Shown here: piece after piece, positions 1-64,000 of the stretch
How the letters are laid out: each line of letters begins with the position of its first letter
How positions within the stretch are numbered: the stretch's first letter is position 1
Source: Natronomonas gomsonensis
GTDB lineage: Archaea > Halobacteriota > Halobacteria > Halobacteriales > Haloarculaceae
Assembly (NCBI RefSeq): GCF_024300825.1
Contig: NZ_CP101323.1
Coordinates: 2,170,001-2,234,000 of the forward strand
Direction: 5' to 3'
Length of the DNA: 64,000 nucleotides
Notes under the pieces: generated by a model
Databases searched by the model: none
What the model was told of the DNA's origin: nothing
Seen by the model: only the letters and a program-made list of their open reading frames with translations
Translations under genes and position numbers: made by a program

Positions 1-309
1 TGGATCGACAGCGGCGTACAGCCAAAACTGCTGACCGTTGATTTGGATCACCGTTTCGTCAAGCGCAACGTGATCCGGACTGGTATCGTCGGCTGGCTGT
101 AGATCGGCTTTCTGCACCCAATCGTGAACGGCTTTTCGTGACCGTTCGACACCGAACTTCTCAAGTTCTCGAATGGTATTCGAAAGTGATAGACCAGCCA
201 GATGGAGTCGAATACCGAGCTTCATCAGCTCGCTCGGTGTCCGCTCTCGCTCCACAAAATCTAACTCGATCCAGTCGCTACAACCGCTGAGGCGTGTGAT
301 TTCTGCCAT
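1..309 (-). CDS. IS6-family transposase, N-terminal part (cut by window edge)
   Basis: The reading frame starts at an ATG at 309 and runs off the left edge, giving the first 103 residues. The N-terminal helix-turn-helix-like region includes the stretch LAGLSLSNTIRELEKFGV. It is followed by the first catalytic-domain strand with DET at about residues 84-86, where the first Asp of the DDE triad lies, and by GQQFWLYAAVD. This arrangement is characteristic of the IS6-type transposases common in haloarchaea. The rest of the catalytic domain and the far end of the element lie outside the window, so intactness cannot be judged. The near end of the element should lie between 310 and about 370, but no inverted repeat can be assigned without the other end. 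Confidence 0.85.
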   Translation of the reverse strand, partial: MAEITRLSGCSDWIELDFVERERTPSELMKLGIRLHLAGLSLSNTIRELEKFGVERSRKAVHDWVQKADLQPADDTSPDHVALDETVIQINGQQFWLYAAVDP

Positions 310-399
310 AGACACTCAGAAAATCACCACGCCTCACTCTTCATCCTTAACTAAACACGACCGCACACGGGCCGGGAACGCTTTTCACGACGGTCGCCG

Positions 400-714
400 A
401 TGACCGACTGTATGATAGTGATGCACGCGGGGTTACCCATCGCACCGGATAGCCGCGAGGACGCCCTCGAACTCGTCGAAGAACTCGCCGTCGAATCCCG
501 CGCCGAGGACGGCGTCATCGACTACCGCGTCACGGCCGACATCGAGGCGCCCAACACCGTCCGCGTCATCGAGCAGTACGAGGACGGCGACGCCGTCGAC
601 GCCCACATGGGAAGCGACCACTTCGAATCGTTCCAAGCGGAAATCGCCGCCCACCTCGCCGGCGAACCCGAGTTGTACCGATACGACGTGGATTCGAAGA
701 CCCAACTAATGTAG
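400..714 (+). CDS. ABM-domain (antibiotic biosynthesis monooxygenase-like) protein
   Basis: This is a small protein of about 100 residues with the ferredoxin-like dimeric alpha/beta-barrel pattern of the ABM family (putative quinol monooxygenases). A hydrophobic first strand is followed by a long acidic helix, then DGVIDYRVTADIEAPN, RVIEQYEDGDAVDAHMGSDHF and a C-terminal strand. The HxxSxHF-type motif (HMGSDHF) is typical of the family. Two starts are possible, ATG at 400 or ATG at 412. The second gives the N-terminus MIVMHAG and is equally credible. It is probably cytoplasmic, and its substrate cannot be deduced. It is followed after a short gap by a membrane-protein gene on the same strand. 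Confidence 0.75.
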   Translation: MTDCMIVMHAGLPIAPDSREDALELVEELAVESRAEDGVIDYRVTADIEAPNTVRVIEQYEDGDAVDAHMGSDHFESFQAEIAAHLAGEPELYRYDVDSKTQLM

Positions 715-736
715 GATAGGCGACCGGAGTCGGCGT

Positions 737-1186
737 ATGCTCGCGCCCGGCCCGACGCTCGCACTTCTCGGCAGCGGCGGCTTCCTGCTTTTCGGCCTTC
801 TCACAGGCGTCTGGAAGTACCGACACATGTGGCACTCCGAGGACGCCGACGCCCCGTTCTACGTCGACACCGCACACAGAGCGTCGCTGCTGTACGCCTT
901 CGCCGCGCTCGTCATCTACGAGTTCGCGACGTTCAGCCCTTACGGAGCGGCGGTGACGGTCGCGGCGGTGGGTGTCCCGCTGTTCTTCTTCGCCGCCGCC
1001 GTCGCCAGTTACGTCGTCCACGGCCTGCTCCGGGATACGGACAACCAGTTCCGCGAACCGCACCGCCTCGGAGAGCGCGAACTGCCGCCATGGGTCGTCA
1101 ACGTCGCGATGTGGCTGCTCGTCGTCGGCGAAATCGGGGGCTTCGGCGTGCTGTTCGTCGGCTTCGTTCAAAGCGTCGTGGTGTGA
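737..1186 (+). CDS. Conserved haloarchaeal integral membrane protein
   Basis: The 149-residue protein has about four hydrophobic segments at approximate residues 5-25, 48-66, 72-98 and 118-145. A charged cytoplasmic or extracellular loop, DNQFREPHRLGERELPP, separates the third and fourth. No enzymatic motif is visible and I do not recognise a named family. It starts 22 bp after the ABM-domain gene, so the two may be co-transcribed. The gene to its right is convergent. Confidence 0.7.
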   Translation: MLAPGPTLALLGSGGFLLFGLLTGVWKYRHMWHSEDADAPFYVDTAHRASLLYAFAALVIYEFATFSPYGAAVTVAAVGVPLFFFAAAVASYVVHGLLRDTDNQFREPHRLGERELPPWVVNVAMWLLVVGEIGGFGVLFVGFVQSVVV

Positions 1187-1204
1187 GTTCCGACCCGGAA
1201 CCGC

Positions 1205-2554
1205 TCACACCCACCCTCCAAGCGACCACTCCCGCGGCGGGTCCTCGAAGGGCCACTGCCCACACTGTGATTTCGTTAGGTCGCCGCCCATCTGTGCCTC
1301 GAACGCCCGTTGTTTCTCGCCGAAGCGGTAGTGACACATCTCTGGGTGCTGTTTCTCCCAGTAAATCGTCTGCATCGACGGCGCACCCTCCGGAATCGGC
1401 GGCAGCGTTTCGTATTTCGGTCCGTCCAGTTCGGCTTGGGTCTCTTCGAGGTCGTCCTTGAGCGGCGTCACCGGCGCGGCCGCCCAGTAACCGCCTGCGA
1501 AAGCCAACACGACGACGACGGCGACGACTCGCCATCGTCGTGACGGCACCTCGGCGTGAGCCACGAGCACCCCGACGCCGACCGAGAGGAAGGAGAAGAG
1601 CAGTATCAACTCGATTGCCCCCTGCATCTCGAGGAAGATTTGTCCGGTGTAGCCGACGCCGCCCAACGCGACCCACCAGTACCGTCGGCCGTCGACCGCG
1701 AGTCCGCGGAGCCACCCGGAGGCGCCGACGGCGACGAAGGCGACACCGCTGATACCGATTTCGACGACGACGGCGAGGAGTCGGCCGGCAACGGTGTATC
1801 CCTCGACGCCGTACACCGGCGCGATGACGGTTTCGACGAACAGCGGGACGGCCAATCCGGCGGCGACGAACGGTCCGACGACGAGGGCCGCGACAGCGAG
1901 ACCGCCGGCGACCGTCCGGCCGCTTGCTTGCCAGCCGCCACGCTGGAAGCCGATGGCGACGACCAGTATCGCGAGTCCCCCACCCAACTGCCAGAAACCC
2001 GCGCTGGTCGCCGCGGCGACTCCGGCGAGAGCAGGGCGGTCCTCGACGGCGAACAGCAGCGCCGCGGCGCCGAAGCAGAACGCGAAGTACTTCGGCCGGA
2101 TGCCGGAGGCGGGGAAGGCGTACACCGTCGGCATGACGAACATCGTCAACCCGGCGACGACGGCGGCGAAGCCGTCGTCGGTGAGACAGTAGGTGAGCAA
2201 GCCGACCACGACCACGCCGGACCAGACGGCGACGACGGCGACGAATACGCTCAGGACGTGCAACACTGCCATGTTCCCGCCGGAAAGGAGGGCAAGCAGC
2301 GTCGTCACCGCGTAGATGAGCGGCGGTTTGAGGTCCCAGAAGTCGACGTACGGCGTCGCGCCCTGCGTGATGTACCAGCCGGCGTGTTGGAACAGCGCCG
2401 AGTCGCGGTTCACCTCGAAGGGGTCGGCGGCGAACTTCACGACCGTCGCGACGACGAGGACGACGGCCGCCCCGACCGCGAGACTGCGGAACCAGTTCTC
2501 CTCGACGCCGTCGTGGAGTACTCGAAGCCGTCCGGTCGGTTCCGGTTCGGTCAT
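1205..2554 (-). CDS. GT-C type membrane glycosyltransferase (DolP-mannose mannosyltransferase-like)
   Basis: This is a polytopic membrane protein of about 449 residues. After the first membrane segment comes an acidic loop, RDSALFQHAGWYITQGATPY, followed by VDFWDLKPPLIY. This is the luminal loop with an acidic catalytic residue seen in ArnT/PMT-like GT-C transferases that use polyprenyl-phosphate sugars. About ten further hydrophobic helices follow, then a soluble C-terminal tail with PPIPEGAPSMQTIYW. The start ATG at 2554 overlaps the mutS stop codon (TGATG), so I chose it over an upstream ATG at 2578 inside mutS. The gene is probably translationally coupled to mutS. It may act in S-layer protein or lipid glycosylation, but the donor and acceptor are unknown. 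Confidence 0.7.
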   Translation of the reverse strand: MTEPEPTGRLRVLHDGVEENWFRSLAVGAAVVLVVATVVKFAADPFEVNRDSALFQHAGWYITQGATPYVDFWDLKPPLIYAVTTLLALLSGGNMAVLHVLSVFVAVVAVWSGVVVVGLLTYCLTDDGFAAVVAGLTMFVMPTVYAFPASGIRPKYFAFCFGAAALLFAVEDRPALAGVAAATSAGFWQLGGGLAILVVAIGFQRGGWQASGRTVAGGLAVAALVVGPFVAAGLAVPLFVETVIAPVYGVEGYTVAGRLLAVVVEIGISGVAFVAVGASGWLRGLAVDGRRYWWVALGGVGYTGQIFLEMQGAIELILLFSFLSVGVGVLVAHAEVPSRRWRVVAVVVVLAFAGGYWAAAPVTPLKDDLEETQAELDGPKYETLPPIPEGAPSMQTIYWEKQHPEMCHYRFGEKQRAFEAQMGGDLTKSQCGQWPFEDPPREWSLGGWV

Positions 2555-5169
2555 CAGTCGTTCAATCGCTGTTGCCACTCCTGAACTCGGGCCATCAGTT
2601 CTACTGGCGGCACCTCGTTTACGTCGGTGTCGCGTAGCTCTTCAAGGACCGATTCGGTCCCCGGTGGGAGTTCGGGCTCGTCGCCGCCGTCCGACGTGGC
2701 CTCCCCTCTGAAGTCGCCGCTGCCCAAATCGAAGACGGCCTGTACCGGTTCGCCACCGTCACCACCGCCTTTCGCCTCGATTGCGCGCTCCGAACGCAGG
2801 CGGTCGAGTACGTCACGCGCCCGGTCGACGACGGGGTCGGGGACACCCGCGAGGCCGGCGACGTGGACGCCGTAGGAGCGGTCGGTCGGCCCCTCTTCGA
2901 TGGTCCGCAGGAAGGTTACGTCGCCGTCGCGTTCGGCCGCCGCGACGTGGACGTTCTCGACGCGTGGCAGTTCCTCGGCCAGCGTCGTGAGTTCGTGGTA
3001 GTGGGTCGCAAACAGCGTGAACGCCCCGACCTCGTTGTGGAGGTACTCGGTGGCCGCCCACGCGATGGAGATACCGTCGTATGTAGCGGTGCCGCGGCCC
3101 ACCTCGTCGAGGATGACAAGCGAGTCTTCGGTCGCGCTGTGGAGGATGTTCGACAGTTCCTGCATCTCGACCATGAACGTCGAACGGCCCTGTGCGAGTT
3201 CGTCGGAGGCGCCGACGCGGGTGTAGATGCCGTCGACGAGACCGACCGTCGCGGCGTCGGCGGGGACGAACGACCCCACCTGTGCGAGCAGCGTGATGAG
3301 CGCCGCCTGTCGCATGTACGTCGACTTGCCCGACATGTTCGGCCCGGTCACGAGCAGGAATCGACGGTCGCGGTCGAGATACAGGTCGTTGGGGACGAAC
3401 TCCACGTCGGTTTCGACGACCGGATGGCGGCCCGCCTCCACGGAGAGAACGCCCTCGTCGGTCAACTCGGGGCGACTCCACCCCCGTTTGGCGGCGTGAG
3501 TCGCGAGCGAGCAGAAGGCATCGAGTTCCGCGAGCGTCCGTCCCACTCGCTGGAGCAGGTCGGCCTCGCTCGCGACCGACTCCCGGAGTCGGCAGAACGC
3601 CTCGTACTCGCGGTCGCCGCGTTCCTCTTCGAGGCGAAGGATTTCGCGTTCCTTCTCGCGGAGTTCCTCGAAGACGTACCGCTCGGCGTTCTTCAGCGTC
3701 TTGATGCCCTCGTAGTGTTCGGGCACGGAATCGGCCTCGCTCTTGCCGACCTGAACGTAGTAGCCGTCGGTCTTGTTGCGGCCGACGGTGAGATGCGTGA
3801 GGCCGTGGCGCTGTTTTTCACGGTCCGCCAGCGTCTCGAAGAACTCGACCGCCTGCTCGTGGCGTTCCACCAAGTCGTCGAGGTCATCGTCGTAGCCGCG
3901 TTCGATGAGGCCGCCCTCGTGGAGCGTCTTCGGGGGGTCGTCGGCCAGCGCGTCGAGTTCCGCTCGGATGTCGGCGACGGCTTCCTGGTCGATGTCCGCA
4001 AGGAGGTCGCCGACCGGTGAGTCGGCCAGTCGGGGCGACTCCTCGATGGACGAGGCCAGGTCGGGGAGGAGTTCGAGCGTCGCCCGCGCCCGGAGCAGCG
4101 CGTCGGCGTCGGCGCTTCCGGAAACCGCCCGCGAGGCGACCCGTTCGAGGTCGTAGGCGTCGGCGAGCGTCTCGCGCAATCCCTCTCTGACGAGGGCGTC
4201 GTCGGCCAGCGCCGCCACCGCCGACTGCCGCCGGCGGAGTTCGCCCTGCCGTCGTAACGGTCGGGTGAGCCACTCCCGGAGCAGACGGCCGCCGGAACTC
4301 GTCTCGGTGTGGTCGAGGGTCTCGAACAGCGTCCGGCCGTTGCCGGTCATCGTCTCGGTGAGTTCGAGGTTGCGCTGGGTCGTCGCGTCGACGGCGACGT
4401 GGTCGTCGGGCGCGTACGACTGCAGCCGAGTGACCGACGCCAAAGCGCCGACGCCAGTTTCGGCGACGTAGTCGATTGCGGCGCCGGCGGCGGTCGTCGC
4501 GGCGTCGCTGTCGAGACCGACCGACTCAACGGCCTCGCCGAACTGCTTGCCGAGGGTGTGTCTCGCGCGGCCGGGGGCGAAGGCCTCGGTGTCGTGGAGC
4601 GTCAGGCGGGCGTCGCTGCGTTCTCGAAGCCGACCCAGGAAATCGTCGTCGTTTCGCACGTCGGGACCGGGGAGTATCTCGACGGGGGCGAACCGGTACA
4701 GTTCCGTGAGCGCCCGACTCGCGGCGTCCGGACCCGATACGGCCGTCGCCCGGAACGCACCGGTCGTGATGTCACAGAAGGCGAGGCCGTACTCGTCGCC
4801 GGCCGAGACGACCGTAGCGAGATACTGGGCGTCGCCGTCGTCGGTCTCCAGTAGCGTCCCCGGCGTGACCACCCGCGAAACCTCGCGGACGATGTCGTCG
4901 TCGACCTCGCGTTGGTCGGCGATGGCGACGCGATACCCCCGTTCGACGAGCGCCTTCAGATACGGCGTGAGGTCGTCGACGGGGACGCCGGCCATCGCGT
5001 AGTTCTCGCCGCCGGCGGAGCGCTCGGAGACCTTCAAATCGAGTTCCTCGCCGACCAGTTCGGCGTCCTCGCCGAAGAACTCGTAAAAATCGCCCATCTG
5101 CATCGCGAGCACGTCGGCCTCGCTTTCCTCCTTGAGGGCGAAGAACTCGCCGACGATGCCGGAAGCCAT
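2554..5169 (-). CDS. mutS: DNA mismatch repair protein MutS
   Basis: This 871-residue MutS1-type protein recognises base mismatches and small loops and signals their repair through ATP-driven conformational change. The N-terminal mismatch-binding Phe-X-Glu motif is present (GDFYEFF, F28 and E30). Connector, lever and clamp regions follow. The ATPase domain has Walker A GPNMSGKST near residue 608 and a Walker B/signature region DEVGRGTATYDG near 687, then THYHEL and a helix-turn-helix dimerisation tail. The start at 5169 (MASGIVGEFF) is the family N-terminus. The open frame extends upstream to 5583, but only across the TRAP permease gene. No mutL is adjacent; the downstream partner is a glycosyltransferase. 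Confidence 0.97.
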   Translation of the reverse strand: MASGIVGEFFALKEESEADVLAMQMGDFYEFFGEDAELVGEELDLKVSERSAGGENYAMAGVPVDDLTPYLKALVERGYRVAIADQREVDDDIVREVSRVVTPGTLLETDDGDAQYLATVVSAGDEYGLAFCDITTGAFRATAVSGPDAASRALTELYRFAPVEILPGPDVRNDDDFLGRLRERSDARLTLHDTEAFAPGRARHTLGKQFGEAVESVGLDSDAATTAAGAAIDYVAETGVGALASVTRLQSYAPDDHVAVDATTQRNLELTETMTGNGRTLFETLDHTETSSGGRLLREWLTRPLRRQGELRRRQSAVAALADDALVREGLRETLADAYDLERVASRAVSGSADADALLRARATLELLPDLASSIEESPRLADSPVGDLLADIDQEAVADIRAELDALADDPPKTLHEGGLIERGYDDDLDDLVERHEQAVEFFETLADREKQRHGLTHLTVGRNKTDGYYVQVGKSEADSVPEHYEGIKTLKNAERYVFEELREKEREILRLEEERGDREYEAFCRLRESVASEADLLQRVGRTLAELDAFCSLATHAAKRGWSRPELTDEGVLSVEAGRHPVVETDVEFVPNDLYLDRDRRFLLVTGPNMSGKSTYMRQAALITLLAQVGSFVPADAATVGLVDGIYTRVGASDELAQGRSTFMVEMQELSNILHSATEDSLVILDEVGRGTATYDGISIAWAATEYLHNEVGAFTLFATHYHELTTLAEELPRVENVHVAAAERDGDVTFLRTIEEGPTDRSYGVHVAGLAGVPDPVVDRARDVLDRLRSERAIEAKGGGDGGEPVQAVFDLGSGDFRGEATSDGGDEPELPPGTESVLEELRDTDVNEVPPVELMARVQEWQQRLND

Positions 5170-5216
5170 ATCGGAAGGGTGACGGCCGGCCGCTAAAACG
5201 TGACGGGTCCCACCCG

Positions 5217-7886
5217 TCAGGCCGTCGCGGTGGTCGACTCCTCTCCGGCGGCCTGCCTGCGGTTCTTGCCGGCGAGTGCGACGAGTATCACGCCACCGAT
5301 AGCGCGGAGCGCGATGTCGAACGTCGTCGTGTACAGCGTTATCTCGGTTCCGGCGAGTGCGGCGACGCTTTCGGCCGGCATGAGCAACATCCCGGGAACC
5401 GAAAGCAGCAGCGCCGCGACGCCGAAGCCGACGCGTTCGAGTCTGCCCACGTCGGTCCGATAGTAGCCGATGATGGCGGCACCGAGGGCGTAGACACCCG
5501 CGAACATCCCGACGACCGGAATCAGCACCTCCGGAACGACGAACCCGAGGTCGGCGAAGTCGGCGAAGGACATCACCGACCATTCGCCGCCGGTGTCACC
5601 GCTCCGAATCAGCAGGATGCCGGGCGCGAAGACGAACGCGAACGGGACGAGAATCTTGTTCAAAGACAGCATGAACGCCATCCGGCCGGTCTCGAAGGCG
5701 TCGGCTTTGGCCACGCCTGCGGCCGCGTAGGCTGCGACGGCGACCGGCGGCGTCACGTCGGCCATCAGGCCGAGATACAGGACGAACAGGTGTGCAGCGA
5801 GCAGCGCGACACCGAACTCCTGCATGGTCGGGCCGAGCAACACGACGATGATGATGTACATGACCGTCGTCGGCATGCCCATCCCGACGATGATGGCCGC
5901 CAGGCCGGTCAGAACCAGGAGAACGACGAACGACCCACCACTGACGCCGAGGATGAGCGCCCGGAGGCTCCCGCCGAGTCCGGTGAGGTTGATGATGCCG
6001 GGGATGACGCCGGCGGCGGCGACGGCGACGACGACGACGGTCGCCGTCCGCGCGCCGTTGTCGAGCGATTTGACGATGAACGTGGCGAACGAACCTGCAC
6101 GCGATGTCGCCATCTCGCTGCCGAATCGCTCGTCTATGGCCGCCGCGGTATCGGTGACGGTGTCATCTAACTCCAAGAGCGGTGCCTCCGACCGCGGCCG
6201 GGCCAACAGCGTGAGCACGCTGAGACCGATGGCAATCACCGCCAGTTGCGGCAAGGCGGCGCGGACGGCGGCGCTGGGACCGAGTCCCGCCCCAGCGTCC
6301 CCGAGCAGGAGGCCGATAAGCGTCGTCCCCGCGAGGAACTGCGAGACGGCGCTCGCGACGAACAGAGCGAAGATGCCACCGACGAGAACCGGCCCAGCGT
6401 CCCGGTTGTAGGCCGCTACCACCGAAATGAGCGCGACCGTCGCGACGATGGTGAACCAACCGGCTCGGCCGATAGAGAGGCGGGCGATAACGATGTAGTA
6501 CAGCAGCAGACCGAGCGGAACCAGATAGAACCACCCGCGTCGCATATGCGGGCCGATGTCCAGCAGTTCCGACCGCGAGAGACCGCCGATGCCGTGTTTG
6601 CCGGCTTCGAGGTCGACCATAATCCACATCCCGAAGAAGAAGGCGATTGCCGGCAGCGTCGCCGCGATGATGACATCACGGAAGGGGACGCCGATGAACT
6701 CGACGATGAGGAACGCGGCCGCCCCCATCACCGGCGGGAGAATCTGCCCGCCCGAGGACACCGACGATTCGACGGCGCCGGAGAACTCCGGGGAGTACCC
6801 CGAGCGCTTCATCAGCGGGATGGTGAGCGCGCCGGTCGTGACGGTGTTCGCGACGGAGGACCCCGAAATCATCCCCATGAAACCCGAAGAGACGACGCTG
6901 GCTTTCGCCGGGCCGCCCTGTTTGGTGCCGGTCATCGAGTACGCGAGGTCGATGAACCACTTGCCGGCGCCGGACATCTCGAGGAACGCACCGAAGAGGA
7001 TGAAGATGTAGATGAACCGGACGCTGACGCTGACCGGAACGCCGAGGATGCCCTCGACGGTGTACCAGAGGTTCTGGACGACCTGGTCCCAGCGCAGTTC
7101 GCTGGTCGCGAGCAGTCCGACGCCCGGCGCGTCGCGGGGGATGAGATAGCCGTAGCGGCCGTAGAGGATGAACAGACTCACGAGCGTCATCAGCATGACG
7201 CCCAGCGCCCGACGGGTGGCCTCCAACACCAACAGAATCGCGAGGACGCCCATCAGATACCCGAACGGCCACGTCGCAAGCGGGCCGATGGCGAGCGGTT
7301 CGAACATGGGGTACAACTCGCCCAACGGGGCGCCGCCGCGGAGGCCGAACACCCGGATGACGTCGATTACCTCCGAGTACCGCGTCAGGTAGTACAGCGT
7401 CGGGAACAGCGAGAGAACGATGAGGACGATGTCGGCCGGCGTAATGCGGTCGCGTTCGGAGTCGAGGAACGCCCAGCGAAGCACCCCCCGGATGCCCTCG
7501 ATTATCCGGGTAATCGGGTGGTCCCCGAGTCGGTCACGGACGAACGGCGCGACTCGGCCGAAGCGGCGCGAGAGGGCGCCGGTGCCGTCCGAAATCGGAT
7601 ACAGCAGGAACGCGAGGATGAGCGCGAAGTTGACGTGGATGGCCCGCAGTTGCAGTTGCTGCAACGAAATGAGGCGGTAGGTTCCGATGCCGGGAATCGT
7701 CGCCTCGAAGGTGAACCCGCGGGCGGCTATCCACAACTGGAACAGCGAGAACGTGATGCCGACGGCCGCGACGGCGACGAGTGCCGCCCCCCGAAGGGAA
7801 CGCTTCCGTTCGATTTCTTCGAGGACTTGGTCGGCGTCCTCGGCTGCCGCCTCGTCGGTCGTGGTTTCGTGGTCGTCATCTACCAT
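5217..7886 (-). CDS. TRAP transporter fused permease (4TM + 12TM), TAXI type
   Basis: This is an 889-residue integral membrane protein in which the small (DctQ-like) and large (DctM-like) TRAP subunits are fused, as is usual for TAXI-type systems. A short acidic cytoplasmic N-terminus precedes four to five helices, followed by the large subunit with typical motifs such as FLEMSGAGKWFIDLA, GMISGSSVANTVTTGA and GMGMPTTVMYIII. TRAP transporters drive secondary uptake of organic acids using an ion gradient and an extracytoplasmic binding protein. The ATG at 7886 overlaps the stop of the DUF1850 gene by 7 bp, so binding protein, DUF1850 and permease form one operon. The substrate is probably a carboxylate such as an amino acid, but this is not shown by the sequence. 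Confidence 0.93.
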   Translation of the reverse strand: MVDDDHETTTDEAAAEDADQVLEEIERKRSLRGAALVAVAAVGITFSLFQLWIAARGFTFEATIPGIGTYRLISLQQLQLRAIHVNFALILAFLLYPISDGTGALSRRFGRVAPFVRDRLGDHPITRIIEGIRGVLRWAFLDSERDRITPADIVLIVLSLFPTLYYLTRYSEVIDVIRVFGLRGGAPLGELYPMFEPLAIGPLATWPFGYLMGVLAILLVLEATRRALGVMLMTLVSLFILYGRYGYLIPRDAPGVGLLATSELRWDQVVQNLWYTVEGILGVPVSVSVRFIYIFILFGAFLEMSGAGKWFIDLAYSMTGTKQGGPAKASVVSSGFMGMISGSSVANTVTTGALTIPLMKRSGYSPEFSGAVESSVSSGGQILPPVMGAAAFLIVEFIGVPFRDVIIAATLPAIAFFFGMWIMVDLEAGKHGIGGLSRSELLDIGPHMRRGWFYLVPLGLLLYYIVIARLSIGRAGWFTIVATVALISVVAAYNRDAGPVLVGGIFALFVASAVSQFLAGTTLIGLLLGDAGAGLGPSAAVRAALPQLAVIAIGLSVLTLLARPRSEAPLLELDDTVTDTAAAIDERFGSEMATSRAGSFATFIVKSLDNGARTATVVVVAVAAAGVIPGIINLTGLGGSLRALILGVSGGSFVVLLVLTGLAAIIVGMGMPTTVMYIIIVVLLGPTMQEFGVALLAAHLFVLYLGLMADVTPPVAVAAYAAAGVAKADAFETGRMAFMLSLNKILVPFAFVFAPGILLIRSGDTGGEWSVMSFADFADLGFVVPEVLIPVVGMFAGVYALGAAIIGYYRTDVGRLERVGFGVAALLLSVPGMLLMPAESVAALAGTEITLYTTTFDIALRAIGGVILVALAGKNRRQAAGEESTTATA

Positions 7887-8356
7887 TGTGGGATTCTGAG
7901 CCGTGTTTCGACGCTGATTTCGACGGTGCCGCCGTCGGCGATGTCGACGAGGTCGTATCGCCGGTCCCCGACGACGAGGTCGTGGTCGGCCACGTAGCCG
8001 GTCGTGATACGAAGTGGGTCGTAGTGCCGTTCCGGTGGGTAATAGACGTATCTATCGTTGATTTCGGTGACCGGGACGGTCGACGGAAGCCCAGCACCGT
8101 AGGAGCTGAACTCCATCCGCGTCATCGTCAGTCGGTCGCCGTCGACGGCGTACACGTCACTGACGAGCGTCTTCTCGACGCTGTGAGTGTACTCGACGGT
8201 GACTTCGGTTCCGTTGTCGACGGGCGTGACGAGGAGGTCGTCGCCGTCCTCGCTGACGACGAGGACGGATTGGGTCGCGGCCCCCGTTGCGGCGACGCCG
8301 CCGACGCAGGCGACCGCGACTGCGAGAGCGACCGCCAGCCACACCCGGCGGGACAC
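7880..8356 (-). CDS. DUF1850 domain protein of the TAXI-TRAP operon
   Basis: The 158-residue protein has an N-terminal hydrophobic segment (RRVWLAVALAVAVACVGGV), so it is probably membrane-anchored or exported. It is followed by the DUF1850 pattern, including VEYTHSVEKTLVSDVYAV and the later RMEFSSYGAGLPS. DUF1850 proteins are known to be encoded between TAXI binding proteins and fused TRAP permeases and are thought to be accessory subunits. The start is a GTG at 8356, one base after the TAA of the binding-protein gene. The 3' end overlaps the permease start by 7 bp. Upstream in-frame codons would run into the preceding gene and are rejected. Confidence 0.85.
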   Translation of the reverse strand: MSRRVWLAVALAVAVACVGGVAATGAATQSVLVVSEDGDDLLVTPVDNGTEVTVEYTHSVEKTLVSDVYAVDGDRLTMTRMEFSSYGAGLPSTVPVTEINDRYVYYPPERHYDPLRITTGYVADHDLVVGDRRYDLVDIADGGTVEISVETRLRIPQW

Positions 8357-8357
8357 G

Positions 8358-9377
8358 TTACTCGAAGTAGGCGGCCGCACCTTCGTGGAGTTCGATGGAC
8401 ATGCCGTCCTGTGCGCTGTCGACGCTGATGAAGTCCGTCTTGATGGTGAGGTCGTCGAGGTTGTCGAAGATGGCTGCGGTGACGTTCTCAACGACGTCGG
8501 CGTCGTACTCCGATCGGGTGGCAATCATCGCCTGCACCGAGACGGTGTCGACGGCCTCGTCGATACCCTCGTAGGTGCCGGCGGGGACGGTGTCGTCGGC
8601 GAACCACGAGGCGGCGTCCTTGATGGTCTGTCGCTCGTCGTCGGACAGCGAGAGGAGTTCCATGTCCGCCGTCGTCGCGAGTTCCTCGATTGCACCGACG
8701 GGCCAACCGCCGACGACGAACGCCGCGTCGATGTCGCCGTCCTGAATCTGGTTGGACGCCTGCGTGAAGTCGGTGTTCTGCTCCTCGAAGTCGTCGGGGG
8801 TCAGACCCGCCGCGGATTCGAGAATCTGCAGCGCGTTGACCTGCGTCCCCGAGCCGAGGTCGCCGGTGTTGATGCGCATGCCCTCCATATCGGCGAGGGA
8901 TTCGATGCCGGCGTCGGGTCGGAGGACGATGTGAATCGTCTCCGGGTACAGGGTTGCGACACCCTGAAGGTTCTCGATTGCGTTGCCGTCGAAGGCGTCG
9001 ATACCGGTGCCGTTCTTCGCGAAGTACGCGATGTCGTTCTGGATGAGCGCGAAGTCGGCGTCGCCGCTGCTGAGACTGCCGACGTTCTCGACGGACGCCC
9101 CCGTCGCCGAAACCTCCATCGCGTAGTCGGTGTTGTTCTCGACGACGGTCTCGAACTCACCGGACAGCGGGAAGTACGTCCCACCGGTGCCGCCGGCGTG
9201 CCATCGGATGACCTCCGTCTCGCCGTTGCCGTTACCGTTGCCATTGCCGTTACCGTTACCGTTACCATTGCCGTTACCGTTACCGGTACAGCCGGCGATT
9301 CCGGCGACGCCGAGGGCGCCGAGAGCACCGAGGAGGTTTCGTCGGTTGATTCCGTCGTTTGTGGGTTCGTCGCGCAT
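8358..9377 (-). CDS. TAXI-family TRAP transporter solute-binding lipoprotein
   Basis: The 339-residue precursor has a twin-arginine lipoprotein signal: Arg12-Arg13 in NRRNLLGALG and a lipobox AGIAGC with Cys30. A linker of ten Gly-Asn dipeptides encoded by a hexanucleotide repeat follows the Cys. The mature domain begins with HAGGTGGTYFPLSGEF and continues with ATGASVENV and a region resembling FVVGGWPVGAIEELA, as in TAXI binding proteins. It captures the substrate at the cell surface and delivers it to the fused permease. The ATG at 9377 is preferred over one at 9395 because a TATA-like element lies 25-31 nt upstream of 9377, which fits a leaderless transcript. Confidence 0.93.
   Translation of the reverse strand: MRDEPTNDGINRRNLLGALGALGVAGIAGCTGNGNGNGNGNGNGNGNGNGNGETEVIRWHAGGTGGTYFPLSGEFETVVENNTDYAMEVSATGASVENVGSLSSGDADFALIQNDIAYFAKNGTGIDAFDGNAIENLQGVATLYPETIHIVLRPDAGIESLADMEGMRINTGDLGSGTQVNALQILESAAGLTPDDFEEQNTDFTQASNQIQDGDIDAAFVVGGWPVGAIEELATTADMELLSLSDDERQTIKDAASWFADDTVPAGTYEGIDEAVDTVSVQAMIATRSEYDADVVENVTAAIFDNLDDLTIKTDFISVDSAQDGMSIELHEGAAAYFE
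9225..9284 (-). repeat. In-frame hexanucleotide repeat encoding (Gly-Asn)10 linker
   Basis: Ten tandem six-base units with consensus GGTAAC (third-position T/C variation) lie directly after the lipobox Cys of the TAXI binding protein. Because the unit is a multiple of three, copy-number change would lengthen or shorten the linker without breaking the frame. A shorter Gly-Asn run occupies the same place in the ABC binding protein near 25.1 kb. Confidence 0.95.
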
Positions 9378-9401
9378 ACCCCAGTATATACTCACGTCCA
9401 G

Positions 9402-9408
9402 TAATAAA
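9402..9408 (-). promoter_or_regulatory. TATA-like element of the TRAP operon
   Basis: On the minus strand this reads TTTATTA, and it sits 25-31 nt upstream of the ATG at 9377. This is the spacing expected for a leaderless haloarchaeal transcript, and it supports that start codon. The rest of the gap up to the thiDN stop (9409-9606) holds no gene I can support. Confidence 0.6.
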
Positions 9409-9606
9409 CGCTTCCAACATCTTCCGATGTTTCCGAATACATGTTACACTATTGAATGAGAATGTGGAACGTACAACGCAGAAGGCGACATGGAACGACG
9501 AACCGTGACTCCGTGAGCGCGGTTCGTTCGCCGGGTCGAAAGCACGTCGTACGGACTCTTGAACGGCCGAGATGATGGAGCGAGAAGGGTCCTAGCGGAG
9601 ACTCGC

Positions 9607-10983
9607 CTACGTCTCCTCGTCGGATCCTCGGGCGACGGCGTCCCGTAGTTCGACGACGCGCTCGGCGACCGTCGAGGCTTCGCGACCGACGAGTTTCGTC
9701 ATCGGCTCTTTGCCCACGGCACCGCGGTCGACGACGGCGACCGGTGGGTCGCTCCGACCACCGAACGTGTCTCTGGCCGCCCAGTCCATCGTTCCCGCAG
9801 CGTCGTCGGGTTCGGCGGCGCGGTCGTACTCGGTTACGTCCCACCCGAGGTCCTCGATTGCGACCTCGATGTCGTCGCCGAACCGGCAGTTGACCGCGAA
9901 CCGCAACTCGGGGAAGAACTCCCGGCCGCCGAGTAAGAACCGTGCGACGTGACTGGAGGCGCCGAATCGGATCCCACGGTTCGGTTCGACGCCATCGAGC
10001 GTCTTCGTGATGCGGCCCTCGACGGCCGCGGTCTCGCGTTCGTCTTCGGCGTACGGCGTCGCCCCGACGACGTTCATGCCCACCTCGGGCACCAGCGGCC
10101 GGACGTTCTCGGCGACGAGCCACGAGACGGCGTCGTGGACGGTTTCGGCCGTCGGCTCTCTGGCTGCCTCGTTGCGGAGCGCGACGAGGTGATGCACCGC
10201 GCCGGGGCCTTCGCCTGCGTCGTGATGATACCGGATGGCCCGCTGGAGGAACGAGACGCTCCGGCCGACCGCGTCGACGAGGGGTTCGCCGTGGGCGAGT
10301 CGCGTGGCGATGGCCGACGACAGGGTACAGCCGGAGCCGTGGGTCGCCTCGGTGTCGATTCGGGGGTGGCGAGCCGTCTCGATGCTCTCGGCGGTGACGA
10401 GCACGTCGAGGACCTCCTCGCCGGGGACGTGTCCGCCTTTCACGAGGGCGGCGTCGGCGCCCGCCGTCAGCAGGCGCTGACCCGCCAGCCGAGCGCCGGC
10501 CTCGTCTTCGGGCGTCACGTCGGTCAACACCGCCGCCTCGTCGGCGTTCGGCGTCACGAGCGTCGCCTCGGCGACGAGGTCATCGTAGGCCGCTTCGGCT
10601 GCTTCGGTGAGCAGGCGGTCGCCGGAGGCCGCGACCATCACCGGGTCGACGACCAGCGGACAGTCGAACTCGGCGGCGTAGTCGGTGACCGTCTCGACGA
10701 GTTCGGCCGTCGCCAACATCCCGGTCTTGACGGCGCGAACGTCGAAATCCGACAGCACCGCCTCGAGTTGCGCCGCCAATTCCTCGGTCGGGAGGACGTG
10801 CGTGGACTCGACGCCGAGGGTGTTCTGAGCGGTGACGGCGGTAATGGCGGAGGTGCCGAACCCGCCCATCGCCTCGATGGTTTTCAGGTCGGCCTGGACG
10901 CCCGCCCCGCCGCCGGAGTCGCTGCCAGCAATCGTGAGGACGACCGGCTTCTCGGTGGGGTTCCTCCTGCGCGTGTCGGTCAT
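9607..10983 (-). CDS. thiDN: Bifunctional HMP/HMP-P kinase and ThiN-type thiamine-phosphate synthase
   Basis: The 458-residue fusion works in thiamine biosynthesis. The N-terminal ThiD domain (about residues 10-270) phosphorylates hydroxymethylpyrimidine and its phosphate. It shows [43 protein letters not shown] and the kinase motif [13 protein letters not shown]. The C-terminal domain (about 280-450) has the ThiN pattern, with [24 protein letters not shown] and [14 protein letters not shown]. ThiN replaces bacterial ThiE in joining the pyrimidine and thiazole moieties in archaea. The start ATG at 10983 is followed by MTDTRRR. No TPP riboswitch is evident in the short upstream gap, where an AT-rich element about 25 nt before the ATG could be the promoter. 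Confidence 0.93.
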
Positions 10984-11037
10984 GAGCGTGTGTTATCACC
11001 AGAGAATACTAATCCGTGGTGGTCGGCAGCGAGCCAG

Positions 11038-11430
11038 TCAGACGTCGTCGGGCGTCTCGGCGTCGTCCTCGACGGCCCGCTTCATCGATTCCCGCCGGGA
11101 CTTGGCGTCGCGACCCGTGCACTCCAGCAGGAAGTCGTTTTTGGCGTTGTTGGCGTCGCCAGCAGCGTCGACATCGCCGGTTTCCATCAGGTCCTCGAGG
11201 TCGCGCTCGACGAAGTCGACGGCGAGTTTGTCCTTCTTACCCGAGTACGTGACCGCGCCGGCGACGACGCGCTCGAAGACGGGGTTCTTCGGTTCCTCCA
11301 CGACGAAGAGGTCACTTCCTTTGAACTCCTCGGTGGCCGAAATCGGGCCGAAGTACTCCTCGATGGTGCCTTCGAGGTCCGGTACGCGCTCTTCGAGATA
11401 CTCGCCGCGACGCATCTTGTACTCTTCCAT
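11038..11430 (-). CDS. DUF5611-like haloarchaeal conserved protein
   Basis: This is a 130-residue soluble acidic protein beginning [20 protein letters not shown], followed by [20 protein letters not shown] and [18 protein letters not shown]. This is the pattern of a conserved haloarchaeal family that I associate with DUF5611; its function is unknown. An upstream in-frame GTG at 11478 would add 16 residues and overlap the stop of the preceding gene by GTGA, so either start is possible. The ATG at 11430 matches the family N-terminus as I remember it. It is probably co-transcribed with the zinc-ribbon protein gene upstream. Confidence 0.75.
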
Positions 11431-11474
11431 GGGCCGAGTATTGACGCGCTGTGGTTTACCGTTTTCGAGGTACT

Positions 11475-12182
11475 TCACTCACGTTCGAGTTGCAACCACG
11501 ACCCACACTCCGGACACGGGTCGCCGTCGCGGTAGGCGGATTCGGCATCGACGTGGAACCCACACTCCTCACAGACGAGGACGCCCTCAGGGACCGTGAT
11601 GCCCGACAGTTCCTCCTCGGAGTCGGGGTCTAGATCCTCTTCAGGGTCGGGGTCGACCGCGTCGGCGTCGACCACGGAATCGCTCTCGGGGTCCCACGGC
11701 CCATCGTCAGGGTCGTCGGGCCACTGACCGGGCGCCCGCTCCGGTTCGCCGTCGTCGGTGAGAATCTCTGCGTCCTCCTCTTCGGGGTCACGCGCCTCGA
11801 ACTCGCTCTCCTCGTCGGGCGCATCGGGCGTTTCCTCGGCCGATGACCACCCCTCCGAGGCGTCGGAGGCGGTCTCGGCGTCTTCGTCGTCGGCCGCGCC
11901 GCTCCGCTCGACGACGCCGTCGAACGTCCCCACACCTTCGGACCCTTCCACGTCGTCCGCCGTGACGTCGGCCGGGGACACCTCCTCGTCGAGTCCCACG
12001 TCTTCGGGGTCGACGACGGCGGTCACCTCGGTGCTTTCGGAGACGACCCGTTCGGCCCCACAGCGCGTACACCGTTCGAGTTCACGCACGACGGTCACGA
12101 CCTCGCTGCCCTGTTCTTCCCGCTCCCGCTCGACGTCGGCGGGCTCGAAGGCGTGGCCGAGTAGCGAACACTTCAGTCCCAT
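11475..12182 (-). CDS. Zinc-ribbon acidic protein (DUF7093-like)
   Basis: The 235-residue protein begins [12 protein letters not shown] and has a CxxC pair in [11 protein letters not shown], a long Asp/Glu-rich low-complexity middle (about residues 70-190), and a C-terminal zinc ribbon with CEECGF and CPECGSW. The two CxxC pairs at the C-terminus probably bind one zinc ion. The start at 12182 is chosen because a TATA element (12208-12215) sits 26-33 nt upstream and the preceding in-frame codons do not match the family N-terminus. It may bind nucleic acid or protein, but no specific role is visible. It overlaps or abuts the DUF5611-like gene downstream. Confidence 0.75.
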
Positions 12183-12207
12183 TGGGAAGGTGTGGCCGTG
12201 TAGAGGG

Positions 12208-12215
12208 TATAAAAC
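12208..12215 (-). promoter_or_regulatory. TATA element of the zinc-ribbon protein gene
   Basis: The minus strand reads TTTTATAC, 26-33 nt upstream of the ATG at 12182. This implies a leaderless transcript. Confidence 0.65.
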
Positions 12216-12301
12216 TTGAGACACGGACCCCGGGGTTCCGGAGCGCCACACCCGGCGTGTGCCGGCGAACGGTTAAGACCACCCCGGGCGAACGCTCGTG
12301 T

Positions 12302-12604
12302 ATGCAGGCGAAGCGGGAGTATCGCGACCGCGACGACACCGAAGTCGCAGTCCTCGATGCGCTCGTCGACCGGACCGAGGAGGGAATGACGGTGTTCGAG
12401 TTGCGGTCGGGAGTCGGCACCGACATCGACGCCATCGAGGACGCACTCGCCGAACTCAAAGAAGAGGGCCTCATCACCGTCGAGAACGACGACGAGCGGA
12501 TGCGCATCTATCCCGACGAGCGCGTCGTTCCCGACCGCAACGGTACCGAAAGCGACAGCAGCCCCTCGCTGTTCCGTCGCATTCGCGAGAAACTCGGGCT
12601 GTGA
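12302..12604 (+). CDS. Winged-helix haloarchaeal protein (DUF6432-like)
   Basis: The 100-residue protein has a clear winged helix-turn-helix pattern: TEVAVLDALVDRTEEGMTVF, then a recognition-helix region around DIDAIEDALAELKEEGLITV, and a wing (ENDDERMRIYPDERVV). The C-terminal LFRRIREKLGL is amphipathic. It is likely a DNA-binding regulator with unknown targets. It is divergent from the zinc-ribbon gene across a 119-bp gap. The ATG at 12302 is preferred over the frame extension back to 12182, which would run through the opposite gene's promoter. Confidence 0.75.
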   Translation: MQAKREYRDRDDTEVAVLDALVDRTEEGMTVFELRSGVGTDIDAIEDALAELKEEGLITVENDDERMRIYPDERVVPDRNGTESDSSPSLFRRIREKLGL

Positions 12605-12659
12605 GTCCGTCCGCCGCGATGCGTCGCTGTTTTACCGCCGCATCGCCTTTGTTGCGGCA

Positions 12660-13745
12660 ATGACAGTCGTCGCGGACATCCACGAATCCCACGGTGCGAC
12701 GTTCACCGAACGCGGCGGCCGCCGGGTCGTCGACCACTACGGTCGCCCCGAGCGCGTCCACCGCGCGGTTCGGAACGTCGTCGGCGTCATCGAGATGGGG
12801 TACGGCGTCGTCGAGGTGACCGGCGACGACCGAATCGAGTTCGTCGACAACGCCGTCTCCAATCGCGTCCCGAGCGAGGACGGACAGGGCGTCTACGCGC
12901 TATTGCTCGATTCCCAGGGCGGTATCGAGACGGACCTCTACGTGTTCAACGCCGGGGAGCGACTGCTGTGTTTCGCCCCGCCACAGCGGGCCGACGATCT
13001 CGCCGAGGAGTGGGCCGAGAAGACGTTTATCCAAGATGTCGAGGTACGGGTCGCCACCGACGACTTCGGCGTCTTCGGCGTCCACGGCCCGAAAGCCACC
13101 GAGAAAATCGCCTCGGTGCTGACGGGGCCGGGGTCGCCGGACGAACCCCTCTCCTTCGTCCGCGGGACGGTCGGCGACTGGGGCGTGACCGTCGTCCGCA
13201 CCGACGACCTCACTGGCGAAGAGGGCTATGAGGTCATCTGTACGGCCGAGGACGCGAACGACGTCTTCGACGCCCTGGTCAACCACGGCCTCAACGCCGC
13301 GCCGTTCGGCTACCGGACGCTCGATTACCTCACGCTGGAGGCCGGGACGCCAACCTTCGAGGCCGAACTCGAAGGGACGGTCCCGAACGTCCTCGGCCTG
13401 CGGAACGCCATCGATTTCCAGAAGGGCTGTTACGTCGGCCAAGAGGTCGTCTCGAAGATAGCGAACCAGGGTCGTCCCTCGCGGCGACTCGTCGGGCTTC
13501 GACCCGAAGCGGTGCCGGCGAGCGGGTCGGCGGTGTTCGCCGGCGACAGCCACGTCGGCGAGGTCACCCGAGGCGACCACAGCCCCGCACTCGACGCGCC
13601 CATCGCGCTCGCATTCGTCGATTTCGACCTCGACGCCGAGGAACTCACCGTCCGCGTCGACGGCGAGGACATCCTCGCCGACCGCGTGGAGTTGCCGTTC
13701 GTCGAAGGGTCGGCACGCTCACGGCGGCTTCCCGAGTACGTCTGA
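12660..13745 (+). CDS. GcvT/YgfZ-family folate-binding aminomethyltransferase-like protein
   Basis: This 361-residue protein belongs to the GcvT/YgfZ superfamily. Family signatures include VTGDDRIEFVDNAVSNRV near the start, DLTGEEGYEVIC in the middle, GYRTLDYLTLEAGTP and the YgfZ-type motif KGCYVGQEVVSK. The KGCYxGQE signature points to YgfZ-like tetrahydrofolate proteins that help iron-sulfur enzyme maturation rather than to glycine-cleavage T-protein. No other glycine-cleavage genes are nearby. The gene stands alone on the plus strand and converges on the ABCE1 gene. Confidence 0.85.
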   Translation: MTVVADIHESHGATFTERGGRRVVDHYGRPERVHRAVRNVVGVIEMGYGVVEVTGDDRIEFVDNAVSNRVPSEDGQGVYALLLDSQGGIETDLYVFNAGERLLCFAPPQRADDLAEEWAEKTFIQDVEVRVATDDFGVFGVHGPKATEKIASVLTGPGSPDEPLSFVRGTVGDWGVTVVRTDDLTGEEGYEVICTAEDANDVFDALVNHGLNAAPFGYRTLDYLTLEAGTPTFEAELEGTVPNVLGLRNAIDFQKGCYVGQEVVSKIANQGRPSRRLVGLRPEAVPASGSAVFAGDSHVGEVTRGDHSPALDAPIALAFVDFDLDAEELTVRVDGEDILADRVELPFVEGSARSRRLPEYV

Positions 13746-13766
13746 AACCGGAGAAAATCGAGCCGC

Positions 13767-15611
13767 TTACTCCCCGTCGTCGTCGGTCGGGGCGTAGTAG
13801 TACTCGCCGGCCTTCTTCTGTTCGCGGTCCTTCTGTGAGCCGGGTTTGTTGATGCGCGGTCGGCCGGTACGTTCGTCACGGCGGAACGTCACGTCGAGGT
13901 TCGCGAGGAACGTGTTCATCCCCTCGCGCATCCCCATCGGTTGGCCGGCGTGGCCGTGGTCGGCGGGCGTCCCCTCGAACACCTGCAGGCGGTCCGACAG
14001 CAGGTCAATCATGTAGATGTCGTGGTCGATGACCATCGCCGTGGCGCCGTGGTTCTCGGTGTAGCGTCGGATGGCCCGCGTCGCCAACACCCGCTGTTCG
14101 ACGTCGAGGTGCGCGGAAGGTTCGTCGAGTAGGTAGAGGTCGGCCTCCTTCGAGAGACACGCCGCGATGGCGACGCGCTGGCGTTCCCCGCCGGAGAGGT
14201 CCGTGAGGCTCTGCTCGAAGATGCGCTCTAACTGCAGCGGTTGGGCGATTTCGGTGTTCCAGTACGACGAACCGAAGTCGTCGGTGATAGAGCGGAGGAA
14301 CGAATCCACCCGCATCGGCTGGTCGATTTCGACGTACTGGGGCTTATAGGAGATGTCGAGGCGGGCGTCGAACTCGCCTTCGTCGGGTTCGAGGCGGCCG
14401 GCGAGAATCTTCGCGAACGTCGACTTCCCGATGCCGTTGGGGCCGACGATGCCGAGGACCTCGTTCTGTCGTATCTCGCCGGCGTCGATGTCCAGTGAGA
14501 ACTCGCCGTCGCCGTAGGACTTCCGCATCGCGGGGTACTCGACGAGGGTGTCGCCGTAGGTCTCGGTTCGGGGAGCGTGTTCCTCGAACTCGATGGACTC
14601 CGGGCGGATGCGCATGTTCTCGTTTTCGAGGTATCCCTCAAGGTACTGGTTGATGCCGCCCTTCGTCGATTTCGGCGGCGTGATGACGCCGAATGCCCCC
14701 GGTTCACCGTAGGCGACGTGGAGGGCGTCTGCGAGCAAATCCAGCACTGCGAGGTCGTGTTCGACGACGAGCATCGAGCGGTCGTCCTCGGAGAGTTCCT
14801 GAATCAGTCGCGCCGCGGTGACGCGCTGGCCGATGTCGAGATACGGCGTAATCTCGTCGAGGAAGTAGAAGTCGGCGTCCCGCACAAGCGTCGCGGCGAG
14901 TGCGACCCGCTGGAGTTCGCCGCCGGACAGCGTGTCGATGGGCTGGTCGACGACCGGTTCGATGCCGAGCCGTTCGACCAGTTCGTCGGCGACGCCGCGT
15001 TCGTCGACGCCGGCCAGCAGTTCGCTCGTCTTCCCGTCGAAGGTGTCGGGAATCTTGTCGACGTACTGCGGTTTGCGGGCGACGGTCACGTCACCTTCCT
15101 GGAGGTCTTCGAGGTACTCCTGTAGTTCGGTGCCTCGGTAGGCGTCGAGGACGGTATCCCAGTCGGGGTCGTCCTCGAAGTCCCCGAGGTTGGGCGTGAT
15201 TTCGGCGGCCAGCACGTGAACGGCCGTCGTCTTCCCAATGCCGTTCGGACCGAGGATGCCGGTGACCCGTCCCTCCTGTGGGGCGGGGAGCCCGTACAGC
15301 GAGAAGGCGTTCTCGCCGTATCGATGGGTGGGGTCCTCGTCGAGTTCCTGCGGGAGGTTGATGATTTCCAGCGCGTCGAAGGGACATTTCTCGACGCAGA
15401 TGCCGCAGGTCTCGCCGAGACACAGTTCTTCTGAGATAGACACTTGGTCGGGGGCGCCGGCGTACAGTCCCTCCTCGCCGTGCCGTTCCTCACGGGTGAC
15501 GATACACTCCTCTCCGGTGCGGTTCGGCGGGCAGAAGTTCGCACACTCGTAGTTACACCGGTCGGGTTGACACCGGTCGAGGTCGACGACGGCGATGCTG
15601 TCGTCGGTCAT
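13767..15611 (-). CDS. Ribosome-recycling ATPase ABCE1 (Rli)
   Basis: The 614-residue protein splits terminated or stalled 70S-type ribosomes using ATP. The N-terminal iron-sulfur domain carries two cysteine clusters (CQPDRCNYECANFC and CLGETCGICVEKCP) for two 4Fe-4S centres. It is followed by two ABC ATPase domains with Walker A GPNGIGKTT and GPNGIGKST, signatures LSGGELQRVA and LSGGERQRVA, and Walker B/E regions FLDEITPYLD and LLDEPSAHLD. The start at 15611 (MTDDSIAVVDLDRC) overlaps the TAA of the upstream small membrane-protein gene by one base (TAATG), so the two are translationally coupled. The frame extension to 16016 is not coding. Confidence 0.97.
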   Translation of the reverse strand: MTDDSIAVVDLDRCQPDRCNYECANFCPPNRTGEECIVTREERHGEEGLYAGAPDQVSISEELCLGETCGICVEKCPFDALEIINLPQELDEDPTHRYGENAFSLYGLPAPQEGRVTGILGPNGIGKTTAVHVLAAEITPNLGDFEDDPDWDTVLDAYRGTELQEYLEDLQEGDVTVARKPQYVDKIPDTFDGKTSELLAGVDERGVADELVERLGIEPVVDQPIDTLSGGELQRVALAATLVRDADFYFLDEITPYLDIGQRVTAARLIQELSEDDRSMLVVEHDLAVLDLLADALHVAYGEPGAFGVITPPKSTKGGINQYLEGYLENENMRIRPESIEFEEHAPRTETYGDTLVEYPAMRKSYGDGEFSLDIDAGEIRQNEVLGIVGPNGIGKSTFAKILAGRLEPDEGEFDARLDISYKPQYVEIDQPMRVDSFLRSITDDFGSSYWNTEIAQPLQLERIFEQSLTDLSGGERQRVAIAACLSKEADLYLLDEPSAHLDVEQRVLATRAIRRYTENHGATAMVIDHDIYMIDLLSDRLQVFEGTPADHGHAGQPMGMREGMNTFLANLDVTFRRDERTGRPRINKPGSQKDREQKKAGEYYYAPTDDDGE

Positions 15612-15928
15612 TACAGGCTCGTCCCCGTTTGGAGGAGAATCGCCCAGCAAACGAACCACAGCGCGAAGGTCATGAACGCCACGTACAGGTAGTCCTTCAC
15701 GCCGAACTCGTCGACATCGAGGTCTATCCCCGCCATCTCGAAGACGCGAAGGAGCGGGAACTGCACGATGACGGCGCCCGCGAGGACGTACACGCCGAGG
15801 GGGTCGTCGGCCCCGCTCGCGACGGTCGCCGAGACGAGCGCGGCGGCGACGCCGGCGAGACACGCCAGCGCCGTGACGGTGACGCCACGGACGTGTGCGA
15901 CCCTGCGTTCGGCCGTATCGGTTGCCAT
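15611..15928 (-). CDS. EMC6-like small membrane protein
   Basis: The 105-residue protein has three hydrophobic segments at about residues 14-36, 45-62 and 80-102. The conserved stretch GVKDYLYVAFMTFALWFVCW matches haloarchaeal proteins annotated as EMC6-like. EMC6 is a subunit of the ER membrane protein complex that helps insert membrane proteins. The archaeal role is inferred, not demonstrated. It immediately precedes and overlaps the ABCE1 gene (TAATG), which suggests a link between membrane-protein insertion and ribosome recycling. Confidence 0.65.
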   Translation of the reverse strand: MATDTAERRVAHVRGVTVTALACLAGVAAALVSATVASGADDPLGVYVLAGAVIVQFPLLRVFEMAGIDLDVDEFGVKDYLYVAFMTFALWFVCWAILLQTGTSL

Positions 15929-16089
15929 ACACCCACGTCAGCCATCCGTAGCCAAAAGCGGTTCGCTCCGGGCCTATCGGAGCCGACGACCGGAAAACCA
16001 ATCGACTGAATGACAAACACAGGTTTCACGGTTCATCAAGCCCGTTTTCGGCAGTTTCGAGGTCGATACCCGACCTGTTTGGGTCAATG

Positions 16090-16095
16090 TTTATA
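16090..16095 (+). promoter_or_regulatory. TATA element of the winged-helix regulator gene
   Basis: TTTATA lies 29-34 nt before the ATG at 16124. This suggests a leaderless transcript and fixes that start codon over the upstream in-frame ATG at 16010. Confidence 0.65.
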
Positions 16096-16123
16096 CCTCT
16101 GGCTCGCCTCTTTTAGGGTACAA

Positions 16124-16405
16124 ATGGCTGATTCTGACGGCGAAAACCTAGAAGACCTCCCACCGAGTGCGAAACTCGTCTACAAGGTCCTCGAGTACAA
16201 CGGACCGATGACCCAGAAAGGCATCGTCGAGGAATCGATGTTGTCCGCCCGAACCGTCCGCTACGCCCTCGAACGACTCGAAGACATCGACATCGTCTCC
16301 GAGGACGTGTACTTCGCGGACGCGAGACAGAACCTCTATGAGATTCAGGCGCCGGTCGAGGCGGCCGCCGACGGCGGCACCGACACCGCCAGCTGCGACG
16401 ACTAA
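16124..16405 (+). CDS. MarR-type winged helix-turn-helix regulator
   Basis: The 93-residue protein has a compact winged-helix domain: LPPSAKLVYKVLEYNGPMTQ, the helix-turn-helix around GIVEESMLSARTVRYALERL, and a wing with DVYFADARQNLYEI. Single-domain proteins of this kind are widespread in haloarchaea and are usually annotated as MarR-family regulators. No effector domain is present. The neighbours do not reveal its targets. It is flanked by the ABCE1 operon (divergent) and archaemetzincin (convergent). Confidence 0.8.
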   Translation: MADSDGENLEDLPPSAKLVYKVLEYNGPMTQKGIVEESMLSARTVRYALERLEDIDIVSEDVYFADARQNLYEIQAPVEAAADGGTDTASCDD

Positions 16406-16451
16406 ACGGACGTTTTCGTGTCGCTTCGGGCCGTGAGAGCCGGCTGTCGAA

Positions 16452-16973
16452 TCAGAGCACGAGCCGCTGACAACTCCCACAGAGGTTCTCCTCTTTGACA
16501 TCGACCTCGCGGACGGTCGGGGAGAAACTCATCACACAGCGAGAGTTGTCGCAGTGTTCGAGGCCGAGCGTGTGGCCGATTTCGTGGACGACCTCCTTGC
16601 GGACGCGGTCGGAGAAGATGTCGCCGGCGGACTTGTTCGAGAAGCCGCCGTCCGAGGAGGTCTGGAGCCGGTACGTCGAGATGACCGAGCCGTTGCCGGA
16701 GAGGTACGCCAGCCCGAAGACGTAGTTGCGGCGCCGGTAGTAGAGGTCCTTCGGCGTGATGGCGATGTTCTTCTCTCCGGAGCCGATTCGGCCCGCGAGT
16801 TCGATGAACTCCTCGGCGCGATACTGTTCGCGACCGGGGTCGAACGCGCCGTCGGGGATGGGTTGGCCGTCGTGAATCGTCACCTCACAGTCGTAGACGG
16901 ATCGCAGTCCGCTGGAGGCCTCCCGCTTGACCGCGGCAGAGACATCACCGACCGGCACGATGTCGACGTGCAT
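16452..16973 (-). CDS. amzA: Archaemetzincin (zinc metalloprotease)
   Basis: The 173-residue protein contains the extended zinc motif HEIGHTLGLEHC (His130, His134, His140), the catalytic Glu131 and the Met-turn CVMSFS (Met148). The extra cysteines that bind the second structural zinc in archaemetzincins are Cys141, Cys146, Cys165 and Cys168. No signal peptide is present, so it acts in the cytoplasm. The physiological substrate of the archaeal family is not known. It is divergent from the UPF0146 operon. Confidence 0.95.
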   Translation of the reverse strand: MHVDIVPVGDVSAAVKREASSGLRSVYDCEVTIHDGQPIPDGAFDPGREQYRAEEFIELAGRIGSGEKNIAITPKDLYYRRRNYVFGLAYLSGNGSVISTYRLQTSSDGGFSNKSAGDIFSDRVRKEVVHEIGHTLGLEHCDNSRCVMSFSPTVREVDVKEENLCGSCQRLVL

Positions 16974-17012
16974 GGGAAAAGATTAGATACGGCTGTTCAT
17001 AAACATCCCGAC

Positions 17013-17402
17013 GTGCACACCGACTCGAAGGCGACGCTCGTCGACCGCCTCGCCGGGTTCGACCGCCTCGTCGAGGTCGGCGTCGGGAACCGAACCGACG
17101 TCGCGGCCGGCCTCGCCGAGCGCGGACGGACGGTTACTGCGACGGATATCCACGAGCGCCCGACCCCCTCGGGCGTGCGGTTCGTCCGCGACGACGTGAC
17201 CGACCCCGACGTGACGCTGTATCGGGACGCCGAGGCGGTGTACGCGCTGAACTGCCCGCCCGAACTCCAGCGGCCGCTCGCCGAGGCGGCAGAAGCGGCC
17301 GAGGCAGCGTGTTTCTTCACGACCCTCGGGGGCGACCCCGCCGTCGTCGACGCAACGACGGAGACACTCGAAGACGAGACCCTGTTCCGAGTACACCCAT
17401 GA
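17013..17402 (+). CDS. UPF0146 family protein (Rossmann-like)
   Basis: The 129-residue protein starts with GTG at 17013 ([13 protein letters not shown]). It has a glycine-containing strand-turn [18 protein letters not shown], an ATDIHERP strand end, [10 protein letters not shown] and [13 protein letters not shown]. This resembles a truncated SAM-dependent methyltransferase fold and matches the UPF0146 family, whose function is unknown. The open frame extends left to 16554, but that part is antisense to archaemetzincin. The stop overlaps the next ATG (ATGA), so it is coupled to the HAD gene. Confidence 0.75.
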
Positions 17403-18262
17403 ACGTCGACGCAATCATCCTCGACATCGACGGCGTGTTGGTCGACGTGGCCGACTCCTATCGCCGTGCAATCGTCGAATCCATCGAACACGTCTACGGC
17501 GACACCATCGAGAAAGCCGACATTCAGGCGTTCAAGAACGCCGGCGGCTTCAACAACGACTGGGAGTTGACCTACGCCGCCGCGCTGTACGTCCTCGCCA
17601 CCCGCGAGAAGCCGTATCTGAGCATCGAGACGTACACCGGTCTCATCGCCGCCTCCGGTGGCGGCTTGGACGCCGCCCGGACGGCCATCGCCGACGAACT
17701 CGAACCGGCCGCACGCGAGCAGATACTCGCCGACTGGGACCGACAGCGGCTCCGGGAGGTGTTCCAGCAACTGTATCTCGGCTCCGAGTTGTACCGGCAA
17801 CTGGAGGGTTCGGAACCCGACCTCGACACCGAGGGGTTCATCCACGACGAGCCGGTGTTGCTCGATGACTCGACGCGCGAGGCGCTGGAATCGTGGGATG
17901 TGGGGGTCCTCACCGGCCGTCCGAGCGCCGAAGCCGACATCGCACTCGACCGCGTCGGCCTCGAAGTGGCCGAGGACCACCGATTCACGATGGACGACTG
18001 GGACGCCGGAAAGCCCGACCCGGAGGCGCTCGTGACCCTCGCCGAGCGGTTCGATGCCAGCCGAATCGCCTTCGTCGGCGACACGCTCGACGACATCCGC
18101 ACGGCGACGAACGCCGCCGACACCGACTCGACACGGGAGTATCACGGCATCGGCGTTCTCACAGGGGGCCTCACCGGCGAGGAGGGCCGCCGCCGCTACG
18201 AAAGCGCCGGCGCGAGCGCGGTCCTCGACAGCGTCAACGACCTCCCCGACCTGCTCGAATGA
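17399..18262 (+). CDS. HAD-superfamily hydrolase (TIGR01548-type)
   Basis: The 287-residue protein carries HAD motif [16 protein letters not shown] with nucleophile Asp9 and Asp11, motif II VLTGRP, motif III Lys in [10 protein letters not shown], and motif [14 protein letters not shown]. The long helical cap (residues about 20-150) matches the TIGR01548 subgroup of phosphatase-like proteins known in archaea. The substrate is unknown. The ATG at 17399 overlaps the UPF0146 stop, and its own stop overlaps the following ATG, so three genes form a tightly coupled operon. Confidence 0.85.
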
Positions 18263-18456
18263 GCGCCGAACGACTCCTCGTGTGGAGCGCGGCAGTCGCC
18301 GCCACAGTCGGTTCCTCGCTTGTCTCCGTCTCCGACGCGACGGTCGGGGGACGGCTCACCCTCGCAGCGCTCGGCATCGTCGTGGCTCTACCGCTTGCGG
18401 GCGTTTTCGTCGGGTGGCTCTCGACGGTTCGCGGCGGCGAGCGCGGTTGGAGCTAG
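18259..18456 (+). CDS. Small two-helix membrane protein
   Basis: This 65-residue peptide has two hydrophobic segments (about residues 7-25 and 33-54) and a positively charged C-terminus. The ATGA overlap with the HAD gene strongly supports it as a real gene. No family is recognised. Its 3' end overlaps the convergent gene on the other strand by 4 bp. Confidence 0.6.
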
Positions 18457-18908
18457 AAGAACAACTCGGGGTCATCGTGGGAGAACGTCACCCGCGTTTC
18501 GTCCGACAGCGGACGGATGTGGGTGTACATAACGCCCGCTTCGGTCGCTCGTTCGGCGAGTTCGGTCTCCTCTCGGGCGGCGAGAAACGCCGGCACGACG
18601 ACGGCGGTTTCCTCGGCTGTCGCCTCGCTTGCGACGATGAAGAACCGCACGCCGCCCTCCTCCGTGCGGTAGACGTGAGACGTATCGAAGGTGGCCGCCT
18701 CGACGAGCGCTTCCAGCGTCTCGAACTCGTCACCGGGGGCGAGCACGTCCAGTCCGAACGGGTCGCCGGTGACCGGCGTCACATCGCCGGGATGGACGAC
18801 GAGCGTCTCCCAGCCATCGTCGCGGTACTCGGCGGCGATGGCGTCGGCGTCCTCAAGCAGTTCCTGCCAGCGGTCGGTGACTACCGATGGGGGCCCGTCT
18901 GCGTTCAT
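18453..18908 (-). CDS. Haloarchaeal conserved protein (DUF7529-like)
   Basis: The 151-residue acidic soluble protein begins MNADGPPSVVTDRWQELLED and contains GWETLVVHPGDVTPV and HVYRTEEGGVRFFIVASEA. The pattern matches a haloarchaeal family I tentatively place in DUF7529; the function is unknown. The start at 18908 is chosen because the upstream extension runs into the end of the ABC transporter operon. The gene follows the operon on the same strand after 37 bp and could be its last member by read-through. Confidence 0.6.
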   Translation of the reverse strand: MNADGPPSVVTDRWQELLEDADAIAAEYRDDGWETLVVHPGDVTPVTGDPFGLDVLAPGDEFETLEALVEAATFDTSHVYRTEEGGVRFFIVASEATAEETAVVVPAFLAAREETELAERATEAGVMYTHIRPLSDETRVTFSHDDPELFF

Positions 18909-18945
18909 ACCGGTCCCGTGTCGGCCGGCGGCAAAAGCCCGACGG

Positions 18946-20328
18946 TCACGAATCGGTGTCGGTGACGGGGGCGTCCAGTTCCTCTCCGACCCAGACGCCG
19001 TTGCCGTCGGCGTCCAGTCGGACATCGTCGGCGTCGAGATGGCAGGCCGCCCGCTCGCCGTCCGGGTGGCGTCGCTCACAGACGCTGGTGTAGCGCTCGC
19101 GGAGCGTTTCGGCGGCGGCCTCGAAGTCTCCCTCGACGAGGGCCTCGAAGGCCTCCCGAAGGTGTGTTCGCTCCGAAGTGGGCAAATCGACCCCTTCGAG
19201 CAGTCGGTCGAACAGCGCCTCGACAGCGTCGCCGTCGGACGGTTCCAGCCCGTCGAGGCTCACGTCGCGATTCTCGATGCGACGGCGAACGTCCATGACC
19301 GCGCGGTACTGCGATTGCGTGAGGTCGAGGTCGGCCGGCGGAATCACCTTCGGACACCGGGACCGGAACCGACAGCCAGAGGGCGGGTTCCGTGGCGACG
19401 GAACGTCGCCGGTCAGCGGTTCGATGTCGCGGTCGCGCTCGTCGGTCGAGGCCCGTGGAACGCTCTCCAACAGCGCCTCCGTGTAGGGGTGTTGGGGGTT
19501 CGCGAACAGTTCCTCGGTCGGTGCGATTTCGACGATTTCGCCGAGATACATCACCGCCACGCGGTCGCAGATGTGCCGGATGACGCTGAGGTCGTGGCTG
19601 ATGAACAGATACGTGAGGTCGAAATCGTCCTGGAGGTCCTCGAGTAGATTGAGCACCTGTGCCTGAACGCTCACGTCCAGCGCACTGGTGGGTTCGTCCA
19701 ACACGAGGAACTCGGGGTCGAGCGCGAGCGCGCGGGCGATGCCGACGCGCTGGCGTTGCCCGCCGGAGAACTCGTTGGGGTATCGGTCGAGTTGGTCGGC
19801 CGAGAGACCGACCCGCTCCATGAGGTCTGCCGCTCGCTCTCGGCGAAGTTCGTCATCCGGGCGGGCGGTGTCCACGTCGGATTCGGGCCACGGCCAGTCG
19901 TGGATGTCGAGCGGTTGTCGGATGGAGGCACCGACGGTCATTCGGGGGTCGAGACTGGAGAAGGGGTCCTGAAAGACGACGCCGGCCCGACGCCGGAACG
20001 AGAAGAGGTCCCCGCGTTCGGCGAGGTCCTCGCCGTCGTACTCGACGGTGCCGCCCGTGGGGTCGAGCAGTCGCAACAGCGTCTCGCCGGTCGTCGACTT
20101 CCCACAGCCCGATTCACCGACGAGACCGAGCGTTTCGCCCTCTCGGATGTCGAAACTCACGCCGTCGACGGCCCGCACCGGATTCGTCGTATCGCCGAAC
20201 AGTCGGTCCAGTATCGAGTCCTCAGTGTCGAAGTGCTTCTGAAGGTTCCGTACCCGGACGAGCGGGCGGTCGGCCGCCGTCGCATCCGCCCACTCGGACA
20301 CTGGCGTCGGTCCGTGGTCGTCACTCAT
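18946..20328 (-). CDS. Oligopeptide-type ABC transporter ATP-binding protein (DppF-like)
   Basis: The 460-residue ATPase powers uptake by the peptide/nickel-family importer. It shows Walker [18 protein letters not shown]-loop [14 protein letters not shown], signature [15 protein letters not shown], Walker [16 protein letters not shown] and H-loop SHDLSV. The C-terminal oligopeptide-ABC extension has a Cys-containing motif ([10 protein letters not shown]) and a second Cys stretch ([17 protein letters not shown]). An insertion of about 90 residues between these halves, rich in acidic helices, is longer than usual. The start at 20328 overlaps the stop of the companion ATPase gene by 8 bp. Confidence 0.93.
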
Positions 20329-21490
20329 CGAAGTATCCCTCCTCGAGCGCGTCGGCTTGCTCGTAGTCGTGGTCGGCCAGATAACACATCGCCGTGTGCT
20401 CGCCATCGACGGCGAACTCGGGCGGTTTCTCCAGACACTCCTCCATCGCCCTCGGACACCGGTCGGCGAAGTAACACCGGTCATCCATCTCCGAATCGAC
20501 GAGGCTGGGGACGTTTCCGGTAATCGGTTTCAGGCGGTCGGCAGTGCCATCGAGGTCCGGAATCGACCCCAACAAACCCTTCGTGTAGGGGTGGACAGGG
20601 TCGTCGAACACGTCTTCGAGAGTTCCTGTCTCGACCAACTCGCCGGCGTACATCACGCCGACGCGGTCGGCCATCCGGGCGATGACGCCGAGGTTGTGCG
20701 TGATGAGAACCGTCGTCATGCCGACGTCTTCCTGTAGCTCTGCAAGCAGGTCGAGTACCTGCGCCTGTATCGTCACGTCGAGTGCGGTCGTCGGTTCGTC
20801 GGCCACCAGCATCGAGGGTTCGCCGGCCAGCGCCTGTGCAATCATCGCTCGCTGGAGCATGCCGCCGGAGAACTGGTGGGGGTACTCCTCGGCGCGCTCG
20901 GCGGGGTCGGGGATACCGACCATCTCCAGCAGTTCGACCGCCCGGTCGTGGGAGGCGTCGTCGACGAAGTCCCGGGTCGGAAGCAGGCTGTCGCCGACGA
21001 ACTTCGCCAGTCCGTACCCCTGTGTCCGGGAGCGGACCGACCGCGGATTCGCCCGGGCCCGGCGCTGGACCTCGACGGCCTCGGCGATTTGCTCGCCGAC
21101 CGTCAGCGATGGGTTAAAACTGCTCATCGGGTCCTGGAATATCGTCGAGAACTCCGTCCCACGGAGCGCGCGACGCTCGCCGTCGGACAGCGACTGGAGG
21201 TCGACGTAGTCGCCGTCGACGGCCTCCGGCGCGTCGGACTCGATGCGCGCCGCGAGGTCGGGCGAACGGAACCACACCGCCCCGTCGACGATTTCGCCGG
21301 GGCGTTCGACGAGGTCGATGAGCGACAGCGCCGTCACCGACTTCCCGGAACCGGACTCGCCGACGATGCCGAACACTTCCCCTTCCTCGACGCTGAAGGA
21401 GACGTCCTCGACGGCGTTGATTTGGCCCTCCTCGGTGAAGAATCGGGTCGTCAATCCTTCGATTCTGAGTTTCGGCGCCACCTCAGACAC
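20321..21490 (-). CDS. Oligopeptide-type ABC transporter ATP-binding protein (DppD-like)
   Basis: The 389-residue ATPase has Walker [18 protein letters not shown]-loop [14 protein letters not shown], signature [15 protein letters not shown], Walker [16 protein letters not shown] and H-loop THNLGV. The C-terminal peptide-transporter extension contains [15 protein letters not shown]. It starts with GTG at 21490, overlapping the stop of the upstream permease gene. It pairs with the following ATPase as the two nucleotide-binding subunits of one importer. Confidence 0.94.
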
Positions 21491-22541
21491 CCCCCTCCCC
21501 CTCGATGGAGGGGTCGAGTGCGTCCCGAAGCCAGTCGCCGAGAAGGTTCACGCCGATGACTGCGAAGACGATGGCGAGACCCGGCATCGTGGCTATCCAC
21601 CAGTAGGAGCGTTGGTCGCTCCGGCCGTCTGCGATGTCGGCGCCCCACGTCAAGTCGGTGCCGGAGAACCCGAGGAACGACAGCGCGGACTCCAGTAGGA
21701 TGATAGCGGCCACCTGAATCGTCGCCAACACGATGATGGGCGTCAGCGAGTTCGGGAAGACGTGCTGTCTGAGGATGCGCCAGTCGGAGGCGCCGGCCGA
21801 CCGTGCGGCCTTGATGAACTCCTCGGCGCGGACGCTCATCGCCTCGCCGCGGGCGACCCGAGCGAACCACACCCAGTTGACCAAGGCGACGACGAGCGTC
21901 ACCGTCACCGGGAAGGTAAAGGAAGCCGGCATCTCGGCGACGTGTGCGGCACGCGGTATCAACACGTTCGGAACGAGGTCCGAACGGGCGGCGTGGACGA
22001 AGGGGTCCGGAATCGTCGTGGTGTGTACGTCGGAGTCCCTGAACACGCCGACGAGGGCGATGGCGAGGACGAGCGACGGGAACGCCAACATCACGTCGGC
22101 GCCCCGCATCAGCGCGTCGTCGATGCGGTCGCCGAAGTAGCCGGCGACCAGTCCGTACGGAACGCCGATGACCGTCGCGAGCAACGCGCCGAGCAATCCG
22201 ACGAGCAGCGACACGCGGGCACCGTACAGCAACCGCGAGTAGATGTCCTGTCCGAGCGCGTTCGTCCCAAGCGGGAAGGTTTGTCTGGCGGTTATCTCGA
22301 CGGTCTCACTGCCCGACGGCGTGACGCGCTGTTCGGTGTAGGAGAATCCCAATGGCGGCAACTCCGAGAGGTCCTCGGTGCCGCCGGTCCCGATTCGCGT
22401 CGTCGTCGGGTCGTGAAGCGCGAGAAACGGCGCGAACGTCGCCACGAGGAACAGCAGTAACACGAGCACGACGCCGAGTTGTGCGAGTCGGTTCTGCTTG
22501 AACTCCCGTCGGAGGCTCCGTTTGACGCGTTCGGATATCAT
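21483..22541 (-). CDS. ABC transporter permease (DppC-like)
   Basis: The 352-residue membrane protein has the DppC N-terminal helix (VKRSLRREFKQNRLAQLGV), a long extracytoplasmic loop, the motif FPLGTNALGQDIYSRLLYGA, and the EAA coupling loop EFIKAARSAGASDWRIL. The start at 22541 overlaps the stop of the partner permease by ATGA, which rules out the much longer upstream frame. It forms the membrane channel together with the DppB-like subunit. Confidence 0.93.
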   Translation of the reverse strand: MISERVKRSLRREFKQNRLAQLGVVLVLLLFLVATFAPFLALHDPTTTRIGTGGTEDLSELPPLGFSYTEQRVTPSGSETVEITARQTFPLGTNALGQDIYSRLLYGARVSLLVGLLGALLATVIGVPYGLVAGYFGDRIDDALMRGADVMLAFPSLVLAIALVGVFRDSDVHTTTIPDPFVHAARSDLVPNVLIPRAAHVAEMPASFTFPVTVTLVVALVNWVWFARVARGEAMSVRAEEFIKAARSAGASDWRILRQHVFPNSLTPIIVLATIQVAAIILLESALSFLGFSGTDLTWGADIADGRSDQRSYWWIATMPGLAIVFAVIGVNLLGDWLRDALDPSIEGEGGV

Positions 22542-23524
22542 TCTGCGGTCACCCTCGGGTCGAGGTAGGCGTACAGCGAGTCGACGACGATGTTTATGAG
22601 GACGAATCCGACGCCGATGACGATGATGGTCCCCTGAATCGACGTCCAATCGCGGTTGTTGATGGAGGTGATGAGAAAGCGGCCGAGGCCGGGCCAGGCG
22701 AACACTGTCTCGGTGATGACGGCGCCGCCGATGAGCGTCCCCAGTTGGAGACCGAGGACGGTGACGATGGGGATGAGCGTGTTCCGGAGGACGTGTTTGT
22801 ACAGGGTGAGCGTCTCGGGCAGGCCTTTGGCGCGACACGCCGTCACGTACGACTGCCCGAGTTCCTCCAGCATGCCGCTCCGAGTGAGTCGCGTGATGAG
22901 CGCGGTGAAGTACGTCCCCAGCGTGATGGCCGGCAGGACCAGTTGGGCGGCCCACTGCCCGAGTTCGGAAACCGAGCCGTTCGACAGCGCGAACAGCGCC
23001 GTCTGGAGACCCATCTGTCGACCCGTCGTCGGGATGACATCGACGTGGACGCCGACGAAGATGATGAGCATGACGCCGAGCCAGAAGTTCGGCGTCGAGA
23101 TGCCGACAAGCGAGAACAGCGTTGCGCCGTAGTCGACGGGTTCGCGGCGGCGGCGGGCGCTGACGACGCCGAGCGGGATGGCGAGAACGACCGCGACGAC
23201 TGTCGCGGCGACGGCGAGTTCGATGGTCGCGGGCAGTCGCGACGCGACGAGGCCAGCAACTTCACGACCGCTGGACATCGATTCGCCGAAGTCCAGCACC
23301 ACCAGGTCGGTGATGTAGTCGTAGTACTGGACGTACAGAGGTTGGTCGAGGCCGAGGTTTTCACGGAGGCGCCGACGCACCTCCGGACCCGCATCGGGCG
23401 GCAACAGCGTCGCCGTCGGGTTCCCGGGGGTGAGATAGCGCAGGAAGAAAACGACCGTCACGACCCCCCACGTGACGACGACTCCCTGAAGGAGGCGCTT
23501 TATGAGGAACTTTGCGAGACCCAT
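22538..23524 (-). CDS. ABC transporter permease (DppB-like)
   Basis: The 328-residue protein begins MGLAKFLIKRLLQGVVVTWG and carries typical DppB features: LRYLTPGNPT, GLDQPLYVQYYDYI, LGVMLIIFVGVH and the coupling loop QSYVTACRAKGLPETLTL. About six membrane helices are visible. It lies 88 bp downstream of the binding-protein gene and overlaps the next permease by 4 bp. Confidence 0.94.
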   Translation of the reverse strand: MGLAKFLIKRLLQGVVVTWGVVTVVFFLRYLTPGNPTATLLPPDAGPEVRRRLRENLGLDQPLYVQYYDYITDLVVLDFGESMSSGREVAGLVASRLPATIELAVAATVVAVVLAIPLGVVSARRRREPVDYGATLFSLVGISTPNFWLGVMLIIFVGVHVDVIPTTGRQMGLQTALFALSNGSVSELGQWAAQLVLPAITLGTYFTALITRLTRSGMLEELGQSYVTACRAKGLPETLTLYKHVLRNTLIPIVTVLGLQLGTLIGGAVITETVFAWPGLGRFLITSINNRDWTSIQGTIIVIGVGFVLINIVVDSLYAYLDPRVTAE

Positions 23525-23611
23525 TTCTACCGCAATTCTTGCCGGCGGGTTACAAAAAACCGCCGTTATTCGACGATTCGGTGGCCGGGAACGGTACGGT
23601 GCCGTCCGCCG

Positions 23612-25231
23612 TTACTCGGGGATGGTCCGTGCCTGCTGGAGCAACTCGGCCAGTTCCTCGTTGTTAAAGTGCTGGAAGGCGCCCTCGGTGAACCACGGCG
23701 ACATCGCGTAGTCGCCGTCGAGTGTCGGGTTCCCCCAGCCGATGAGGAAGAACGCCGGCGATTCCGACTGCTCGGCGAGGAGTTCGTTGACGAGTTCGCC
23801 GAAGTCACGCCGGTTGGCGGTGCAGGTGACGTTCTCCAGTTCGTTAATCTGGTTCGCCGCAGCCTCGGCGACGTCGGCATCTCGCAGGTATCGACCGACG
23901 GGCGTGTGAAGTTCGATTTCGATGCCCGCGTGGCCGCTCTCCTCGACGAGTGCCTCGGCACGCTCGGGGTCGTACGGATAGGGGTCGATGTCGGGGTTGT
24001 GACCGTTGTGGCCGGGCAACGTCGGTTGGCTCGTCTGGTTGCCGAACTCGTTGAGGATGCTGTCGATGATGGACTGGACGTCGACAGCGAAGTTCATCGC
24101 CTGCCGGAACTCCTGGCTATCGAACGGTTCGGCGACATCGTTCATGACGAGGAAGATGTTCCGCGTCGAGGGTACGTCGTCGTAGCCGACGCCCTCGGCA
24201 CCCTCGACGTCGGGAATGTCGCTCGGTCGAACGTTGGTGACGAGGTCGGAGTCGCCGGCGATGAGCGCGTCGACGCGGGGGCCGTTCTCGGGGATGGCGG
24301 TGAACGTGACCGAATTGGGGTCTGCCGCTTCGCCCCAGTAGCCGTCGAACTTCGTGAACGCGACGCGCGTGTCGTTGACGTATTCGTCGAGTTCGTAGGG
24401 ACCGGTGCCGTTGATTTCCGTGGCGATGTCGTTGTCCTCGTTTTCGACCCAACTCCGCTGGAGGACGCGCCCGAAGACGGTCAGGTTCCGGAAGATGGTC
24501 GGCGTAACCGAATCGAGGTCGAGGACGACATCGCCGTCCTCGGCGCGCGCCTCGGCGATGTCACCGATGTTGCCGGCGACTTCGCTTACGTCCGGGTTGT
24601 TCGCCCGATTGATGGAGAAGGCGACGTCCTCGGCCGTCATGTCGTCACCGTTGTGGAACTGCACATCATCACGAATCGTGAGTCTGACCTCCTGTTCGGC
24701 GGTTCGCTCCCAGTCGGAGACGATAAGTGCGATGGGCCGGCCCTCCCGGTCTCGATAGAGGAACGGTTCGTAAGCCTGGACGACGATGTTGTACTGTGGC
24801 GTGCTGTTTTCGCCGGTCGGGTCCAGCGTCTCGAGGAGTTGTCCCTGCGAGATGGTGATTTCGTCTCTGTCCGTCGAGAACTCCTTGACGTTGATGTCCT
24901 CGTCGGGGCGGGCATCCCACTCGATGTCGTCGTTGATGCCGTAGATGCTGAACTGCTGGTGGAGGTACACCCACGGCGCGAGCGCGTTCGCGAGGCCGTT
25001 TGCGTGCTGGAGGACCTCGACGCGGGAGGGGTCCTCCGGCAACTCCTCGTCGTAGGTCCGGAGTTCGGCGTCGGCCCCGTCGGATGGCGTGTCGTCACCG
25101 GACGGCGTTCCATCACCGTTTCCGTTGCCGTTTCCGTTGCCACCACACCCGGCCAACCCTACGCTGGCGGCGGTTGCGGCGGTGGCACCGCTGTACTGGA
25201 GGAACGTTCGTCGGTCGATGTCTCGCGACAT
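23612..25231 (-). CDS. ABC transporter substrate-binding lipoprotein, apparently circularly permuted
   Basis: The 539-residue protein binds the substrate outside the cell for the downstream permease/ATPase genes. It has a twin-arginine lipoprotein signal (IDRRTFLQYSG, lipobox Cys29) and a Gly-Asn linker. Residues about 59-118 (EDPSRVEVLQHANGLAN, APWVYLHQQFSIYG, DIEWDARPDEDI) look like the segment that normally ends family-5 peptide-binding proteins. Only after this does the normal N-terminal lobe begin (residue about 123, then LLETLDPTG, DDVQFHNGDDMTAEDVAFSI). The protein then stops right after ELLQQARTIPE, exactly where that segment would normally follow. The start at 25231 is supported by a TATA element 24-31 nt upstream; the ATG at 25243 lies too close to it. 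Confidence 0.9.
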   Translation of the reverse strand: MSRDIDRRTFLQYSGATAATAASVGLAGCGGNGNGNGNGDGTPSGDDTPSDGADAELRTYDEELPEDPSRVEVLQHANGLANALAPWVYLHQQFSIYGINDDIEWDARPDEDINVKEFSTDRDEITISQGQLLETLDPTGENSTPQYNIVVQAYEPFLYRDREGRPIALIVSDWERTAEQEVRLTIRDDVQFHNGDDMTAEDVAFSINRANNPDVSEVAGNIGDIAEARAEDGDVVLDLDSVTPTIFRNLTVFGRVLQRSWVENEDNDIATEINGTGPYELDEYVNDTRVAFTKFDGYWGEAADPNSVTFTAIPENGPRVDALIAGDSDLVTNVRPSDIPDVEGAEGVGYDDVPSTRNIFLVMNDVAEPFDSQEFRQAMNFAVDVQSIIDSILNEFGNQTSQPTLPGHNGHNPDIDPYPYDPERAEALVEESGHAGIEIELHTPVGRYLRDADVAEAAANQINELENVTCTANRRDFGELVNELLAEQSESPAFFLIGWGNPTLDGDYAMSPWFTEGAFQHFNNEELAELLQQARTIPE

Positions 25232-25254
25232 ACGGCCATCCATGGGTAAGTATT

Positions 25255-25262
25255 ACATATAT
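25255..25262 (-). promoter_or_regulatory. TATA element of the peptide-type ABC transporter operon
   Basis: The minus strand reads ATATATGT within an AT-rich stretch, 24-31 nt upstream of the ATG at 25231. It supports a leaderless mRNA for the five-gene operon. The 119-bp gap to the divergent F420 reductase gene probably holds both promoters. Confidence 0.6.
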
Positions 25263-25350
25263 CTTCGTGTTTTTAAGATACACCCGTACGGAGATAGGCA
25301 ACCGTCGCCGGTCACACAACGCTTACCCTACAGTCGGCCGACTATCCCGT

Positions 25351-26019
25351 ATGCGAATCGCACTCCTCGGCGGTACCGGCGACATCGGGCAGGGACTGGT
25401 TCTCAGGTGGAGTTACGACACCAACCACGAACTGCTCGTCGGCTCCCGTGACCCCGAGAAGGCACGCACGAAGGCCGAAGAGTACGAGACGGAACTCGAT
25501 AGCCGCGGCGTCGACACCGACATCAAGGGCTTCGAGAACGCGATGGCGGCCGACCGCGCCGACGTGGTCGTCCTCGCCGTCCCGGCGTATCACCTCGTCG
25601 ACACCGTCGACGACATCGCCGACCGACTCGACGACGAAACCATCCTCGTCACGCCCGCCGTCGGCATGAAGCGCGACGACGAGGGGTTCCATTACAACCG
25701 TCCCGGTGCTGGCAGCGTCGCCGCACTCGTCGAGGAGGCGAAACCCGACGACGTGCCACTGGTCGGAGCGTTCCACAACCTCCCCGCAGGCGGTCTCTCG
25801 AACCTCGACCGCACCTTCGAGTGGGACACGCTCGTCTTCGGCGATGACGCCAATGCCAAGGACATGGTCGTCGACCTCGCCGAGGAAATCGAGGGATTGC
25901 GCGCGCTCGATGTCGGCGGACTCTCGAACGCCGCCGAGGTCGAGGCGGTGACGCCGCTTCTCATCAACGTCGCAATGGAAAACGACGGATTGCACGACCT
26001 CGGCGTGAAGTTCCAGTAA
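25351..26019 (+). CDS. npdG: F420H2:NADP oxidoreductase
   Basis: The 222-residue enzyme transfers hydride between coenzyme F420 and NADP(H). The N-terminal Rossmann motif is LLGGTGDIGQGLVLRW, followed by LLVGSRDPEKA, VVLAVPAY and VGAFHNLPAGGLSNL. This is the usual order for archaeal NpdG proteins. It starts at ATG 25351. No other F420 genes are nearby. The convergent small gene downstream begins its stop codon one base after this gene ends. Confidence 0.92.
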   Translation: MRIALLGGTGDIGQGLVLRWSYDTNHELLVGSRDPEKARTKAEEYETELDSRGVDTDIKGFENAMAADRADVVVLAVPAYHLVDTVDDIADRLDDETILVTPAVGMKRDDEGFHYNRPGAGSVAALVEEAKPDDVPLVGAFHNLPAGGLSNLDRTFEWDTLVFGDDANAKDMVVDLAEEIEGLRALDVGGLSNAAEVEAVTPLLINVAMENDGLHDLGVKFQ

Positions 26020-26187
26020 CTACGCCAGCACAGACAGCTCGACGGCGTCGTCGGATTGAATCCACGCGTTGTGGTTCTTCGTGTCGTAGATGACGACCGC
26101 TCCGTCCTCGAGCTCGAGGTCCGCACACCGGTCGTGGGTAGTCGGAAGGCTGTCACCGCCGGAGCTGTTTTCGATTGGTGCTGGCAT
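26020..26187 (-). CDS. Small haloarchaeal acidic protein (DUF7331-like)
   Basis: The 55-residue peptide begins MPAPIENSSGGDSLPTTHDR and has a conserved-looking core DGAVVIYDTKNHNAWIQSDD. The reading frame is complete from ATG to TAG and has haloarchaeal codon use. I associate it with a haloarchaeal DUF7331-type family, with moderate certainty. It converges on npdG with no spacing. Function is unknown. Confidence 0.6.
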   Translation of the reverse strand: MPAPIENSSGGDSLPTTHDRCADLELEDGAVVIYDTKNHNAWIQSDDAVELSVLA

Positions 26188-26313
26188 TGTCGTTCGCGGG
26201 CGGTATCGCCCTACAGGTATCCGTTAGCCGGCAGAAGTGATAAATGTTACCAAGTGTCATGCACATGGCGGACAGAGCAAGTCATCAAGTGGGAGGCCAC
26301 CATGTGAAGTCGT

Positions 26314-26562
26314 ATGAGCGAACCAATCGTCGTTGAGGCAGGCAAGTACACTGCCGAAGAGCTGTTGGCGCGTCTCCGCGACGGCGACCGCCTCGTCGTC
26401 AAAGCCGAGATTCTCGGCAGCCCGGAGGAGTTGACGCTGCGCTACGACGGCACGACCTACTACTGTGATACTCCGACGACCCTTCACAAACACGACGACG
26501 AAGCCGAGATGGAGGAGTGTATGCGACACTACGGGTACGTGAAAGAAGCCGGCGCCAATTAA
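26314..26562 (+). CDS. Conserved haloarchaeal hypothetical protein
   Basis: The 82-residue protein begins MSEPIVVEAGKYTAEELLAR and contains DGTTYYCDTPTTLHKHDDE and a second Cys in MEECMRHYGYV. The Cys and His residues could bind a metal, but there is no classical zinc ribbon. I do not recognise a characterised homologue. It is a single gene between the DUF7331-like gene and the hairpin-rich gap before thrC. Confidence 0.6.
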   Translation: MSEPIVVEAGKYTAEELLARLRDGDRLVVKAEILGSPEELTLRYDGTTYYCDTPTTLHKHDDEAEMEECMRHYGYVKEAGAN

Positions 26563-26632
26563 CGTGTAGCGCTCGGCTTCGTCCGATTCCTGTCTTCGCT
26601 GCTCGCGGTCCCATCGGTCGCCGCTCGCCCAT

Positions 26633-26708
26633 CGAGGCTTCAAGCGAAGCGAGAAGCCTCGCGCTCCCCGCTCGGCATCCCCGAGGCGCTCACTTCGTTC
26701 GCGCCTCG
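26633..26708. repeat. GC-rich hairpin pair upstream of thrC
   Basis: Two inverted repeats lie in the thrC upstream gap: CGAGGCTTC/GAAGCCTCG (26633-26641 with 26653-26661) and CGAGGCGC/GCGCCTCG (26682-26689 with 26701-26708). The first stem and a 19-bp neighbour (26662-26680, 18 of 19 identical) recur upstream of pheA, so this is a dispersed repeat rather than chance structure. Confidence 0.7.
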
Positions 26709-26750
26709 CAACCCACCCCCTTTTTGCGACTCCACGACGCATTCCCGTCA

Positions 26751-28064
26751 ATGGCAGACCTCACGCTCCCGGCGAACCCCGAGGCGCCCGACGTGGCGAC
26801 CGACGGCGTCTGGCTCCACTGCATCGGATGCGGCCACGACCACGCCCCCTTCGACGACATCATCTACACCTGCGAGAAGTGTGGCAGCCTGCTGGAAGCC
26901 CGCTACGACAGTTACCCGACCTTCGACGACTTCGAGGGCCGCGGCGTCTGGCGCTACAACGCCGCCCTTCCTTTCGAGGAGGGCGTCACCCTGCCGGAAG
27001 GCGCGACGCCGCTGCACGAAGCGCCACGCCTCGAAGCCGACCTCGGCGTCCGCAACCTTCGGGTGAAACACGAGGGGATGAACCCCACCGGGTCGTTCAA
27101 GGACCGGGGGATGACCGTCGGCGTCCGCGTCGCACAGGAACTCGGCGTCGACCGACTGGCGTGTGCCTCCACCGGCAACACCTCGGCGGCGCTGGCGGCT
27201 TACGGCGCCCGCGCCGACCTCGAAACGCTCGTGCTTCTCCCCGCCGGCAAGGTCGCCGCCGGGAAAATCGCACAGGCGAGTCTCCACGGCGCCCGGATTC
27301 TGGAGGTCGACGGCAACTTCGATTCCTGTCTCGACATCGTCCAGGACCTCGCCGACCGCGGGGAGGCGTACCTGCTGAACTCGCTGAACCCGTTCCGACT
27401 GGAGGGCCAGAAGACCATCGGCCTCGAAATCCTCGAGGAGTTCCGCGACGACGAAGGGCGGTTCCCCGACCGCATCGTTCTGCCGGTCGGCAACGCGGGC
27501 AACACCGCCGCGCTGTACAAGTGCTTCCGCGAGTTGGTCGCTTCGGGGGACCTGGCACCCGGCGACGTGCCGAAACTCACCGGCGTTCAGGCGGAGGGCG
27601 CCGCCCCGATGGTCGAGGCCATCGAGTCGGGCGCCGAGGACACCGAACGCTGGGAGAACGTCGAGACCATCGCGACGGCCATCCGCATCGGCAACCCCGT
27701 CAACGCGCCGAAGGCGCTGCCGGGCATCCGCGAAACCGGTGGCACCGCCGTCGCCGTCTCCGACGAGGAGATTACGACCGCCCAGCGTGACCTCGCTGGC
27801 GAGGGCATCGGCGTCGAACCCGCCTCCGCGGCATCGGTCGCCGGCCTGCGGAAACTGCGGGAGTCCGGCGATGTCGGGTCGGGCGAGGACGTGGTGTGTC
27901 TGACGACCGGCCACCTGCTGAAAGACCCCGACGCCGCGGCGGCGGCGGGCAGCGACCCCGAACCCGTCCCGAACAGCACGGACGCGGTGCTCGCACATCT
28001 CGCCGGCGAGCGGACGGGAGAGGGCGGGCGCGGACTGCTCGGCCGACTTCGCGGCCTGTTCTAG
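26751..28064 (+). CDS. thrC: Threonine synthase
   Basis: The 437-residue PLP enzyme converts O-phosphohomoserine to threonine. An N-terminal zinc-ribbon-like region has Cys24, Cys27, Cys41 and Cys44. The PLP lysine is Lys117 in NPTGSFKDRGMTVG. Further family motifs are CASTGNTSAALAAYGAR, LNPFRLEGQKTIGLEI and PVGNAGNTAAL. The start ATG at 26751 (MADLTLPANP) is chosen over the open extension to 26517, which would cross the hairpin region and the previous gene. Its stop codon overlaps that of the convergent hydrolase gene by the four bases CTAG. Confidence 0.95.
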   Translation: MADLTLPANPEAPDVATDGVWLHCIGCGHDHAPFDDIIYTCEKCGSLLEARYDSYPTFDDFEGRGVWRYNAALPFEEGVTLPEGATPLHEAPRLEADLGVRNLRVKHEGMNPTGSFKDRGMTVGVRVAQELGVDRLACASTGNTSAALAAYGARADLETLVLLPAGKVAAGKIAQASLHGARILEVDGNFDSCLDIVQDLADRGEAYLLNSLNPFRLEGQKTIGLEILEEFRDDEGRFPDRIVLPVGNAGNTAALYKCFRELVASGDLAPGDVPKLTGVQAEGAAPMVEAIESGAEDTERWENVETIATAIRIGNPVNAPKALPGIRETGGTAVAVSDEEITTAQRDLAGEGIGVEPASAASVAGLRKLRESGDVGSGEDVVCLTTGHLLKDPDAAAAAGSDPEPVPNSTDAVLAHLAGERTGEGGRGLLGRLRGLF

Positions 28065-30397
28065 GCAGTCGCGGCTTTCTTTTCGGCCTCGTCGTCGAGA
28101 ACCAGCGTCTCGGTCGATTCGCCCGCCGAGACCTCGATGTCGTGGGTGTCGAACGGCGTCGCGAGCGTCAGCGTCGCCTCGCTGTCGCTGTCGATGCGGA
28201 GCGTGAGTTCGGTGTCGGTGTCGAGACCCGCTTCCTCGACCCACAGCGTGGCCTCGGCGACGCCCTCCAGCGTGACTTCGAGGGCGTTTTCGGGGCCGCG
28301 TCGTTGGTCAATGTCGGGCTGTTCCCACTGGAGACCGCGGCTGAGGTGGCGCTGGGGCGTCTGCCCGACGCGCCGGAACCGCCGGAGATTGGGGTCGCCG
28401 TAGCCGTCGGCCAACGAGAGCGCGTCGACGAGACCGGCGTCCTCGCCGTCCTGCGTGACGATATCCGAAACCCAGTAGGCGCCGTCGTGGACGAGTCCGA
28501 CCTCGGGGTGGTCGAGTTCCGGCACCTGTCGGTAGGTGACCCGCCGGGGATTGCGGATGACCTTCCCGCGGGCGATGAACTCCGGCGCCCGGTCCCACTG
28601 GTCGCGGATGCCGAGGGAGAGATGCGTCGCGACCGGGAACACGTCGAACTGATAGCGGTAGCCGTGGCGCCGGAGTTTGCGGGCGTAGTTTTCCGGCGAG
28701 AGGACCGGAACGAGCGGGTCGCCGACGGTGTTCCAGATGAGCATCGGGACGTGCCGGAGGTTGTCGGTGATTTCGAGGGCGCTCTCTGGGTCTTGAGCGA
28801 AGACGTTGAGTACGTCGCCGCCGCCCTCGCCGCCGAAGAGGTCGTTCGTGAGTTTCGACGGCGCCTTCAGCAGGCCGCCGGTGAGACCCTCGATGGGGTC
28901 TTCGCTGGGCGGCCCGACGACGGAGAAGCCGCGGCCGAATAGGTCCGGACACTGCGCGGCGAGCATGCAGGTCCCGAACCCACCCATCGAGTATCCCGAG
29001 ATGGTGACGCGACTGCGGTCGATGTCGACGCGGGTTTCGAGGTCGCGCCACGCCTCGAAGATGTCGAGTTCCGCCTCGCGTTTGTACCAGCGGCCGGGAC
29101 CGCGGGCCTGCGGCATCAACACGACGGCGCCTTGGGCCTCCGCCAACTGCTTGACGAGGTTCGGCATGTACACCGCATACTGTGTGTAGGCACCGCCCAG
29201 CGAGTGCAACAGCAACACCATCGGCGCCGGCTCTTCGAGGTTCTCGGGGACGTACACGTTGTAGGGCTGGATGCGACCCTCCAGTACGTCGTGGTCGGGG
29301 TCGACGCCCTCACCGAGGTAGTACCGCGAGGGGTACAGAAGCGAGTGAAAGCCGGCCTCGAACGACGCGTCGTCGGTCGTCCCCTCGCGGAGCCGCTCGA
29401 AGTCGATGTCGGCGTGGAACTGCGAGATGTCGCGGTCGGCGAGTGCCAGCGATTGGGCGTGTTCACGCCAGTTCCCTTCCCCGAGAACGCGCGCCGAGCG
29501 GTCCCAGACGAGGTCCAGGAGGTTGTGTCCGATGCCGGTCACGTCGAGTGCGTCGAAGAGGCCGCGACCGATATCGAGCGGGCCGACGTGTCGGTCGTAC
29601 GGTTCCTCGAATCGGAAGCCGACGTTGAACACCGGCGGTACGTCTTGGGAGTTGCTCTTCAGGCCGCCGGGCGTATCCTCGTCCGGACTGACCGCGACTT
29701 GTCTGAATCCGCCCTCCTCGGCGTTCCAGAGACCGGTGACACAGTAGTGTCGCCACGTCTCGTCTTCGGGGTCCAGCGGTACCTCCACCTCGATTTGGTT
29801 TCGGCGCACGTCGACGGTGACGCGGTCGTCTTCGAGCGGGTCGCCGTCGAGTTCGGCGCCCGTTCCCCAGACGACGAGTCGGTGGTCGACCGACGCCCCC
29901 AACTCACCGAGTCCGTACCCCCAGTCGGTTCGACCGTCGCTGCCCCCTGTATCGATGCCAATGGCGACGGCCGCCGCATCCGGCTCCAGCATCGTGTTCA
30001 GCGTGATGCGGTAGGTGACGCCATCCGCCGTCGGCCGTGCCCGAAACTCCAGTAAGTCCGCGCCGTTGTAGCTGTAGCGTTCGCCGTCGTTTGGGTAGTG
30101 GAAGTCCCCGGTCGGCTGTGAGAGAATGCCGCCGAGCGAGTCGGCGTTCGCCGGCGACCCAGCGGTGAAGTGGCGCGTGTCGGCGCCGTGGTCGTCGTAG
30201 ACGTAGTCCTGATACAGGTACTCACCGTCGCGGTAGGCGTCGTGACCGGAGACGAGAAGCGGGTCGGCGTCCCACCCCTCGCCGTTCTCCAACTGCGGCG
30301 GCGTGGGGTTGGTGCCGTACAGGGCGTCGGGACCGGGCCGAGGCGGAGAGGAGGGAGACCCCTCGGTACGGTCGCCATCACGGCGTTCCTGAGACAT
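28061..30397 (-). CDS. Large alpha/beta hydrolase with N-terminal beta domain (copy 1)
   Basis: The 778-residue protein has three parts. An N-terminal beta-rich domain (about residues 35-250: LVSGHDAYRDGEYLYQDYV, DGVTYRITLNTMLEPDAAA) resembles the carbohydrate-enzyme module known from the glucodextranase C-terminus. A central serine alpha/beta hydrolase domain has oxyanion strand VLLLHSLGG, nucleophile elbow GYSMGGFG near residue 467, acid in GDPLVP and His in VATHLS. A C-terminal beta segment follows (VTLEGVAEATLWVEEA). No signal peptide is visible, so it is probably cytoplasmic unless exported by an unknown route. It is a tandem paralogue of the next gene upstream. Activity (esterase, peptidase or depolymerase) is not determinable. 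Confidence 0.8.
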   Translation of the reverse strand: MSQERRDGDRTEGSPSSPPRPGPDALYGTNPTPPQLENGEGWDADPLLVSGHDAYRDGEYLYQDYVYDDHGADTRHFTAGSPANADSLGGILSQPTGDFHYPNDGERYSYNGADLLEFRARPTADGVTYRITLNTMLEPDAAAVAIGIDTGGSDGRTDWGYGLGELGASVDHRLVVWGTGAELDGDPLEDDRVTVDVRRNQIEVEVPLDPEDETWRHYCVTGLWNAEEGGFRQVAVSPDEDTPGGLKSNSQDVPPVFNVGFRFEEPYDRHVGPLDIGRGLFDALDVTGIGHNLLDLVWDRSARVLGEGNWREHAQSLALADRDISQFHADIDFERLREGTTDDASFEAGFHSLLYPSRYYLGEGVDPDHDVLEGRIQPYNVYVPENLEEPAPMVLLLHSLGGAYTQYAVYMPNLVKQLAEAQGAVVLMPQARGPGRWYKREAELDIFEAWRDLETRVDIDRSRVTISGYSMGGFGTCMLAAQCPDLFGRGFSVVGPPSEDPIEGLTGGLLKAPSKLTNDLFGGEGGGDVLNVFAQDPESALEITDNLRHVPMLIWNTVGDPLVPVLSPENYARKLRRHGYRYQFDVFPVATHLSLGIRDQWDRAPEFIARGKVIRNPRRVTYRQVPELDHPEVGLVHDGAYWVSDIVTQDGEDAGLVDALSLADGYGDPNLRRFRRVGQTPQRHLSRGLQWEQPDIDQRRGPENALEVTLEGVAEATLWVEEAGLDTDTELTLRIDSDSEATLTLATPFDTHDIEVSAGESTETLVLDDEAEKKAATA

Positions 30398-30508
30398 ATC
30401 CCGTCCCTTCGACGGCGATGGGGAAATGTGTTAGCCCTATTAGCACTTGCTGATTTAAGTGAATCGCCGGGAGTCAGCACCCCGGTAGAGCGCCGAGGAG
30501 ACCGTCGT

Positions 30509-32953
30509 TCAGGCGAGTGGGTCAACCTCGACTGTCGACGTGCCGGCCTCGATTTCGACGTCGTGGGCGCCGAAGGACCCCCGGAGCGTCAGCGTCGCAT
30601 CGACATCGGAATCGACCTCGACGGTGAGTTCGGTTTCGGGGTCCAACCCCGCGGCTTCGACCCACAACGTCACCGATTCGACGCCTTCGAGCGTGACTTC
30701 GAGCGTGTTCTCGGGGCCACGAACGTCCACCGGGTCCGCCCACTCGATTCCGGTGGCGGTGTACGGCATCGGTTTCGTTCCCGAAGACGTGAACCGCTCG
30801 GGGGTCGGGTCGCCGTAGCCGTCGGCAAGGGAGATGGCGTCGACGAGGCCGCTACCGTGGCCTTCCCGAACGTCGATGTCGGTGACCCAGTAGGCGCTGT
30901 CGTGGACGATACCGAGTTCGGGGTAGTCGAACTCGGGGACGCGCCGGTAGGTGACTCGTGAGGGGTGTTTCGGTACCTCGGTGGGCGAGAGATACGACGG
31001 CCCGCGGTCCCAACTGTCCTGAATCGCGAGCGCGAAGTGGTCGACGCTCGGGAACACGTCGATTTGGTGGCGGTAGCCGTGTTCACGGAGTTCCCGCGCG
31101 TAGTTGGTCGGCCCGAGGAGTGGGACGAGCGGGTCGGTGCCGCCGTGCCACAAAAGCATCGGGACGTGTCTGAGGTTCTCAGTGAGTCGGAGCGCGTTCT
31201 CCGGTTTCTCGGTGAAAATCGAGAACAGTTCGCCGCCGTCCTCGCCGCCGAACAGGCCGTTCATCAGCAGCGACGGCGTCGCAATCATGTTGTTCGTCGG
31301 CGCTTGCAGCGGGTCCTCGGCCGGCGGGCCGACGACGCCGAAACAGCGACCGAAGGTGTCGGGGTTCTTCGTCGCCATGATGATGGCGCCGAACCCGCCC
31401 ATCGAGTAGCCCGTCACGGAGACGCGCTCGCGGTCGATGTCGAAGCGGGTTTCGAGGTTCCGCCACGCCTCGAAGACATCGAGTTCGGCCTTCTTCTTGT
31501 ACCAGATACCGGGGCCACGCGTCTGCGGCATGAACACGATGCCGCCGGTCTCCTCGGCGAGGTTTTCGACCAGCGTCGGCATGTACGCCGGATACTGGGT
31601 GTAGCAGTTGCCGAGCGAATGCAGCATCGTCACCATCGGCGCCGGTTCCTCGAGGTCCTCGGGCACGTAGACGCCGTACGGCTGGATGCGGCCCTCCAGG
31701 ACGTTGGCGTAGGGGTCGACCCCTTCGCCGAACTCGTGGGCGGAGGGGTACAGGTAGGTGATGAACCCCGAGTCGGGAACCCGGCGGTCGGTCTCCTCGG
31801 CGCGAAGCGTCTCGAAGTCGATGTCGGCGTGGTACTGTGAGATGTCGCGGGCGGCCAGCGCGGTCGCCTGCCCGTGTTCCCGCCAGTTGCCGATGCCGAT
31901 GGAGCGTGGGACCGCCTCCGCCTCGCTGAACGGCGACAGGCGATTGGCGACGCCGACCAACTCAGAGACGCTGAGCGGGTCCTCCAGCGGATTGAACAGT
32001 CCAAGCGGGTCCTCGATGTCGAACAGTTTCGGGGCGTCCCCGAGCAATCCGAGCAACTGCAACGGTTCGTCGAGTCGCTGGAGTACCTCCATCGGCGCGT
32101 TGGCGACGACCATCGCCAACCGTGGAAGGAGTTCCTCGATGTCGATGTTCCGTCGGAGGGGTTCCTCGAACCGGAAACCGACGTTGAAGACAGGTGGGAC
32201 ATCCATGCCGCGCTTGCCGCCGCCCGGTACCTCGCGGTCGGCGTCGACCGAAACCTCCTGAAACCGGCCGTCCTCGGCGTTCCAGAGACCAGTGACACAG
32301 TAGTGTCGCCACGTCTCGTCTTCGGGGTCCAGCGGTACCTCCACCTCGATTTGATTTCGGCGCACGTCGACGGTGACGTGGTCGTCTTCGAGCGGGTTGC
32401 CGTCGAGTTCGGCGCCCGTTCCCCAGACGACGAGTCGGTGGTCGACCGACGCCCCCAACTCACCGAGTCCGTACCCCCAGTCGGTTCGACCGTCATCAGC
32501 CTCACCGGCACTCGTATCGATGCCGATTGCGATGGCCGCCGCATCCGGCTCCAGCATCGTGTTCAGCGTGATGCGGTAGGCGACGCCCTCCGCCGTCGGC
32601 CGCGCTCGGAGTTCGAGTAGGTCCGCGCCGTTGAACGCGTAGGTGTCGGGAGCCGTCGGATATCGGAGGTCACCGGTGGGGCGACAGTAGAACCCACCGA
32701 GCGTCTCGCCACCGGGCGGTTGCTCCAGCACCGACCGCGTGTCGGCGCCGTGGTCGTCGTAGACGTAGTCCTGATACAGGTACTCTCCCTCGACGTAGGC
32801 CTCGCAACCGGAGACGAGAAGCGGGTCGGCCGCCCACCCCTCGCCGTTCTCCAACTGCGGCGGCGTAGGTTGGTCGGCGTGGAGCGCCGGCGGGCCGATG
32901 TCGGGTACCCCCGGCGACTCCGAGCCACCGCCGTCGGCCGTCTCATCTGACAT
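30509..32953 (-). CDS. Large alpha/beta hydrolase with N-terminal beta domain (copy 2)
   Basis: The 814-residue paralogue of the neighbouring gene has the same three-part layout: beta domain with GCEAYVEGEYLYQDYVYDD, hydrolase core with TMLHSLGN, nucleophile elbow GYSMGGFG near residue 514, acid in GTDPLVP and His in SVDHFA, and a C-terminal beta segment. It is 36 residues longer, mainly through an extra helical insertion around residues 285-340 (PLQLLGLLGDAPKLFD). The two start codons are 2556 bp apart. One 224-bp tract in the beta-domain region is nearly identical between copies. No signal peptide is present. The 111-bp gap between the two genes holds no obvious terminator. Confidence 0.8.
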   Translation of the reverse strand: MSDETADGGGSESPGVPDIGPPALHADQPTPPQLENGEGWAADPLLVSGCEAYVEGEYLYQDYVYDDHGADTRSVLEQPPGGETLGGFYCRPTGDLRYPTAPDTYAFNGADLLELRARPTAEGVAYRITLNTMLEPDAAAIAIGIDTSAGEADDGRTDWGYGLGELGASVDHRLVVWGTGAELDGNPLEDDHVTVDVRRNQIEVEVPLDPEDETWRHYCVTGLWNAEDGRFQEVSVDADREVPGGGKRGMDVPPVFNVGFRFEEPLRRNIDIEELLPRLAMVVANAPMEVLQRLDEPLQLLGLLGDAPKLFDIEDPLGLFNPLEDPLSVSELVGVANRLSPFSEAEAVPRSIGIGNWREHGQATALAARDISQYHADIDFETLRAEETDRRVPDSGFITYLYPSAHEFGEGVDPYANVLEGRIQPYGVYVPEDLEEPAPMVTMLHSLGNCYTQYPAYMPTLVENLAEETGGIVFMPQTRGPGIWYKKKAELDVFEAWRNLETRFDIDRERVSVTGYSMGGFGAIIMATKNPDTFGRCFGVVGPPAEDPLQAPTNNMIATPSLLMNGLFGGEDGGELFSIFTEKPENALRLTENLRHVPMLLWHGGTDPLVPLLGPTNYARELREHGYRHQIDVFPSVDHFALAIQDSWDRGPSYLSPTEVPKHPSRVTYRRVPEFDYPELGIVHDSAYWVTDIDVREGHGSGLVDAISLADGYGDPTPERFTSSGTKPMPYTATGIEWADPVDVRGPENTLEVTLEGVESVTLWVEAAGLDPETELTVEVDSDVDATLTLRGSFGAHDVEIEAGTSTVEVDPLA

Positions 32954-33156
32954 ATCGGAGAGTGACGTTCAGGGGCGAAAGGCGTTCCCCCGGTAATCAG
33001 CACCCCTTTTTAACTGCAGGTAGAGGCGCTGTAACACCCGTGTTCCCGAGTCTCAAGGTTTATCGGAGGAGCGGAACGGAACGCTTACGGCCCACACGGG
33101 GCGTTTGTGACGCCCGTCTGACGTAGGTTTTTGGTAGTGCGTGACACACGTTCGCT

Positions 33157-33423
33157 ATGGCATCCGCCTCATCCGAACCGCTCCCGACGGTCGGGACGGA
33201 CCACGAGCGAGTGACGGAACTCGAAGCGAAACTGCGGCGCAGCGAACGGCGACGAGAGGCCACCGAGGAGTGGGCCGAGTTCCTCGAAGCAGAACTCGAA
33301 GCGCGCGACAAGCGACTCGAGGAGGTCATCGAGCGCTACGAGCGGCTGTTAGAGGAGGCGAAGGCGGAAACCGAACACGAAACCGACGAAGGATTGTGGG
33401 CGAAACTGACCGGCTGGCTTTGA
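33157..33423 (+). CDS. Short coiled-coil haloarchaeal protein
   Basis: The 88-residue protein has a continuous charged coiled coil (about residues 18-75; RVTELEAKLRRSERRREAT, FLEAELEARDKRLEEVIERY) and a short hydrophobic tail LWAKLTGWL that could dock to membrane or protein. Function is unknown. It lies between the hydrolase pair and serA, facing serA. The upstream gap 32954-33156 contains only weak inverted repeats. Confidence 0.65.
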   Translation: MASASSEPLPTVGTDHERVTELEAKLRRSERRREATEEWAEFLEAELEARDKRLEEVIERYERLLEEAKAETEHETDEGLWAKLTGWL

Positions 33424-33459
33424 ATCAACGCGGCTGGGAACCGCCTTCTGTCCGTCCGA

Positions 33460-35040
33460 TTAGCCGTTCAGGCTGATGTACTTCGTCTCGATGATGCGCT
33501 CGTCGGATTCGAGCTTTTCACGGGCTTCGTCGGGCACCTCTTGGTCGACGTTGTAGACGGTGAGTGCCTCGCCACCGTGGACTTCGCGGGCGTTGAACAT
33601 CCCCGCGATGTTGACGCCGAACTCACCCATCACCGAGCCGATGTGGCCGATGACGCCGGGTTCGTCGGTGTTGCGTGCGACCATCATCTTCCCGCCGGGG
33701 ATGGCGTCGACGCGGTAGCCGTCGACGCGGACGATACGCGGGTCGTCGCCGGCGAACAGCGTCCCGCAGACGGCGATTTCGGTTTCGCCGTCGCTGACGG
33801 TGACCGTCACGAGGCTCTGGAAGTCCTCGGCCTGCCGACGTTTGCTCTCGGTCACGTCGATGCCACGCTCTTCGGCGATGCGCGGGGCGTTGACGGCGTT
33901 GACCTGCCACTCCAGCGGCTTGAACACGCCCTTCAGCGCGGAGGCGGTGACGATTTCGATGTCCTCCTCGGCGATGTCACCCTCGTAGTTGACCTCGACA
34001 CTCTCGACGCGACTGTCGAGCAGTTGGACCGCGATTTTGCCAGCGGTCTCGGCGAGGTGGATGTACGGTTCGACCCGCGGGAAGGCGGATTCGTCCATCG
34101 ACGGCGCGTTCAGTGCGTTCATTACCGGCTCCTCGTTGAACGCGGCGACGACCTGTTCGGCGGTGGAGACGGCGACGTTCTCCTGGGCGGCCTCCGTCGA
34201 GGCGCCGAGGTGCGGCGTGACGATGACGTCCTCGACGTCGAGCAGCGGGCTGTCCTCCGGCAGGGGCTCTTCGGCGAAGACGTCCAGTGCCGCACCGGCG
34301 AGAATGCCGTCTTCGACGGCGTCTGCGAGAGCGGCCTCGTCGATGATGCCGCCGCGGGCGCAGTTGACGACGTAGCCGCCCTCCATCTGGGCGAGTTCGG
34401 CTTCACCAATCATGTCCTCGGTCTCCGGCGTCAGCGGCGTGTGGATGGTGAGCACGTCGGCGGTGTCGAGCACCTCGTCGAGTTCCGCGAGTTCGGCGCC
34501 CAACTGCTCGGCGCGTTCCTCGGAGATGTAGGGGTCGAACGCGACGAGGTCCATCCCCAGCGAGTCGAGTTTCTTCGCGACTTCCTGGCCGACCCGGCCC
34601 AACCCGACGATACCGAGGGTCTTGCCGTTGAGTTCGGTCCCGAGGAAGGCGCCTTTCGCCCACTCGCCGTCCTTCAGGCGGACGTGGGCCTGCGGAATCG
34701 ACCGCGCCGTGGCGAACGTCATCGCGACGGTGTGTTCGGCGGCCGCCCGGACGTTGCCCTCCGGGGCGTTGGCGACGATGACGCCGTGGTCGGTCGCGGC
34801 GTCGATGTCGATGTTGTCGACGCCGATGCCGGCCCGACCGACGATGACGAGGTCGGGTGCGGCCTCCAGCACCTCGCGGGTGACCTCCGTCCCCGAACGG
34901 ACGATGAGTGCGTTGGCGTCGGCGACCGCCTCGAGCAGTTCCTCACCCTCCGATTCGTAGTCCGTGACGACCTCGTGGCCGGCGTCGCGTATCACGTCGA
35001 GACCGGCGTCAGCGATGGGGTCCGTAACGAGTACCTTCAT
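33460..35040 (-). CDS. serA: D-3-phosphoglycerate dehydrogenase
   Basis: The 526-residue NAD-dependent enzyme makes phosphohydroxypyruvate, the first step of serine synthesis. Visible features are GRAGIGVDNIDIDAATDHG, the nucleotide-binding GIVGLGRVGQEVAKKL, catalytic Arg in NCARGGIIDE and catalytic His in TPHLGAST. An intervening allosteric domain (about residues 310-445) and a C-terminal ACT domain (VARNTDEPGVIGHIGSVMG) follow, as in long SerA forms. The start at 35040 is the family N-terminus (MKVLVTDPIADAG). SerB lies 2.9 kb away on the other strand, so the serine genes cluster without forming an operon. Confidence 0.96.
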   Translation of the reverse strand: MKVLVTDPIADAGLDVIRDAGHEVVTDYESEGEELLEAVADANALIVRSGTEVTREVLEAAPDLVIVGRAGIGVDNIDIDAATDHGVIVANAPEGNVRAAAEHTVAMTFATARSIPQAHVRLKDGEWAKGAFLGTELNGKTLGIVGLGRVGQEVAKKLDSLGMDLVAFDPYISEERAEQLGAELAELDEVLDTADVLTIHTPLTPETEDMIGEAELAQMEGGYVVNCARGGIIDEAALADAVEDGILAGAALDVFAEEPLPEDSPLLDVEDVIVTPHLGASTEAAQENVAVSTAEQVVAAFNEEPVMNALNAPSMDESAFPRVEPYIHLAETAGKIAVQLLDSRVESVEVNYEGDIAEEDIEIVTASALKGVFKPLEWQVNAVNAPRIAEERGIDVTESKRRQAEDFQSLVTVTVSDGETEIAVCGTLFAGDDPRIVRVDGYRVDAIPGGKMMVARNTDEPGVIGHIGSVMGEFGVNIAGMFNAREVHGGEALTVYNVDQEVPDEAREKLESDERIIETKYISLNG

Positions 35041-35280
35041 GGGCGTACGGTCCCGGCCGTGAGGGATAACGCTTTCTTCATCGCCGCGTGCTGCCGGGGT
35101 CGAAACCCCGTTTGTATGCACAAATGTGGATATATCCAGACACGCAATCCAGTGAATGGACAACTTGGTGCTGTCGACTGGCGGCGATAATCAACGACCG
35201 TCAACGACCGGCGATGGGTATTTATCAGCTCCGCTGTCACGTCGGGTGAATCGTGTCCCCGCTGTCGCCCCCGTGCCCGC

Positions 35281-37857
35281 ATGAAGCCGAATAGTCTCGC
35301 CGAGTCCGTCGTCTACGAACACCGCCGGAAAGTCGTCGCTGTGACGCTGGCAGTCGTGTTCGTCTTGGGACTCGGCCTTCCGGGGGTCGTTCTCGACACG
35401 ACCCTAGAGGAGTTTCGCGGCGGCACCGCCGAACACGCCGCCGACGGCTACATCACCGACAACATGAGCGGCCAAGCCGCGAACTCGACGGGGTCGTTCG
35501 TCGTCATCGCCGACGACGAGAACGTCCTCACGAAACAGCGGTACCTCCAGCAGTTGCGCGTCCAACGGCAACTCCGAAACGACCCCGTCGTCGGGGCGAC
35601 GCTCATCGAAGACCAACAGCCGCTCGGAATTTCGAACGTCGTCGCCATCGTCGCCATCCGCAGGGAGGAGGGCGTCGACGCACAGGAGATTACCGTCGAA
35701 CCGCGACCACCACTGGACGAACAAATCGAGGCCATCGAAGGACTTTCCGAGTTCGAGTTGGAGCTGTACACCTCCTATGCCGTCGGTATCGTGATGGACG
35801 ACGTCGAACACACGTGGCCCGAAGGGGGGTCGTTCGCCACCGTCCCGACGAGCTACGAGGGCAACGGCAAGACGGCCGAGTCGACGGCCATCGTCGTCTC
35901 CCACCGCGAAAGCGTTCCGGCGGAGGAACTCGCGCGCGCCCAAACGCGGATGGCCGACATCGTCGACAGCGAGGTCGAGGGCGACGCGATGGTGTTGGGA
36001 CAGGGCGTCATCGACGACGAACTCCGGCGGTCGTCGTTCGACAGCCTCGCCATCGTCGGGCCGCTCGCCTTCCTGTTCGTCCTCGTCGTGTTGGTCCTCG
36101 CATACAGGGACCTCTATGACGTGGCTTTGGGGCTGTTCGGCGTCGCCTTGGTGCTCGTCTGGACGTTCGGCTTCATGGGTTGGGCAGGAATCACGTTCAA
36201 TCAACTGTTCGTCGCCGTCCCCGTGCTGTTGATGGGGCTGTCAATCGACTACGCAATCCACGTCTTCATGCGCGCTCGCGAGGAACGGCCGCCGGACGGG
36301 GGCGACGACGTGGGAGGGTTCCAGTTCGGCGACGAACCCCGGTCGACGTCAGTTCGGAAGGCGATGGCGACGGCGCTTGGCGGCGTCGGCGCGGCGCTGG
36401 CGCTCGTCACCATCACGACTGCGACGGGCTTTCTCTCGAATCTCGTCAGCGGGGTCGCGCCCGTCCGACAGTTCGGTCTCGTCAGCGCCGTCGGCATCGC
36501 CGGCGCCTTCGTCGTCTTCGGACTGCTCGTCCCGATTCTGAAAGTCGAGTTGGACGAGCGCCTCGAAGCCCGCGGCGCCGACAGGCGGGCGCCCGCCGTC
36601 GGCACCGAAGGCGGCAGACTCACCGCGTTGCTCGCGGTGCCGCTCGTGGCGGCCCGTCGCTCGCCGAAAGGCGTCCTCGCGGCCGCGTTGGTCGTCACGC
36701 TAATCGCCGGCGGCGGCGCCGCGACCGTCGATACCACGTTCGAACAGGAGGACCTCCTCGTCGAGGAGACCCCCGAGTGGATGGACGGACTCGGGCCGCT
36801 CGAACCGGGGAACTACACCGCCCAAGAGAACATCGCGTTCGTCGACCGTGAGACGTACATCTACAGCGGGACGACGACCCAGATTCTCGTCAGGGGAGAC
36901 GTAACGGCCGACGACACTCTCGACCGGGTACAGGCGGCCTCCGACACCGCAAACCGGAGCGGCTCGGTGCTCATCCTGCCGGACGACACCAACGCCACCC
37001 AGAGTCCGATACGGGTGATGGCCGACCTCGCCGACGACGACGCGGCGTTCAACGAGACGTTCACCGCCGCCGACACCGACGGCGACGGCGTCCCCGACCG
37101 GAACCTCGAAGCCGTCTACGACGCCTTCTACGAGGCGGCACCGGACGGTGCGGGTACGTGGGTTCACCGCGAAGACGGCGAGTACGTCGCGTTGCGACTC
37201 GTCGTCCCCGTAAACGGCACCGAGAGCGAACCCGCCATCGCCGAGGACATCCGGCCAGCAGCAGCCCCCGTCGACGGCGACGGACTCTCCGCAATCGCCA
37301 CCGGCCAGCCCATCATGAATCAGGCCGTCGCCGAGAACCTGCTGTCGACGGTCGTCGACAGCCTCCTCGTGACGCTCGTGGTCGTGTTGGGCGTGTTGAT
37401 GGCCGTCTACAGGCGACTAGAGGGGTACGCCACGCTGGGCGCCGTCACGCTCGCCCCGGTCGCCCTCGCCGTCGCGTGGATTACCGGGTCGATGGCGGCG
37501 CTCGGCATCCCGTTCAACGTGATGACCGCCCTCATCACCAGTTTCACCATCGGACTGGGCATCGACTACTCCATCCACGTCTCCGAGCGCTACGTCTACG
37601 AGTTGAACCGCGATATCGGCACCGAGGCGGCGCTGGAAAACGCCGTCTTCGGCACCGGTGGCGCGCTGTTGGGGTCGACCGCCTCGACGGCCGGCGGCAT
37701 CGCCATCCTCGGGTTGGCGCTGCTCGTCCCGCTCCAGCAGTTCGGCATCATCACCGCACTCACTATCGTCTACGCCTTCCTCGGCAGCGTCGTCGTTTTG
37801 CCGAGTCTGTTGGTGCTGTGGACGGAGTGGGCCGACGCCGACCCCGCGGCGGCCTAA
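35281..37857 (+). CDS. RND-superfamily (HAE3/MMPL-type) exporter
   Basis: The 858-residue polytopic protein has the duplicated RND plan: a first membrane helix, a large extracytoplasmic loop, five clustered helices (LIVGPL-like start, VPVLLMGLSIDYAIHVFMR), then a second helix, loop and helix set (FTIGLGIDYSIHVSERYVYE). The two GLxIDYxIH motifs contain the proton-relay Asp residues of the family. The second loop carries DTDGDGVPD, a calcium-binding-like repeat. The substrate is unknown; related archaeal proteins are thought to move lipids or hydrophobic compounds. It stands between serA (divergent) and serB. Confidence 0.88.
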   Translation: MKPNSLAESVVYEHRRKVVAVTLAVVFVLGLGLPGVVLDTTLEEFRGGTAEHAADGYITDNMSGQAANSTGSFVVIADDENVLTKQRYLQQLRVQRQLRNDPVVGATLIEDQQPLGISNVVAIVAIRREEGVDAQEITVEPRPPLDEQIEAIEGLSEFELELYTSYAVGIVMDDVEHTWPEGGSFATVPTSYEGNGKTAESTAIVVSHRESVPAEELARAQTRMADIVDSEVEGDAMVLGQGVIDDELRRSSFDSLAIVGPLAFLFVLVVLVLAYRDLYDVALGLFGVALVLVWTFGFMGWAGITFNQLFVAVPVLLMGLSIDYAIHVFMRAREERPPDGGDDVGGFQFGDEPRSTSVRKAMATALGGVGAALALVTITTATGFLSNLVSGVAPVRQFGLVSAVGIAGAFVVFGLLVPILKVELDERLEARGADRRAPAVGTEGGRLTALLAVPLVAARRSPKGVLAAALVVTLIAGGGAATVDTTFEQEDLLVEETPEWMDGLGPLEPGNYTAQENIAFVDRETYIYSGTTTQILVRGDVTADDTLDRVQAASDTANRSGSVLILPDDTNATQSPIRVMADLADDDAAFNETFTAADTDGDGVPDRNLEAVYDAFYEAAPDGAGTWVHREDGEYVALRLVVPVNGTESEPAIAEDIRPAAAPVDGDGLSAIATGQPIMNQAVAENLLSTVVDSLLVTLVVVLGVLMAVYRRLEGYATLGAVTLAPVALAVAWITGSMAALGIPFNVMTALITSFTIGLGIDYSIHVSERYVYELNRDIGTEAALENAVFGTGGALLGSTASTAGGIAILGLALLVPLQQFGIITALTIVYAFLGSVVVLPSLLVLWTEWADADPAAA

Positions 37858-37912
37858 CGGGCGGGTTCGCGGGAACCGACGGTTTCGTGACCCCTCCCGA
37901 CCCAGAGAGGGT

Positions 37913-38545
37913 ATGCTCATCGCGTTCGACTTCGACGGGACCCTTTCGGATTCGGAGATGACGGTGCTGCTCGGCGAGGAAGCCGGCGTCGCCGACGAGA
38001 TAGACGAGATAACCGAGCGGGCGATGAACGACGAACTCTCCTACGCCGAGAGCCTCTACGCCCGCGCCGAGTTGCTCGACGGCCTCCCCGAGGAGCAAGT
38101 CGAGGCGGCCTTCGACCGCGTGCAGTTGCGCCCGGGCGCAGCCGAGGTCATCGACGCCCTCTCGGAGGCCGGCCACCACGTCGCCATCCTCACCGGCGGC
38201 TTCGACGACGGCGTCGCGGCCGCACTCGAACGGGAGGGCGTCTCCGTCGACACCATCGTCGCCAACTCCCTTCCGATTCGGAACGGGAAACTCACCGGCG
38301 AGGCCGAAGGACCACTCATCGAGGGGACGAAGGACACCGCCCTCGAAGAACTCGCCGAGGATGTCGGCGTCGAGATGGACGACACCGTCGCCATCGGTGA
38401 CGGCGCCAACGACCTCCCGATGCTGGAAGTGGCCGGACTCGCTATCGGCTACGAGCCGAAACCGGCGGTCGGTCCCCACTGCGACGTAATCGTCGAGTCG
38501 ATGACGGACCTACTGGAGTTGCTGGAAGCCAAAGCGGTCTTGTAA
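37913..38545 (+). CDS. serB: Phosphoserine phosphatase
   Basis: The 210-residue HAD phosphatase hydrolyses phosphoserine, the last step of serine synthesis. Motif I is FDFDGTLSDSE (Asp6 nucleophile, Asp8). The cap helices contain MNDELSYAESLYARAELLDG. Motif II is ILTGGFDDG, motif III includes GTKDTAL, and motif IV is AIGDGANDLPML. The start at 37913 follows the RND gene by 55 bp. The open frame extends into the RND gene in another frame and is not used. Confidence 0.93.
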   Translation: MLIAFDFDGTLSDSEMTVLLGEEAGVADEIDEITERAMNDELSYAESLYARAELLDGLPEEQVEAAFDRVQLRPGAAEVIDALSEAGHHVAILTGGFDDGVAAALEREGVSVDTIVANSLPIRNGKLTGEAEGPLIEGTKDTALEELAEDVGVEMDDTVAIGDGANDLPMLEVAGLAIGYEPKPAVGPHCDVIVESMTDLLELLEAKAVL

Positions 38546-38629
38546 TCGGTCGACACCGCGGCGTCAGACGCGCGTCATCCGTACGTCTGCGGTGCGTTTT
38601 TGCGCGCTTCGGTCCTACGTCGAGACGAC

Positions 38630-38899
38630 ATGGGAGCGAAAGCCGCGGCCCTCCGGCCGGTCAGTTCGGTGAGCAGTTGGGTAGACGACCACCCGTTGAG
38701 TGCCGTCGGGGCGTTGGTCGCCCTCGGGGCGCTGGTGGTGCTTTTGGCATCGGTCGGCGTTACGGTCGACATCGCGACGGCATCGCTGGCCTACGACGGC
38801 GTCACGTTCGGCCGTGTGACCGAGACCGTCCTCGCCCAACCCGCCTACGCCATCGCAGTCGTCGGCGGCGCCGCGGTGTTTCTCTTCTACGACGGATAG
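38630..38899 (+). CDS. Small membrane protein
   Basis: The 89-residue protein has two hydrophobic segments (about residues 26-48 and 68-86) and a basic N-terminus (MGAKAAALRPV). ATG 38630 is preferred to an in-frame codon at 38600. No family is recognised. It is convergent with the downstream metY gene, with only 7 bp between stops. Confidence 0.55.
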   Translation: MGAKAAALRPVSSVSSWVDDHPLSAVGALVALGALVVLLASVGVTVDIATASLAYDGVTFGRVTETVLAQPAYAIAVVGGAAVFLFYDG

Positions 38900-38906
38900 G
38901 GAGGTT

Positions 38907-40196
38907 CTATTGGGTCGCTTCCTCGATTGCGGCGTCGAGGTCGGCGATGATGCGGTCGGTGTCTTCGAGGCCGACCGACAGGCGAACGAGGTCGTCGGTG
39001 ACGCCGCTGGCCTGCTTTTCTTCGTCGGTGAGTTGCTGGTGAGTGGTCGAACCGGGATGGATGATGAGCGTCTTCGCGTCGCCGACGTTCGCCAGCAGAC
39101 TCGCGAGGTCCGTCGATTCGACCGTCTTCTTCGCCGCCTCGTAGCCGGCTTCGAGGCCGAAGGTAATCATGCCGCCGTAACCGCCGTCGAGATACTCGCT
39201 TGCCTCCGCGTGAGTCTCGTGGGAGTCGAGTCCGGGGTAGGTGACCCACGACACCTCGGGGTGCTCGTCGAGGTACTCCGCGACGGCCATGGCGTTCTCG
39301 CAGTGTCGCTCCATCCGCATCGGCAGGGTTTCGAGCCCCTGAACGGTCGTCCAGGCGTCGAAGGGGGCCTGTTGGTTGCCCAGGTCCCGAAGGCCACGGG
39401 TACGGGCGGCGTAGGCGAAGGCGGCGTCGCCGAAGGTCTCCGCGAAGTTGATGCCGTGGTAGGCGGGGTTCGGCTGGGCGATTTCGGGGAACCGCTCGGC
39501 GTGGTCGGCCCACGGGAACGACCCGCCGTCGACGAGAATCCCGCCGATGGTCGTCCCCGAGCCGTGGAGCCACTTGGTCGTGGAGTTCCAGACGAGGTCG
39601 GCGCCGTGTTCCAGCGGCCGACACAGCGCCGCCGTCGCGAAGGTGTTGTCCACGAACAGCGGCACCCCGTTGTCGTGGGCGATGTCGGCCAACCGTTCGA
39701 GGTCCGGCGTCACGAGCGCCGGATTGCCGATGGTCTCACAGTGGACGAAGGCGGTATCCTCGTCGATGGCCTCTTCGTAGGCCTCGTAATCGAGCGTATC
39801 GACGAAGCGCGTCTCGACGCCGCGGCGCTCGACGGTGTGGGTGAGGTAGGTGTAGGTGCCGCCGTACAGCGACGACGACGAGACGATGTTGTCGCCCGCC
39901 GACGCGAGGATGAACGTCGCGAGGTCGAACGACGCCATGCCGGAGGACGTGGCGATGGCGGCGACGCCGCCCTCCAGCGTCGCCATCCGCTCTTCGAGGA
40001 CGGCGTTCGTCGGGTTCATGATGCGGGAGTAGATGTTGCCCGCCTCCTGGAGCGCGAAGAGGTCCGCGGCGTGTTCGGCGTCCTCGAACTCGTAGGAGGT
40101 CGTCTGATAAATCGGCGGTGCGCGGGCGCCCGTCGTCGGGTCGGCTTCCTGTCCGGCGTGGAGGGAATCGGTGTACAGGTCGTCTCGGTCGAACAT
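38907..40196 (-). CDS. metY: O-acetylhomoserine sulfhydrylase-type PLP enzyme, copy 1
   Basis: The 429-residue enzyme of the Cys/Met-metabolism PLP family condenses O-acetylhomoserine with sulfide (or methanethiol) to make homocysteine (or methionine). Motifs are [33 protein letters not shown] and VDNTFAT, the PLP lysine is Lys208 in NSTTKWLHGSG, and there is a C-terminal HPGSTTHQQL. It is the last gene of a metY-metX-metY block but has its own TATA element, so it may be transcribed separately. The MITE-like palindrome lies between it and metX. Confidence 0.92.
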   Translation of the reverse strand: MFDRDDLYTDSLHAGQEADPTTGARAPPIYQTTSYEFEDAEHAADLFALQEAGNIYSRIMNPTNAVLEERMATLEGGVAAIATSSGMASFDLATFILASAGDNIVSSSSLYGGTYTYLTHTVERRGVETRFVDTLDYEAYEEAIDEDTAFVHCETIGNPALVTPDLERLADIAHDNGVPLFVDNTFATAALCRPLEHGADLVWNSTTKWLHGSGTTIGGILVDGGSFPWADHAERFPEIAQPNPAYHGINFAETFGDAAFAYAARTRGLRDLGNQQAPFDAWTTVQGLETLPMRMERHCENAMAVAEYLDEHPEVSWVTYPGLDSHETHAEASEYLDGGYGGMITFGLEAGYEAAKKTVESTDLASLLANVGDAKTLIIHPGSTTHQQLTDEEKQASGVTDDLVRLSVGLEDTDRIIADLDAAIEEATQ

Positions 40197-40218
40197 ACCG
40201 ACACCGGGAGGTGAGCAC

Positions 40219-40225
40219 AAATAAA
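40219..40225 (-). promoter_or_regulatory. TATA-like element of metY copy 1
   Basis: The minus strand reads TTTATTT, 23-29 nt upstream of the ATG at 40196. It indicates that this gene can be transcribed independently of metX. Confidence 0.6.
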
Positions 40226-40271
40226 GACCGACCTTCCTCGCAACGCTCACCGGAGTCTATGACGGAGCGCT

Positions 40272-40353
40272 ATACGGACTGTTGTAGTCTTTTACCGGCG
40301 AGCGCCGACCCAGCTACTGGCGCTCGCCGGCACTCTGTTACAACACTCCGTAT
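40272..40353. repeat. 82-bp imperfect palindrome (MITE-like) at the end of metX
   Basis: Two 35-nt arms (40272-40306 and 40319-40353) surround a 12-nt centre. The outer 15 nt pair with one mismatch (ATACGGACTGTTGTA against the complement of TACAACACTCCGTAT). The inner 12 nt pair perfectly (CCGGCGAGCGCC with GGCGCTCGCCGG). Only the middle 8 nt fail to pair. The right end reaches the last base of the metX stop codon. The structure fits a very small non-autonomous element, or an RNA hairpin that ends metX mRNA. Confidence 0.75.
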
Positions 40354-41561
40354 CAGTCGGAGAACAGACTCGTGTGGACGGGGGCGAAGTCGTCGCCAGC
40401 GTCGTGGTCTTCGACCGTATCGGAGACGGCTTTCCCGTAGACGCCGTCGGCGAGGAAGTCGTCGAGCGGCGGGCCGACGCGGTCGGGTTCGACGAGGAAG
40501 GCGTCGTGGCCGTGGTCGGAGTCGATGACGTGGTGGGCCGTCGCGGCGTCGGTCGCACGGAACGCCTCGGCGAGTTCCTCCGATTGCTCGACGGTGAAGT
40601 GCCAGTCGCCGGTGAAGGAAAGCAAAAGCGCCTCGCCGTCGAAGGCCGCGAGCGCGTCGGCGTCGGAGTCGTACCCCGAGGCGAGGTCGTAGTTGTCCAT
40701 CGCTCGCGAGAGATACAGATACGAGTTGGCGTCGAAGCGCTCGGCGAACTTCTCGCCCTGATAGTCGAGATACGACTCGACCTCGCGGTAGGGGAAGAAC
40801 CCGGCGGCGGGGTCGGACGGGAAGGTGTCCCGACCCATGTCCATCCCCGCCGACCGGCGGCCGAACTTGTCCTGCATCGAGGACTTCGAGAGGTACATCA
40901 CGTGGCCGATTTGGCGGGCCAGCGCCAGTCCCTCGGTGGGCGGGTCTTGGCCGTAGTAGTCGCCGTCGTTCCAGTTGGGGTCGGTCGTAATCGAGCGGCG
41001 GGCAATGGCGTCCAAGGCGAGACACTGGGGGTCCAGTCGTGCCGCGGCGGCGACGACGATGACCCGGTCGGCGTGGTCGGGGTGACGTTTGGCCCAATCG
41101 AGGACGTTCATCCCGCCGACGGACCCGCCGACGACGGCATGAAGGTTCGGGACGCCGAGTTCGTCCAACAGGAGTCGCTGGGCGCGCGTCCAGTCGCCGA
41201 CGGTGACGGCGGGGAAGTCGGTACCCCACGGCTCGCCCGTCTCGGGGTTCGTCGATGCCGGTCCCGAGGAGCCGTAACACGACCCGGGGACGTTCGCACA
41301 GATGACGTAGTACTCGGTGGTGTCGATGGCCTTGCCGGGGCCGACGATGTCGTCCCACCACGCGTGGGCCTGCCCGGCCGTATCCGAACGCCGTCGGCCG
41401 CCGGCGACGTGGGCGCTGCCGGTCAGGGCGTGACAGACGAGAACAGCGTTATCCCCGGTGAACTCCCCGTAGGTCTCGTAGGCGATTTCGAGGTCGGGAA
41501 TCGACTCCCCACACTCGAAGGTGAACTCGCCCAACGACTCGACGCCGCGGTCCTCGCTCAT
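40353..41561 (-). CDS. metX: Homoserine O-acetyltransferase
   Basis: The 402-residue alpha/beta hydrolase-fold enzyme activates homoserine with acetyl-CoA for methionine synthesis. The nucleophile is Ser147 in [14 protein letters not shown]. The acid lies in SFTGDWHF and the catalytic His in [11 protein letters not shown]. The substrate-site motif [12 protein letters not shown] is present. The ATG at 41561 overlaps the stop of the upstream metY copy (ATGA), so both are made from one transcript. Acetyl rather than succinyl donor is inferred from family membership. Confidence 0.95.
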
Positions 41562-42877
41562 AGTACCGCCTCGAGGTCAGCGATGATATCGTCTACGTCT
41601 TCGATGCCGACGGACAGCCGAATGAGGTCGGGGGTGACGCCGCTTTCGCGCTGTTCGGCCTCGCTCAACTGCGCGTGGGTCGTCGAAGCGGGGTGGATGA
41701 CGAGCGTCCGGGCGTCGCCGATGTTGGCGAGGAACTTCGCCACCTCGGTGCCCTCACAGATTCGCTTGCCGGCCTCGTAGCCGCCCTCGGGGCCGAAGGC
41801 GACCATGCCGCCGTAGCCGCCTTCCAGATACGTCGAAGCGAGGTCGTGGGTCTCGTGGGAGTCGAGGCCGGGGTAGGTGACCCACGCGACATCGGGGTGG
41901 TCGTCGAGATACTCCGCGACGGCCAAGGCGTTCTCGCAGTGCCGTTCCACCCGCAACGGGAGGGTCTCGACACCTTGCAGCGTCGCCCACGCGTCGAAGG
42001 GGGACTGCTGGTCGCCGAGACTGCGGGTCGCGCGGTGTCTGGCGGCCATCGTGAAGGCGCGGTCGCCGAAGCGCTCGCTGAAGTTCACACCGTCGAAGGC
42101 GGGATTCGGGGCGCCGATTTCGGGGTACTTCTCGGGGTATTCCGCGAAGGGGAACGACCCATCATCGACGAGAATCCCGCCGAGCGTCGTCCCGGAGCCG
42201 TGAATCCACTTCGTCGTGGAGTTCCAGACGATGTCGGCACCGTGTTCCAGCGGTCGACACAGCGCCGGCGTCGCGAAGGTGTTGTCCACGAACAACGGCA
42301 CGCCGTTGTCGTGGGCCACCTCCGCGATTTCCTCGAGCGGCGGCGTCACGAGCGAGGGATTGCCGACGGTTTCGCAGTGGACGAAGGCGGTATCCTCGTC
42401 GATGGCGTCGTCGTAGGCTTGGGGGTCGAGGGTGTCGACGAATCGGGATTCGATGCCACGGCGGGCGGCGGTGTGAGAGAGATAGGCGTGGGTGCCGCCG
42501 TAAATCGAGGAGGCCGAGACGACGTTGTCGCCGGCCTCCGCGAGGACGAGCGTCGCGGCGTCGAAGGCGCCCATTCCGGAGGCAGTCGCGAGGGCGTCGG
42601 TGCCGCCCTCCAGCGAGGCGAGACGCTTCTCGAGTGCGCGGACGGTCGGGTTGGCGATGCGAGAGTAGACGTTGCCGTCGTCCTCTAAGGCGTATCGAGC
42701 GGCCGCGGTGTCTGCGTCGGGAAACTCGAAGGAAGTCGTCTGATAAATCGGCGGGGCGGCGGCGCCGGTCTCGGCGTCCGGCCCCTGTCCGACGTGGAGA
42801 CAGCGCGTTCCGAAACCCAACGCCCGGCCACCGTCAGGCAGGTCGGACGCCGTGTCCCGTCGCTCGTCGTTATTCAT
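41558..42877 (-). CDS. metY: O-acetylhomoserine sulfhydrylase-type PLP enzyme, copy 2
   Basis: The 439-residue paralogue of the metY copy 1.4 kb downstream has the same motifs: [36 protein letters not shown] lysine Lys223 in [11 protein letters not shown] and [10 protein letters not shown]. The two proteins are clearly related but not identical, so they may differ in thiol substrate (sulfide versus methanethiol) or expression. The start at 42877 ([10 protein letters not shown]) is preferred to ATG 42904 because a TATA element lies about 30 nt upstream of 42877. It heads the metY-metX operon. Confidence 0.9.
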
Positions 42878-42904
42878 GTGTGTCGTGCATATATCCCAAT
42901 GCAT

Positions 42905-42910
42905 CTATAA
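42905..42910 (-). promoter_or_regulatory. TATA element of the metY-metX operon
   Basis: The minus strand reads TTATAG, 28-33 nt before the ATG at 42877. This fits a leaderless transcript and decides the start codon. Confidence 0.6.
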
Positions 42911-42990
42911 CCAAGAGTTACGGCAACCTTTGCCGGACGGCGGCCGAAGCAGTCGCTGTCGGGTGAGAAACGTTGGAAATTCGGGCGGCC

Positions 42991-43764
42991 TTAGCGGCCG
43001 ACCCAGCGCAACACGAGCAGTGTCGACTCGAACAGTCCTATCATCGTCCCGGCGACCATGATGGGGGCCATCCCGGTGGGGTCGGGGCTGAACAGGAAGG
43101 CGATACCGAGGAACGCCCCCCAGAAGTACAGCCGTTTCTCGGCGAGCCACGCCCGCGTCGTCAGCCCCATCATGATGGCCAACATCACGAACAGCGGAAT
43201 CTGGAACACCGCCGCGAACAGCCCCATCATGAGGACGATGAGGCCGAACGTATCGGAGAGGCCGAACGCGACGACGGCGGCGCTCCGGGAGTACGTCAGG
43301 AAGTACGTGAAGATGGCGGGAAGGATGAGGAAGTACGCGAACAGCACGCCGATGCCCGCGAGGACGAGGCTGGCAGGGACCGAGGCGAGGTAGTAGCGAC
43401 GCTCGTGTTCGTAGAGGCCGGGCCGCATGAACAGGTACGTCTGGTAGACGAAGACGGGAAGCGCGACGATGAACCCGCCCAGCGTGGCGACTTTCAGTCG
43501 CGCGAGGATGAGCGCGAGCGGGTGATACACCCGGGGACGAGCCACGTCGCCGCCCGGCAGCACGGAGTACCACAGGAAGTTGATGATGTAGTCGCCGAAG
43601 GGGAACACGACGCCGGAGACGATTGCCATGACGACGAGGACGATGCCGAGGCGGTACACCATCTCCTCGATGTGGTCCGCAAGCGGCATCTCCTCGTCGC
43701 TCTCGGGGCCCTCGCCGACGAAGCCGTCGTCGACCTCGTAGGACCCGTCGGCCGTCTCACCCAT
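42991..43764 (-). CDS. tatC: Twin-arginine translocase subunit TatC (single domain)
   Basis: The 257-residue membrane protein recognises twin-arginine signal peptides of folded proteins. It has six membrane helices and the TatC signatures PLADHIEEMVYRLGIVL (N-terminal Glu-containing segment), YLFMRPGLYEHERR and LTYSRSAAVVAFGLSD. ATG 43764 (MGETADGSYEV) is preferred to the long frame extension that crosses the divergent gene. It is divergent from the double-TatC gene with 96 bp between starts, and both promoters must lie in this gap. Haloarchaea depend heavily on Tat export. Confidence 0.95.
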   Translation of the reverse strand: MGETADGSYEVDDGFVGEGPESDEEMPLADHIEEMVYRLGIVLVVMAIVSGVVFPFGDYIINFLWYSVLPGGDVARPRVYHPLALILARLKVATLGGFIVALPVFVYQTYLFMRPGLYEHERRYYLASVPASLVLAGIGVLFAYFLILPAIFTYFLTYSRSAAVVAFGLSDTFGLIVLMMGLFAAVFQIPLFVMLAIMMGLTTRAWLAEKRLYFWGAFLGIAFLFSPDPTGMAPIMVAGTMIGLFESTLLVLRWVGR

Positions 43765-43860
43765 GTACGTCGAACGGTACCGGCCGTTTGTAAGCCTTCT
43801 CGTCGGCGCCGGCAGGCCGAACGGAAAAGGTTGATAACTGCGAAAGCCGACCTTCCCGTC

Positions 43861-46068
43861 GTGTCTAGTGCCGCCGATGACGATGTCAAGCGAACGGTCG
43901 CGGAGGGGCGTGCACAGCTCGGTGCCCTGCTGTCGACCGCACAGACCCATCTGCAGAAGGTGTTCATCGTCTTCGTCATCGGCCTCATCGGAACCATCTA
44001 CGTCCTGCGTGCGTTCGTCTGGAGCATCCTGAAGGCCGACCTCAACACCAACCCCGACATCGTCGTCGTCGCCATCACGCCCTTCGAGGTCATTCTCCTA
44101 CAGGTGAAAATCGGACTCGTCGTCGGGGTTCTGCTGTCGGTGCCGATGCTCATCTACTACTCGCGCGATTCGCTGAAGCAGCGAGGGCGGTGGCCCGACT
44201 CGATTCCGTGGTGGAAATCAGCCGGCTTCATTTCGGTCAGCCTCGCGCTGTTCGCCGGCGGCGTCGCCTACGCCTACAACCTCTTCTTCCCGCTCATGTT
44301 CGGCTTCCTCGCGTCGAACGCCGTCGGCGCGGGCTTTCAGCCGACCTACTCGATTTCGATGTGGGCGCAGTTCATCTTCCTGCTGTCGCTGTCGTTCGGA
44401 CTCGCCGCCCAACTGCCGCTGGTGATGAGCACGCTGTCGTACACCGAAATCGTCCCCTACGAGACGTTCCGGGACAAGTGGCGACACGCCGTCGTCGCCA
44501 TCTTCATCTTCGGCGCGCTGTTCTCCCCGCCGGACCCCTTCACCCAGGTTATGTGGGCTGTCCCGCTCGTGACGCTGTACGGGGTGTCGCTGTATCTGGC
44601 GAAGATCGTCGTCACGGCGAAGCGCTCGACCGAATCGACCGACTTCCGGTCGGTCGCTCGCGCCCACTGGAACGTGCTGGCGGGGCTGTTCCTCCTCGGC
44701 GGCGCTCTCGTCTACGCCTTCTACACCTACGGCGGCGCCGGAAGCGTCAACGGCGTCCTCGACTCTCTGGGGTCCAGCTATCGGTTCATCCCCGCGGGTG
44801 AGGCCTACGGTCTTCCCGAAGCGACGTACACCGCCGTCGTCAGCGCCCTCTACGGCGCCCTCACCGTACTCGTCGGCTTCGGCTACTTCGTCTACGAGGG
44901 CCTCGACGAGAGCGCCCAGCAGTACGCGGTGTCGAGTGGGTCCCCCGCTGACCCCGCCGACATTGACCTCTCGAAACTCGACGAGGGGGGCATTCGAGCG
45001 GCGCCGGCCGCCGCCTTTGCCCGCCTCGAAGAGGACGAGGCCGTCGCTCTGGCCGGACAGGCGATGGAGGAAGACGACCCCGAGCGCGCACGGGCCATCC
45101 TCGACCGCTACGACGACATCAACCCGCCGGAGGGCGACGTGTCCCCGAACGACTTCGAGGACGGCGGCGACGGGAGCGCCGCGGCCACCGAAACCCAGGC
45201 AGATGACGACGAGGAGGAAGGTGGCATCCTCGCCCGCCGCGGCGCCGGGATGTTGAGCGCCTTCAGCGAGGACGACATCGACGAGGACGACATCGGCGGC
45301 TACGCCTACGACGCCGCCTTCGTCCTCAACAGCGTCACCGCGAAATCGTTCCGACTGGTCGGCCTGTTCATGGTCGTGTTGGCCGGGACGTTCTTCGTCC
45401 TGTATCAGGGCGGCATCGGCCGACTCAACGACCAGTTCGTCAGCCGAATGCCCTCGGAGTACGCCGCCGAGCAGGTGTCCATCGTTACGCTCCACCCCGT
45501 CGAGGCGCTCATCTTCCAAATCAAGGTGGCGACCATCTTCGGGGCCGCCGCCGTGTTGCCGCTGTTGCTGTACTACGCCTGGCCCTCGCTGAAAGAGCGC
45601 GGACTGGCCCGCGGTGACCGCCGCGTCCTGCTCGCGTGGGGCGGCAGCCTCATCGTCGGCATGGTCGTCGGGGGCATCGTCGGCTTCGTCTACGTCGCAC
45701 CGACGGTCATCTCGTGGCTCGCTGCGGACGTCCTCGACGCCGGCATGATAATCGCCTACCGCATCAACAACTACGGCTGGCTCATCTTCTTCCTCACCGT
45801 CGGCATCGGCATCCTCGCGATGATTCCCGTCTCGATGGTGCTGTTCTACCGCGGCAACATCGTCGCCTATCGGACGATGCGAACCCGCTGGCGGGAAGTC
45901 ACCATCGGCGTCCTCGCCGCCGGGGCGCTTCTGTCCCCCCGCGGCGTCTTCACGATGTTCCTCCTCGGCATCCCCATCATCTTCGCCTACGGCGTCGGAT
46001 TGGGAATCCTGTGGCTCCTCACGCTGGGTGGCCGCCGGGAGCGACGGCGGGTCGAACCGGCCGACTGA
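43861..46068 (+). CDS. Double-domain TatC translocase subunit
   Basis: The 735-residue protein contains two TatC domains, a haloarchaeal form with about 14 membrane helices (TatCt type). The first domain covers about residues 20-300 (ITPFEVILLQVKIGLVVG, FGFLASNAVGAGFQPTYS, FGLAAQLPLVMSTLSY). An acidic cytoplasmic linker of about 110 residues (330-440, DDDEEEGG) follows. The second domain covers about 480-735 (TLHPVEALIFQIKVATIFG). It starts with GTG at 43861. The other tatC gene is divergent. The TatA-like peptide gene lies 1 kb downstream. Confidence 0.94.
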   Translation: MSSAADDDVKRTVAEGRAQLGALLSTAQTHLQKVFIVFVIGLIGTIYVLRAFVWSILKADLNTNPDIVVVAITPFEVILLQVKIGLVVGVLLSVPMLIYYSRDSLKQRGRWPDSIPWWKSAGFISVSLALFAGGVAYAYNLFFPLMFGFLASNAVGAGFQPTYSISMWAQFIFLLSLSFGLAAQLPLVMSTLSYTEIVPYETFRDKWRHAVVAIFIFGALFSPPDPFTQVMWAVPLVTLYGVSLYLAKIVVTAKRSTESTDFRSVARAHWNVLAGLFLLGGALVYAFYTYGGAGSVNGVLDSLGSSYRFIPAGEAYGLPEATYTAVVSALYGALTVLVGFGYFVYEGLDESAQQYAVSSGSPADPADIDLSKLDEGGIRAAPAAAFARLEEDEAVALAGQAMEEDDPERARAILDRYDDINPPEGDVSPNDFEDGGDGSAAATETQADDDEEEGGILARRGAGMLSAFSEDDIDEDDIGGYAYDAAFVLNSVTAKSFRLVGLFMVVLAGTFFVLYQGGIGRLNDQFVSRMPSEYAAEQVSIVTLHPVEALIFQIKVATIFGAAAVLPLLLYYAWPSLKERGLARGDRRVLLAWGGSLIVGMVVGGIVGFVYVAPTVISWLAADVLDAGMIIAYRINNYGWLIFFLTVGIGILAMIPVSMVLFYRGNIVAYRTMRTRWREVTIGVLAAGALLSPRGVFTMFLLGIPIIFAYGVGLGILWLLTLGGRRERRRVEPAD

Positions 46069-46129
46069 CGCTCCGAACCGCCGACAGGCGTTGGGAACGG
46101 CTTAAGTATTCTCACAGTCATCTTCGAGT

Positions 46130-46306
46130 ATGCCCAAGATAAGCGTCGAGATTCCACAGGAACTCCTCGACGACCTCGACGACCACGTCGGCGACGGCGG
46201 GAAGTTCGTCAACCGAAGCGACGCCATCCGCTCGTCCATCCGGAAGAACCTCGACATTTTAGACGAAATCGACGCCCGCCACGACCGACTGGAGGACGAT
46301 GAGTAA
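46130..46306 (+). CDS. CopG-type ribbon-helix-helix protein
   Basis: The 58-residue protein has a beta strand (MPKISVEIPQELLDDLDDHV) and two helices with the motif FVNRSDAIRSSIRKNL, the classical ribbon-helix-helix DNA-binding fold that works as a dimer. Its last 8 bases overlap the start of the transporter gene (ATG at 46299), so both are co-expressed and it may regulate that gene. A TTAAGTA element about 25 nt before the ATG is a likely promoter. Its frame was too short to be obvious by length but is supported by fold, codon use and overlap. Confidence 0.85.
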   Translation: MPKISVEIPQELLDDLDDHVGDGGKFVNRSDAIRSSIRKNLDILDEIDARHDRLEDDE

Positions 46307-47015
46307 CGCCGTCGAACCGCGGCGTGCGCTCCCGGCCGGCGCCGTCGCCTTGGCGGCGATGTTCGTCACCGCGCTCGTCACCGCACAGGTGACCGCCTCG
46401 AAACTCCTGTTGTTCGAATCCCCCGTCGGACTGCCGGTGACGGGGACCAGTCTCGTGTTGCCCGGCGCGGCGCTGGCGTACGCGCTGACCTTCCTCGCGA
46501 CCGACTGCTACACCGAGTTGTACGGTAAACGCGCCGGTCAGGTGCTCGTCAACGTCGGCTTCCTGATGAACTTCCTGTTGCTCGCGCTCGTCTACAGCAC
46601 CATCGCCGCACCCGCGGTTCCCGGCCAGCCAATCGACCCCGCGAACTTCGCTGCGGTGCTCAGTCAGAGCGGCCCGCTCGTCGTCGCCAGCCTCGCGGCG
46701 TACCTCGTCAGTCAGAATTACGACGTCGTCGTCTTTCACAAACTGAAGGAACTCACCGACGGCGAGATGCTGTGGCTCCGCAACGTCGCCTCGACGGGGA
46801 CGAGTCAGGCCATCGACACCGTGATTTTCGTCGGATTGGGCTTCTACGTCCTCCCGCAACTCGGCTTCGGCGCGACCTACGAGGTCGGCTTCGTCCTCTC
46901 GCTCATCGTCGGTCAGTACGTCCTGAAACTCCTCATCGCACTCGTCGATACGCCGTTCGTCTACCTCATCACCGGGGCGATTCGCCGCTCCGAGGAGGGC
47001 GTCGCACCGGTCTAA
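46299..47015 (+). CDS. Queuosine-precursor-type transporter (YhhQ/VUT family)
   Basis: The 238-residue membrane protein has about six helices with the family pattern: AMFVTALVTAQVTASKLLLF, ALTFLATDCYTELYGKR and LRNVASTGTSQAIDTVIFVG. The VUT/YhhQ family imports 7-deazaguanine precursors (preQ0/preQ1). In archaea these would feed archaeosine in tRNA rather than queuosine. It overlaps the CopG-like gene by 8 bp. Substrate assignment is by family only. Confidence 0.85.
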   Translation: MSNAVEPRRALPAGAVALAAMFVTALVTAQVTASKLLLFESPVGLPVTGTSLVLPGAALAYALTFLATDCYTELYGKRAGQVLVNVGFLMNFLLLALVYSTIAAPAVPGQPIDPANFAAVLSQSGPLVVASLAAYLVSQNYDVVVFHKLKELTDGEMLWLRNVASTGTSQAIDTVIFVGLGFYVLPQLGFGATYEVGFVLSLIVGQYVLKLLIALVDTPFVYLITGAIRRSEEGVAPV

Positions 47016-47057
47016 TTCGCAGGAACGCTTTTCACGTCGCGTGCGAACGTACCGGTT

Positions 47058-47255
47058 ATGTTGCCCCTCCAATTCGGCATCCCCGGCGGCCCGGAACTGC
47101 TCATCATCTTCCTGATACTGTTCCTCTTCGCAGTGCCAGTGTTGCTCGTCGTCCTGTTTCTCGTGAGCAGAAGCGGTGGCAGCGACCGCGTCGAGGAACT
47201 CGAAGCCAGAGTCGAGGAACTCGAAAACGAACTCGAAGAGGAGCGCTCGCGTTAG
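47058..47255 (+). CDS. TatA-like single-helix membrane peptide
   Basis: The 65-residue peptide begins MLPLQFGIPGGPELLIIFLI, like the N-terminal helix of TatA. It continues as hydrophobic sequence to about residue 38 and ends with a charged coiled coil (RVEELEARVEELENELEEE). It lacks the usual FG-hinge and amphipathic KLP helix, so a TatA role is uncertain. Two tatC genes lie just upstream. Its stop overlaps the convergent rlmE gene by 4 bp. Confidence 0.6.
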   Translation: MLPLQFGIPGGPELLIIFLILFLFAVPVLLVVLFLVSRSGGSDRVEELEARVEELENELEEERSR

Positions 47256-48070
47256 TCGACCCGTTCGGCGAAGCCGAAGCGTGGCTTCACGTCGGTCACC
47301 CGCACCTCGACGGTCTCGCCCGCCTCGGTTCCGGAGACGAACAGCGTGTACCCCTCGACCTTCGCGATGCCGTCGCCCTCGCTGCCGACGTCCTCGATGT
47401 CGACTTCGAGTTGGTCACCCTCTCGAACCGGCGCGGTGAGTCGGCCTTTCGCGACCATGAACAACTCCGAAGAGGAATCCCGGGAGGCCTTCGGGTGAAT
47501 GGTGCGGACGTACTCGAACTCCTCGTCGATGTCGGCCCGCAGGTCGTCGGTGTCCGGTCCCTCGAACACTTTCGCGACGAAGTCCCCGCCCGGTGCCAGC
47601 AGTTCGAGGCTGGTCTCGAAGGCCATCCGCGCGAGATACACCGACCGCGCGTGGTCCAGCGAGTACTCGCCAGTCATGTTCGGCGCCATGTCCGAAACCA
47701 CGGCATCGGCCTCACCGCTCGCGGGTCGTTCCTCCCCGCTCCCGCTTTCCGATGCCTCCCGTTGGTCGGCCTCGCGGACCATATCGACGACCTCCTCCCG
47801 GGTGTCGTCTTCGGTCATGTCGCCGCGGACGGTCTCGACGCCGTCGATTGGCTTGATGCGCTGGAGGTCGACGCCGACGACGGTCCCCGAGTCGCCGGCC
47901 AGTTCGTTGGCGACCTGGAGCCACCCGCCCGGCGCCGCACCGAGGTCGACGACGGTGTTGCCCTCGCTGATGAGGCCCGCCTCCTCGTTCAGTTGCTTGA
48001 GTTTGTAGGCCGCCCGGGAGCGATACCCCTCCTGTTTGGCCCTGTTGTAGTAGTCGTCCTTGCGAGTCAT
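47252..48070 (-). CDS. rlmE: FtsJ/RlmE-type 23S rRNA 2'-O-methyltransferase with TRAM domain
   Basis: The 272-residue SAM-dependent enzyme methylates the 2'-OH of a uridine in the peptidyl-transferase region of large-subunit rRNA. Motifs are YRSRAAYKLKQLNEE (catalytic Lys), VVDLGAAPGGWLQVANEL (SAM site), VVSDMAPNMTGEYSLDH (catalytic Asp) and FVAKVFEGPD (catalytic Lys). The C-terminal 60 residues form a TRAM RNA-binding domain (VDIEDVGSEGDGIAKVEGYT), usual for archaeal members. ATG 48070 is the family start; the extension to 48343 crosses hairpin DNA and the lpdA start. Confidence 0.93.
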   Translation of the reverse strand: MTRKDDYYNRAKQEGYRSRAAYKLKQLNEEAGLISEGNTVVDLGAAPGGWLQVANELAGDSGTVVGVDLQRIKPIDGVETVRGDMTEDDTREEVVDMVREADQREASESGSGEERPASGEADAVVSDMAPNMTGEYSLDHARSVYLARMAFETSLELLAPGGDFVAKVFEGPDTDDLRADIDEEFEYVRTIHPKASRDSSSELFMVAKGRLTAPVREGDQLEVDIEDVGSEGDGIAKVEGYTLFVSGTEAGETVEVRVTDVKPRFGFAERVD

Positions 48071-48135
48071 GGTTAGTTGACGGAAATAGCGGGTCGGAAC
48101 TGATACGCGCTTCGCTCCGAACTTTTTACGCCTCG

Positions 48136-48207
48136 GGTGCGCCTCCGGCGCACCGCGTGGCTGCTCTGCCGCCACGACATGCGGTTGCGGGCCACAGGCC
48201 CGCAACC
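48136..48207. repeat. GC-rich hairpins between rlmE and lpdA
   Basis: Two perfect short-loop hairpins are visible: GGTGCGCC-tcc-GGCGCACC (48136-48154) and GGTTGCGGGCC-aca-GGCCCGCAACC (48183-48207). A weaker CGTGGC/GCCACG stem (48156-48176) sits between them. The 3-nt loops match those of the larger cluster at 51.6-51.9 kb. The gap lies between two divergent genes, so these are not terminators for either. Confidence 0.7.
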
Positions 48208-48299
48208 CGCTAGAACGAACGGCGGAGATATCTGCTACCGCCATCGTTCGGCAATTCCTGCCAGTTTTTAACCCCGGCGAGTGAGTACTCCGATAACAG

Positions 48300-49724
48300 A
48301 TGGTCGTAGGAGACATCGCAACCGGAACGGAGGTACTGGTCATCGGCGGCGGCCCGGGCGGCTACGTCGCCGCGATTCGCGCCGGGCAACTCGGGTTGGA
48401 CGTGACGCTCGTTGAGAAGGACGCCTACGGCGGCACCTGTCTCAACACGGGCTGTATCCCATCGAAGGCGCTCGTCCACGCGACCGATGTCGCCCACGAG
48501 GCACGTGGCGCCGAACACATGGGCGTCTACGCCGACCCGGCGGTCGACCTCCAGGGGATGGTCGACTGGAAGGACGGCGTCGTCGACCAACTCACGAGCG
48601 GCGTCGAGAAACTGTGCAAGGCAAACGGAGTCAACCTCGTCCCCGGCCGCGCGGAGTTCGTCAGCGACGACACGGTCCGCGTCGCCCACGGCGGCGAGGG
48701 GCAGGGCAGCGAATCTATCGAGTTCGAACACGCCATCGTCGCGACGGGGAGCCGTCCCATCCAGTTGCCGGGCTTCGAGTTCGACGACGACCGCATCCTC
48801 GACTCCAGCGGCTTGTTGTCGCTGACCGAACTCCCGGATTCCCTGCTCGTCGTCGGCGGCGGCTACATCGGCATGGAACTGTCGACGGTGCTGGCGAAAC
48901 TCGGCTGTGAGGTGACCGTCGTCGAGATGCTCGACGACATCCTGCCGGGCTACGAGGACGACGTGACCCGCGTCGTCCGCGAGCGTGCCGAGGAGTTGGG
49001 CATACAGTTCCACTTCGGCGAGGCCGCCCAACAGTGGGAGGACACTGGCACCGATGCTTTCGTCACGACCGAGGACGAGGACGGCGAGACCCACGAGTAC
49101 ACCGCCGAGAAGGTGCTCGTCGCCGTCGGCCGCCAGCCCGTCACCGACACCGTCGGACTCGACGCCATCGGGCTCGAAACCGCCGAGGACGGCACCATCG
49201 AGACCGACGACCAGGCCCGAAGCAGCGTCGAGAACGTCTTCGCCGTCGGCGACGTGGCCGGCGAGCCGATGTTGGCCCACAAGGCGTACAAGGAGGGTCA
49301 CGTCGCCGCCGAGGTCATCGCCGGCGAACCCGCGGCCCTGGATTATCAGGCTGTCCCGGCAGCGGTCTTCACCGACCCCGAAATCGGCACCGTCGGCATG
49401 ACCGAAGCCGACGCCGCCGACGCCGGTTTCGACCCCGTCGTCGGCGAGATGCCGCTTCGGGCCTCCGGACGCGCGCTCACGCTCGACGAATCAGATGGGT
49501 TCGTCCGAATCATCGCCGACGCCGAAACCGAGTTCGTCCTCGGTGCCCAAATCGTCGCCCCCGAGGCCTCGGAACTCATCGCCGAGGTCGGCCTCGCCAT
49601 CGAGATGGGCGCCCAACTCGAAGACATCGCTGCGACCATCCACACCCACCCGACGCTGTCGGAAGCCGTCGCCGAGGCCGCCGCCAACGCCCGCGGCGAA
49701 GCGACACACACGCTGAATCGGTAG
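48300..49724 (+). CDS. lpdA: Dihydrolipoyl dehydrogenase (E3)
   Basis: The 474-residue flavoenzyme reoxidises dihydrolipoamide on the E2 subunit and makes NADH. The FAD site is VLVIGGGPGGYVAAIRAGQ, the redox-active disulfide is Cys47-Cys52 in GGTCLNTGCIPSK, the NAD site is LLVVGGGYIGMELSTVLAK, and the second FAD motif is ENVFAVGDVAGEPMLAHKA. The dimer-interface His is in THPTLSEAVAEA. It starts at ATG 48300; a TTTTTAA element about 30 nt upstream is a possible TATA box. It is alone here, about 10 kb from pdhABC, unlike the four-gene operons of some haloarchaea. Confidence 0.96.
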   Translation: MVVGDIATGTEVLVIGGGPGGYVAAIRAGQLGLDVTLVEKDAYGGTCLNTGCIPSKALVHATDVAHEARGAEHMGVYADPAVDLQGMVDWKDGVVDQLTSGVEKLCKANGVNLVPGRAEFVSDDTVRVAHGGEGQGSESIEFEHAIVATGSRPIQLPGFEFDDDRILDSSGLLSLTELPDSLLVVGGGYIGMELSTVLAKLGCEVTVVEMLDDILPGYEDDVTRVVRERAEELGIQFHFGEAAQQWEDTGTDAFVTTEDEDGETHEYTAEKVLVAVGRQPVTDTVGLDAIGLETAEDGTIETDDQARSSVENVFAVGDVAGEPMLAHKAYKEGHVAAEVIAGEPAALDYQAVPAAVFTDPEIGTVGMTEADAADAGFDPVVGEMPLRASGRALTLDESDGFVRIIADAETEFVLGAQIVAPEASELIAEVGLAIEMGAQLEDIAATIHTHPTLSEAVAEAAANARGEATHTLNR

Positions 49725-49833
49725 TGTCAGTCGTTGCTCACGACTCACTACGTTCGCCGTTCGTCTTCCGAGAGCCTTCACACCGGCGCTCTCATCCGCC
49801 GCTCGCGGGTCGCTTCGCTCCCCGCTCGCCATC

Positions 49834-49863
49834 CGAGGCTTCTCGCTGACGCTCGAAGCCTCG
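49834..49863. repeat. GC-rich hairpin upstream of pheA
   Basis: The stem CGAGGCTTC/GAAGCCTCG (49834-49842 with 49855-49863) is identical to the stem upstream of thrC. The preceding 19 bp (49816-49834) match 18 of 19 positions of the sequence that follows the thrC hairpin. The gap 49725-49904 holds no gene I can support. Confidence 0.7.
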
Positions 49864-49904
49864 CCCCCGACGCGCTTTTAGCCCCAACCCTGCTACGGGA
49901 GTCC

Positions 49905-50708
49905 ATGAAAGCCCTCACGCTCGGTCCAGAAGGGACGTACTCACATCGCGCGACGCAGGCGGTCGCCGACGAAATCGACTTCGTGGAATCGGTGACCGGC
50001 ATCGTCGAGGGCGTCGCCAGCGGCGAGTACGAACGCGGCGTCATCCCAATCGAGAACAGCATCGAAGGGTCGGTCACCGAGTCGCTGGACGCACTCGCCG
50101 ACCGCAACGTCGCCGTGGTCCGCGAAATCGTCACGCCCATCCAACACGCCCTGTTGGCACAGGCCGGCGAGTTCGACATCGTCGCGAGCCACCCCCAGGC
50201 GCTGGCGCAGTGTCGGGAGTACCTCAACGAGGAGTATCCGAGCGCGAAAACCGAGGCCGTCGCATCGACAGCCCGAGGTGTCGAACGAGCCCGGGAGGAC
50301 GCCTCCGTCGCCGCCATCGGCCACCCCGCCACCGCCGGCGACGACCTGCAGGTGTTGGCCCGCGACATTCAGGACAGCACCTCCAACGCCACCCGGTTCG
50401 TCGTCCTCGCTCCGGAGACCGAACGCGTCGACGCCGGGGGCAAAAGCTCCGTCATCGTCTACCCGAACACGAACCATCCGGGACTGCTCTTGGAGATGCT
50501 CGAACCGTTCGCCGACCGCGATATCAACCTCTCGCGCGTCGAATCCCGCCCGAGCGGCGAACGCCTCGGCGACTACATGTTCCACTTCGACTTCGCCGCT
50601 GGTCTCTACGAGGAGCGGGCACAGGAGGCCATCGAGGAACTCCGCGATATCGCATCGAACGGCTGGGTTCGCGTTCTCGGCTCCTACGACACCGAGCACG
50701 TGTTATAA
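49905..50708 (+). CDS. pheA: Prephenate dehydratase
   Basis: The 267-residue enzyme converts prephenate to phenylpyruvate in phenylalanine synthesis. The N-terminal catalytic domain begins MKALTLGPEGTYSHRA and has VIPIENSIEGSV, IVTPIQHALLA, SHPQALAQCREYL and SNATRFVVLAP (the catalytic Thr-Arg-Phe). A C-terminal ACT domain (FADRDINLSRVESRPSG) gives feedback control by phenylalanine in this family. No chorismate mutase domain is fused. ATG 49905 is the family start; the upstream frame crosses repeat DNA. Confidence 0.95.
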   Translation: MKALTLGPEGTYSHRATQAVADEIDFVESVTGIVEGVASGEYERGVIPIENSIEGSVTESLDALADRNVAVVREIVTPIQHALLAQAGEFDIVASHPQALAQCREYLNEEYPSAKTEAVASTARGVERAREDASVAAIGHPATAGDDLQVLARDIQDSTSNATRFVVLAPETERVDAGGKSSVIVYPNTNHPGLLLEMLEPFADRDINLSRVESRPSGERLGDYMFHFDFAAGLYEERAQEAIEELRDIASNGWVRVLGSYDTEHVL

Positions 50709-50842
50709 GGCCAGTTCCCGAACTCGACGCCCGTTCGTTCGGAAGCAGTCGGTCAGTTTCTCGAGACGGACGCGGGAGAGATAGAGCGAGCGTTCCGTAG
50801 ACCGTTGCGTACGTTTACTTGTTCGTTGTCCGTATGTGCAGT

Positions 50843-51550
50843 ATGTCGAATACTCCGGGGGACTTCGACCCAGAGTCACACGAGGAACGCGAGATTGCTG
50901 GTGAGGCGGCAACTGACCGGTCTGATTTTCTATCACTCATGGGCCACGCCTACCGTGGTGAGATGAGCCGCACTACGGCGTGGCGCACACGAATCGACCG
51001 GACGACGAACTGGGCGGTCGTGTTGACAGCGACGTTGCTCACGTGGGCGTTTTCGGCGGAATCACGGCCACACTACATCCTCCTTATCGGTATCGTCATG
51101 CTGACGGTGTTTCTGGGAATCGAAACCCGTCGCTATCGCGTGTACGACATCTGGCGCTCTCGGGTGCGGATTCTCGAAGAGAACGTGTTCGCAAACGCAC
51201 TCGACTCGGACGGCGTAGAGCAATCGAACTGGCGCGAACTTCTCAGCGACGATTTACGAGCGCCGGCGGTGAAAACGCCGATAATCGAGGCAGTATCCCG
51301 CCGACTTCGACGGGTGTATTTCGCGCTCATCTCGGTGCTGGTTGTCGCCTGGCTCGTTCGGTTGACCGTCTTCGCAACCACGTCGGCCGGACTTATCGAG
51401 ACTGCGACCGTCGGCAGAGTGCCGGGAGTAGTCGTCCTCGGGGGTATCGCGGTGTACTACGCCTGTGGAATCGTACTGACGCTCTGGCCGGGAAGACGGA
51501 AGGCGAAGGGTGAGTTGCAGTCACGGCCTGCGAACGAAGAGTGGAAATAA
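50843..51550 (+). CDS. DUF2270 membrane protein
   Basis: The 235-residue protein has the DUF2270 core LMGHAYRGEMSRTTAWRTRIDRTTNWAV (shown here in two adjoining parts), where the first membrane helix follows. Helices lie at about residues 57-75, 80-97, 157-180 and 195-218. A helical cytoplasmic region between helices two and three contains RRYRVYDIWRSRVRILEEN. The function of DUF2270 is unknown. I use ATG 50843 (MSNTPGD); an ATG at 50834 is possible. It converges on the thermosome gene across the hairpin-rich gap. Confidence 0.85.
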   Translation: MSNTPGDFDPESHEEREIAGEAATDRSDFLSLMGHAYRGEMSRTTAWRTRIDRTTNWAVVLTATLLTWAFSAESRPHYILLIGIVMLTVFLGIETRRYRVYDIWRSRVRILEENVFANALDSDGVEQSNWRELLSDDLRAPAVKTPIIEAVSRRLRRVYFALISVLVVAWLVRLTVFATTSAGLIETATVGRVPGVVVLGGIAVYYACGIVLTLWPGRRKAKGELQSRPANEEWK

Positions 51551-51872
51551 GACCCGTCCGCTGACTGGTACATTCCGACACCAGTTCTGTGTCACTACAA
51601 AAACGGATATCCGCGAGGGAAGCGAGCGGTTCTCCCGAACTCGGCCTTCGGCCTCGTTCGGGTAGCGACGAGTGACCGGAGGGAACGAGTCGCTATGTTT
51701 CACGGCGCCGGAGGCGCCGTTCAACAGTCCGAGGCGGCTTCGCCGCCTCGCTATTTTTCCCCAAGTTTTTGCCTGGGTCGCGGGCTCTGCCCGCGACCTT
51801 ATAACGTGGCGGCGAAGCCGCCACGCTGACCGAGCGGCCCGGAGGGCCGCGAGGGAAGTGCAAAAAGTGGGT
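51551..51872. repeat. Gene-free gap containing a run of seven GC-rich hairpins
   Basis: No open frame here looks coding. Seven inverted repeats occur in order: 51634-51662 (CCCGAAC stem with an inner stem), 51663-51695 (TAGCGAC stem), 51702-51720 (ACGGCGCC, loop gga), 51730-51750 (CGAGGCGGC, loop ttc), 51776-51798 (GGTCGCGGGC, loop tct), 51805-51825 (CGTGGCGGC, loop gaa) and 51834-51850 (GCGGCCC, loop gga). The last five are perfect stems of 7-10 bp with 3-nt loops. The gap separates the convergent 3' ends of the DUF2270 and thermosome genes, so termination is one possible role, but one hairpin would suffice for that. Confidence 0.85.
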
Positions 51873-53549
51873 TTACATCATGCCGCCCATGCCGCCACCC
51901 ATGCCGCCCATGCCGCCGGGGGCGCCGCCCGGGCCGCCTTCTTCCTCTTCACCTTCCGTGGAGAGGTCGCCGGCAGCGATGATGTCGTCAATCTTGAGCA
52001 CGAGGTTCGCGGCCTCGGTGGCCGACGAGAGTGCTTGCTGTTTCGCGTGGGCCGGTTCGACGACGCCGGCGTCGTAGGTGTCGACCACGTCGCCGGTGAA
52101 CACGTTGAGGCCGGCGGTTTCGTCGCCGCTCTCGTGGGCCGAACGCAGGTCGACGAGCGTGTCGATAGAGTCGAGACCGGCGTTTTCGGCCAGCACGCGC
52201 GGGACGAGTTCGAGCGCGTCGGCGAAGGCCTCGACGGCCAACTGTTCGCGGCCGGAGACGCTGTCGGCGTAATCACGGACGCGGCGGGCGACTTCGACCT
52301 CGACGGCGCCACCGCCGGCCAGCACGCGGCCGTCGGAGACGGTCTGAGAGACCACGTCGAGGGCGTCGCCGATACCGCGTTCGAGTTCATCGACGACGTG
52401 TTCGGTCGAGCCGCGGAGCAACAGCGTCACGCCGTGGCTCTCGTCGCCGGTGCCTTCGACGTAGAACAGTTCGTCGGCCTCGTCGAACTCGACGGAGGCG
52501 GAGCCGAGGTCCTCGGCGGTGAGCGTATCGAGGTCCGAGACGATGTTCGCCTCGGTCACCTCACGCAGGAAGCCGAGGTCGGTCTTCTTGACGCGGGAGG
52601 TCGCGAGGATGCCCTCCTTGGCGAGGAAGTGCTCTGCGAGGTCGTCGATGCCTTTCTGACAGAAGACGACGTCGGCGCCGGAGTCGGCGATTTTGTCGAC
52701 CTTCTCCCGGAGCTGTTCTTCCTCCTGGTCGAGGAACTGCTGGAGCTGGTCGGGGCTGTCGAGTTGGACGCTGGCGTCGGCGTCGGTCTCCTCGACCTCG
52801 ATGGGTTCGTTGATGAGGAGCACGTCGGCGTCGTCGAACTGCGTCGGCATGTCGGCGTGGGCCGGGTCCTTGTCGATGACCGCGCCTTCGAGCAGTTCGC
52901 TCTCGCTGGCCGAGCGCCCGGTCTGGGTCTCGATGTTGACGTACTCGAGGTCGACGATGGTCTCGCCGTCGTCGGCCTCGACGGTGACGGCCTGGACGGC
53001 GTCGACGACGAGTTGGGCGAGAACGTCCTTGTTGAGTTCGGCGCCCTTGCCGGTCATCGATGTCTCGGCGACTTTCTTGATGAGTTCGGTGTCCTCGGGG
53101 TCGACCTGACGGGCCACGTTGTCGATTTCGGCGCGGGCCTGCTCGCTGGCGAGGTGGAAGCCCTTGATGATGGCCGTCGGGTGGATGTCCTGCTCAAGGA
53201 GGTCCTCGGCGTTCTTCAGGAGTTCGCCGGCGATGGAGACGGCGGTGGTCGTACCGTCGCCCGCCTCGTCTTCCTGTGTCTCGGCGACCTCGACGATCAT
53301 CGAGGCCGTCGGGTTGTCGATGTCCATCTCTTCGAGGATGGTGACGCCGTCGTTCGTGACGGTGATGTCACCCATCGAGGAGACGAGCATCTTGTCCATC
53401 CCTTTCGGGCCGAGTGTCGAGCGTACGGCCTCTGCGACCGCACGCGCCGCCGAGATGTTGTGGCTCTGGGCGTCGCGGTCCTTCATCCGCTGGGAATCCT
53501 CGCCGAGAATAATCATCGGCTGACCTCCCATTCGCTGCTGTTGGCTCAT
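51873..53549 (-). CDS. Thermosome subunit (group II chaperonin)
   Basis: The 558-residue chaperonin subunit folds proteins in an ATP-driven double ring. Family motifs are [48 protein letters not shown] and [16 protein letters not shown]. The C-terminal tail is rich in Gly-Gly-Met repeats ([14 protein letters not shown]), as in haloarchaeal thermosomes and GroEL. Whether this is the alpha, beta or gamma subunit cannot be told from one sequence. A TATA element 28-35 nt before ATG 53549 indicates a leaderless, probably heat-responsive transcript. Confidence 0.96.
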
Positions 53550-53576
53550 AGTCGTCCGAATGATTGTCCACGGTTC

Positions 53577-53584
53577 TATATAAA
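53577..53584 (-). promoter_or_regulatory. TATA element of the thermosome gene
   Basis: The minus strand reads TTTATATA, a near-ideal archaeal TATA box, 28-35 nt upstream of the start codon at 53549. The remainder of the gap to the tRNA gene (53585-53835) has no gene I can support. Confidence 0.75.
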
Positions 53585-53835
53585 TGTATCTGATACGGAC
53601 CGATGCCGATTGAAGATGGCACTCGGCAGTAAACGGGAAGAACCGTCGTACTGCGGCGCTGTGTGAACGATTGTCTCGGCCTACATTCCGACGATGCGAC
53701 GAACCGATTCGTGTCGCTACTGACGGGGTTTATTACAGGTGAGTGGTCAGCTTCGATTCGACCCGAAACGGTGGAGGTCACGCCGAGACGAATCAGCGGA
53801 GCCGCTTTGCTCCTCACGTTGGGTCGTCGCAAAAG

Positions 53836-53916
53836 CGCCGGGACAGGGATTTGAACCCTGGATCCCTGAGGGAACACGCTTTCCAGGCGTGCGCCTTACC
53901 ACTCGGCCATCCCGGC
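53836..53916 (-). tRNA. tRNA-Ser (anticodon GGA)
   Basis: The minus strand folds into a class II tRNA. The 7-bp acceptor stem is GCCGGGA with TCCCGGC, the discriminator base is G (53836), the D arm is GCCGAGTGGTAAGGC, and the anticodon arm is CACGC-CTGGAAA-GCGTG giving anticodon GGA. A long variable arm is present, and the T arm is CAGGG-TTCAAAT-CCCTG. The long variable arm and G discriminator both identify serine. There is no intron and no encoded CCA. A CTTTT run follows the 3' end. Confidence 0.96.
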
Positions 53917-53972
53917 TCACCCCAATCTACCGGAGTGGTCCGTTTAAACTCTTCGCGTTCGATGGGACCGTG

Positions 53973-54197
53973 TCACTCTCCATCGCCCTCCGAACGGGCC
54001 CGAAACGTCGTACCGAATCGGCCCTCGGCGTAGTAGGCTGTCAGCGCGGCAGCCACGAAGACGACGACCGTGACCGCCGCGAGCGGACCGACGCCGACGA
54101 ACGCCCCGTCGGCGAGTAGGTACCCCTGGTGCGCGACGAGAAACGCCAGCGCGCCGACGACACCCCACAAGAGCGCCGAGTACCTGCGGGGCGTCAC
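53973..54197 (-). CDS. Small two-helix membrane protein downstream of ridA
   Basis: The 74-residue protein has two hydrophobic segments (about residues 7-27 and 37-55) and an acidic C-terminus. It begins MTPRRYSALLWGVVGALAFL. It overlaps the RidA stop codon by 4 bp, so it is translationally coupled. I regard it as a conserved haloarchaeal protein but cannot name a function. Confidence 0.65.
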   Translation of the reverse strand: MTPRRYSALLWGVVGALAFLVAHQGYLLADGAFVGVGPLAAVTVVVFVAAALTAYYAEGRFGTTFRARSEGDGE

Positions 54198-54577
54198 GCT
54201 CGCGTGGCGACCGCCTCGATTTCGACGGCCATGCCCAGCGGCAACGCACCGGCTTGCACCGCCGACCGCGCCGGCGGCTCGTCGTCGAAGTAACTCGCGT
54301 ACGTCTCGTTCATCTCCTCGAAATCCTCGATGTCGGCGAGGAAGACGGTCGTCTTGAGTACGTTATCGAGACTCGACCCGGCTTCCTCCAGAACTGCTTC
54401 GAGGTTGTCCAGTGCCCGTTCGGTCTGGACGGAGACCGGTTCGTCCTCAAGGGACTCACCGTCGGGCGTCAGCGCAATCTGTCCGGCGGTGAACACGAGG
54501 TCGCCGTCGGTCGTCGCCTGGCTGTAGGCCCCTGCCGCGGGCGGTGCGTCGTCGGTGTGAATCGTCTCTTTGCCCAT
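54194..54577 (-). CDS. ridA: RidA-family enamine/imine deaminase
   Basis: The 127-residue protein of the RidA/YjgF/UK114 family hydrolyses reactive enamine or imine intermediates such as 2-aminoacrylate. Visible motifs are AYSQATTDGDLVFTAGQIAL, TERALDNLEAVLEEAGSS, KTTVFLADIEDFEEMNETY and the catalytic-site Arg region PPARSAVQAGALPLG. It has the family's usual length. It is followed by a coupled small membrane-protein gene. Confidence 0.93.
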   Translation of the reverse strand: MGKETIHTDDAPPAAGAYSQATTDGDLVFTAGQIALTPDGESLEDEPVSVQTERALDNLEAVLEEAGSSLDNVLKTTVFLADIEDFEEMNETYASYFDDEPPARSAVQAGALPLGMAVEIEAVATRA

Positions 54578-54628
54578 ACCTGCTCTGCGTCGGCGTCGGA
54601 CATAAAATCGGTTGCCCGGCGACGGAGC

Positions 54629-56995
54629 CTACTCCACCCGAACCGTTCGGCTGTCGGTGACGGGTACGAGCGGCAGTTCCGAGAATGCGACCTCGACCTC
54701 GTAGGTCAGTTCCTCGGCGTCGCCGCCGAAGACACCGACGGGAACGGTCGTCTCGCCCAGATACCGCGTCGTCTCCGACATCCCGACGCCGTTGACTGTC
54801 ACGCGGACGCCCGCGGGCGCGCCGTCACCGCCGTTTTCGACCGTGAGTTCGGCCATCATGTTCTCGCCGGCGGGGATGGAGTCGGGGACGCCGCTCCACT
54901 CGAAGGAGAGGTCGGGGAGCGACTCGGCCTGTTCGAGGACGCGCTCTGCCAGTCCCTCCGAGAGACCGGCGTCGACTAGCCCGCTGACGCCCGCTTGGCG
55001 TACGTCGGCGGGTGTCTCCAGCCCCTCGCGGGCGAGTTTCTGGGCACGACCCTTGCCGACGCCCTCGATGGCGGTGAGGCCGACGGCCTCGGCGCTGATG
55101 CCGTGTTCGAGACGGGCTTCGATGCGGCAAACGAGATTGGCGTCCCGCGGCGCGGCAAATCGCTCACAGAACGCCCGCAGCGCCGCGAGCATCCGTGTGG
55201 CGTTCTGTCTGATGACCCACGCGTCGCTTTTGAGTTCGCCGGGCGTCGTCCCCGACATACCCGACCGAAGGATGGCGAGCACCTTCCGGTTGCCCGCATC
55301 GAGGTCGTCGCCCTCGCCGTCGAGGACGGCCTTGAACGCCTCTCGCTCGTCTCGGCGGGCGGAGACGCTGTCGAACTCCCCGGCGTCGGCGACCGTCCGC
55401 AGGACGGCCGACTCGTCGATGTCGGGCGTATCGTCGGCGGCAGCACGCTCGCACAACCGGTGGAACCCCTCGGCGGTGTCGAGTCGCAGGTAGAACTGCG
55501 AGGTGAGTTTGCCGAGGGCAGTCGGTTCGATGTCGAGTCCCGACTGGTCGACGAACCCGCCCGAAACCAACCGCTCCAGGGTCGCCGAAACGCGGTCCCG
55601 CAACGACTCGCCCGCATCGTACTGTTCCGGAGCGCTCTTCGCACGGGTGTAGTAGAACGTCGTCTCCAGCCACTCCATCACGTCCTCGATGTCGTCGACG
55701 ACGCCCAGTGCGATTTCGGCGTTGAGATGCGAGTCGAGTTCCCCCGCCAGCCGCGATTCGATTGGTTTGCCATCGAGGAGCAGTTGGCGGTACTTCTCGG
55801 CGTCGCTCCCGTCGCAGACGACGTAGGCATAGCCGGCGTCGTCGTAGCCCGGCCGCCCCGCCCGCCCAAGCATCTGGAGGATGTCCAGCGGGCTCATGTC
55901 GACTTCGCCCTCCAGGGGGTCGTGGAGTTTGGTGTCGCGGATGACGACACACCGCGCCGGGAGGTTCACCCCCCACGCCAGCGTCGAGGTCGAAAACAGC
56001 AGTTGAATCTTCCCCTCCTTGAACCACGCCTCGACGCGGTCTTTGTCCTCCTTCGAGAGGCCGGCGTGGTGGAATCCCACCCCGTCGATGACCGACTGCC
56101 GGAGGGTGTCGTTGTTCAGTTCCTCGGCGTCGGTGTGGAAATCGTAGTCGCCGCGGGCGCCGATTTCGACATCGCGTTCGGCGATTACGTCGCGGGCCTT
56201 CTCGGCGGCCCGAACCGTGTCCTGTCTGGAGGCGACGAAGACGAGCGCCTGTCCCCCGTCCTCGATGTGGGGTTGGGCGAGGTCCAGCGCCCGGTACAGT
56301 CGGCGGTACTTGTCGGCGAAGGCGTTGTCGCCGTGGGCGTACGTCTCGACGCTCGCCGACAGCGGTACCGGTCGGTAGTCGTCGCCGAACTGGAAGGTAC
56401 AGTCGTCGGGCGCATCCAGCCAGTCGGCCACGTCCTCGACGTTCTGCATGGTCGCCGACAGCGCGACGATACGCGGGCCACAGAGCCGACGCAACCGCGA
56501 GATAGTCACTTCCAGCACCGCCCCACGGCGGTCGGAATCCAGCAGATGTACCTCGTCGATGACGACACAGTCAACGTCGGTGATGAACGAATAGCGAGGC
56601 GAGTCGTGTTTCCGCGTCGCCGAATCGGCCTTCTCCGGCGTCATCACGAGGATGTCGGCGCGCTCTGCGCGGCGCGGATTGAGGTCGCGCTCGCCGGTGA
56701 CGACGTACACCGAATACCCCAGCGACTCGAAGCGTTCCCACTCGTCTTCCTTCTCGTTTGTCAGCGCACGCAGCGGCGCGAGAAACAGCGCGGTCCCGTC
56801 GTTGCGGAGCGTCCGGCAGATGGCCAACTCCGCGAGTGCGGTCTTGCCGCTGGCGGTTGGCGCGCTCACCACGACGTTCTCCCCCGAATCGAGGACTGCG
56901 GGCAGCGCCTCCCGCTGCATCCGGTTGAAGGACTCGAAGGGGAACGCATCGGCGAATTCGGGGACGATATCCGCGACACCGGCGGAGGTAGACAC
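54629..56995 (-). CDS. Ski2/Hel308-like DEAD/DEAH helicase with C-terminal beta domain
   Basis: The 788-residue SF2 helicase has Q-motif region FNRMQREALP, Walker A SAPTASGKTALAEL near residue 45, DEVHLLDS (motif II) near 148, SATMQN (III), FSTSTLAWGVNLPA (V) and QMLGRAGRPGYD (VI). A winged-helix and ratchet region follows, then a helix-hairpin-helix (LTAIEGVGKGRAQKLAREG). The last 100 residues are not typical of Hel308. They look like a CARDB/Ig-like beta sandwich (MMAELTVENGGDGAPAGVRV). It is probably a Hel308 paralogue acting at stalled replication forks or in repair, although RNA substrates are not excluded. Confidence 0.88.
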   Translation of the reverse strand: MSTSAGVADIVPEFADAFPFESFNRMQREALPAVLDSGENVVVSAPTASGKTALAELAICRTLRNDGTALFLAPLRALTNEKEDEWERFESLGYSVYVVTGERDLNPRRAERADILVMTPEKADSATRKHDSPRYSFITDVDCVVIDEVHLLDSDRRGAVLEVTISRLRRLCGPRIVALSATMQNVEDVADWLDAPDDCTFQFGDDYRPVPLSASVETYAHGDNAFADKYRRLYRALDLAQPHIEDGGQALVFVASRQDTVRAAEKARDVIAERDVEIGARGDYDFHTDAEELNNDTLRQSVIDGVGFHHAGLSKEDKDRVEAWFKEGKIQLLFSTSTLAWGVNLPARCVVIRDTKLHDPLEGEVDMSPLDILQMLGRAGRPGYDDAGYAYVVCDGSDAEKYRQLLLDGKPIESRLAGELDSHLNAEIALGVVDDIEDVMEWLETTFYYTRAKSAPEQYDAGESLRDRVSATLERLVSGGFVDQSGLDIEPTALGKLTSQFYLRLDTAEGFHRLCERAAADDTPDIDESAVLRTVADAGEFDSVSARRDEREAFKAVLDGEGDDLDAGNRKVLAILRSGMSGTTPGELKSDAWVIRQNATRMLAALRAFCERFAAPRDANLVCRIEARLEHGISAEAVGLTAIEGVGKGRAQKLAREGLETPADVRQAGVSGLVDAGLSEGLAERVLEQAESLPDLSFEWSGVPDSIPAGENMMAELTVENGGDGAPAGVRVTVNGVGMSETTRYLGETTVPVGVFGGDAEELTYEVEVAFSELPLVPVTDSRTVRVE

Positions 56996-57116
56996 TACCG
57001 GATGGGGGTGTTCCGGGTCAATAAACCCGACCTTTTTCGTCGTCGGGCTCGCGTTTTGCGCGAACCGCTCGCTCGGCTCGCGGATGCTGGCCGTGGATTC
57101 AGGTCGTTTCGACCGG

Positions 57117-57302
57117 CTACCTCTCGCCGTCCCCTCTACCCCCGAGTTTCCCGACGTACAGCCAGTACGGAATCAACACCCCGAGGGCGAACGCACCCCA
57201 CGCACGAGGGTTGGCCCACTTCCGTTGGACGATGACGATTACGCCCCAGAAGGCGAAACACAACACCGCGAGGGCGCTCCACCCAAGTGTCCGACGGTTC
57301 AT
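57117..57302 (-). CDS. Small two-helix membrane protein
   Basis: The 61-residue peptide begins MNRRTLGWSALAVLCFAFWG and has two hydrophobic segments (about residues 8-26 and 35-51). It has no recognised family. It lies between the helicase and MATE genes on the same strand, 38 bp after the MATE stop, so it could be co-transcribed with that exporter. Confidence 0.55.
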   Translation of the reverse strand: MNRRTLGWSALAVLCFAFWGVIVIVQRKWANPRAWGAFALGVLIPYWLYVGKLGGRGDGER

Positions 57303-57340
57303 CGGCGGGTATTCGTCACGGCGGAGCCTAAACGGTGGGG

Positions 57341-58789
57341 TCAGTCGTCGTCACCGACTGCTCCGTCGGCCGCCTCCGAGGCGGCGTTCGTGAACATCGG
57401 TTCCCGTTTCCAGAGGTAGTACCCACCGAGGCCGACCGCCGCGAGGATGTTCGAGACCGTCACTGCCCAGAAGACGGCGTAGATGCCCCAGTCGAGTCCG
57501 CCAACCGCGACGCCACCGACGACGACCGAGGCGGCGGGCAACGCGGCGATTGCCGCCGGGATGCGGACGCCCCAGTACTTCAGGAGGTCGACGACGAAAC
57601 TCGTCCGGGTCCGGGAGGCCCCGTTGAACGCCGCCAACAGCACCGCCGAAGCGCCCATCGCGGGGTAGCCGTAGGCGAGGATGGCGAGGTAGTCGACGGT
57701 GCGGTCGAAACCGGCGGGACTGAGCGTCGGCACGAAAAGGGTCGCGAGAAAGCCGGGGGAGAGCCACTGGAGGAGACCGACGACACCGAGCGTTCCGGCG
57801 GCGATGGCGACCCCGGTTCGGACCGTGCCGTGGGCCCGGTCGGGTCGGTCGTCGCCGACGTTCTGGCCGACCATCGACTGGGTCGCGCCGCCGAACCCGG
57901 AGGCGGGAACGAACGCCACCGTCGCCACGCGCGCACCGACCGTGTAGGCGGCCAGTCCCGCGGCGCCGCCGACCGTCGCGACGACGGCGACGATAGCGAC
58001 GCGAGCGGATTGACCCGCGAGTCGTTGGCCCGAAACGGGCGCTCCGATATCCGCCAACTCCCGGAGGTCGGCCACCGAAAAGCGGGCGTCAGCCACGGAC
58101 AGCGAGAGACTGTCGCGGCGGCCGGCCACAAGCGCGAGCGCAGCGAGGAGGCCGACCGTATAGCCGATGCCGGTCGCGAGCGCCGCACCCTCGACGCCCA
58201 GCGCGGGAATCCACCCGTAGCCGAGAATCAAAAGCGGGTCGAGGACGACGTTCGTCCCGACCATCACGAGGTTGATGTACAGCGTCGCGCGGGTGTCGCC
58301 CCATCCGACGAAGCCGCGCTCGATGGCGTCGCTGGTGGCCGCCAGCGGGAAGAACGCCGTGAACACGAGGAGGTACGCGACCGAAAGCGGGGCGACGACC
58401 GGGCCAGCACCGAGCAGACGGACGAGCGACGCGCCGAAGACGAAGACGACGCCGAGCAACGCGCCACCGAGGACGAACGACAGAACGGCGCCGTTGAACA
58501 CGAGGCGGCGGGCGCCAGTCTCGTCGGCCGATCCGACACGCTGAGCGACCAGAATCTGTGTCCCGACGGCGGCCGTCGCGGTGACGCCGAACATGGTCGC
58601 GATGAGCGGGAAGTTCAGGCCGACGGCGGCGACCGCGTTCTCGCCGACGCGTCCGAGCCAGAACGTATCCACCAACTGGTTGAGGACGTGAACGAGGTTC
58701 TGTGCCAAAAGCGGCAGCGCCAACGCGAGAAGCGTCGGTGCAATCGGCCCACCGGTGATGTCGTCGCTTGAAACGCCCAATCCCCCCAT
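57341..58789 (-). CDS. MATE-family multidrug exporter
   Basis: The 482-residue protein has twelve predicted membrane helices in two homologous halves. The first half opens with APTLLALALPLLAQNLVHVL and QLVDTFWLGRVGENAVAAVG. The second has GAPVSGQRLAGQSARVAIV and MVGQNVGDDRPDRAHGTVR. These are MATE patterns. It exports cationic or hydrophobic compounds using an ion gradient; the substrate is unknown. ATG 58789 faces the lipA promoter region across a 110-bp gap. Confidence 0.93.
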   Translation of the reverse strand: MGGLGVSSDDITGGPIAPTLLALALPLLAQNLVHVLNQLVDTFWLGRVGENAVAAVGLNFPLIATMFGVTATAAVGTQILVAQRVGSADETGARRLVFNGAVLSFVLGGALLGVVFVFGASLVRLLGAGPVVAPLSVAYLLVFTAFFPLAATSDAIERGFVGWGDTRATLYINLVMVGTNVVLDPLLILGYGWIPALGVEGAALATGIGYTVGLLAALALVAGRRDSLSLSVADARFSVADLRELADIGAPVSGQRLAGQSARVAIVAVVATVGGAAGLAAYTVGARVATVAFVPASGFGGATQSMVGQNVGDDRPDRAHGTVRTGVAIAAGTLGVVGLLQWLSPGFLATLFVPTLSPAGFDRTVDYLAILAYGYPAMGASAVLLAAFNGASRTRTSFVVDLLKYWGVRIPAAIAALPAASVVVGGVAVGGLDWGIYAVFWAVTVSNILAAVGLGGYYLWKREPMFTNAASEAADGAVGDDD

Positions 58790-58899
58790 CGAACGGGGTA
58801 TCGACCCCTCTATACATATTATTTCTGGACGAAATTTACTGTCGAGCGACGGACGCCGAACAACCCCACGTTTTTGCCACGGGCGCCGAATCTAGGGGT

Positions 58900-59835
58900 A
58901 TGAGCAGTCGGCGCCGGAAGCCGGAGTGGCTGAAGACGCGTCCGCCGAGCGGCCAGCGGTTCGCCGAAATCAAGGCGACGCTCCGCGAGCGGAACCTCCA
59001 CACCGTCTGTGAGGAGGCCAACTGTCCGAACCTCGGGGACTGCTGGAGCGGCCGCAACGGCCCCGGAACGGCGACGTTCATGCTGATGGGCGACCGCTGC
59101 TCTCGTGGCTGTAACTTCTGTGACGTGGAGACGGGCGGGATGGAACCGCTCGACCCCGAAGAACCCGAAAACGTCGCCGAGGCGGTCGCCGAAATCGGCC
59201 TCGACTACGTCGTTCTCACCTCGGTCGACCGCGACGACTTAGACGACGGTGGCGCCGCCCACTTCGCCGAGACCATTCGGGAGATAAAGCGGCGTGACCC
59301 CTCGATTCTCGTCGAGACGCTGATTCCGGACTTCGGGGGCGACCCCGAAGATGTCCGGCGAATCATCGACGCCGAACCCGATGTCATCGCCCACAACGTT
59401 GAGACGGTCGAACGGCTCCAGTGGCCCGTCCGGGACCGCCGGGCCGGCTACGAGCAGTCGCTTTCGGTGCTCCAGCAGGTGGCCGCGGAGTCCGACATCT
59501 ACACGAAAACGAGCCTCATGCTCGGCGTCGGCGAGTACGACCACGAGGTGTATCAGACGCTCTCGGATTTGCGGGAACGGGACGTAGACATCGTCACCTT
59601 CGGCCAGTACCTCCAGCCCTCGCGGTCGCATCTGGAGGTGTTCGACTACGTCCACCCCGACAAGTTCGACGTCTGGAAGACCGTCGCCGAAGGGGAGTTC
59701 GGCTTCCTCTACTGTGCGTCGGGCCCGATGGTCCGGTCGTCGTTCAAGGCCGGCGAGTTCTTCGTCGAGGCGCTGTTGCGAGAGGGCAAAAGCGTCGAGG
59801 AGGCGCGCCGGACCGCCACCGAGGCGGCCGACTGA
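58900..59835 (+). CDS. lipA: Lipoyl synthase (radical SAM)
   Basis: The 311-residue enzyme inserts two sulfur atoms into a protein-bound octanoyl group to make lipoate. The auxiliary iron-sulfur cluster cysteines are Cys37, Cys42 and Cys48 (CEEANCPNLGDC). The radical-SAM cysteines are Cys67, Cys71 and Cys74 (CSRGCNFC). The C-terminal Arg-Ser-Ser motif that donates the fourth ligand is present in MVRSSFKAGE. ATG 58900 is the family start. It lies just upstream of the lipoate-dependent pdh operon, which it serves. No lipoyl transferase gene is in the window. Confidence 0.96.
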   Translation: MSSRRRKPEWLKTRPPSGQRFAEIKATLRERNLHTVCEEANCPNLGDCWSGRNGPGTATFMLMGDRCSRGCNFCDVETGGMEPLDPEEPENVAEAVAEIGLDYVVLTSVDRDDLDDGGAAHFAETIREIKRRDPSILVETLIPDFGGDPEDVRRIIDAEPDVIAHNVETVERLQWPVRDRRAGYEQSLSVLQQVAAESDIYTKTSLMLGVGEYDHEVYQTLSDLRERDVDIVTFGQYLQPSRSHLEVFDYVHPDKFDVWKTVAEGEFGFLYCASGPMVRSSFKAGEFFVEALLREGKSVEEARRTATEAAD

Positions 59836-59981
59836 CCGAACGGCGTCGAACTCGGTGGGCGTCCACCGAACACCGATACAGCATCATTTTTCATAGAAAT
59901 CGGCTATTTTTCCATATTATATCGTTCGTTCGTCCGAAAAATCCCGAGTGTGCAGGACGTGGCAAAATTTACGTAAACACT

Positions 59982-60029
59982 ATGCCGTCGGCCATTGACA
60001 GTTCGGCTATGCGACGGAGGGAGTTATGA
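59982..60029 (+). CDS. Candidate 15-residue leader peptide upstream of pdhA
   Basis: A short open frame, MPSAIDSSAMRRREL, ends with TGA overlapping the pdhA ATG by the four bases ATGA. A strong Shine-Dalgarno-like GGAGGG (60016-60021) sits inside it, just before the pdhA start. The overlap suggests translational coupling or a regulatory leader, but there is no proof that it is translated. The upstream gap 59836-59981 is AT-rich, with possible TATA elements near 59914-59921 and 59964-59971. Confidence 0.4.
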   Translation: MPSAIDSSAMRRREL

Positions 60030-61135
60030 GTACGTTACAACGCGACCCCGACGACCGGGTCCGGGTACTCGACGAAGACGGTCGAGTCGTCGACGGCGCG
60101 GAGGTACCGGACCTCTCCGACGAGCGTCTCGTTGAGATGTATCGACAGATGCGGTTGGCACGACACTTCGACCAGCGGGCGGTTAGCCTCCAACGGCAGG
60201 GTCGGATGGGAACGTATCCACCGCTGTCCGGCCAAGAGGCCGCACAGATCGGTAGCGCCGCCGCGATGGACGACGACGACTGGATGTTCCCGAGTTACCG
60301 CGAACACGGCGCCGCCTACGTCCGAGGCGTCGACCTCGCCCAGACGCTCCGCTACTGGATGGGCGACGAGCGCGGCAACGCCCTCGAAGGACTGAACATC
60401 TTCCCCGTGGCGGTGCCCATCGCCACACAGATTCTGCACGCGACCGGCGCGGCGTGGGCGTCGAACCTGAAGGACGGCGAGAACCGAAACGCATTCGTCT
60501 GTTACTTCGGCGACGGCGCGACCTCCGAGGGCGACTTCCACGAGGGGCTGAACTTCGCCGGCGTCTTCGATGCGCCCGCCGTCTTTTTCTGTAACAACAA
60601 TCAGTGGGCCATCTCGGTGCCGCGGGAGCGACAGACAGCAAGCGAGACACTGGCGGGAAAGGCCGACGCCTACGGTTTCGAGGGCGTCCAAGTCGACGGG
60701 ATGGACCCGCTCGCGGTGTATCAGGTGACACGGGAGGCAATCGAGAAGGCGAAAGCCGGGGACCCAGACGGACTGCGGCCGACGCTCATCGAAGCAGTGC
60801 AGTACCGCTTCGGTGCCCACACGACCGCCGACGACCCCTCGGTGTACCGCGACGAGGAGGAAGTCGAGAAGTGGAAAGCCAAGGACCCGATTCCACGGTT
60901 GGAGTCGTACCTGCGGAACAACGGCGTCCTCGACGACGAGGCCGTCGATGCGGTCACCCAGTCGGTCGAAGACGAGGTGGCCGAGGCCATCACCGAAGCC
61001 GAAAACTTCGAGCGGCCCGATGCGACCGACATGTTCGACTACGTCTTCGAGGAGCGAACCGAACGGCTCGATGAACAGCGCGCACACCTCCAGCGGTTGC
61101 GCGAACGGCACGGCGACGAGGAACTACTCGAATGA
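60026..61135 (+). CDS. pdhA: 2-oxoacid dehydrogenase E1 alpha subunit
   Basis: The 369-residue thiamine-diphosphate enzyme decarboxylates a 2-oxoacid together with the beta subunit. The ThDP/Mg motif runs from GDGATSEGDFHEGLNFA to CNNNQWAISVP. The phosphorylation-loop-equivalent region is RFGAHTTADDPSVYRD. The N-terminal region YRQMRLARHFDQRAVSLQRQ is typical. The substrate could be pyruvate or a branched-chain oxoacid; haloarchaeal complexes of this kind have unclear physiological substrates. A good ribosome-binding site (GGAGGG) precedes ATG 60026. The stop overlaps pdhB (ATGA). Confidence 0.93.
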   Translation: MSTLQRDPDDRVRVLDEDGRVVDGAEVPDLSDERLVEMYRQMRLARHFDQRAVSLQRQGRMGTYPPLSGQEAAQIGSAAAMDDDDWMFPSYREHGAAYVRGVDLAQTLRYWMGDERGNALEGLNIFPVAVPIATQILHATGAAWASNLKDGENRNAFVCYFGDGATSEGDFHEGLNFAGVFDAPAVFFCNNNQWAISVPRERQTASETLAGKADAYGFEGVQVDGMDPLAVYQVTREAIEKAKAGDPDGLRPTLIEAVQYRFGAHTTADDPSVYRDEEEVEKWKAKDPIPRLESYLRNNGVLDDEAVDAVTQSVEDEVAEAITEAENFERPDATDMFDYVFEERTERLDEQRAHLQRLRERHGDEELLE

Positions 61136-62118
61136 GTTCGACACAGAACCTGACACTGGTACAGGCCGTCCGGGACGGCCTGAAAAGCGAGATGCAACGC
61201 GACGACGACGTCCTCGTGATGGGTGAGGACGTGGGCAAGAACGGCGGCGTCTTCCGGGCGACGGAGGGGTTGTACGACGAGTTCGGCGAGGACCGCGTCA
61301 TCGACACGCCGCTTGCGGAGTCCGGCATCGTCGGCACCGCCATCGGCATGGCCGCCTACGGCCTCAAGCCGGTGCCGGAAATCCAGTTCTCCGGGTTCAT
61401 GTACCCCGCCTTCGACCAGATTATCTCTCACGCCGCCCGCATGCGAACGCGCTCTCGGGGACGGTTTACCTGCCCGCTGGTCGTCCGTGCGCCCTACGGC
61501 GGCGGCATCCGCGCACCGGAACACCACTCCGAGTCCAAGGAGGCCTTTTACGCCCACGAGGCCGGCCTGAAGGTCGTCATCCCGTCGACGCCCTACGACA
61601 CGAAGGGGCTGCTCGCGGCGTCGATTCGGGACCCCGACCCGGTCATCTTCCTCGAACCGAAACTCATCTACCGAGCGTTCCGCGAGGAAGTGCCGGACGA
61701 CGACTACACCGTCGAGTTGGGCGAGGCCGCGGTTCGTCGTGAGGGTTCAGATATCTCGCTGTTCACGTGGGGTGCGATGACCCGGCCGTCGATTCAAGCG
61801 GCCGAATCCGTCGCCGAGGACGGCATCGACGTGGAGGTCATCGACCTGCGGACGCTGAAGCCGATGGACACCGACGCTATTCTCGAATCCTTCGAGAAGA
61901 CCGGCCGCGCAGTCGTCGTCCACGAGGCGCCGAAGACCGGCGGCCTCGCTGGCGAAATCACGGCGACGATTCAGGAGGAAGCGCTGCTGTATCAGGAGGC
62001 GCCGGTCAACCGCGTCACCGGCTTCGACGTTCCCTATCCCCTGTACGCGCTGGAGGACTACTACATGCCCGAGGACACACGCATCGAGGACGCCATCCGA
62101 GAGACCTACGAGTTCTGA
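61132..62118 (+). CDS. pdhB: 2-oxoacid dehydrogenase E1 beta subunit
   Basis: The 328-residue subunit pairs with E1 alpha in an alpha2beta2 tetramer and contributes to the ThDP site and E2 contact. Motifs are VLVMGEDVGKNGGVFRATEG (ThDP-activating Glu), RVIDTPLAESGIVGTAIGMA, CPLVVRAPYGGG, HHSESKEAFYAHEAGLKVV and the C-terminal EVIDLRTLKPMDTDAI. It overlaps pdhA by 4 bp and is separated from pdhC by one base. Confidence 0.95.
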   Translation: MSSTQNLTLVQAVRDGLKSEMQRDDDVLVMGEDVGKNGGVFRATEGLYDEFGEDRVIDTPLAESGIVGTAIGMAAYGLKPVPEIQFSGFMYPAFDQIISHAARMRTRSRGRFTCPLVVRAPYGGGIRAPEHHSESKEAFYAHEAGLKVVIPSTPYDTKGLLAASIRDPDPVIFLEPKLIYRAFREEVPDDDYTVELGEAAVRREGSDISLFTWGAMTRPSIQAAESVAEDGIDVEVIDLRTLKPMDTDAILESFEKTGRAVVVHEAPKTGGLAGEITATIQEEALLYQEAPVNRVTGFDVPYPLYALEDYYMPEDTRIEDAIRETYEF

Positions 62119-62119
62119 T

Positions 62120-63682
62120 ATGGTACGCGAGTTCAAACTGCCCGACGTCGGTGAGGGACTGACCGAAGCGGAAATCGTCAACTGGCTCGTCGAAGTCGGG
62201 GACACGGTACGAGAGGACCAGCCGGTCGCGGAAGTCGAGACGGACAAAGCCGTCGTCGAGGTTCCGTCGCCAGTCAACGGCACCGTCCGAGAGATACTGG
62301 CTGAGGAAGGCGAGATGGTGCCCGTCGGCGAGGTCATCATCACCTTCGACGTAGAGGGCGAGCCAGTCGAGGAACCGGCGGAAACGGAGACAGACGCCGA
62401 GGACGAACCCGAGCCGGCGGTCACTCCCGTCGACGAGGACGGAAGCGAGGCCCAAGCCGAGACGGAGGCCGAACCGAGCGCGAAGGGTGGCCGCGTCTTC
62501 GCCGCCCCATCCGCACGTCGGTTGGCGCGGGAACTCGATGTCGACATCGCTGCGGTCGCCGGCAGCGGCCCGGGCGGCCGCGTCACCGAGTCGGACGTTC
62601 GAGCGGCCGCCGAAGGCGGGGCGGAAGCCGAATCCGAGTCCGAGCCCGAACCGTCGTCGACGGCGTCCACAGATGGCGTGCAGTCGGCGACCCGCCGAGT
62701 GAGCGACGATGACGGTGGGGAAGCCGCCAAACCGGCGACGACGAGCGCCGAGGCGGCCGACCGCGAGCGAACGCTGGCCGCGCCGGCGACGCGAAAGCTC
62801 GCCGAGGAGAAGGGCGTCGACCTCGACAGCGTGCCGACCGAGGAGACACGTGACGGCGAGGCGTTCGTCACGCCCGAGGCGGTCGAAGCCTACGCCGAGG
62901 CCCAGCAGGCCGCCCAACAGGCCGATGCCGAGGCGGTGTCGGCGGGTGCCGGAGGCGACGGCGAGACGGTCGTGGCACCCTCCGGCGAGGACGAGCGCAT
63001 CCCCTACCGGGGCATCCGGCGGACCATCGGCAAGCAGATGGAGCGCTCGAAGTTCACGGCGCCGCACGTCACCCACCACGACGAGGTGGACGTGACGCGG
63101 CTGGTCGAGACCCGCGGCAACCTCAAGGCCGAAGCCGAGGAACGCGGGACGAAACTGTCGTACATGCCGTTCGTGATGAAGGCCGTCGTCGCCGGCCTCA
63201 AGCAACACCCGATGTTGAACGCCCAACTGGACGAGGACAACGAGGAAATCGTCGTCCGCGGCGACTACAACATCGGTATCGCCACCGCGACCGACGCCGG
63301 CCTGATGGTCCCGGTCGTCAAGGGCGTCGACCGCAAGGGGATGTTGGACATCGCCGAGGAGATGAACGAACTCGTCGGGAAGGCCCGAGAGCGCTCCATC
63401 GCCCGCGAAGAGATGCAGGGCGGGACGTTCTCGATTACGAACTTCGGGGCCATCGGCGGGGAGTACGCCACGCCAATCATCAACTACCCCGAGTCGGCCA
63501 TCCTCGGATTGGGCGCCATCAAGGACAAGCCACGCGTAATCGATGGTGAGGTCGTCCCCCGGAAGGTGATGACGCTGTCTCTATCCATCGACCACCGGGT
63601 CATCGACGGCGCCGAGGCCGCCCAGTTCGTCAACACCGTCAAGGAGTACCTCGAGACGCCCGAGTTGCTGCTGTTAGAGTGA
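62120..63682 (+). CDS. pdhC: Dihydrolipoyl acyltransferase E2 with two subunit-binding domains
   Basis: The 520-residue core subunit carries the acyl group on lipoate. One lipoyl domain covers residues 1-78 with the lipoylated Lys43 in ETDKAVVEVPS. An acidic linker precedes a first peripheral subunit-binding domain (about 126-165; FAAPSARRLARELDVDI, GRVTESDVRA). After a second linker a similar domain appears (about 218-262; LAAPATRKLAEEKGVDL, VTPEAVEAYA). The acyltransferase domain covers about 290-520 and ends with the catalytic SIDHRVIDGAEAAQFV. Two binding domains in one chain are more than the usual bacterial single copy and may hold E1 and E3 separately. Confidence 0.95.
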   Translation: MVREFKLPDVGEGLTEAEIVNWLVEVGDTVREDQPVAEVETDKAVVEVPSPVNGTVREILAEEGEMVPVGEVIITFDVEGEPVEEPAETETDAEDEPEPAVTPVDEDGSEAQAETEAEPSAKGGRVFAAPSARRLARELDVDIAAVAGSGPGGRVTESDVRAAAEGGAEAESESEPEPSSTASTDGVQSATRRVSDDDGGEAAKPATTSAEAADRERTLAAPATRKLAEEKGVDLDSVPTEETRDGEAFVTPEAVEAYAEAQQAAQQADAEAVSAGAGGDGETVVAPSGEDERIPYRGIRRTIGKQMERSKFTAPHVTHHDEVDVTRLVETRGNLKAEAEERGTKLSYMPFVMKAVVAGLKQHPMLNAQLDEDNEEIVVRGDYNIGIATATDAGLMVPVVKGVDRKGMLDIAEEMNELVGKARERSIAREEMQGGTFSITNFGAIGGEYATPIINYPESAILGLGAIKDKPRVIDGEVVPRKVMTLSLSIDHRVIDGAEAAQFVNTVKEYLETPELLLLE

Positions 63683-63689
63683 GTTTCGC

Positions 63690-63703
63690 GCTCGCGCGCG
63701 AGC
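63690..63703. repeat. Perfect 14-bp GC palindrome between pdhC and the PCNA gene
   Basis: GCTCGCGCGCGAGC is self-complementary and lies 7 bp after the pdhC stop and just upstream of the PCNA TATA-like element. It could form part of a terminator or be a protein-binding site. Confidence 0.5.
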
Positions 63704-63709
63704 AGAGTG

Positions 63710-63717
63710 TTTTTTAG
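63710..63717 (+). promoter_or_regulatory. TATA-like element of the PCNA gene
   Basis: TTTTTTAG lies 25-32 nt upstream of the ATG at 63742, which fits a leaderless transcript. Confidence 0.5.
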
Positions 63718-63741
63718 GGGTCGGGAAGAACGTGGGCGTAT

Positions 63742-64000
63742 ATGTTCAAGGCTATCGTGAGCGCGGACACGCTCGGGGATGCGCTCGATTCCGTGAGCGT
63801 GCTTGTCGACGAGTGCAAAATCCGCCTCGACGAGGAGGGCCTCACGATTCGCGCGGTGGACCCGGCGAACGTCGGGATGGTCGACCTCGAACTCTCCGAG
63901 ACTGCGTTCGAATCCTACGAGACCGACGGCGGCGTCATCGGCGTCAACCTCGACCGACTGGAGGACATCGTCGGGATGGCCGACTCCGGCCAGCTCGTCC
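63742..64000 (+). CDS. pcn: DNA polymerase sliding clamp PCNA, N-terminal part (cut by window edge)
   Basis: The first 86 residues are visible: [40 protein letters not shown] and [17 protein letters not shown]. This is the first half-domain of archaeal PCNA, a trimeric ring that tethers replicative polymerases and repair enzymes to DNA. The basic inner-surface helix and the RAVDPANV strand are family features. The gene continues beyond the right edge. Confidence 0.95.

Follow-up and report, generated by a model that had tools for sequence, protein, structure and literature searches.

Circular permutation of a family-5 solute-binding lipoprotein in haloarchaeal Dpp/Opp-type transporters and its apparent parallel origin

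Introduction

In solute-binding proteins of the OppA/DppA type, the polypeptide chain returns from the C-lobe to the N-lobe within the last 30 or so residues, and the lipid anchor sits on the N-lobe. The binding proteins of family 5 (cluster C; PF00496) include DppA, OppA, NikA, GsiB/YliB, and AccA. Within the DppABCDF importer of Escherichia coli, a scoop motif of DppB occupies the interlobe cleft of DppA, and each lobe is contacted by one of its helices (PMC12136057). A circularly permuted binding protein of another kind, Tp0684 (MglB-2) of Treponema pallidum, has been described as a “Type Ic / Cluster Bc” sugar-binding protein, and its authors proposed that this topology may have evolved in response to membrane anchoring (PMC4990184). 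A search of the literature, with most subscription journals outside its coverage, found no permuted family-5 or cluster C protein.

The present study concerns a binding protein encoded within 64,000 nucleotides of Natronomonas gomsonensis (NZ_CP101323.1, positions 2,170,001 to 2,234,000), referred to as the window. The protein has its main domain, its operon type, and its predicted fold in common with canonical family-5 proteins, and its best relatives in the PDB are 5u4o, AccA, and YliB. It differs from them in that the helix-strand segment that is C-terminal in canonical proteins precedes the main part, and in that its termini are placed in the loop that joins the last two helices of the canonical chain.

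Results

Organization of the Gene and the Operon

The open reading frame at 23612..25231 on the minus strand, at the position given by the original prediction, encodes 539 amino acids and is unbroken throughout; an in-frame ATG at 25243, four codons 5' of the annotated start, is also a possible start. Residues 1–29 (25145..25231) form a putative Tat-type signal peptide (RRTFLQYSG) that ends in the lipobox LAGC with Cys29. The Pfam TAT_signal score of 21.2 bits is slightly below the cut-off of 22.7, and R7, R8, G28, and C29 are invariant across 26 permuted homologues (alignment A1). As judged from the sequence, the RR motif and the LAGC lipobox would provide the export and the lipid anchor typical of family-5 binding proteins. 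A low-complexity linker between anchor and fold (residues 30–55, 25067..25144) follows, and residues 1–51 have pLDDT values <50 in the AlphaFold model. The displaced segment (residues 56–119, 24875..25066), identified by homology and by the model, consists of a helix, the long strand APWVYLHQQFSIYG, and then W-DAR-DEDINVKEF, all of which are C-terminal in canonical proteins. At the fusion junction (INVKEFS-TDRD-EITIS, 24860..24890), an old C-terminus, a few-residue linker, and an old mature N-terminus can be recognized by comparison with a canonical relative (L042). The main part (residues 120–539, 23615..24874) has the canonical internal order according to PF00496, the PDB matches, and the model, and it ends after helix H525–536 (ELAELLQQARTIPE). 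The PF00496 match itself covers residues 171–518 (215.4 bits, curated cut-off 32.4), leaving about 20 residues at the C-terminal side.

The stretch from the stop codon of the binding protein to dppB contains no readable trace of a second C-terminal segment. This interval (window 23525–23611) is T-rich, with TTTTTT on the coding strand, and might be a partial terminator that keeps the ratio of binding protein to permease high. Four further minus-strand genes, assigned by Pfam, complete the operon: a dppB-type permease (22538..23524; BPD_transp_1 and its N-terminal domain), a dppC-type permease (21483..22541; BPD_transp_1, OppC_N), and the dppD-type (20321..21490) and dppF-type (18946..20328) ATPases, both with ABC_tran and oligo_HPY. 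The gene thus keeps the company of DppB/C permeases and DppD/F ATPases that is characteristic of family 5. As far as each contig reaches, the order SBP-dppB-dppC-dppD-dppF with the binding protein first, and dppB as its 3' neighbor, is found in nearly all permuted and canonical loci. Within the closely related set, one and the same transporter subunit exists in two alternative forms, canonical and permuted. One locus (L129 in genome G090) contains two entire SBP-dppB-dppC-dppD-dppF operons in tandem, both with canonical binding proteins, which is the kind of tandem duplication from which a permutation could start. Besides the gene in the window, the genome contains only two other SBP_bac_5 genes, at G000:C1:3209588 and G000:C1:1241468.

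The Segment Order Is Permuted

The binding protein at 23612..25231 is a genuine circular permutation. A phmmer comparison with the PDB aligned residues 126–452 with residues 8–351 of AccA and residues 57–106 with residues 428–477, and a match in two crossing stretches is the hallmark of circular permutation. A profile of the 26 permuted homologues (A1) was likewise split into two crossing stretches on PDB chains, whereas a control profile of 26 canonical homologues (A2) ran co-linearly with the same chains to near their ends (e.g., AccA 5–484). The N-terminal segment was also compared with a profile of canonical tails, for which the C-termini of 60 canonical homologues and no permuted protein were used. 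This canonical-tail profile gave 78 bits for the segment of the window protein and 63–88 bits for every one of the 47 distinct permuted proteins; of the shuffled sequences, 420 obtained a score, the highest being 5.9 bits. Canonical order, with the helix-strand segment after the main part, is typical of family 5 and not defining for PF00496; here the segment lies ahead of the main part, at residues 56–119.

The original prediction had been made from the letters of the window and their translations, and its description of the protein holds. The motifs that it quoted for residues 59–118 are found at 25057–24878, the chain stops directly after ELLQQARTIPE, and the frame is continuous as claimed, with the open reading frame reading through and the same order present in other genomes. 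The proposal that the segment is normally C-terminal in family 5 is borne out by the crossing match to AccA, and the suggested comparison of residues 59–118 with family-5 C-termini gave the score on the canonical-tail profile reported above.

Predicted Structure

AlphaFold models were calculated from shallow alignments of 26 sequences and reached moderate confidence for the permuted form (pLDDT 79, pTM 0.67) and a pLDDT of 85 for the canonical form. The two models contain the same secondary-structure elements in rotated order: the canonical model ends with H481–491, H496–513, and then E516–529, and the permuted model begins with H70–84 and E87–100 and ends with H525–536. In the structure prediction called for at the outset, the displaced segment is modelled as the helix and long strand with which the canonical model closes, and not as an unrelated extra domain, the outcome named beforehand as evidence against a permutation; the new chain ends are predicted to fall in the loop linking the last two helices of the canonical fold. 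The top Foldseek matches in the PDB were all family-5 proteins (probability 1.00), in agreement with a two-lobed cluster C fold, as predicted at a pTM of 0.67. Aligned sequentially to 5u4o, its best match in this mode, the permuted model covered 441 columns (TMt 0.69) and the canonical model 492 columns (TMt 0.89); lower figures are expected for the permuted model if one of its pieces falls outside the sequential order, and its lower model quality contributes as well. According to these models, the folded protein is very probably an ordinary two-lobed flytrap with rotated connectivity.

Distribution among Haloarchaea

The survey of haloarchaeal homologues proposed with the original prediction was conducted on 391 genomes sampled evenly across the class, with other archaea and bacteria sampled through a plasmid collection only. 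A near-full-length co-linear match was present in 44 of the 391 genomes, and each match was then read as a locus. Among the 126 candidate open reading frames, 57 (47 distinct) were permuted, 68 were canonical, one was truncated, and none carried the segment at both ends; a combination of the N-terminal segment with the usual C-terminus, named beforehand as evidence against a permutation, was thus absent. All of the 20 further relatives that were added displayed the canonical order (20/20), and an intermediate with both copies of the segment was not found among the 126 reading frames and these relatives. Overall, the permuted order was identified in 47 haloarchaeal genomes and the canonical order in dozens of homologues. 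The permuted protein of Natronomonas sp. CBA1123 is 94–95% identical to the window protein. The canonical neighbors L042 (Natronoglomus mannanivorans) and L016 share the operon and 58–60% identity over the main part with the window protein and differ from it in carrying the homologous segment at the C-terminus.

Alignment coverage was rejected as a sign of permutation. The single suspicious match checked in the plasmid collection (H5, Haematobacter, L140) covered 85% of the permuted query, yet the protein proved to be canonical, and every order call was therefore checked by the position of the segment. Genome G289 contains both a permuted and a diverged canonical copy of the binding protein (loci L093 and L188). 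The permuted gene of the metagenome-assembled genome QS_4_69_225 (L014/L041) displays a frame break around query residue 470 that might be a sequencing error.

The Junctions and the Cut Site

The permuted proteins fall into two main clades: clade A, comprising the window protein and four Natronomonas relatives, and clade B, which is spread over several haloarchaeal families. The junctions in clade A read DEDINVKEFS-TDRD-EITISQ, and the canonical L042 ends with DEDVLVKEISLA (VKEISLA) and starts its fold with EVTITQ. The junctions in clade B read DEFIDAYAI-SPATDSG-DDVV and similar, and canonical relatives end with DERIDAYAISQQ*. Across the permuted proteins, 4–11 residues (median 9) separate the match to the segment profile from the match to the main part. 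At the junctions, the old C-terminus is thus preserved almost entirely and the old start of the fold completely, with a short linker between them, which implies that the two former termini are close neighbors in the folded protein. Both clades are cut at the same inter-helix loop, and their leader sequences are alike (LPEDPTRE in A, LPEPETRE in B).

Number of Origins

Three changes of order are required by a tree based on the main part together with the segment, and three are still required when only its strong branches are considered. A single clade of all permuted sequences was rejected on the binding protein (ΔlnL 302, AU p = 1.5e-7) and on the neighboring permease gene (ΔlnL 151). Clade A nests among the canonical L016, L042, L086, L088, L074, and L085, and with denser canonical sampling (20 more neighbors) clade B (21 rows) remained one group (90/94) nested among canonical lineages. 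Taken at its minimum, this phylogenetic evidence indicates that the permutation arose at least twice independently in haloarchaea, in clade A within Natronomonas and in clade B, at the same cut site. The original prediction was thus correct on the permutation and had not foreseen its recurrence.

A tree of the segment alone recovers clade A and the permuted L015 as one clade (97/92) on the side of the canonical L042, L074, L085, L086, and L088, with clade B across a 98/97 branch. The placement of the A and B segments on opposite sides of this branch argues against the transfer of one permuted front end. However, the AU test on the 51 columns of the segment gave p = 0.15 for one clade of all permuted sequences, and this line of evidence is therefore supporting and not decisive.

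Separate origins for clade A and L015 are not needed: one clade of both was not rejected on the binding protein (p = 0.14) or on the permease (p = 0.39), and the two share junction and leader in addition to their clade in the segment tree. In the trees of both genes, the canonical L016, a sequence from the genus Natronomonas, is placed together with clade A while L015 stays outside, and its position could reflect a third event or a reversal. L016/L120 (genome G009) lies on a 5.7 kb contig, and its N-terminus is cut by the contig end. Clade B was rejected as one clade on the permease (p = 0.00036). Several origins within clade B were considered on this basis and discarded, as the denser tree of the binding protein keeps the clade together. 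The disagreement between the two trees suggests an exchange of operon parts, and an exchange of the permease is the likelier reading.

Discussion

It is highly probable that a Dpp/Opp-type binding protein was permuted in place, with an ordinary fold of rotated connectivity, and that this occurred at least twice with the same cut site. The protein would act as the membrane-anchored substrate-binding subunit of an importer of the type SBP-DppB-DppC-DppD-DppF, a role suggested by its fold, its operon, and its conservation. The former C-terminal 50–60 residues, which comprise the last helix, the long crossover strand, and a closing turn, now stand directly behind the Tat signal, the lipobox, and the linker; a few residues join the old C-terminus to the former start of the fold, and the chain stops within the short loop that separates the last two helices. 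Capture of the ligand (probably a peptide or a similar solute) and docking on DppB and DppC most likely proceed as in canonical relatives. Circular permutations can arise by duplication and fusion. A tandem duplication and in-frame fusion of the binding-protein gene, followed by loss of the main part of the first copy and the tail of the second, is the likely route here.

Alternative explanations differ in which part of this account they replace. An assembly or frameshift artefact has nothing in its favor; the frame break in L014/L041 is local to that homologue, and with the same order in independently sequenced genomes such as that of Natronomonas sp. CBA1123 its probability is negligible. 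It is also scarcely credible that the segment is an unrelated extra N-terminal domain in a protein whose C-terminus was simply lost by truncation or decay: the missing C-terminus is all that speaks for it, against a segment that scores 78 bits compared with 5.9 for the best shuffled sequence, carries invariant positions in 26 homologues, matches the canonical end in secondary structure, and stands in frames that are intact in nearly all of 47 genomes.

A single ancestral permutation followed by many reversions to the canonical order would account for the common cut site and the similar leaders of clades A and B. We regard it as highly improbable, because monophyly of all permuted proteins is rejected on protein and permease and, with A and B each nested among canonical lineages, at least about six reversions would be required. 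The permuted front end (signal and segment) might alternatively have originated once and moved by recombination into a canonical gene of the other clade, which then lost its own tail. The shared cut position and the failure of the segment alone to reject one clade (p = 0.15) are compatible with such a transfer. It is nevertheless very unlikely, since outside A and L015 the segments of clade A are mostly closest to the canonical tails of their own relatives (e.g., L042 and L088, 58–62% identity) and lie on the A side of the 98/97 branch. At least two independent permutations remain the preferred explanation.

Given that the canonical anchor is on the N-lobe and that the new N-terminus starts a helix of the C-lobe, the permutation would shift the tether to the other lobe, and we infer that the lipid anchor now holds the C-lobe; a re-orientation through the anchor had also been considered in the original prediction. 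As DppB contacts both lobes of DppA (PMC12136057), both contribute to the docking face, which the permutation does not necessarily alter. We tentatively suggest that the permutation might be adaptive and repeatedly selected, with the movement of the anchor from the N-lobe to the C-lobe altering how the protein seats on, or cycles with, DppB/DppC in haloarchaea; a neutral re-wiring, for which neighboring termini and a flexible loop between the helices would have left room, is just as possible.

Most known natural circular permutations separate distantly related proteins. The permuted and canonical versions described here belong to the same operon and are about 60–67% identical over the main part, and the switch from one to the other took place at least twice, each time at the same loop. 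Such close pairs allow paired tests of why the chain was re-wired, whether the choice of the anchored lobe matters for ABC import, and which route was taken at the gene level, and the recurrence of the rearrangement opens the question of why proteins repeatedly re-wire their chain without a change of fold. Permuted binding proteins are missed by automated annotation, as the Pfam model spans only the middle of the protein and flags nothing odd.

Naturally permuted binding proteins were already known from Tp0684 and its relatives, and the parallel origin is the surprising part of the present case. Like the window protein, Tp0684 is a lipid-anchored binding protein of an ABC transporter whose chain is naturally permuted (PMC4990184). 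The two differ in class, Tp0684 being a Type I, cluster B protein and the window protein belonging to cluster C, and in direction: N-terminal strands were moved to the C-terminus in Tp0684, together with a large insertion, whereas the C-terminus was moved to the N-terminus in the window protein. Accordingly, neither the Type I sugar-binding fold nor the relocated N-terminal strands that characterize Cluster Bc are found in the window protein. Tp0684 represents one group of homologues in bacteria, in contrast to the two apparently separate origins of the window type in haloarchaea. By analogy, two origins in lipid-anchored archaeal proteins may be counted as further cases for the anchoring idea put forward for Tp0684, without proving it, and if the permutation is adaptive, two origins with the same cut point would constitute a natural replicate test of that hypothesis.

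Follow-up and report, generated by a model that had tools for sequence, protein, structure and literature searches.

How do seven hairpins come to stand one behind another within 217 bp (51634-51850) beside the thermosome gene of Natronomonas gomsonensis, and what keeps them there? Analysing the 64,000-nt stretch of DNA that contains them (hereafter the window), we found that they belong to one copy of an element that is dispersed, lies here on the minus strand and recurs at haloarchaeal gene ends. On balance, we favour reading it as a terminator element at gene ends, based on oligo-T and probably working in both directions, with hairpins that arise and persist at the DNA level through template switching. 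The original prediction foresaw neither a scattered repeat whose skeleton is fixed nor the other subtypes and plain T-tracts that occupy the same site in relatives.

Inspection of the letters and a listing of triloop stems established that all seven hairpins are real, and the loops gga, ttc, tct, gaa and gga of the five perfect 7-10 bp stems were re-found exactly. The original prediction had assigned 3-nt loops to only five of the seven, but triloops are present in 7/7; it had also placed the array before the thermosome gene, which is encoded on the minus strand, so that the array in fact lies downstream (3′) of it. The array does lie between convergent genes, as had been proposed, with the plus-strand ORF on its other side ending at 51550. 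The thermosome gene has a 97% match in Natronomonas sp. CBA1123, as befits a haloarchaeon close to Natronomonas. Antisense to it runs an open frame of 664 codons (51672-53666), which exceeds the gene in length and is a trap for automatic gene calling, and a minus-strand tRNA gene (53836-53916) sits directly upstream of the thermosome gene. The 64 kb window contains 17 perfect triloop stems of at least 7 bp; five lie within the array, and the remaining 12 are scattered across 63.8 kb, which by our own arithmetic gives about 0.04 expected per 217 bp. HP1, HP2, HP3 and HP7 are longer quasi-palindromes with symmetric TC/TC or GA/GA mismatches. Folding extends the structure past the array, to 51871 and to 51608, and yields one closed stem (P1) with three hairpins inside, then four hairpins in a row and a terminal partial hairpin. 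The thermosome gene and the parts of this copy, which starts directly after the stop codon of that gene, are as follows.

51873-53549, minus strand: thermosome gene, ending directly beside the array.
51608-51871, minus strand: whole element (one copy), sense being the thermosome gene strand; a single fold whose skeleton is common with other copies.
51860-51871, minus strand: P1 5′ arm, CCCAC-TTTTT-GC in sense; its T5 starts 6 nt past the thermosome stop.
51760-51772, minus strand: P1 3′ arm, GC-AAAAA-CT-TGGG in sense; partner of 51860-51871 by folding and by arm covariation in 163 copies.
51754-51770, minus strand: conserved core, AAAAACTTGGGGAAAAA; 31 exact genome matches, backward control 0.
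51830-51854, no strand assigned: HP7, on the plus strand CC-GA-GCGGCCC(gga)GGGCCGC-GA-GG; perfect inner stem of 7 bp at 51834-51850.
51805-51825, no strand assigned: HP6, 9 bp, loop gaa on the plus strand; near-identical in copies L114, L115 and L116.
51776-51798, no strand assigned: HP5, 10 bp, loop tct on the plus strand.
51730-51750, no strand assigned: HP4, 9 bp, loop ttc on the plus strand; identical in the copy at G000:C1:2279166.
51696-51726, no strand assigned: HP3, TGTT-TC-ACGGCGCC(gga)GGCGCCGT-TC-AACA; perfect inner stem of 8 bp at 51702-51720.
51663-51695, no strand assigned: HP2, TAGCGAC-GA-GT-GA-CC(gga)GG-GA-AC-GA-GTCGCTA; GA/GA steps opened by the folding program.
51634-51662, no strand assigned: HP1, CCCGAAC-TC-GGCC(ttc)GGCC-TC-GTTCGGG.
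51611-51633, minus strand: terminal motif GAACCGC...GCGG; inner hairpin weak in this copy.

Measured against 200 dinucleotide-preserving shuffles, the fold gave z-scores of -5.73 (plus strand) and -6.46 (minus strand) as RNA and of -7.95 and -8.07, respectively, as DNA, and no shuffle folded as well as the native sequence in any of the four runs (0/200 in each). These shuffles, with the triloop stem listing, rule out chance or GC content as the cause of the hairpins. The general excess of triloops in intergenic DNA over shuffled sequence is small (14 versus 5.3 per shuffled pass). That census covered 400 kb and was weak, since its crude ORF mask took false antisense ORFs as genes and hid elements beneath them; with a small general excess and elements so masked, the signal is that of the elements and not of all intergenic DNA.

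Comparison of copies by eye, with CCGC...GCGG taken as the end and AAAAACKT-GAAAAA as the core pattern, gave a skeleton that, followed in the coding direction of the upstream gene, reads: P1 5′ arm, TTTTT, hairpin domain H1, AAAAA-C, P1 3′ arm, GAAAAA, more hairpins, GAACCGC-hairpin-GCGGATGCT. Queried with 313 bases, the genome returned the locus itself and six others, the best over 115 bp at 96% identity. The exact core lies 14 times forward and 17 times in reverse in this genome, and shuffling predicts none in the window. GAACCGC-N-GCGGATGCT has 23 genome matches, which do not include the window copy, ending GCGGATATC. Beyond this genome, the core is present in 17/20 genomes of the genus, 56/60 of the family (counted by eye) and 172/293 of the order, for which the backward control gave one match each in eight genomes (control counted by eye). 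Four cores at up to three mismatches were found in a 400 kb sample and none in shuffled sequence, so the exact pattern overlooks some copies. A search of the plasmid collection returned no match, and we found no earlier description of the element in the open-access literature. Elsewhere in the window, 48121-48207 holds a truncated copy (CCGAACTTTTT, then two or three H1-type hairpins, the A5 core absent) flanked by a minus-strand ORF and an ORF starting at 48300. A short derivative at 57029-57088 runs from CGACCTTTTT through one hairpin directly into GAACCGC...GCGGATGCT, which is how a copy would look after loss of the core between two GAACC repeats. Other genomes carry the element in tandem arrays (L269, L270, L272, L274, L275, L276, L284), and in some the repeat unit takes in part of the adjoining gene end.

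The two arms of P1 vary jointly: CCCAC occurs with TTGGG or GTGGG, CGAA with TTCG, CGAC with GTCG, GAAC with GTTC and CCAC with GTGG. From 171 copies we dropped eight without a T5 within 160 bases; in the remaining 163, arms pairing over at least 4 bp make up 93%, against a mean of 30% (maximum 44%) in 1000 arm shuffles, although the copies are kin by descent, so that covariation, hairpin and loop counts here and below are not independent samples. Restricted to the shortest H1, the test comprised 24 distinct copies out of 27 of that length: 94.6% of cells pair versus 79.9% when shuffled (score 0.339 versus 0.094), changes affect both sides in 60 cells and a single side in 1, and sliding the partner columns by 1-3 lowers pairing to 37-50%. 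Columns 1 and 46, which form the outermost pair, are complementary in just 7/24 of these copies. Covariation with relatives, named in the original prediction as a check, is present in the P1 arms in both the 163-copy and the 24-copy tests, and the proposal that what is kept is structure, not sequence, is likewise supported.

A repeat dispersed on both strands, forming tandem arrays and present at some orthologous sites while absent at others (L327, L331 and L339 versus G000/G002), could be a non-autonomous mobile element of the REP/REPIN, PATE or MITE-like kind, its hairpins read by a transposase and gene ends serving as safe landing sites; palindrome-rich PATEs have been described in Haloquadratum (PMC3119063). 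We regard this as unlikely. Copy number does not track the count of Y1 transposases (PF01797) across 20 genomes, several of them incomplete: G009 and G010 (88% and 82% complete) lack Y1 yet carry 12 and 27 copies, and G005 and G006 carry 4 and 3 Y1 genes but 3 and 1 copies. Blastn of 121 copies against eight IS200/IS605 neighbourhoods (G000, G002, G003) gave no similarity at E 1e-3, so that neither these neighbourhoods nor the PF01797 counts lend support to IS200/IS605 mobilisation, and near-terminal palindromes shared with IS605-type transposons, as PATEs have them, were not seen there. The cognate Y1 transposase of a REP/REPIN-RAYT system did not emerge from the comparison of PF01797 counts with copies in the 20 genomes, nor did its shared palindrome, since the stems differ by copy and it is not the palindromes that are fixed; that the stems differ while P1 covaries argues against a mobile element of this kind. 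Terminal inverted repeats, a MITE trait, were not seen by eye in 30 copies, and the empty sites are too diverged to display a target duplication. Among the 80 flank-pair matches of the empty-site search, those listed were diverged or re-occupied sites with no clean insertion boundary; at least 24 flank-pair cases lack an exact core, some being the same site in overlapping loci and several having a degenerate core. These results leave room for mobility by another route.

The terminator reading starts from where the element stands. With genes called by open frame and GC3 rather than by annotation, a stop codon lies 3-10 nt before T5 in 62/117 T5-bearing copies from four genomes (18/30, 17/28, 13/29 and 14/30), versus 6/157 T5 runs outside elements in a 400 kb sample. 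T5 or a longer tract soon after the stop, as in the window copy (+6), is what an oligo-T terminator would present, archaeal transcription being described as terminating at oligo-T (PMC7237163, PMC2253867). An opposite-strand gene start lies on the T5 side of 27% to 31% of copies in the four genomes. In N. gomsonensis itself, 8/30 copies stand before a gene start and not behind a stop codon, so gene ends are not the sole site. Elements are frequently found between convergent genes, and many copies have no convergent neighbour. Some convergent gene pairs (L122, L117 and L194, with partners in G002 and G016) have one element each, the two facing. At the thermosome site, 7 of 15 readable genus genomes have the exact core, G009 has a core with a shortened last A-run, and the other 7/15 show nothing but a plain T-tract, 44-84 nt past the stop; P1 there is of the CCCAC type in G000, G009 and G010 and of the GAAC type in G002, G003, G004, G007 and G011. 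Many different genes precede the element, which rules out thermosome-specific regulation and makes the suggested role as an mRNA 3′-end stabiliser for the thermosome gene unlikely.

Termination is the simplest function that fits, because T5 lies where haloarchaeal terminators are expected, T-tracts point both ways, and a plain T-tract stands at the site in relatives that lack the element. The element would then be mainly a transcription terminator or insulator usable from both sides, the upstream gene being served by T5 and the opposite direction by the hairpins followed by two T5 tracts. A bacterial-type intrinsic terminator (GC hairpin then U-tract) is not present in sense, where T5 precedes the hairpins; the hairpin-then-T order occurs on the antisense strand only. 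A hairpin upstream of the T-tract is described as having no effect in Pyrococcus (PMC2253867) and a plain oligo-T tract is enough at the corresponding site in relatives, so something else must account for the hairpins. They may add insulation against the neighbour or an exonuclease or polymerase block, or may add nothing, being a by-product of template switching.

The hairpins obey a common grammar. Among 369 distinct hairpins from 167 distinct copies, sense-strand loops are TNC in 212 and GNA in 45 (257/369, versus 34/402 in shuffles preserving base composition only), and a C-G pair closes 337/369. The 2x2 mismatches are TC/TC in 186 and GA/GA in 18 cases (204/243; shuffled 4/301). Read on the opposite strand, a TNC loop becomes GNA and a TC/TC mismatch becomes tandem GA. 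In single-stranded DNA, GNA triloops and tandem GA have unusual stability, and extraordinarily stable mini-hairpins exist. This stability would favour the strand antisense to the upstream gene, on which GNA triloops and tandem GA may recur because they stabilise DNA hairpins.

Orthologous sites from four genomes, compared over 43 site pairs that had both flanks and 35 aligned triloop hairpins, revealed how the hairpins change. The loop is unchanged in 25/35 and changed in 10/35, and 6/10 of the changed loops differ as exact reverse complements while the stem is the same in both (TGT/ACA twice, GGA/TCC, AAC/GTT, GCA/TGC and GAC/GTC), none of them in the window copy itself; by our own arithmetic each inversion has a chance of about 1 in 63. 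The window tract shows five differences from its 96% copy, four of them within two loops. Among the matches listed, whole hairpins or the subtype are swapped despite flanks about 93% identical, and hairpin number and content differ freely at one site; the window site is of the TTGGGG type and its counterpart in G002 of the GTTCAT type. Spacer inversion and arm homogenisation are described as signatures of template switching (PMC8604942, PMC8794818), and inversion of a loop in an unchanged stem is what we observe. Polymerase template switching inside hairpins would copy one arm onto the other, leaving perfect stems and flipped loops, and recombination between copies would swap whole blocks; the hairpins would form as single-stranded DNA or as cruciforms. 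Two features sit less easily with template switching: free neutral flipping would even out TNC and GNA loops, which stand at 212 and 45, and template switching alone should erase the TC/TC mismatches, so that their persistence needs the argument from DNA stability. Of the three roles that the original prediction had guessed at, structure at the DNA level is the best supported, loops inverting in place.

Set against this DNA-level account, a structured RNA selected as such (3′ UTR stabiliser, antisense RNA or small RNA) seems to us improbable. The strong covariation would suit it, as would a U-G step that seemingly recurs, by eye, in TTGGGG-type H1, and tandem GA with GNA loops would equally suit an antisense RNA; template switching can yield paired changes, however, so that covariation alone is no proof of RNA function. 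G-T is not commoner than A-C among the 64 single mismatches (13 versus 21), one-sided changes are almost absent, and hairpin number and content vary freely at one site among the matches listed. Rfam returned no family at gathering score and only sub-threshold matches in a relaxed search, which rules out a known RNA family and leaves the suggested structured noncoding RNA, as a member of one, unsupported. A DNA barrier, in which cruciforms or a protein-bound array halt replication forks, RNA polymerase or recombination between convergent genes, has in its favour the DNA z-scores of about -8 on both strands, the frequent convergent setting and the gene pairs with two facing elements, but we hold it to be similarly improbable, as many copies have no convergent neighbour and relatives do without the element.

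The terminator reading with template-switched hairpins can be taken further, if tentatively: the element may represent a class defined not by sequence but by a DNA-hairpin grammar, in which a fixed T5/A5 stem carries exchangeable cassettes that follow GNA-triloop and tandem-GA rules on one strand, undergo continual rewriting by template switching, move from copy to copy and insulate gene ends in both directions in most of the family and much of the order. With 31 exact cores here and related cores in 172/293 genomes, it offers a genome-wide natural experiment on how perfect stems originate and persist, with loops inverting, stems remaining intact and entire hairpins being swapped at a fixed gene-end position. 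It also lends itself to testing how hairpins in DNA arise, persist and are put to use, and is a candidate for separating adjacent transcription units in dense haloarchaeal genomes, relatives without it providing natural controls.

Among known systems, the Haloquadratum PATEs described in PMC3119063 are likewise short, haloarchaeal, palindromic and heterogeneous in sequence and have no transposase gene, whereas the present element sits at gene ends, has a covarying closing stem and bears no likeness to the IS200/IS605 neighbourhoods examined. REP/BIME and REPIN sequences with RAYT resemble it in being dispersed, intergenic, palindromic and mosaic; here there is no fixed palindrome, the fixed parts being the T5/A5 stem and the end motif, and no link of copy number to Y1. 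Archaeal oligo-T terminators, as described for Haloferax termination sites (PMC7237163) and the Pyrococcus histone gene (PMC2253867), also have at least five T behind stops and do not strictly require a hairpin; in the element, the T-tract forms one arm of a stem whose sides covary, up to seven GC hairpins come after it, and T-tracts occur in both directions. Template-switch hairpins and inverted-repeat spacer inversions (PMC8794818, PMC8604942) likewise keep perfect arms and invert loops in place, but the cases described there are single events scattered over rRNA, microRNA and yeast genes, whereas here a whole repeat family consists of such hairpins.
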